From a virus: a DNA stretch of 20,508 nt. Below the pieces are notes generated by a model. It was not told the DNA's origin. It did no database searches and saw only the letters and a program-made list of their open reading frames with translations. The position numbers and the translations under genes are program-made. The stretch lies in IMG/VR virus record IMGVR_UViG_3300027974_000200, positions 1 through 20,508 of that record; one strand, given 5' to 3'. Shown here one piece after another: positions 1 through 20,508 of the stretch (positions within the stretch are counted from its first letter, which is position 1; each line of letters opens with the position of its first letter).

Positions 1-2686
1 CGGATTGTGGACTGTTGGCATTGCTGACAGGTCCGCCGCCAGCCCCTCCGGCGCCAACAACAACTGAAATTGTCTTTCCTGGCAAGATGTTGTAAACCGT
101 CATGTTTACAACAGAACCTGGGCTTCCACCACCACCTGTGTATTGCTTGCCTCCGCCCGCACCTCCGCCGCCGGCCCCAACAAGGGTGAATCGCACAGTG
201 CTGATGGTGGCAGTCGTTGTATAGGCGGTGTAGCTACCAGAGTTTGGGTAAGTGAATGTTTGGCCTGAGAGCTGGCTCGCGTCCAAAACGCCAGCCTCCA
301 GAACCCCGCCGAATGTTCCCTTTGCCGCGTCAAGCACGCCACTGAAAGAGCCTTTCGCGGCTTTCAGTTCTCCAGAGAACGTGGCGTTGCCGCCGCTAAC
401 TGTCAGTCCCGCGCTTGAAATCTCAAGGTCACTGCCATCCCAGGAGAGTTTTCGGCTGCCGCCGTTGCCAACTGAAAATGTGCCCGTCGAGGAGAGAAAA
501 AATCCTTGACCAGAGTTGAGCGCAACCTGCCCCGAGTACAGAGAGCTGGCAGTCATGCTAATGCCGCCAACCGTACCGGCACTAGCGTAAATCGTGCCTC
601 TTACCTGAAGGTTAGTGCCATCCCAAAGTACGTTATTGTTAGGGCTTCCGACGAAGAACTTGTAGACGCCGCTGTTATTGCCAAGGAAGAATCCAGTACC
701 AGCCGAAGAGTCGCCGGGAGAATAGGCGAGATTGAGGCCTCCGGACAGGTAGCCTGTTGTAACGCCAATGGCCGCGGTCAGGGAGCCAGTGCTGATCTTG
801 TCGGCAACAAGGCTTTGGATCTTTGCGCTGGTGATTGTGGCGTCGGCAATATACGCAGAGCGGATGTACGCCCCAACCGGATACGTGACGCCGTCAATCA
901 CCGTTGGCGTGGTTGTGACGATGAATGGAAGCTGACTGGTAATCTCTTCCCAGTAAGCCGTATCAGTTGGTGCGCGGCCAGTTGTTGTGGCTTTGCATCG
1001 GTAGATCTTGTATCCGCCGGAGGTGTAGCTCACCCTATCATTAAGCACGTACGTTGTAGTGCTGATGTAGGCGGGAGGAGTAGACGGCCCGATAACAAAA
1101 GCGTCTGCACGAATCGCAAACAGAGAAGATGGCGTTGCGCCAGTAGAGGTTGACGCCAGACCAAACCCAGAGACATATCCGCCGGTATCGATCTTGACTG
1201 TGTATTGAGCGAACAGCGAGTTGTCTGCGTTTGCCCTTGTCGTGGACTCGGTTTGAATCGAGCTGTAAATGTCTCCGCCGACATTTAAACGGGAAGAGAC
1301 CGTATCTACCTGAGTTGAAATTGCGCTATTGGTTTCGGCTTTTGTGTACGCGTAGCTCTGAACGTAACCTTGAGCGCTTGAAAGCGTAGTCGCATCTGCT
1401 GCGCCGTACGCGCTAGTCAGAGTCGTCGATGCCGTTGAGATTGCGCTGTCTGTTGCGGCCTTGGTGTAGTAGTTTGTCAGCAGCGACGAACGCGTGGCAG
1501 GCAATCCTGTTACTGAGTCGTTGACCTGAGAGCTTAGCGATGTCAGGCTGCTACTGATCGCCGTGTCATTGGTTGCCCTGGTTGATGCCTCGGTCGTGAT
1601 CGCGGCATTTAGGGTGTTGTAGTTCGTGGTAACTGTGGACGACAGAGCCGAGATTTGACTTGACAAGGCTCCGTCAGCGTTTGCCCGAGCTACCCGCTCG
1701 TTGTAAACCAGACCCGTTGTTAGCTGCGCAACATCTGTTCCAGAGTAAGTACCGCGAATCTGAGCGGCAAGTGTCTCGCGGCTGGCGGCCTCAGCAGCAT
1801 CTCCTGATGCACGCGCAGTCTGCTCAGTTTGTAGCGCCGCAAGAACACTGCTCAAGTCTCCAGTAGATGCAGCCGTCAGCGTGTTGATCTGAGTCTGAAG
1901 ATTGGAGTCTGCGCTTGCCCTGGACGCTGCCTCATTAAGAATGGCTTGAGCGCGAGCAGATGCCTCTGCCTGAATTGCAGCCGCTCGAGCAATAGATTCC
2001 CGATTGAGCCGATAGTTGACTCCCCCAGCTTCACTGGACGGAGAATCGATCAGCTCGATACGTTTGCCAAGACCGGCATACAGCTCAGTCTCGGTGATCT
2101 TCCCGCTGAGAGCGTCAAGGATTTTTCGCGAATCAAGGGCCGTCTGAGCTTTTGTGCCGGAGGAAGAGTTGAATGGGCCGGTTACGTTCGCCTTGGAAAC
2201 AAACCGAATCCAGTAGTAGTAAGTGCTGCTTGCGTCAGCAGGATCTGCGTAAACATTGCCGATCGTGGCGCCGACCAACACAGCTTCGGACTGAGAGTCA
2301 ACTGTGCCGCGCCACACCTCTGTATAAGCATGGTTTTGGTAAGGGGCGCCACTCCACTCAAGGTAGACATTAGTAAATCCGCCTGAGGCAACCAGCCCCA
2401 CAGGAGGGGGAGGCGTCGTAAGGTCCGTGACTGCGTTGTAGCTGCCGCCAGGAGTCAGCGTTGGATTGACCGGGATGCTTCCAGATCCGCTTTTAGTCCC
2501 AGATCCAGCCGCATCTTCGGAGGCGACGCCAAGAGCAACAAGGTCGCGCAAAGTCGCCGCTTGATCAAGCGGATTTCCAATCTGGCCCTCTCGCACCTGC
2601 ATGGTGTTTTTGATGGCCTGGAGGACTTCAAGAACATTATCGCTCCTGACCTCCGGAATGGATGGGACTTGAGTCTCGCGGCTCAT
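1..2686 (-). CDS. Tail fibre / host-specificity protein J-like, C-terminus cut by window edge
   Basis: Probable receptor-contacting fibre. An ATG at 2686 (start MSRETQVPSI) opens a frame that stays open to base 2, giving 895 residues with no stop, so the gene is partial. It overlaps the stop of the upstream gene as ATGA. Visible layout: an Ala/Gly/Pro linker; a fibronectin-III-like domain at about residues 92-180; a long helical stretch at 225-490 with recurrent E-A-S-x-R-A type motifs; a region at 495-640 resembling the DUF1983-type central domain of lambda-like J proteins (FAIRADAF, DGVTYPVGAYI, AYIADATITSAKI); a short aromatic CBM5/12-like insert at 537-583; and a glycine-rich domain from about 829 (LVGAGGGGAGG). 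J-like proteins sit at siphovirus tail tips. Here only J-like C-terminal features occur, beside podovirus-type genes, so a podoviral fibre role is inferred. Confidence 0.8.
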   Translation of the reverse strand, partial: MSRETQVPSIPEVRSDNVLEVLQAIKNTMQVREGQIGNPLDQAATLRDLVALGVASEDAAGSGTKSGSGSIPVNPTLTPGGSYNAVTDLTTPPPPVGLVASGGFTNVYLEWSGAPYQNHAYTEVWRGTVDSQSEAVLVGATIGNVYADPADASSTYYYWIRFVSKANVTGPFNSSSGTKAQTALDSRKILDALSGKITETELYAGLGKRIELIDSPSSEAGGVNYRLNRESIARAAAIQAEASARAQAILNEAASRASADSNLQTQINTLTAASTGDLSSVLAALQTEQTARASGDAAEAASRETLAAQIRGTYSGTDVAQLTTGLVYNERVARANADGALSSQISALSSTVTTNYNTLNAAITTEASTRATNDTAISSSLTSLSSQVNDSVTGLPATRSSLLTNYYTKAATDSAISTASTTLTSAYGAADATTLSSAQGYVQSYAYTKAETNSAISTQVDTVSSRLNVGGDIYSSIQTESTTRANADNSLFAQYTVKIDTGGYVSGFGLASTSTGATPSSLFAIRADAFVIGPSTPPAYISTTTYVLNDRVSYTSGGYKIYRCKATTTGRAPTDTAYWEEITSQLPFIVTTTPTVIDGVTYPVGAYIRSAYIADATITSAKIQSLVADKISTGSLTAAIGVTTGYLSGGLNLAYSPGDSSAGTGFFLGNNSGVYKFFVGSPNNNVLWDGTNLQVRGTIYASAGTVGGISMTASSLYSGQVALNSGQGFFLSSTGTFSVGNGGSRKLSWDGSDLEISSAGLTVSGGNATFSGELKAAKGSFSGVLDAAKGTFGGVLEAGVLDASQLSGQTFTYPNSGSYTAYTTTATISTVRFTLVGAGGGGAGGGKQYTGGGGSPGSVVNMTVYNILPGKTISVVVGAGGAGGGPVSNANSPQS

Positions 2687-5034
2687 AGCGCTTTCATTTC
2701 AGTCGAGTTTTGCGCAATGCTGACCGAGTAAACCTCGTTGCCGGTCTCTAGCTCAAACTCCCAGTCATAACTTCTGAATCCAGAGGGAAGACGGAACGCA
2801 TTGTTGTTTTGCACAACCTTCTGAAGCTTTAGCGCACTCTCGCAGTAAACCCTGATTGTTACCGGATAAGCCTCGGCAACAACTTGACAGAACCCAAAGT
2901 TAGTCGGGTAGTCCAGGCGGAATACTTTACTGCGCCACTTGGAAGTCAGGGGCGACCCGGCGTCAAAGCGCTTAATCTTGCCACCCTGAGCCAAGTAAAG
3001 AATGTCGGATCTGGCGTCGTAATAGCCTGCCGTTATTTTGCTGGAGGCATTTATGTCAGATGTCGTTAGTGCGGCCCCTTGGCCGGATATGTCTACGACC
3101 AGCATTCCCTTCAAAGAGCCGGTGTCGTAGGTGATGTGAATGCGGCCGTTGTATACGTAGCACTCCATCGATGAAGGGCTGAAAGCCTGCCACTGGTCTC
3201 GAGAGTACAGGTTCTTGGTGACGACGTCGTTGGTTGTGCCGATTTCAACCAGCCCGTCAGCAGAAGCGTAGATCACTCCGCTCCCCGTCTCAACAATTGA
3301 GCGCTTGGAAACGCACGCCTGCTGAAGCGGCAGCTTGCTAGAAGACATTGCGGCGGGGTCGATGCCCTGGAACAAGTACGGATACGAATCTGTCAACACC
3401 GCAACCGACTGACCAAACGTAGCAATTCCAACGATGTTGAAGTCAATCGGGTATTCGTGAGGCCATGCATGAGGAAGGTTGGGCTCAGACAGGTACAGCG
3501 TTTTGCCAACAAAGCCAACGGCGGCACCGTTTGCCATGACGCGCATTCCCTTCAGGCCTGCCGGAGGAGCAACCCAATCCTCGGATGGAAGCACTTCGCC
3601 AAGGTCGGATTGCGTCTTGGAGTCGGTGTAGCTGTCAGAGGCAACAGGAACTTCGTCTACGTACTGGAACTGGGCCGCATTGCCAACAGTCGAGCTTCTG
3701 TAGATCCGCTTTTTAGTGATGTTGTATGACCCGGTCGGAACGGAGGCCGGGATGGAAATTGTGACGTCACCCTCGGGATCAATGTTTGCAGACGATGATG
3801 CAGCAGAAGGGGGGCCCTCTTCCCCGTATGCGGAAACGTACGTGTAGACGTAAGTCCTGGTCTCTGGAACGGTATCTGACGGCACGGTTGCGATTGCGCC
3901 AGGAGTCCCCGTAGGGGTTGACGGAAGACTTTGCAGGCTCATCGACAAAGATGCGCCAAGCGCTGAGTCCGCAATCTTGTCAGAAAAAGAAGTAGTGCTT
4001 GCCGTGGTCTCTGCAACGAGTTTCCAGGCGGACTCGCTGATGCTGACAACCGCCCCTGTAATGGTTGGCGTTTGACGATACAGCCGCTTTTTGGTAACGC
4101 CAGCAGGCATTGTTTCGCTGTGCGTAACCGTGACATCTGTGGTTCCGTCAACCACCCATACTGTTGCGCTTGCGGGCCCGTGGCTGGTCTCATTTCCGGA
4201 AGCGTCGGCAAATGAAACCATGTAGACGCGCTGCACTGCGCCGGAGGTCTCCGAGCTAACCGATCCAATGTTCGACACGGATGGGGCGCGAGTGGGGCCC
4301 GACAGGGACAGCGAGTTCCAGATTGCCGAAGCGCTGGCAATCGAAGCATCTGTTGCGGTGTCGTTGTATGCGGAGACGTTGAGATCCAGCTCGGTTATGC
4401 GCCGGAAAGTTCCAGACACCTTGCGATAAATACGCTTCTTGGTTATGCCCGCGTCACCAAGGTTGTCTGTCGTAAGGTTTGAGAAAGACACTTTCTGACC
4501 GTCAACACCCTGGATCGACAGCACCTTTGTCGGAAAGGATTCTTTAAGCGTCGTCGGGTTGTAGAACGTCAGCACGTAGTCTCTCGCAACCCGCGTGTAA
4601 GCGGTTGGGTTTCCGAAAGACGTAATCGATGGAGGAGATGTTGGCGCGGGAATTCCGAGCTGGTACGAAGCCCTTGGATAAGCGCCTGTTCCTGACTGAA
4701 GAATCAGTGAGTACGGAGCATAGCGAGGAACGTCGGTGCCATTGGTCCAGTACAGACGCTCGTTAACATCGTTGGCAATCGGGGAGCGAAAGACATCGGT
4801 ATCTTCGGAAAACTCAAGCCAAGTAGAGTTTTCTCCCGAGGTTCCCTGATAAGGGAAGATTGTCTTTGGGTTGGTGCGAAGCGCGTCTTTGAGATCGGTT
4901 GAGGCCTTCATCGGCACAAGCGCACCAGAGACAAGACGGACGTTGTTTGCCGTCTGCGCCTCGTTGTTCTGCAACAGCTTGGTGCTGACAATGGGCTTAA
5001 GCCCGTTGAAACTTTTTACGCCGAATCCAGCCAT
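2683..5034 (-). CDS. Large tail protein, probable tail tube B / nozzle-like
   Basis: A 783-residue virion protein, probably the distal tail tube (nozzle) of a short tail. The N-terminus (GLKPIVSTKLLQNNEAQTAN, then NVRLVSGALVP) resembles the start of T7 gp12-type proteins, in which the phrase about names in a list of values precedes a beta-propeller-like body. Residues 130-490 hold three fibronectin-like modules, each with a near-identical T-K-K-R-(I/L)-Y-R strand at about 198, 314 and 440. The C-terminal 290 residues look like a beta-propeller (repeated strands such as GVIYASADGLVEIG). The start is the ATG at 5034, seven bases after the previous stop; its ribosome site is weak, which suggests coupling. 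The stop overlaps the next gene as ATGA. The nozzle role is inferred from N-terminal similarity, size and neighbourhood. Confidence 0.75.
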   Translation of the reverse strand: MAGFGVKSFNGLKPIVSTKLLQNNEAQTANNVRLVSGALVPMKASTDLKDALRTNPKTIFPYQGTSGENSTWLEFSEDTDVFRSPIANDVNERLYWTNGTDVPRYAPYSLILQSGTGAYPRASYQLGIPAPTSPPSITSFGNPTAYTRVARDYVLTFYNPTTLKESFPTKVLSIQGVDGQKVSFSNLTTDNLGDAGITKKRIYRKVSGTFRRITELDLNVSAYNDTATDASIASASAIWNSLSLSGPTRAPSVSNIGSVSSETSGAVQRVYMVSFADASGNETSHGPASATVWVVDGTTDVTVTHSETMPAGVTKKRLYRQTPTITGAVVSISESAWKLVAETTASTTSFSDKIADSALGASLSMSLQSLPSTPTGTPGAIATVPSDTVPETRTYVYTYVSAYGEEGPPSAASSSANIDPEGDVTISIPASVPTGSYNITKKRIYRSSTVGNAAQFQYVDEVPVASDSYTDSKTQSDLGEVLPSEDWVAPPAGLKGMRVMANGAAVGFVGKTLYLSEPNLPHAWPHEYPIDFNIVGIATFGQSVAVLTDSYPYLFQGIDPAAMSSSKLPLQQACVSKRSIVETGSGVIYASADGLVEIGTTNDVVTKNLYSRDQWQAFSPSSMECYVYNGRIHITYDTGSLKGMLVVDISGQGAALTTSDINASSKITAGYYDARSDILYLAQGGKIKRFDAGSPLTSKWRSKVFRLDYPTNFGFCQVVAEAYPVTIRVYCESALKLQKVVQNNNAFRLPSGFRSYDWEFELETGNEVYSVSIAQNSTEMKAL

Positions 5035-5040
5035 GTCGTG

Positions 5041-5352
5041 TTACCAGAGCTTGGTTCGCGCCCAGTAGTTGGCGCTGAACTTGTCATCCTTGGTCAGGTT
5101 TCCGTTCTTGTCCCTGATTCCGGCGGATCGAGAAAGATAGTTATCCCGGCGCTTTTCGTCGTGGTGCTGGGTGTAATCCTGCATGCCGCGTAGGCCAAAG
5201 CGAACCAGTTTTACCTCGTCACCCTTTTTGGCGAGAACCATCTTTTTCTGCTTGGCGCCATCCGGGGCGTCAACTGGCTTGTTGAATCCCGGAAACTCAT
5301 GCCCCCGGTAAACCAGCTTTCCGCCATCGCGTTTGATGTTTGACGCCTTCAT
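5041..5352 (-). CDS. Conserved small phage protein, function unknown
   Basis: A 103-residue basic protein starting at ATG 5352 with GGAG about eight bases upstream. The N-terminal half carries GKLVYRGHEFPGFNKP and a Lys-rich stretch (KQKKMVLAKKGDE). The C-terminal half has a distinctive pattern, KLVRFG then HHDEKRRDNYLSR, IRDKNGNLTKDD and SANYWA ending in LW. I recognise this pattern from short viral proteins of unknown function, possibly the DUF5754 family, but that name is from memory and uncertain. It lies between the spanin genes and the nozzle-like gene, so it may be a minor virion or tail-maturation protein. No catalytic motif, signal peptide or membrane segment is visible. Confidence 0.75.
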   Translation of the reverse strand: MKASNIKRDGGKLVYRGHEFPGFNKPVDAPDGAKQKKMVLAKKGDEVKLVRFGLRGMQDYTQHHDEKRRDNYLSRSAGIRDKNGNLTKDDKFSANYWARTKLW

Positions 5353-5371
5353 ACGATTTTCTCCGGTGCTT

Positions 5372-5863
5372 TCAGTTTTTCTTCATGCATACGCCGCGCA
5401 CGTAGCCTTGGAGGCCTACGACGAGCGCTTCCAGTCGGTCAGCTTCTGCTGCCATTCCAACAAGAGCCGTCGCACAATGTCCGAGTAGCTCTCGCTCAAG
5501 TCCTGCTCCTGCATTAACTCGGGCGCCGGAGGCGGGGCTTGCGGAGGCTGAAGCACCCGAGGAGGAGAGCTTGTCGCGCAACTGACCAAGCTCAGACTGA
5601 GCGCCAGCAGCGCTGCGCTCGTAACGCTTCTTGAGTTCAACATACTTTACCTCGCTCTCTTGTTTAGCCTTAACAAGCTGTTGCTCTTTAACCCTAAACT
5701 CCGACTCTTGCTTAAGAGCGGTTTCTAGCTGAACAGCTTTTTCCTTATCCCATTCCGCCCGAACAAACGACTTGCCGGAACGAAAAGCATAGAAATGTGT
5801 GATAGACAAAAGGATTGCCATAGCCAAGGCAATCCAGACGCGTGGATTCAGCAGGTACAGCAT
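5372..5863 (-). CDS. Rz: Inner-membrane spanin (Rz-like)
   Basis: A 163-residue protein with the layout of a class II inner-membrane spanin, which joins the outer spanin to fuse the two membranes in the last step of lysis. Residues 8-25 form a single N-terminal membrane anchor (IALAMAILLSITHFY). They are followed by a long charged, Glu/Lys/Gln-rich periplasmic helix (about 35-95, coiled-coil-like) and a Ser/Ala-rich hinge (SSSGASASASPAS). The start is ATG 5863, one base after the endolysin stop, with a strong GGAGG site inside the end of the endolysin gene. The outer spanin is nested in another frame of this gene, as in lambda. The assignment rests on topology and position; spanins diverge fast in sequence. 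Confidence 0.85.
   Translation of the reverse strand: MLYLLNPRVWIALAMAILLSITHFYAFRSGKSFVRAEWDKEKAVQLETALKQESEFRVKEQQLVKAKQESEVKYVELKKRYERSAAGAQSELGQLRDKLSSSGASASASPASGARVNAGAGLERELLGHCATALVGMAAEADRLEALVVGLQGYVRGVCMKKN
5416..5643 (-). CDS. Rz1: Outer-membrane spanin lipoprotein (Rz1-like), nested in Rz
   Basis: A 75-residue reading frame lying wholly inside the Rz-like gene in a different frame. Residues 1-21 form a lipoprotein signal peptide (MLNSRS, then a Leu/Ala/Ser-rich core). It ends in the lipobox L19-V20-S21-C22, so Cys22 would be lipidated and the mature protein would be about 54 residues. The mature part begins with a proline-rich run (SSPPRVLQPPQAPPPAPEL), the hallmark of Rz1. It ends in a charged amphipathic helix (LLLEWQQKLTDWKRSS). 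The product would be anchored in the outer membrane and bind the C-terminus of the inner spanin. The start is ATG 5643. Although fully overlapping, it is real by position, lipobox and proline content. Confidence 0.88.
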   Translation of the reverse strand: MLNSRSVTSAALLALSLSLVSCATSSPPRVLQPPQAPPPAPELMQEQDLSESYSDIVRRLLLEWQQKLTDWKRSS

Positions 5864-5864
5864 A

Positions 5865-6341
5865 TCAGCCTCCTACGCATTGTTCGTATTCAGCCTGTCG
5901 GCGAATCGACAGGCCACGGAGGCGCTCGCCGTTAAATCGGTCCCAGCGCAAAATCTCGGAGCAGGCACCAGAATAATCCTGAGCGTTAAGTTTCCTGACA
6001 AGAGTGCTGCCACAAAACGCCCCCGATCCAATGTTGTAGGCCAGGGAAACGTAAGCGTCGTACTCGTACTGATGAAGAGGCACCTTCACGCAGGTCTTGA
6101 TTGCCCCCTCATACCTCCGGATATCTTGGAGTGCGCGAACCACAGCCTTGGCAGGATTGATCTTCTCTCCACCCTTAAGTGGCCGGCCTTGTTCGTCGGT
6201 TGTGGTGCCAAACCCGTATGTCGGAACATCGCCAGGGACTGGTGGTTCTGCGACATCTGACCAGCCTTCATTCATCACTAAGCCGCCAAATGCCGTTGCC
6301 GACAGAGTGAGCGCCGCAACAACAACCCGGAAGTTACTCAT
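5865..6341 (-). CDS. Endolysin, GH24 lysozyme with N-terminal signal-anchor
   Basis: A 158-residue phage lysozyme that cleaves the MurNAc-GlcNAc bonds of peptidoglycan. I take ATG 6341 (MSNFRVVV), which has GGAGG upstream and overlaps the holin stop by eight bases; a longer TTG start at 6422 lacks support. Residues 6-23 are a weakly hydrophobic Ala/Gly/Ser/Thr-rich segment directly before the catalytic Glu25 (NEGW), the pattern of SAR endolysins that are exported by Sec and later released from the membrane. The family core follows: TYGFGTT (41-47), LHQYEYDAYVSLAYNIGSGA and a C-terminal LRGLSIRRQAEYEQC. The spacing after Glu25 departs from the usual E-8x-D-5x-T: Thr41 is at +16 and the nearest Asp is Asp38. 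Cys residues in the body may pair in the periplasm. Confidence 0.88.
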   Translation of the reverse strand: MSNFRVVVAALTLSATAFGGLVMNEGWSDVAEPPVPGDVPTYGFGTTTDEQGRPLKGGEKINPAKAVVRALQDIRRYEGAIKTCVKVPLHQYEYDAYVSLAYNIGSGAFCGSTLVRKLNAQDYSGACSEILRWDRFNGERLRGLSIRRQAEYEQCVGG

Positions 6342-6531
6342 TCTTTTGCCCCGCCTCCGGGCCTCGGCCCAACCATCCTTGAACGGTTTTGGTTTCATAG
6401 ATCCTGATGCAGCCCCAAACAATAGAAATCAAGGCGGCAATCGGAGGAAGCCATTGAGACAGGGAGAGCAGAACCGTGCCAACACTCACCGCATCAACAA
6501 CGTGTTTGGTTTGCTCGGTCAGATTATTCAC
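6334..6531 (-). CDS. Holin, two membrane segments (class II-like)
   Basis: A 65-residue protein immediately before the endolysin. Two hydrophobic stretches, about residues 12-27 (VDAVSVGTVLLSLSQ) and 30-46 (PIAALISIVWGCIRIY), are separated by a tight WLPP turn. Short polar ends (MNNLTEQTK; GPEAGQKNE) flank them, as in class II holins and pinholins that time lysis by permeabilising the inner membrane. The start is a GTG at 6531. It is supported by AAGAGGT about seven bases upstream and by the six-base distance from the stop of the preceding gene region. With a SAR-type endolysin downstream, a pinholin that only depolarises the membrane would suffice. That is inference. Confidence 0.82.
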   Translation of the reverse strand: MNNLTEQTKHVVDAVSVGTVLLSLSQWLPPIAALISIVWGCIRIYETKTVQGWLGRGPEAGQKNE

Positions 6532-6543
6532 GGCGCTTACCTC

Positions 6544-6912
6544 TTACTTCAGCCTACGAAGCTTAAAGAGGGTTCGGCGATAAAGCGCCACGCCCTCATC
6601 TATGATGTTTTGTATCGAGGTGTCTTCTTTTTCCACAACCTCGTAGCGATTTTTCAGCACCCAGTCGTGATGGGCCTGGAGGATTTCAATGATGTCGTCT
6701 CCACCCTTGTGCGCAAGAAGCGGGATCTTTTCGATTTCTTTGCCGCTGCCCATATAGGTCTCGGCAATCTCGTCTGCAATTTCCACAATGCCGTCGTAGA
6801 ACTCGGCTAGAGCTTGATGGGCGGCGTATGCGCCGGGCCCGGAAACAAGCAGATGCTTTCGGTGAGCCAGATCTCTACTTAGGAACATCAATGCAATAAG
6901 TTCGCCAATCAT
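6544..6912 (-). CDS. Helical phage protein, DUF5856-like (ferritin-like?)
   Basis: A 122-residue, largely alpha-helical protein starting at ATG 6912 with GAGGA about seven bases upstream. Residues 14-44 contain the pattern L-A-H17-R-K-H20 ... Y-A-A-H32-Q-A-L-A-E37-F-Y-D40-G-I. The C-terminus (SIQNIIDEGVALYRRTLFKL) closes with a helix. This layout matches what I recall of the phage family DUF5856, whose helices resemble Dps/ferritin folds; the recurrent His/Glu/Asp could bind metal. No function is established. It sits between the tail assembly chaperone and the holin, so it is transcribed late. Family recognition is from memory. Confidence 0.72.
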   Translation of the reverse strand: MIGELIALMFLSRDLAHRKHLLVSGPGAYAAHQALAEFYDGIVEIADEIAETYMGSGKEIEKIPLLAHKGGDDIIEILQAHHDWVLKNRYEVVEKEDTSIQNIIDEGVALYRRTLFKLRRLK

Positions 6913-6962
6913 TTTCTATCCTCAGTCTATCTATTAAATTGTTTTGTTACACATGCTATTGG

Positions 6963-7388
6963 TTACTGAGGCTTGCTGGGCCATTGAACCCTGAAAGGAA
7001 AGTCCTGCTGGTCCGGGACGTTGCGCAAAGCCTGTCGATAAACGGCCCACGCAGCCTTGTCAACTGTTGCGTCCGCGATTTGTGTCCAGTCGCTACTGGA
7101 AAGCCTTGCGTTTCGCTCCGAGCGAACATTCAAGGACGCTTTAATTTCATCAAGCTCGTTGACTTGCCAAGCCTGTTTCCAAACTCCGCTATCAAATACC
7201 GGAGTAACTTCAACCAAGTATTCAATTAGAGGGCTAAAGTCTGGCCGAGCAGACTCCTCAACCACAACAACACCAAACTCAAGCAAGGTTTCTGAAGTCG
7301 GCTCTTCTGGAAACGATGTGTTTGGATACTCGGCCGAAAGGCTTGCTGGATACTTAACGATGTTGCCGTTGTTAATCAGCGCATACAT
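6963..7388 (-). CDS. Phage tail fibre assembly chaperone-like protein
   Basis: A 141-residue protein starting at ATG 7388 with AAAGGTAG upstream. The C-terminal half carries the signature of the phage tail assembly chaperone family (Pfam Phage_tail_APC type): R92-x-x-R-L, S99-D-W-T-Q103, D, W114-x-x-Y-R-Q-A-L-R122, a Q/F pair and a final W-P-S-K-P. Members are found next to tail fibre genes and help fibres fold or attach; some may be incorporated. The variable N-terminal half (MYALINNGNIVKYPASLSAE) would carry client recognition. Its position directly after a set of fibre genes suggests that one of these, most likely the 234-residue or the 379-residue product, is its client. Confidence 0.85.
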   Translation of the reverse strand: MYALINNGNIVKYPASLSAEYPNTSFPEEPTSETLLEFGVVVVEESARPDFSPLIEYLVEVTPVFDSGVWKQAWQVNELDEIKASLNVRSERNARLSSSDWTQIADATVDKAAWAVYRQALRNVPDQQDFPFRVQWPSKPQ

Positions 7389-7400
7389 TTTGTGCTACCT

Positions 7401-8105
7401 TTATGAGAGCGACAGGTACATGGATGCCATTCCCCTGGCGGTTCCTCCGGTCGACGAGTAAGTGCAGGTTACGTTTTGTGGGGATGAGTTATAAATTTTG
7501 TATCGAAGAACGTGTGAGGTGAATTGAATGACCGACCCGGTTTGCGTGGGAGACATCGTAGAGGCTGATGCGTTACCTCCGCCCTCAATGCTGTAAAAAC
7601 CCAAGGCTATCAATGGCGCTGTGCCGCTAGACGAGGTGATTGTTTGAGCTGAAGGGGTAGCAATAGTTCCCGCGTTTCCGTTTGTTGTTACGCTGCCCGA
7701 AGTAACGGATGTTAAACTTTTGTTGTTTAGCCTAAATACTGAGCACGACCATACGTAATAAGGGCCAGCGGTTGTTGGCGTAAATGTTGATCCAAGATCT
7801 GCCGACGTCAGAATCTTGTAGCCAATGTAAATATTGCCCGCGTCGGCAGCTGCCGTTGCATATTCATTATATGACGCAAGCTGCGTTAGACCAGAGCCCG
7901 CAAAACTCAATGATGGAGGCGTTGCGACAGCGTCCGTTGCTGAGTTATAGTAAACAATAAGAAGGTCTCCAGCCTGTGCGCCACTGGCGGCAGATGGATA
8001 CGTTATTGTTTTTACGTTAACGCCTGTGCTGGCAATAAATGAGATGGAAGAAACATTGTCTGCCTGACGCGACATAACAGCGGATCGGAGAGCCCGTGAA
8101 AGCAT
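7401..8105 (-). CDS. Beta-rich virion protein, probable tail appendage
   Basis: A 234-residue protein. The start is ATG 8105, which overlaps the upstream stop as TAATG and has GGGAG seven bases upstream; an in-frame TTG at 8153 would only extend into the fibre gene. After a short basic N-terminus (MLSRALRSAVMSRQ) the body is almost entirely Ser/Thr/Gly/Ala with regularly spaced aromatic residues (ITYPSAASGAQAGDLLIVYY; GNIYIGYKIL; YYVWSCSVFRLNN). This is typical of a beta-sandwich or jelly-roll. It has no charged helix and no membrane segment. It lies between a fibre and the fibre assembly chaperone, so a tail appendage or receptor-binding role is likely but not proven. Confidence 0.75.
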   Translation of the reverse strand: MLSRALRSAVMSRQADNVSSISFIASTGVNVKTITYPSAASGAQAGDLLIVYYNSATDAVATPPSLSFAGSGLTQLASYNEYATAAADAGNIYIGYKILTSADLGSTFTPTTAGPYYVWSCSVFRLNNKSLTSVTSGSVTTNGNAGTIATPSAQTITSSSGTAPLIALGFYSIEGGGNASASTMSPTQTGSVIQFTSHVLRYKIYNSSPQNVTCTYSSTGGTARGMASMYLSLS

Positions 8106-9244
8106 TATGCAACTCCCACAAATGCGCCGTAGACCTGGGATCCGGTCTTCCAAAGCTCAATAATGCTGACTACTGTGGTCGACAATGTTGGCGCGGATCC
8201 AGCGCCAGCCGAACCAACCCATTTAACGCCGCCAGATCCAAAGCTGGTGTCAGTCCAGGTAATGGCGTTGGCTCCGGCTGTAACCATCAGCGTAACACTC
8301 TGGCCGGCAGCAAAGCTGCTTGCCGTTGGAGTTCGGCTTGCACCAAGAGTCCAGAGCTGAATAGATCCGTTGGCTGGGTTTACGTCAACAGATGCGCCAT
8401 CAGTGATGGTAAAGACGTTCTCTTTAATGTTTCCCGAGAAGGTCCATTGCCCGCTGGCAGCGACGCTGGTTGTTGCGCCAGAAACAGCAGAACCAATAGC
8501 TATTGCAGTTGTCGATCCACTTAGGCCAGCCGTACCAATGTTTATGGTTTTGGTGCTGCCAGATGCTGTTGCTCCAGCCTGAATGTTGGTGGTTTGGCTT
8601 GCAGTAGACAAGCCAATAGCAATTGTTCCAGTATGACCCGTATTGCCAATTGTCAATGTCTGCGCTACCGCGGATGCCTGAATTGTTAGCGATGCCGCTG
8701 AGCTAATAGATGAAAAGATTTGATTGCCGGAAAATGTTTGGTTGCTTTGATTTAGACTTGCTATTGAATACGTGGCGCCGGAAATGCGGTAAAACAAGCC
8801 GCTAGAGGTTCCCCAAACATCCCCCGTAACCGGGCTGGTCGGTGCAGAGCCGACACCAATATTAAAAGGCGCTGCCGTTGTTGTGGATGCCGGAAATATT
8901 AACTGCCCCGTCATCGTGCCGCCAGTAAGCGCCAGCCGCTCAGTCTTTAGGTCATTCAGCATCACCCTTGCAACACGGAGTTCCACGGTATCTCCGGTTG
9001 ACCACGCTCTAGCAGTCGTCCCGTCTTGGGCGCGAGTGACGGTGAATGTGTCCGTGCTTACGGCCGTAACCTTGACAATCTCGATGTTGCTCGAGGCGTC
9101 AGTCAGCGTGACGTAAAAGTAGTCTCCGCCAGAGATTGACGGGAATAGAGCGCCCTTTCCCGTCGCAACGGTCAGGCTTGTGGCGATGTTCGTAATCGAA
9201 GATGCTAGGGTAGCCGATGCGTTGTTTGAATAGAGGACTGGCAT
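8105..9244 (-). CDS. Tail fibre / appendage protein with common N-terminal virion-attachment module
   Basis: A 379-residue fibre-like protein. Its start ATG 9244 overlaps the preceding stop as TAATG, with GAAGG upstream. Residues 1-95 (SITNIATSLTVATGKGALFP; GGDYFYVTLTDASSNIEIVK; TVTRAQDGTTARAW) match a module common at the N-terminus of short phage tail fibres, probably the part bound to the particle. LTGGTMTGQLIFPAS at about 105-120 is a frequent fibre linker motif. The middle consists of short Ser/Thr/Gly/Ile repeats (TINIGTAG, IAIGSAVSG), suggesting a trimeric beta-structured shaft. The C-terminus (WTLGASRTPT ... IIELWKTGSQVYGAFVG) is a compact beta domain also found at fibre tips. A depolymerase is unlikely because no catalytic motif is visible. 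Confidence 0.82.
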   Translation of the reverse strand: MPVLYSNNASATLASSITNIATSLTVATGKGALFPSISGGDYFYVTLTDASSNIEIVKVTAVSTDTFTVTRAQDGTTARAWSTGDTVELRVARVMLNDLKTERLALTGGTMTGQLIFPASTTTAAPFNIGVGSAPTSPVTGDVWGTSSGLFYRISGATYSIASLNQSNQTFSGNQIFSSISSAASLTIQASAVAQTLTIGNTGHTGTIAIGLSTASQTTNIQAGATASGSTKTINIGTAGLSGSTTAIAIGSAVSGATTSVAASGQWTFSGNIKENVFTITDGASVDVNPANGSIQLWTLGASRTPTASSFAAGQSVTLMVTAGANAITWTDTSFGSGGVKWVGSAGAGSAPTLSTTVVSIIELWKTGSQVYGAFVGVA

Positions 9245-10548
9245 TACGCAACCTTCAGAACTTCAACATTGATATATTCGATCTCTGCACCTACGGCAAT
9301 GTCGTTGTAAGAAGCAGACACCTCGATGTCGTTGGCGGCGGCACTTGCCTGCACGTAGCTTGTTGACACGGACGACAAGAGGCCGGATTGAGTGTAGATC
9401 TTTCGCAGGCGCGAACTGGCAACAGCGGCTGAAGCCAACGCGCTCCCGCCAAATCTCTTGGTAATAAAAATCGTTGGGCTGGTTAGCGCGGTAGAAAGCG
9501 CCGAGCCACTAAAAACCAAAACCGCAGAAACCAAGCCTGAGGCCTGAGCGGTTGCATTAATGGAGCCGGCAATGCTTCGGATTATCGATGCGCTTGCGCT
9601 TGCCGAAGATGTTGCACTGATGGAGGCAGCAACACTTCTGAAGGAAATTATTGAAGCCTGAGCGATGCTTGCAACAGCGCTTGCGGACGCGGCAAGCCTT
9701 GCGGTAATGGCAAGCGCCCCCGACCGCGCCACTGATGCCTGAATAGAAGCGGCAATCGACGCCGTCTTCGACATGCTGCCAGAAGCAGACAAGGAAGCGG
9801 AAACGCTGGAAGCTATCCGTAACGCAACTGAGAATGAAGACGACTGAACTGCCGTTGCGGCAACGGATGCCGCTAGTATCTTGCTTGCGGAAAGGCTACC
9901 GGAAGCCGTAACGGCCAACACAGCAAATGCCGAGATGCCCGCCCCACCCGAAAGAGTTGCGGATGTTGTGGCGACCGCGGCTATAGAAGATGCGATACCC
10001 TTTTCTGCTGAAAGGTTCGCGGAAGCCGTGATTGCAAATGCAGCAGAAACCGATAGAGGTTTCTCTGCCGAAAGACTAGATGAGGCAACAAAAGCTGTCG
10101 AGACAGATGTCGACAGATTCTTTTCTGGCGAAAGACTCGCGTCCGCTGTGACCGCTGTAGAAATGGAGGACGAAACCCCCTTGACCACAGACAGACTGAC
10201 TGACGATGTGACAGACAGGGAGACGGAAGATGCAAGCGCCTTCCCTAAGGAGATGTCTGCTGATGCTGTTGCAGCCGCAGATATGCCGGACGAGACTCCT
10301 TTTTGTACTGAGAGCCCGCCGGACGCCGCAAACGCTAAGCTCGCTGATCCGGACAGCTCTATTGGCTGGATAAGTGAAGCAGACGATGATGCAGCGCACG
10401 CAATCGACGCGTCAAAGCTTACCGACTTATCAAGGGACGCGCTGACTTGCGCCGTTGTTGAGACGGAACAAGCCAAGCTCTGTGACGCAACCGCTCCAGA
10501 GCTTGCATTTAGTGCCGCGCTATTAAGCGCAGAACTATTGAGCAGCAT
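9244..10548 (-). CDS. Ala/Ser-rich protein of 18 tandem 20-residue repeats
   Basis: A 434-residue protein of unknown function, starting at ATG 10548 (MLLNSSALNSAALNAS). The N-terminus has three short L-N-(S/A) motifs. Residues 19-378 then divide into 18 consecutive units of exactly 20 residues with no insertion or deletion. The consensus is roughly L-S-x-x-K-x-(I/V/L)-A-S-S-(I/V)-S-A-x-x-(T/V)-A-S-A-x, for example LSAEKGIASSIAAVATTSAT. The last 56 residues form a different cap (ANDIEVSASYNDIAVGAEIE). There is no signal peptide or Cys pattern. Alternating hydrophobic and small residues suggest two short beta strands per unit and a solenoid or triple beta-helix shaft. It lies among fibre genes with TAATG coupling to the next, so a virion appendage is likely. 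Confidence 0.82.
   Translation of the reverse strand: MLLNSSALNSAALNASSGAVASQSLACSVSTTAQVSASLDKSVSFDASIACAASSSASLIQPIELSGSASLAFAASGGLSVQKGVSSGISAAATASADISLGKALASSVSLSVTSSVSLSVVKGVSSSISTAVTADASLSPEKNLSTSVSTAFVASSSLSAEKPLSVSAAFAITASANLSAEKGIASSIAAVATTSATLSGGAGISAFAVLAVTASGSLSASKILAASVAATAVQSSSFSVALRIASSVSASLSASGSMSKTASIAASIQASVARSGALAITARLAASASAVASIAQASIISFRSVAASISATSSASASASIIRSIAGSINATAQASGLVSAVLVFSGSALSTALTSPTIFITKRFGGSALASAAVASSRLRKIYTQSGLLSSVSTSYVQASAAANDIEVSASYNDIAVGAEIEYINVEVLKVA
9415..10494 (-). repeat. Eighteen in-frame 60-bp units encoding 20-residue repeats
   Basis: Protein-level repeats in the Ala/Ser-rich gene: 18 units of exactly 60 bases. Unit boundaries at residues 19, 39, 59, 79 and so on to 359 keep a hydrophobic residue first and Ser near position 2. 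The DNA of neighbouring units has diverged clearly, so the repeats are old and kept by selection on the protein rather than by recent slippage. The first and last units are the most degenerate. Confidence 0.8.
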
Positions 10549-10561
10549 CCCTTACCCGCTT

Positions 10562-10996
10562 TTACGCAAAGGTGACAGACAGAGAGCCAGCCGGGAACGT
10601 AACGGTATCGGACTGGTTGACCGTTTTGCTGATGGTCAGCGCACCCCAGAACAACAGGTTGCCGGCAGAGGCCGCATCAAAGATGCCAAAGTGCGTAACC
10701 GTTCCCCAGGTGGCGGACGGAGTCGCAAACGTAATGGCGTTGTTGTTTGAAGTCGAGCCACCTGTGCCGCTCGATGCGGTCGTCGAGCCGGAAGACTGAG
10801 TGCCAGCCCAGTTGGCCAAAGACGAAGAGACAGATGTGCGAGCATAGCTGCCGCCACTGACTTCCGTGCCGCCGCCGGAGTCAGACGGGGCAGCAGTGAA
10901 CAGACCGACGTACAGGGTGGTAGTCGTGGGAGCGGCTTGACCTCGGAAGAGCTGGTCAACCAGCTTGTTCTCAAGGTAATCGGACATTGCGGACAT
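10562..10996 (-). CDS. Small tail-fibre-family virion protein
   Basis: A 144-residue protein starting at ATG 10996 with AAGAGGT eight bases upstream; a second ATG three codons in has no site of its own. Residues 5-15 form a helix (SDYLENKLVDQLF), then TTLYVGLFTAAPSDSGGGTE and SGGSYART. This is the conserved core of a widespread family of small phage proteins often labelled tail fibre protein. A Gly/Ser/Thr-rich segment and a closing beta region (THFGIFDAASAGNLLFWGAL) follow. Such proteins are usually structural, but their exact place in the particle is not fixed. It lies between the BppU-N-like gene and the repeat protein gene. Confidence 0.8.
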   Translation of the reverse strand: MSAMSDYLENKLVDQLFRGQAAPTTTTLYVGLFTAAPSDSGGGTEVSGGSYARTSVSSSLANWAGTQSSGSTTASSGTGGSTSNNNAITFATPSATWGTVTHFGIFDAASAGNLLFWGALTISKTVNQSDTVTFPAGSLSVTFA

Positions 10997-11008
10997 GGTA
11001 AATACCTC

Positions 11009-11344
11009 TTAGTTAAATTGAGAGCGGATGCTGAACTTAAGGACTTCGAAGACCGTTTGCTTCTGGCCTTCGAAGTCGATTTCAACCTCACCCTCATAAG
11101 CGCCTGGATCTACATCTAGAACGCCATTAGGGAAGTTGAACCGGACCACCCCTGCCGTGCCACCGCTAACCTTCTCGCACAAGATCGTCGAAAGAACGGT
11201 GTCACTTCCGGTGGCCCGGAAGTAGACTCGCACAATGACGTCTGGGTCACTTAGGTCGATGGAAGACCCCGTATTGGGATCGGTTAGGGTGAGACGGATA
11301 TAAGGTAGGTTGTCGCCCTGAACGAGCTTGATCTTTTCTGACAT
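11009..11344 (-). CDS. BppU N-terminal-domain-like tail protein
   Basis: A 111-residue protein made of one beta-sandwich-like domain. The start (KIKLVQGDNLPYIRLTLTDP), the middle (VIVRVYFRATGSDTVLSTI) and the end (GAYEGEVEIDFEGQKQTVFE then VLKFSIR) follow the pattern of the N-terminal domain of baseplate upper proteins (BppU_N-type). In lactococcal phages that domain attaches receptor-binding proteins to the tail. Here it stands alone. The start ATG 11344 overlaps the preceding stop as TGATG and has a strong GGAGG site. It may be an adaptor between the tail and the fibres encoded just downstream. Confidence 0.78.
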   Translation of the reverse strand: MSEKIKLVQGDNLPYIRLTLTDPNTGSSIDLSDPDVIVRVYFRATGSDTVLSTILCEKVSGGTAGVVRFNFPNGVLDVDPGAYEGEVEIDFEGQKQTVFEVLKFSIRSQFN

Positions 11345-11994
11345 CAGATCCTCCGCATCTGGACGGCAAGGCTGCCGCGAACATTGCCGTGAAGAGCGCG
11401 ACTGCGGGCGACGTTTACGCCTACGTCAAACAATCCCTTCTCCACTGCGGCCATCTGCGCGTTGCTGTATGGCTTGCCGGCCGACATCATCAGTCGGTAC
11501 AGGGCGCCGTGAGCAATGGTCTCCGCGTAGTCCTCAAAAACCACATCGTCAATCTCGCTGCTCGCCCTGGTTGGTTTAATGGCTACGCGCAGAGTCAGCC
11601 CGTTCGCATATTTCTTATCCGGTAATGGCCACACGCTGATTGAGCGAGGCTCTTTCTGGAGGTAGTACTGAGGAGTGCTGGCCTGCGATTCGTACGAACT
11701 GAACAGCCTGTTGTAAGTAGACGCATCCCGCACGAAGTCTGGGGCAACAGCATTCAGCTTGTTGTTCTCAAGCCATGCCTGTTGCACTTTTACTACGACG
11801 TAGCCCTTCGGGGGATCAAGGTCGTAGTCAACCAGATTCTGGATGATCGTAATGGGATCGTGATCCACGACAAGAGCAAGGCTCTTTTCGCAGAACTCAA
11901 TGCATGAATTTCTTATTGCCTGAGTGACGATCAGCTCATTGGCCCCAGGCACCTCAGGGAGAATGTATGGGAAGAAGTCTTCGTAAGCGGCCAT
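11344..11994 (-). CDS. Head-tail adaptor / tail-tube-A-like protein
   Basis: A 216-residue protein with ATG 11994 overlapping the previous stop as TAATG, GGAGGT nine bases upstream. The N-terminus (AYEDFFPYILPEVPGANELI, then TQAIRNSCIEFCEKS) is the helical start typical of phage adaptor or tail tubular A-type proteins (T7 gp11 kind), which join the portal to the tail. A beta-rich core follows (ISVWPLPDKKYANGLTLRVA). A helical C-terminus (ETIAHGALYRLMMSAGKPYS) ends in a basic tail. The next gene upstream is of the same general type, so one may contact the portal and the other the nozzle. The specific division of labour is inferred. Confidence 0.75.
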   Translation of the reverse strand: MAAYEDFFPYILPEVPGANELIVTQAIRNSCIEFCEKSLALVVDHDPITIIQNLVDYDLDPPKGYVVVKVQQAWLENNKLNAVAPDFVRDASTYNRLFSSYESQASTPQYYLQKEPRSISVWPLPDKKYANGLTLRVAIKPTRASSEIDDVVFEDYAETIAHGALYRLMMSAGKPYSNAQMAAVEKGLFDVGVNVARSRALHGNVRGSLAVQMRRI

Positions 11995-12689
11995 TAAGCA
12001 ACACCTCCAAGCTGAGCCGCAGCGCCGTTGGGATCTCCACCTTTGTTCGATACCTTAGGCCCAAAGGCAATGTCCTTCTGGAGCTTGATGCCAAGGACGG
12101 ATGCGAACAGCGACAGGTAAGAGCTTGCGAGCTGCGCGTTAGCTGCGAAGTCCGTCTCCTTTGAGTAGCAGCGGAACAGCAGGTAGTTGATCAGCGCCTC
12201 AAAGTACGAGTCCTGAACGGTCAGGTCGTCGGTCGTGGCGGAGACGGCGGACGGGTACTTTGAGTAGACGGTCTCAACTTTGACGCCGCTGCTGACGGGC
12301 GGATACACGAAGAACTGCCCTGGGATGCGTTCGTCGTAGGTGAAGTGCTTGACCGCCGACTGATTGGTGGCGGTGTGCCAGTTCGGATCAAACCGATCCA
12401 GCGTGTCTCGGGCCGTGATGGTGATGGCTCGACCGGGAGTTGTTCCGTCAGACGCCATATTTCGCACCACATCAAGCAAACGAAATCCGCCAGTGGGGAT
12501 GCTCTGCTTGCTTCCGGCAGACAGGGTTTGAACTGTGGATGCGGAGCAGGAGTCGGGGCGATAGACAGCAACGAGGCGCTGGGCGTCGTTGATGTAGTCA
12601 ATCATCTCCGCGTTCGACCAGCGGTAGCTTGTCGCATCGGAATCGAGCAGGATGTTCCGTGCGCGAGAGATAACGTCGGAAACCTTCAT
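11994..12689 (-). CDS. Adaptor / tail tubular protein, DUF6682-like
   Basis: A 231-residue protein starting at ATG 12689, overlapping the preceding stop as ATGA. The N-terminal helices (VSDVISRARNILLDSDATSY, then RWSNAEMIDYINDAQRLVAV) match what I recall of DUF6682, a family of phage head-tail joining or tail tube proteins. A beta-rich middle (GGFRLLDVVRNM; AITITARDTLDRFDPNW; PGQFFVYPPVSSGVKVETVY) and late helices (YFEALINYLLFRCYSKETDF) complete the fold expected of this type. The C-terminal 30 residues are Gly/Ala-rich and probably flexible. There is no clear ribosome site, consistent with translation coupled to the 74-residue gene. Confidence 0.77.
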   Translation of the reverse strand: MKVSDVISRARNILLDSDATSYRWSNAEMIDYINDAQRLVAVYRPDSCSASTVQTLSAGSKQSIPTGGFRLLDVVRNMASDGTTPGRAITITARDTLDRFDPNWHTATNQSAVKHFTYDERIPGQFFVYPPVSSGVKVETVYSKYPSAVSATTDDLTVQDSYFEALINYLLFRCYSKETDFAANAQLASSYLSLFASVLGIKLQKDIAFGPKVSNKGGDPNGAAAQLGGVA

Positions 12690-12910
12690 GCAACACCCGG
12701 TTTAGGTTTCGCCTTCCGTCCGCCATGCTTGGCGCGGAACGCCTCGATGGCTTTGCTCACTTCCGGCTCCGGTTGAGCGACTGCCGCTTCTACGACTGGA
12801 TTTTCTCTGGTGTTCTCTTGCTCGAAGGGCACCATGTCGGCTCGCTCTGCGAGCAGAGGAGTCCATACGTAGATGTAGCCGGAGGGGATTTGCTTGAGAA
12901 GTTTAGTCAT
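12686..12910 (-). CDS. Small hypothetical protein after the capsid terminator
   Basis: A 74-residue protein of unknown function. Its N-terminus, LLKQIPSGYIYVWTPLLAER, resembles short tail or head proteins in which a predicted beta hairpin precedes an acidic linker (PFEQENTRENPVVEAAVAQP). The C-terminus is very basic (FRAKHGGRKAKPKPG). The start is ATG 12910, immediately after the hairpin and T-run that follow the capsid gene. No normal ribosome site precedes it; the only purine-rich sequence is inside the terminator stem. The stop overlaps the adaptor gene as ATGA, which supports a real coding frame. A later ATG at 12835 is possible but lacks a better site. Confidence 0.68.
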   Translation of the reverse strand: MTKLLKQIPSGYIYVWTPLLAERADMVPFEQENTRENPVVEAAVAQPEPEVSKAIEAFRAKHGGRKAKPKPGVA

Positions 12911-12913
12911 AAA

Positions 12914-12949
12914 TGAAAAAAGGGGGAGGAGGCTTCCCCCCTCCCCCTA
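12914..12949 (-). terminator. Rho-independent terminator after the major capsid gene
   Basis: On the minus strand, a nine-base-pair perfect stem (AGGGGGAGG at 12921-12929 with CCTCCCCCT at 12940-12948) is followed directly by six T residues. It begins 17 bases after the capsid stop and ends just before the next start. It would reduce transcription of the downstream tail genes relative to capsid, the same placement as the T7 terminator after gene 10. Confidence 0.85.
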
Positions 12950-12964
12950 TTTAGAACGGAAGAA

Positions 12965-13948
12965 TTACTTCCGGACGTAGGCGGCAACCAGAGCCTCGGG
13001 CTTGGTCACCTTGAAGCCGTACACGTTCAAGCCGCGCACGATGTTGCCGAAGGTGGACTGAGCGCGGATGGTTTCCACGTTGGTCATCTGCGAAGCGAAC
13101 GAAATGGCATCGCGGGTACCAGCCATGATGTTCCAGGCCTTGTAGTCTGCGTTGGCGCCAGTGCCGCCGGCAGCAGAATCAGCACCCAGATCGGTTGCGC
13201 TGGACAGGTTGTTCGACACGTAGACCATGAAGCGGTCGATCATGCCGATCTTGCCGTTACGCAGGGGGGTGACGGAGTCGCCGGTCAGGTAAGCCTGCTT
13301 CAGGTCAGAGCGCTTGATCAGCGAAGCCATCCAAGCAGGGATCACGACCCAACGGCCATCTTCCGGCACGTTCTGCTCGTCCAGCACTTGACCCATGTCC
13401 AGCAGGAGGTCCAGCACGGTAGAGCTGGTGGCCTGACGGGGAGCGCCAGTAGCGCCCAGGTTGATGTCGCCGGAGATGGCGCCAGCGGTAGCGCCCTTGT
13501 TAGCGGTGGCAGCGTCAGCATACACAGAGCCGAGAACATCGGCGTCGATGGCAATCTTCATCTGCTGCGAAGCGTCGTTCGTGAACATGTCCATCAGCTT
13601 AATGTCGGCCTGGGTGGCATCGACATCGTCCAGGACGACGGCGAAGTACTTGCCCTTGTCGATGTTCAGCTCTAGGGGAGTGGAGGTCGGAACCTGACTG
13701 GTCAGGTTCTGGCCCTTGGAGTAGCTGCTGACGGTGATGGTCGGGATGGTGCGGATGGTGATCTTGTCGCCTTGGCCCTTGATCTCGCCTTCCCAGTCGT
13801 TGTTCGTGATCTCACCGAGGACGGTGGACTTGTAGAACTTGACCTGGAGTTTGCCAGACCAGATCTCCGGGATGAAGCCCGAAGCGCCAGCGTAAGAGTC
13901 GGTGCCGGAACCGGCGCCGTAGTAATTGCCCGAAACTGCGAGAGACAT
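12965..13948 (-). CDS. Major capsid protein
   Basis: A 327-residue protein judged to be the major head protein from size, context and motifs. It follows the scaffold gene and has the best ribosome site of the region (GAGGT before ATG 13948). A strong terminator lies behind it. The N-terminus is Gly/Ser/Tyr-rich (SGNYYGAGSGTDSYAGASG). The body shows FIPEIWSGKLQVKFYKSTVL, ITIRTIPTITV, KYFAVVLDDVDATQADIKLM and VPEDGRWVVIPAWMASLIKR, then RNGKIGMIDRFMVYVSNNL. These match a common family of podovirus capsid proteins with the HK97-type fold. The scaffold is a separate gene, and no protease or cleavage site is recognisable. I am unsure of the exact subfamily (P22-like or other). Confidence 0.85.
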   Translation of the reverse strand: MSLAVSGNYYGAGSGTDSYAGASGFIPEIWSGKLQVKFYKSTVLGEITNNDWEGEIKGQGDKITIRTIPTITVSSYSKGQNLTSQVPTSTPLELNIDKGKYFAVVLDDVDATQADIKLMDMFTNDASQQMKIAIDADVLGSVYADAATANKGATAGAISGDINLGATGAPRQATSSTVLDLLLDMGQVLDEQNVPEDGRWVVIPAWMASLIKRSDLKQAYLTGDSVTPLRNGKIGMIDRFMVYVSNNLSSATDLGADSAAGGTGANADYKAWNIMAGTRDAISFASQMTNVETIRAQSTFGNIVRGLNVYGFKVTKPEALVAAYVRK

Positions 13949-13975
13949 TTTTATTACCTCAAATAAGGTAGCCTG

Positions 13976-14920
13976 CTATCGGATTCTTCGTTCTCGAATC
14001 GCAAGCTGGATTTCATTCTCAATTGCAGCCTCCTGTTCATCGCTGTACTCGCCTCCCCGAGCCCGAGCGTAGAAGTCAGCGACTTCGCCACGGGTCCAGA
14101 TCTTCCTGCCCTTGGGCGCCTCGGGAGTCCGAGTCGTCATAGGGGCAACTTGCGATTCCAACGACTGCGAAGAAGCCGCAGCGGTGTCTTGTTGAACCTT
14201 CTTGAACGCATTGAAGAATCTGGCAACGCGATCTGCATCGCGCTTCTCTTCTGCCTGCGACAGAATGTCTTGGCGTTGATAGCCGGTGAACTCATCGACT
14301 TCACCCAGCCATGCATGGAAGTCCGGATCGTCGTTGACAGCCATCCAGTCCGGGACCATCTGCACCAGCTTCTCGAAGAAGCCGACTTCTTTGGTCTGAA
14401 CCGTCTGAGCCTCAAACGACTCAATCCGCTTTTTGAGCTTGGTGATCTCATCGTCTTTACCCGATACCTCTTCACGCGCAGCGCGACGGATCAGGTCAAC
14501 GAGAGGCTCGCCAAACTCATTCACTTCCTCGGGCTTGACCAGCGATTCTTTAGGTTTCGCCAGCGAAGACCGCAACGCCTCCACTTCCTCGGTCAGACTT
14601 TCCAACTTGCCTTCACGCTCTTTGAGCGCCGCATGCAATCGCGGAACCTCGGCGTTGTATTTGCCGTGCAGCGTCTTGTACCTAGCTTCCCACTTGTCGT
14701 CTCCCTGCGGGCTGGCCGGCTCGCTCGGGGTGTTGGTGGGCGCGGGGGTTGCCTGCGCTACTGGTTCGCTCGGAGCCGGCGGTGTGGCCGGGGCCGGTTC
14801 ACTCGAAGCCGGTGGCGCCGGATCCGGTGAAGATTGCTGGGCTTGTCGAGCCTGAGCAATTCGTTGAAGAGCTTCTTCTGCCTTTCTTTCCGCCTCTACG
14901 ACGGCGCGGGGGAGGTTCAA
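13976..14920 (-). CDS. Scaffolding protein
   Basis: A 314-residue protein directly before the capsid gene with scaffold composition: an acidic N-terminal helix (AERKAEEALQRIAQARQ), a Pro/Ala/Ser-rich linker (about 30-72), a conserved KWEARYKTLHGKYNAEVPRL at 77-96, a Glu/Lys coiled coil (about 97-120 and 155-172), then a helical core (GFFEKLVQMVPDW) and a basic C-terminal helix (QLAIRERRIR) that would bind the coat. The stop is 28 bases before the capsid ATG. The start is a TTG at 14920, chosen because a stop codon (TAA) lies immediately upstream in frame and AGGAG sits six bases before it. A longer product by frameshift cannot be excluded. Confidence 0.8.
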   Translation of the reverse strand: MNLPRAVVEAERKAEEALQRIAQARQAQQSSPDPAPPASSEPAPATPPAPSEPVAQATPAPTNTPSEPASPQGDDKWEARYKTLHGKYNAEVPRLHAALKEREGKLESLTEEVEALRSSLAKPKESLVKPEEVNEFGEPLVDLIRRAAREEVSGKDDEITKLKKRIESFEAQTVQTKEVGFFEKLVQMVPDWMAVNDDPDFHAWLGEVDEFTGYQRQDILSQAEEKRDADRVARFFNAFKKVQQDTAAASSQSLESQVAPMTTRTPEAPKGRKIWTRGEVADFYARARGGEYSDEQEAAIENEIQLAIRERRIR

Positions 14921-15048
14921 TTACTTCTCCTAGAGCCTTCACTTCCAACTCGGGGCCGTCAATGCGGTCACCCTTGTTAGGTTGTTCCGGTGTTCTCGGT
15001 TTGCCGGTGAATCGCCACCGAACAAGCGTTGTCCCAAATTGGGACTAA
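14921..15048 (-). other. Short gap with perfect palindrome and an open frame without start codon
   Basis: The 128 bases between the 76-residue gene and the scaffold hold no standard gene. At 15031-15045 there is a perfect 15-base palindrome, GTCCCAAATTGGGAC, with no T-run after it, so it is operator-like rather than a terminator. One minus-strand frame is open from about 15043 to a stop at 14799, reading GKPRTPEQPNKGDRI then LEVKALGEVIEPPPRRRRGG. It runs 120 bases into the scaffold gene in another frame. It has no ATG, GTG or TTG near its beginning; the first is a GTG at about 14949. It may be a remnant or chance. Confidence 0.4.
14927..14931 (-). promoter_or_regulatory. Ribosome binding site fixing the TTG start of the scaffold gene
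   Basis: AGGAG on the minus strand ends six bases before TTG 14920. The intervening bases include an in-frame TAA, so no earlier start is possible in this frame. This is the main evidence for a TTG start. Confidence 0.6.
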
Positions 15049-15279
15049 TTACATTTTCCGGAGCGTGTCCCTGGCCGTTCGCTTCTTTTCAAGAAACTCG
15101 GCGAGTGCCTGGGATGCCCCTTGATTCCAGCGAGACTGCACTTCTTCTCGCGTTGAATCGTTGAAAAGGCGGATTGTGGCAAGGGAATCCTCAAGCCACT
15201 TACACACCTCTTCGAAATCACTGTTGCCGTCTAAGGACGACAACGATGCAATTACTGTACGTGGTGGTTTATTCAGCAC
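15049..15279 (-). CDS. Small helical phage protein, function unknown
   Basis: A 76-residue protein between portal and scaffold. Most is predicted helix: DFEEVCKWLEDSLATIRLFN, then REEVQSRWNQGASQALAEFL and a basic end. The W-L-E ... R-W-N-Q-G-x-x-Q-A-L-x-E-(F/L)-L pattern recurs, as I recall, in short proteins near the portal gene of podoviruses, but no function is assigned. The start is a GTG at 15279, three bases after the stop of the 73-residue gene and with only a weak AG-rich site, so translation is probably coupled. A TTG inside the first 15 codons is an alternative. Confidence 0.65.
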   Translation of the reverse strand: MLNKPPRTVIASLSSLDGNSDFEEVCKWLEDSLATIRLFNDSTREEVQSRWNQGASQALAEFLEKKRTARDTLRKM

Positions 15280-15282
15280 GTA

Positions 15283-15504
15283 TTACTTTTTGTAGTCTTG
15301 ACGGCTGCGCACGCCCGGGCCTTGGTTATACGTGCACTCGTTAGGGGCACCGTATCCCGCAACAACAAGACCTCCGTTGGCATAACCAACTCGCTCGGCT
15401 TCACGCTTTTCTCCGGCCATGTACTTCTTGGCAGGCATCTTCTTTTCCATGAGCTCTTCGCGCTTGGATTCTTTGCCGGCAAACGGCATGGGCTTCTTCA
15501 TCAT
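15283..15504 (-). CDS. Small basic phage protein next to portal
   Basis: A 73-residue Lys-rich protein. Two ATG codons open it; the first (15504) has AAGGA seven bases upstream, overlapping the portal stop. The N-terminus MMKKPMPFAGKESKREELME, then KKMPAKKYMAGEKREAE, is a recurring opening of small proteins found beside portal genes in podoviruses. The end is glycine/tyrosine-rich (GYANGGLVVAGYGAPNEC). No function is known. A basic, probably unfolded protein here could be a minor head or packaging accessory, which is speculation. Confidence 0.72.
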   Translation of the reverse strand: MMKKPMPFAGKESKREELMEKKMPAKKYMAGEKREAERVGYANGGLVVAGYGAPNECTYNQGPGVRSRQDYKK

Positions 15505-15512
15505 GATTTTCC

Positions 15513-17528
15513 TTACTGGACTATGTTTGCTTCCGCTCCGCCTGCCGGGTTGCCGGCTGCATCGAGCGTAGCTGGTGCTTGTGGTGCTGCTTGTTGCTGT
15601 GCGGCCATTTGCTGCATAGCCATAGCCTGCATTTGCTCTTGCTTGAACTCGAGCTTTTCAGTTGTTGGAACAAGTTTGTCTGTGTCCATCTGAAGCGACT
15701 CGGCCAGCTCTCGCAAGAGGTATGCCCTGCCCTCAGCGCCGACAATCTGAAGATCGACAGGATTGGCTGTTGCTTGCAAGAATTCGTTGCGGCGCATCTG
15801 AAGCTGCTCTTTGGCAACCAAGCCCATAGCTCCACGGGCGCGAATCTTGAAGTCACCCTTACATGACATGTCGGGGTCATACAGCATGTTGTGTACGTAC
15901 ATCCGCTGAACCACTGAAGCGACCACAACATCAATGGAGGCAATGGAGTTCTTAATACCTTTTGCTGCGTTGTCCATCAGCATCGAAAGGCCGGACGCCG
16001 TTCGTCCTGCTCCGGAGCCTGCGCCACCGCCGTAAACATAGGACGGTACGCCAGTCACTTCATCTGCTTGTTTCATGAAGTACTGATAGACGGCCATGAG
16101 CTCCTGTGCGTTCATGTTTGGCTGAAAGAAACGCACGGCAGGTTGGCCGCCCCCGGTGCGGTCGCTAGTCGTTTGCCAAATCTTCCAAGGGAACATTTGC
16201 GTGATGGGCTCGCCGTCAGGCAGGCGGTCTACCGCAATTTCCGCCTGAGGGCCGGAAGCAATCGCCATGTTGTTGGCGAGTGATCTGGCTGCCGCGTTGC
16301 ACATGATCTGAACATCACGCATCTGCTCAGTCAGTGCAGTGCCCCAGAAAGCACCGGGTATCGGAACCCACTGCGCGATTTCATATGGGCGAGCGCCAAG
16401 AGGATCGGGGTTCAAGATGCACTTGATGATGAACGGGCCGATCTGAATAGCGGTGATCTCGTACTCCTTGTACGGATCTAGCTTCTTGCCTTTGTAGCCC
16501 CAATCCATCAGCATCTTGCCGCTGACGCTACCCCAGAACTCAATAGCCTCGATCACTTCCCTGGTGTAAAGAAGGGCGTGCGGCTTGCCTTCCAGGCGAT
16601 CGCGCTCCTGGTCGCCCATCAGCCACTGACGGAATCCGGTTTCGCCAAAACGCTCAAGAACCTGATCGATCTCAGCGTCGGACACGCCAGGAGCGCTACG
16701 CATCGACTGAAGCGCCGAACGGGTCAAACGCATACGCTCAATGAAGAAGTTGTCGTTTACCGAGCTGGAGTTTGGCGAGGGGAAGGCGTCATGCGGATTG
16801 ACGCGGTAGGTCTCTCGGCTGAAATCATTGATGATGACTGGCTGGAACTTCGGCCCCCACTTCATCTGCTTTTTTCGACGGATGACCGGGCCCTTGAGGA
16901 TTGCCGTCGGGTAGGTCACAAAGTCGTCGATGAACTCGCGCAAAGCGTTATCAAAACCACCGGAAGAAAGCTGATCGTCAATCTTGTTTTCCATGCGGTT
17001 AGCGGTCTTGTCGGCCTCCTCTCGCATGCGGTTTATGATTTGGTCGTGGACTTGTTCCATCCTCACCCGAAATGCCTCAGGGTGGACTTGACCGCCTTGC
17101 TCCAGAAACGCCTGCTGCTCTAGCTGTACAAGCTCTACGATGCCGGCAGCTATTTCCGGCGGCAGCTCCGGCTCATTAGCTGGGTCCAACTCAAACACAC
17201 GCCGCCCATTACCGATCATGACGTCGGTAATCCAGTTTGCAGCAGCACGGGCTTTGATGTCCGTGATCCGCATGAAGATGTCAGAGCCGCCTGTCTTGGC
17301 AATTTCGATTTCGCGCTCTGGGTCGTAGACGCCTCGGCGCTGCCGCTCGCACTTGAGCAGGCGTTCGGTGATCTCGGTCTTTGCGAACTTTGCCCGCTCC
17401 CAGCAATCGCCGATGTGTCGCGATAGGTCCGAGTGCAGCATCTCGATCAACTCAACCTTTTGGTCGGTCTTGATGTCTACGTTGAGAGGAGGGGGCGCAC
17501 CCGCCCCAACAATGGCGATACCGTTCAT
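15513..17528 (-). CDS. Portal protein (head-tail connector)
   Basis: A 671-residue protein immediately after the large terminase, overlapping it as ATGA, with GAGG upstream of ATG 17528. The dodecameric portal is the DNA entry channel and terminase docking site. Visible features: early helices (LLKCERQRRGVYDPEREIEI); the phage-portal-like IFMRITDIKARAAANWITDV; a Met/Glu-rich coiled segment (about 130-180); the body with REFIDDFVTYPTAILKGPVI, IEAIEFWGSVSGKMLMDWGY and YEIAQWVPIPGAFWGTALTE; the tunnel-loop region; and a Gln/Met/Ala-rich C-terminal tail (FKQEQMQAMAMQQMAAQQQ). The length fits the large podovirus portals with an extended barrel. The role is well supported by length, order and neighbours. 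Confidence 0.88.
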   Translation of the reverse strand: MNGIAIVGAGAPPPLNVDIKTDQKVELIEMLHSDLSRHIGDCWERAKFAKTEITERLLKCERQRRGVYDPEREIEIAKTGGSDIFMRITDIKARAAANWITDVMIGNGRRVFELDPANEPELPPEIAAGIVELVQLEQQAFLEQGGQVHPEAFRVRMEQVHDQIINRMREEADKTANRMENKIDDQLSSGGFDNALREFIDDFVTYPTAILKGPVIRRKKQMKWGPKFQPVIINDFSRETYRVNPHDAFPSPNSSSVNDNFFIERMRLTRSALQSMRSAPGVSDAEIDQVLERFGETGFRQWLMGDQERDRLEGKPHALLYTREVIEAIEFWGSVSGKMLMDWGYKGKKLDPYKEYEITAIQIGPFIIKCILNPDPLGARPYEIAQWVPIPGAFWGTALTEQMRDVQIMCNAAARSLANNMAIASGPQAEIAVDRLPDGEPITQMFPWKIWQTTSDRTGGGQPAVRFFQPNMNAQELMAVYQYFMKQADEVTGVPSYVYGGGAGSGAGRTASGLSMLMDNAAKGIKNSIASIDVVVASVVQRMYVHNMLYDPDMSCKGDFKIRARGAMGLVAKEQLQMRRNEFLQATANPVDLQIVGAEGRAYLLRELAESLQMDTDKLVPTTEKLEFKQEQMQAMAMQQMAAQQQAAPQAPATLDAAGNPAGGAEANIVQ

Positions 17529-18982
17529 GTCCAGCCTCTGGTACTAGCTTGTGCGATTTGGCGTGCCGAGACGGGACGCAGCCCGTTACGAACTCGCATG
17601 CACAGGTATTGGAGAGCGTCGTGCGGATGCGAAAAGGCATCCTTGACGGGCCGGTCCCTGTATCGCGCTTGGCCTGAAGTTTTCAGGCGCTCATAGCGGT
17701 AGCGACCATTAAAACCTTTGCGCAGCGTAGAGCAGCGGGGGTCTAGCAACATGCCAGGCCCGCCGTCAATCATGCGCGTCAAAAAGTAAGCAACCGACTC
17801 TCGGCGCGGTACCCAGTCGTTGGTTGCGGCTGGCTCAGTTGGAATGCCCAACTCAAGCAGCTCTTGAAGACAAGTGCGCTCATCCGTCTGAGCACGAATC
17901 TGTCCGGCTGGGTCGCCCTCAGAAAAGCGAACAAAGCCGTTGTACTTGTTGGTCAAGATCGGTCGCACCACATCGGAGGTGAACTGCCGTATGCCCATGT
18001 CCTCGGAAATGATTTCCTCAAGGATGCGAAGCTGACCGTTTGGCATTTGCTGCCCGATGATGCAGGCCGGAGTAAGACCAAAGTCCCATCCCATGATGAT
18101 GGGCAGGCCGCGCACGGGCTCAAGCGGTTCGTCGGAGACTGCACCTCGATCGTTCCACTCGGGGAAGACTGGCTTGCCGCTGCTGGTCGTTCCGTAGTTT
18201 CCCATGAGGAACACGTTGATCCAGCCGTCCTGTTTGCCGCCGAGCTGCTGAAGGTAGTAGCCGTGCCCGTTGGGCAAGTTGTCCGTGTTCTCGGCGTCGG
18301 GGTTCGGGTGGTACTCGCCGTCCTCGTCGCGGTACAGGCCGCCCGGCTGGCGGAAGAACTTCCACGTCTTTGGCGTGTCTTGCTCGGCGAACTGGTAGTA
18401 CCAATGGTCGTCATCCGGCGGGTTGGTATCCATGATCACGCCGGTCCAGCTCGGGCCACCCTTGAGCTTGGAAGGGTAGCGACCCACCCGCTGCGTACAC
18501 ATGTCGAAGACGCCGCGAGAGATCTCGGACGCTTCGTTGATCCAGACGCCAGTCAGTTCCAGCGAGCGTAGCTTGCCGGTGTCCATCTCCGAGTCAAGCG
18601 CCAAGAAGATGACCTCAAGCTCCATCGCGGTTCCGTCGCCGATGTCATCGATCCGCATGGTCGAGGTAATCGGCGTATCCCAACGGATTGGCGCCACATG
18701 AGGCGGGAACCACGTTTGCCACGTCTTGATGGTCGTGGACTTTAGTTCGGGGTAGGTGTTTCGGATGACGGCCCAGCGGGACCGGCGGACCCCGTCGTAC
18801 CAGGGCTCCTGGCGGATGGCCCGCATGACGATCTCGGAGCAGCAGGAAGACGACTTACCAGAACCGACAGGGCCCATGAGACCCCGGACGAAGGAGTTGT
18901 CTCCGTGGAACTTGGCGGCTTGAGGTCCGGGCGGGAAGTAGGTGACTTGCCCTTCGTCATGCTCTGCTACTGCCTCAGCCAT
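17525..18982 (-). CDS. terL: Terminase large subunit
   Basis: A 485-residue packaging motor with both expected activities. The ATPase has Walker A G37-P-V-G-S-G-K43-S44 and Walker B LTGVWINE with catalytic Glu150; a likely coupling motif MDTNPP lies at 184-189. The C-terminal nuclease has D300 in MGWDFG, D357 in EGDPAG and D455 in SHPHDAL, the usual three acidic positions of the RNase H-like fold. The start is ATG 18982, inside the end of the small terminase frame (eight-base overlap); its ribosome site is weak, so translation is probably coupled. The stop overlaps the portal start. It uses 3-prime ATP-driven translocation into the prohead. Confidence 0.93.
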   Translation of the reverse strand: MAEAVAEHDEGQVTYFPPGPQAAKFHGDNSFVRGLMGPVGSGKSSSCCSEIVMRAIRQEPWYDGVRRSRWAVIRNTYPELKSTTIKTWQTWFPPHVAPIRWDTPITSTMRIDDIGDGTAMELEVIFLALDSEMDTGKLRSLELTGVWINEASEISRGVFDMCTQRVGRYPSKLKGGPSWTGVIMDTNPPDDDHWYYQFAEQDTPKTWKFFRQPGGLYRDEDGEYHPNPDAENTDNLPNGHGYYLQQLGGKQDGWINVFLMGNYGTTSSGKPVFPEWNDRGAVSDEPLEPVRGLPIIMGWDFGLTPACIIGQQMPNGQLRILEEIISEDMGIRQFTSDVVRPILTNKYNGFVRFSEGDPAGQIRAQTDERTCLQELLELGIPTEPAATNDWVPRRESVAYFLTRMIDGGPGMLLDPRCSTLRKGFNGRYRYERLKTSGQARYRDRPVKDAFSHPHDALQYLCMRVRNGLRPVSARQIAQASTRGWT

Positions 18983-19216
18983 TCTGTTTTGGAAGGTTGG
19001 CGTTCAGGTTGAACGTGATGCCTTGTCCGCCCGACTCGATCTTAACGTCCGACAGGTTGGGCAGGCTCTTGTCCAGCAGGATCTTGATGGCGGTCACTTG
19101 CGACGGGTTCAGGTTGACCGTGCCCTGGATGGCGACATCAGCCGGTTGACCAGTTGGGTCGCCTGGATCTTTGCTCTTACGTCGTCTTGGTGCGTCTTGC
19201 GCATTCGCGCTGCCAT
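18975..19216 (-). CDS. terS: Terminase small subunit, frame interrupted by an apparent -1 shift
   Basis: The DNA-recognition partner of the large terminase. ATG 19216, with AGGAG seven bases upstream, opens MAARMRKTHQDDVRAKIQ, then ATQLVNRL, which matches the N-terminus of a known small-terminase family. That frame then ends at TGA 19109 after 35 codons. The expected continuation (DVAIQGTVNLNPSQVTAIKI, then LLDKSLPNLSDVKIESGG) is in the -1 frame and runs to TGA 18975, overlapping the large terminase start by eight bases. A -1 shift near 19140 joins the two in a family-like order. The -1 frame has no start codon of its own before its conserved part. No classical slippery heptamer is visible at the join. 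It could be a programmed shift, a real mutation or a sequencing error. Confidence 0.72.
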
Positions 19217-19271
19217 ATCAACTCCTGCGTTGCCGTTGGTGGCATATGAAACGGATTGTCTCTGGGGTTCT

Positions 19272-19309
19272 CAAAGAAAAAGGCCCCGAGCGCATTAGCA
19301 CCCGGAGCC
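19272..19309 (-). terminator. Leftward rho-independent terminator in front of terS
   Basis: On the minus strand, GGCTCCGGGTGC (19309-19298), a TAAT loop, then GCGCTCGGGGCC (19293-19282) pair over 12 positions if three G-U pairs are allowed, followed by TTTTTC. It lies 56 bases before the small terminase start, so it blocks transcripts from the right unless they are antiterminated. Confidence 0.75.
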
Positions 19310-19527
19310 TTAAAACCAACTCAACCTCTTGGAGCGGCCCGTAGCGTGGGCCAGACGGTCAGGTCAATCCGTAAAGGAGTCGGAATCGGATCCCTGACTG
19401 CGGATGTTGCCTCCACCTTCCGCTGGGAGATGGCCTACATAGAAACCAACTCCAGCGTATCTGGTGTTCTTCGAACCAGGGGCCCGGCACAGCCTCAAAA
19501 AAAAGCTGGCACGATCCTTGCTGTATT

Positions 19528-19556
19528 CTTATACGTATAACCGTACTATGGGATAA
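19528..19556 (-). promoter_or_regulatory. Possible leftward promoter overlapping dyad repeats
   Basis: On the minus strand, TATAAG (19533-19528) is a good -10 match, with a 17-base spacer to a poor -35 (TTATCC, 19556-19551). The -35 and spacer lie inside the 16-base direct repeats, so a factor binding them could block or activate it. AT-rich DNA gives many chance matches, so confidence is low. Confidence 0.28.
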
Positions 19557-19731
19557 CCGTACTATGGGATACCGTCTTGTATATATCCAAAACAATAACT
19601 ATCCATAAACAATATCCAATACTTATACAAAGAATATCTATACCTTATCCAAAACTAATAAATATCCTAAGGTATATCTTATTCTTAGTATAACCGTAAT
19701 ACGGATATACCGTAGTACGGTTATCCGTAGA
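19537..19731. repeat. Two clusters of the dyad ACCGTA-N-TACGGT (iteron- or operator-like)
   Basis: Four copies of a 13-base dyad sit at 19540-19552 and 19556-19568 (ACCGTACTATGGG twice), 19693-19705 (ACCGTAATACGGA) and 19709-19721 (ACCGTAGTACGGT, perfect). In both pairs the copies are exactly 16 bases apart. Each pair is followed about 15 bases later by a degenerate half-site (ACCGTC at 19571, TCCGTA at 19724). The pairs flank the AT-rich block. This is what binding sites for a dimeric DNA-binding protein look like. Confidence 0.75.
19584..19679. repeat. AT-rich block with repeated TATCC pentamers
   Basis: TATCC or one-base variants start at 19584, 19600, 19613, 19624, 19635, 19646, 19663 and 19675, spaced 11-17 bases apart, several exactly 11 (one helical turn). 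Two copies share TATCCAAAAC. The block is much richer in A and T than its surroundings, as expected of an origin unwinding element or a bendable control site. Confidence 0.5.
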
Positions 19732-19734
19732 GCG

Positions 19735-20007
19735 TTAAGCCACAGAAGCCTTGGCGTTCACCACCTGAGCAGCCGCAGCAAAGCTCTTGAGCAGTTGCTC
19801 AACCAGCTTCATCAGGTCTTCCGCCCCGCCAAACTCTCGTAGGTCCAGCTCAGCCTCGAACGCATGAGGCTCGCCGTAGATCATCACGCTTCCGTGGACC
19901 CTGACGAGCCACGGGGCGAACACAACTTGGCTCGACTCGTCTACGCTTATCTCTCGCAGAGGCTCAAACTGCCTCAAGAACGCCTGCACTTCCTCAGCTT
20001 TAAGCAT
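19735..20007 (-). CDS. Small hypothetical protein
   Basis: A 90-residue protein with no family I recognise. ATG 20007 has a strong AAGGAG site about seven bases upstream. The N-terminal helix (KAEEVQAFLRQFEPLREISV) leads to a beta-rich middle (VVFAPWLVRVHGSVMIYGEP, then AFEAELDLREF). An amphipathic C-terminal helix (EDLMKLVEQLLKSFAAAAQV) follows. It is mildly acidic, with no signal peptide or membrane segment. It stands alone between the dyad clusters, which begin four bases after its stop, and a 440-base gap. It could be a regulator of the adjoining control region, but no DNA-binding motif is visible. Confidence 0.75.
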   Translation of the reverse strand: MLKAEEVQAFLRQFEPLREISVDESSQVVFAPWLVRVHGSVMIYGEPHAFEAELDLREFGGAEDLMKLVEQLLKSFAAAAQVVNAKASVA

Positions 20008-20028
20008 TACAGCTCCTTCGTTTACGGT

Positions 20029-20063
20029 AAAAAAAATTCTAGGCGGGGTTTATAAGCCCCCCT
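20029..20063 (-). terminator. Possible leftward terminator with long T-run
   Basis: On the minus strand, a GC-rich inverted repeat (20063-20041, AGGGGGGC ... CCCCGCCT, two mismatches around a TTATAA core) is followed after four bases by eight T residues. It lies just before the 90-residue gene. The stem is imperfect. Confidence 0.4.
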
Positions 20064-20314
20064 AAGGCGTTTTCCAGTGGTCCATAGGGGGTAGCCCCAC
20101 CCCGCCCACGTTCGTCGATCCTGGATTGATCTGATGCGTCCTGGAGCCATTGAAGATTGCAGGGGTTGTGAGTTATGCAACTCGTGCGTGATGGGGCATA
20201 TGCTGTGGAGTCCTCAAGCCCCCCAGGTCTTACCACGAAGTCCAGGTACTCCCCCACCCTACCCGTGCCTACGCTTCCTGATTCCTGCCAGCCTCCCTGC
20301 AATCCAGCACCCAT
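20039..20314 (-). CDS. Doubtful hypothetical gene in the divergent gap
   Basis: A 91-residue frame from ATG 20314 with GGAG four bases upstream, rather close. It is rich in Gly and Arg, uses more AGG, GGG and ATA codons than the structural genes, and resembles no family I know. Its last codons overlap the putative terminator stem at 20041-20063. It may be real or a chance opening in a control region. Confidence 0.28.
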   Translation of the reverse strand: MGAGLQGGWQESGSVGTGRVGEYLDFVVRPGGLEDSTAYAPSRTSCITHNPCNLQWLQDASDQSRIDERGRGGATPYGPLENALGGLINPA

Positions 20315-20336
20315 TTCGCTCCGGAGACGCGTTTTC

Positions 20337-20360
20337 GGTCTTCCCTAACGGGGGAAGACC
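20337..20360. other. Strong hairpin in the divergent gap
   Basis: A nine-base perfect inverted repeat, GGTCTTCCC and GGGAAGACC, with a six-base loop (TAACGG). There is no adjacent T-run of terminator type. It lies 27 bases left of the DnaA-box-like pair, so it could be part of an origin or a protein site. Confidence 0.5.
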
Positions 20361-20386
20361 TACAACTTTTGGGTTATTCCAACCAC

Positions 20387-20406
20387 TTATGCACAGGTTA
20401 TCCACC
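20387..20406 (+). promoter_or_regulatory. Two DnaA-box-like sites in tandem
   Basis: TTATGCACA (20387-20395) matches the DnaA consensus TTATNCACA exactly. TTATCCACC (20398-20406) differs at one base. Their starts are 11 bases apart, one helical turn, in the same orientation. Host DnaA may assist replication or control the gene beginning at 20452. Two short sites alone do not prove an origin. Confidence 0.5.
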
Positions 20407-20451
20407 CCCGTGGGCCTGTGCTTGTCCCACAACACTTTTTTGGAGCTGACT

Positions 20452-20508
20452 ATGCAAACCTGTACCTTAAATGAACTTGTCAACGGATACCACCCTCGCA
20501 TCAGAGAA
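20452..20508 (+). CDS. Start of a rightward gene, cut by window edge
   Basis: The only plausible plus-strand gene. ATG 20452 has GGAG six bases upstream and the frame is open for all 19 codons to the edge (MQTCTLNELVNGYHPRIRE). This is too short to assign. It points away from the late operon, so it is probably the first gene of an early or replication operon. Confidence 0.55.
   Translation, partial: MQTCTLNELVNGYHPRIRE

Follow-up and report, generated by a model that had tools for sequence, protein, structure and literature searches.

What is the function of a protein built largely of 20-residue Ala/Ser repeats and encoded between the homologues of a phage collar protein and a phage tail fibre? 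This question is raised by P0001, a protein of 434 residues encoded on the minus strand (10548..9244) of a 20.5-kb record of a short-tailed phage, which was analysed over its whole length (the window) and in which the genes lie mostly on the minus strand. The ORF is present where a preliminary description of this DNA had placed it. We consider it probable that P0001 is a β-solenoid stalk of the collar/tail-fibre assembly of the virion.

Gene neighbourhood and family searches

Ten ORFs of the window were searched against the families of Pfam and PHROGs. The gene of P0001, its parts and its neighbours are as follows:

8105..9244, minus strand: downstream neighbour, a protein of the tail fibre that resembles, at residues 3-101, the fibre chain of PDB 8jov
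9244..10548, minus strand: gene of the Ala/Ser 20-residue repeat protein P0001 (ORF, lag-20 signal, dN/dS of 0.16 against the relative L003)
9247..9417, minus strand: C-terminal segment, residues 378-434, ending ...YINVEVLKVA, outside the 20-residue pattern
9418..10434, minus strand: main array, residues 39-377, about 17 putative coils of 20 residues (block alignment and profile)
9661..9663, minus strand: single extra residue at about residue 296, place approximate, phase shifted by one afterwards (profile scoring)
10435..10494, minus strand: first unit, residues 19-38, fitting poorly (low profile score, different best phase)
10495..10548, minus strand: N-terminal segment, residues 1-18, with three L-N pairs at a spacing of 5; putative anchor or cap
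10562..10996, minus strand: upstream neighbour, homologous to gp80 of podophage GP4 (PF23140, 3.8e-46; PDB 8jou_a, 2.3e-18)
11344-11994 and 11994-12689, minus strand: two adaptor/head-completion genes upstream of gp80 (PF24175 and PHROG matches)

Beyond 12.9 kb, the genes for terminase, portal, scaffold and capsid were named from their look and the gene order only.

The PDB entries 8jou and 8jov are said to be the collar and fibres of podophage GP4 reported by Zheng et al. in 2023; 8jou_a is present in ten chains and the fibre chain of 8jov in 18. The Burkholderia phage JC1 has the gene order gp80 homologue (gp53), slot protein (gp54), the 92-residue gp55, which matches a second chain of 8jou, and tail fibre. 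Because homologues of GP4 chains flank P0001 and the order in JC1 is alike, the slot lies amid collar and fibre genes, in agreement with the place among fibre genes proposed earlier, the gp80 homologue being located before and the 8jov-type fibre after P0001. The start codon of P0001 follows 13 bases past the stop of the gp80 homologue and is preceded by a purine-rich stretch, and its stop overlaps the start of the downstream fibre gene as TAATG. A 15:12 mismatch in the collar, resembling that of GP4, is described for phage DEV in the excerpted text of one report (PMC10925440).

The fold class proposed here, the β-solenoid, is already known; P0001 itself lies outside any Pfam or PHROG family, no match having been obtained in either, and the earlier statement that its family cannot be named holds for these two collections. 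Nor were matches found among PDB sequences or, by tblastn, in annotated phages, the latter search being little informative as BLAST masks low complexity. A PDB profile search returned eight weak matches, all of which were set aside, those shown as alignments being low-complexity. P0001 matches neither PF23140, the GP4 gp80 family, unlike its upstream neighbour, nor phrog_19041, which BcepMigl gp57 and the slot protein of Itty13 do match, nor the filamentous haemagglutinin repeat PF05594, which is matched by one of 30 alignment members at 0.0016. An RTX β-roll, i.e. a 9-residue Gly/Asp-rich calcium motif, was rejected, as P0001 has only 22 Gly and 6 Asp among its 434 residues and no Pfam match. 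The protein holds 24 Thr residues, which predominate in none of the array columns, and no support was found for the antifreeze-like role that had been considered. Searches of the CC-licensed PMC literature listed no paper on such a repeat family.

Period, phase and selection of the P0001 repeat

Residues 19-378 of P0001 split into 18 blocks of 20, and identity lies above that of shuffled sequences at lag 20 (z 10.8-11.9 across runs) as well as at lag 40 (z 9.6). Even lags are mostly above and odd lags mostly below expectation, a pattern that, judged from the sequence, appears to be the mark of alternating strands. At lag 15 the signal is negative (z -2.8 compared to 10.8 at lag 20), and an adenovirus-type triple β-spiral shaft, the repeat of which comprises 15 residues, was rejected on these grounds.

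Scoring the phase of the blocks with a family profile from which L001-L003 were left out assigns one shared phase to 13 blocks (39-298) and places the four blocks at 299-378 all one residue out of phase. A single inserted residue near 296 lifts the profile score from 100 to 130, and the first block (19-38) fits poorly and in another phase. The array, as read by the profile, would consist of 17 clear units, preceded by a doubtful one and interrupted by one extra residue. The preliminary description had claimed 18 exact 20-residue units free of insertions and deletions; the repeat as such stands (z about 11 at lag 20), but its exactness has to be given up in view of the extra residue near 296 and the weak first unit.

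The DNA of the units has diverged, as had been noted before: across the repeat no 60-base array is detected by Tandem Repeats Finder, its sole row in this region being a 24-base period at 10187-10232, and the mean base identity between units is 36% (0.35, 0.48 and 0.26 at codon positions 1, 2 and 3). Third positions are near random between units, since identity there is only 0.26, and from the low base identity and these near-random third positions it follows that the units are old and constrained at the protein level. The protein of L003 is 91% identical to P0001, and the two genes differ at codon positions 1/2/3 in 27/12/92 cases (dN 0.046, dS 0.295, dN/dS 0.16); the P0001 gene is under purifying selection. 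An antisense ORF at 9881-10750 was rejected as a real gene, as the distribution of the differences over the codon positions speaks for the frame on the minus strand.

Units that adjoin resemble each other more closely (0.36) than those that do not (0.23), which, together with a composition of 59% Ala+Gly+Ser+Thr, would suit a mostly disordered linker of low complexity or a silk-like protein that forms aggregates, the 20-residue pattern of which stems from tandem duplication only. Against this stand the purifying selection combined with near-random third positions, indicating old constraint at the protein level, and a unit length that is maintained despite sequence drift.

Repeat proteins near gp80 in other phages

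Relatives were collected in two gp80 scans of IMG/VR (the best 80 of more than 580 in each) and from further loci, resulting in 122 distinct gp80 loci after leaving out L004 (the window itself) and merging identical gp80 DNA; these comprise IMG/VR contigs, L002/L001, L003 and seven loci of annotated phages (L005-L010, L093). All loci were found through gp80, and the position counts omit those with fewer than 1500 bases downstream (20 of 122 in the main set, 10 of 71 in a collection of bacterial genomes). Among 102 loci, mostly from the best-80 scans of IMG/VR and including two near-identical relatives of the window, 46 have a 20-periodic ORF starting at most 120 bases after gp80 and 70 have one anywhere in the examined stretch. 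The respective counts are 16 and 38 of 61 loci in the bacterial-genome collection, the labels of which include Proteobacteria, Nitrospira, Armatimonadota, Planctomycetota and Verrucomicrobia among others, many entries being MAGs. A clear 20-periodic ORF near gp80 is found in 3 of 11 further annotated phages; in ctXG6705 the member lies two genes before the stabilization-protein gene, in Venkman one gene before.

The distinct ORFs of the loci offer the fairer test of the period, because a profile seeded from P0001 favours 20. Out of 2408 ORFs, to which overlapping loci may have contributed the same protein in two versions of unequal length, 152 show periodicity at z > 5, compared to 2 of their shuffled copies, and 100 of these 152 peak at lag 20 or 40. 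Of 444 spacings of position 9 determined by profile, 371 equal 20 exactly and 25 equal 21, L001-L003 and proteins with a profile score below 40 being omitted; unit and spacing counts of this kind lean towards the pattern as the profile was seeded from P0001. The preliminary description had named freely varying unit lengths among relatives as an argument against a solenoid; the comparison reveals a 20-residue period that is kept. Repeat numbers reach 56 units in the homologue L014, with 55 of 55 successive spacings being exactly 20, and the arrays of L017 and L019, two proteins with 69% identity, are set apart by a single block of 150 residues, as the gain or loss of a coil block would leave.

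The slot proteins of other annotated phages vary in the strength of the signal. MEP401 gp59 has a lag-20 z of 10, and weak values are found for phiM5_18 (3.2), Itty13 (3.0), CRP-5 (2.3) and CRP-4 (1.9), the latter two showing a lag-8 period; JC1 gp54 has its top lag at 22 and lag 20 second. Small PHROGs are matched by a few members, phrog_6977 (minor tail protein) by the C-termini of MEP401 and CRP-5, phrog_19041 by BcepMigl and Itty13, and phrog_31951 (unknown function) by L054. We conclude that a real, selected and widespread 20-residue repeat family is present near gp80 in podophages.

Some members have a modular architecture. Four of 20 whole repeat proteins scanned carry Laminin_G_3 (L015, L031, L173, L192) and in one, L053, an Ig-like domain, He_PIG, is present; all five lie on the N-terminal side of the array, and the scan of P0001 and nine slot proteins yielded no extra domain above the cut-off. 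The array may act as a display spacer in relatives with N-terminal lectin-like (Laminin_G) or Ig-like domains, and P0001, which has no such domain, would be a plain stalk or a surface decoration. An N-terminal (hydrophobic)-N motif at a spacing of five is found in nine of the 118 distinct repeat proteins, among them the two relatives of the window and also L013, L014, L017 and L019; the L-N triplet, which had been taken for an end cap, is plausible as such for this subgroup. C-terminal ends of relatives read ...LRVA (L013), ...FREAA (L014) and ...LRAA (L019). By eye, the C-terminal end of many members consists of repeats that are aromatic or contain Arg and measure about 10 residues, i.e. half a unit.

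The evidence on presence in the virion, coming from distant counterparts, is mixed. BcepIL02 gp56, the slot protein of a Burkholderia phage (lag-20 z 7.8), and BcepMigl gp57 (lag-20 z 4.3) are annotated as virion-associated, and phrog_19041, matched by the latter, is filed as a virion structural protein. In the portion of the JC1 report considered here, the virion mass-spectrometry table lists the flanking gp53 and gp55 and not gp54 (PMC9144972), and the 'detected' note given to the neighbours of phiM5_18 is missing from phiM5_18 itself. These two observations would be expected if the protein were an assembly aid, e.g. a chaperone or a ruler for the neighbouring fibre, that is gone before the virion is completed; the annotation of BcepIL02 gp56 in the equivalent slot and the filing of phrog_19041 oppose this, and the lectin-like domain fusions in some relatives point to an exposed final product. 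We think an assembly aid very unlikely and suppose that the P0001 stalk stays in the virion.

Two-faced units and the structure model

In 384 family units, charged residues account for 0-2% in columns 1, 7, 9, 11, 13, 15, 17 and 19, compared to 3-23% in the even columns and 37% in the turn column 5. Leu, Ile, Val, Phe or Met occupy column 7 in 89% and column 1 in 74% of these units, Gly is found in column 9 in 53% and ten residues further, in column 19, in 42%, and Pro in column 6 in 26%. P0001 alone has an odd-minus-even hydropathy z of 5.0, and the in/out alternation around an uncharged core that is typical of β-solenoids is seen in both the 384 units and P0001. The regular, near-constant unit length by which β-solenoids are recognized is found in the family and, with one extra residue, in P0001.

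Structure prediction by AF2 from the single full-length sequence of P0001 is poor (pLDDT 38.2). With residues 79-258 and 30 aligned fragments (alignment A5) it results in a regular β-solenoid (pLDDT 74.1, pTM 0.63) with two strands and a bridge per 20 residues, the strands being predicted at about columns 11-15 and 18-3 and the bridge at 7; the five models reach pLDDT values of 74, 71, 67, 44 and 30. A5 consists of non-overlapping fragments, its rows being chosen for regular repeats, and replaced an overlapping-fragment alignment (A4, 1074 columns). Foldseek with the AF2 model finds no match in PDB and BFVD at E <= 0.001, the best BFVD rows being uncharacterised phage proteins (E 0.02, probability 1.00). 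In a second look, the model aligns to β-solenoids with an rmsd of 2.3-3.2 over 161-174 residues, namely to 3lyc (Z 14.7, rmsd 2.3), the SRRP 5nxk (Z 13.1, rmsd 2.7), 7muq_AM (Z 12.8, rmsd 3.2) and 9rkv_N (Z 12.3, rmsd 3.1), the tool warning that for repeats a Z below about 13 may mean only a common arrangement. These four solenoids are, as we assume, right-handed. LpxD, GlmU and OatWY, which we take to be left-handed helices, have high Z in the VIA list but an rmsd near 11, read as opposite handedness, and the model is taken as right-handed.

The main doubt about the model is a bias of AF2, which, according to the excerpted text of one study, over-predicts β-solenoids for perfect or near-perfect repeats, stacked internal charges being a reported fault of the artefactual ones (PMC11795689). 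The P0001 family, unlike those artefacts as described there, keeps charge off the inner face. The regular solenoid put forward in the preliminary description is favoured by the kept period, the two-faced units and the regular coil obtained with A5, and is weakened by the single-sequence result and by the reported bias. The poor single-sequence model would also be explained by the disordered linker introduced above; the odd face of the family units, however, stays uncharged, and in sum we regard such a linker as improbable.

Phage fibre shafts often are trimers, and the units might form an intertwined homotrimeric shaft, similar to a triple β-spiral or a triple β-helix, instead of a one-chain solenoid. 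The GP4 relative of the adjoining gene is present in 18 chains in 8jov, the alternating two-faced strands suit such a shaft as well, and the 7-7-1 fibre, one of the structures aligned with the model, is a trimer according to the consulted part of its report (PMC12796354). Period 20 and the negative lag 15 do not fit the 15-residue triple β-spiral, and AF2, given single-chain input only, closes the coil within one chain; we judge the trimeric shaft unlikely, though deserving of consideration, and prefer the one-chain stalk.

In this stalk, each 20-residue unit of P0001 would form one β-solenoid turn, with the odd positions facing inward to a narrow core of small side chains (Leu1, Leu7, Gly/Ala9, Ala/Ile11, Ala13, Ala15, Ala17, Ala/Gly19), the even positions (Ser, Thr and others) facing outward and positions 4-6 forming the main turn. 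A β-solenoid rises by 0.48 nm per turn, and with about 17-18 turns the rod would be roughly 8-9 nm long. It may be docked, by its N-terminal LN segment or by its C-terminal one, to the gp80 collar or to a neighbouring fibre. Its reach would be set by the number of coils, and evolution could alter it via gain or loss of blocks of turns.

More tentatively, and with somewhat less than even confidence, we propose an unnamed, widespread family of collar appendages, in which one-chain Ala/Ser β-solenoid rods of a few to nearly sixty 20-residue coils, gained and lost in phase, would serve as interchangeable stalks with or without lectin-like heads near gp80. Should this hold, a stalk of adjustable length near the neck would be common to many short-tailed phages, overlooked in annotation because low-complexity filters and profile libraries miss it, and genes filed as hypothetical or as serine-rich adhesin would be accounted for. 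It would further be a simple protein, the coil number of which can be counted from the sequence and compared with a measured rod length, and a natural test of AF2 β-solenoid models for diverged repeats.

Compared with known systems, the P0001 model shares the short regular coil and two-faced strands with the β-solenoids 3lyc (a putative pectinase), 5nxk (L. reuteri SRRP) and 7muq_AM (Legionella Dot/Icm), but identity is 5-11%, and the P0001 coil has 20 residues, a core of mostly Ala, Gly and Leu and is known as a model only. In the tail fibre of Agrobacterium phage 7-7-1 (9rkv), the β-helical middle part, residues 177-453 of gp015, falls in the range aligning to the P0001 model, but that fibre is a trimer with an N-terminal baseplate anchor and C-terminal jelly-roll domains, as far as the consulted part of the report describes it (PMC12796354). 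The GP4 collar and fibres (8jou, 8jov) differ in that P0001 itself matches no PDB chain, and are alike in that both genes flanking P0001 are homologous to their chains. phrog_19041 of the Bcep22-like Burkholderia phages, which P0001 does not match and the units of which are degenerate and richer in Gly and Arg, shares with P0001 the place after the gp80 homologue and the lag-20 periodicity, and brings to this slot a virion-associated annotation.

Charged columns, chain ends and a neighbouring repeat length

Within residues 79-238 of P0001, the Ala/Ser protein of 20-residue units, Lys occupies column 5 (the fifth position of the unit) in seven of eight successive units, and Glu occupies column 4 in three of them. 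If the protein forms a solenoid, the Glu and Lys residues of columns 4 and 5 would build a charged ladder along one edge. Several members, among them those of the relatives' loci L011 (3812-4588), L048 (8020-8910) and L070 (872-1720), end C-terminally in Trp-containing repeats of about 10 residues, i.e. half of the 20-residue unit, and the final residues are similar among members, e.g. LRQG, NEAA, LRAA and LKVA.

In loci L062, L063, L043, L068 and L072, the fibre gene next after the 20-residue repeat gene shows a strong period of 17 or 34 residues (z 19.7 to 22.3), so that two repeat lengths adjoin; the proteins encoded by these next fibre genes share a common start (28 protein letters, not shown) or a near-identical one.

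Reading frames, start codons and upstream repeats in the window

9881-10750, plus strand: antisense ORF of 289 residues overlapping the P0001 repeat gene
8095-8160, minus strand: start region of ORF 7401-8153, listed start TTG
19537-19729, upstream end of the gene block: tandem repeats and inverted repeats, both short (AACCGTACTATGGG, ACCGTAATACGG)

Antisense frames of the repeat gene inherit the lag-20 signal (20-residue periodicity against shuffles) with z up to 9.9, representing a trap when choosing the frame. The TTG listed for ORF 7401-8153 probably lies too early; an in-frame ATG is located 48 bases past it, overlapping the preceding stop as TAATG. The repeats at 19537-19729 are possibly a replication or regulatory site.

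gp80 homologues in tape-measure phages

Homologues of gp80, the podophage GP4 collar protein family (PF23140), directly follow baseplate J genes in Sporosarcina phage Lietuvens (L160) and Psychrobacillus phage PVJ1 (L161), both phages carrying tape-measure genes. Because of this placement, the gp80 fold may be a fibre-attachment domain of more general use.
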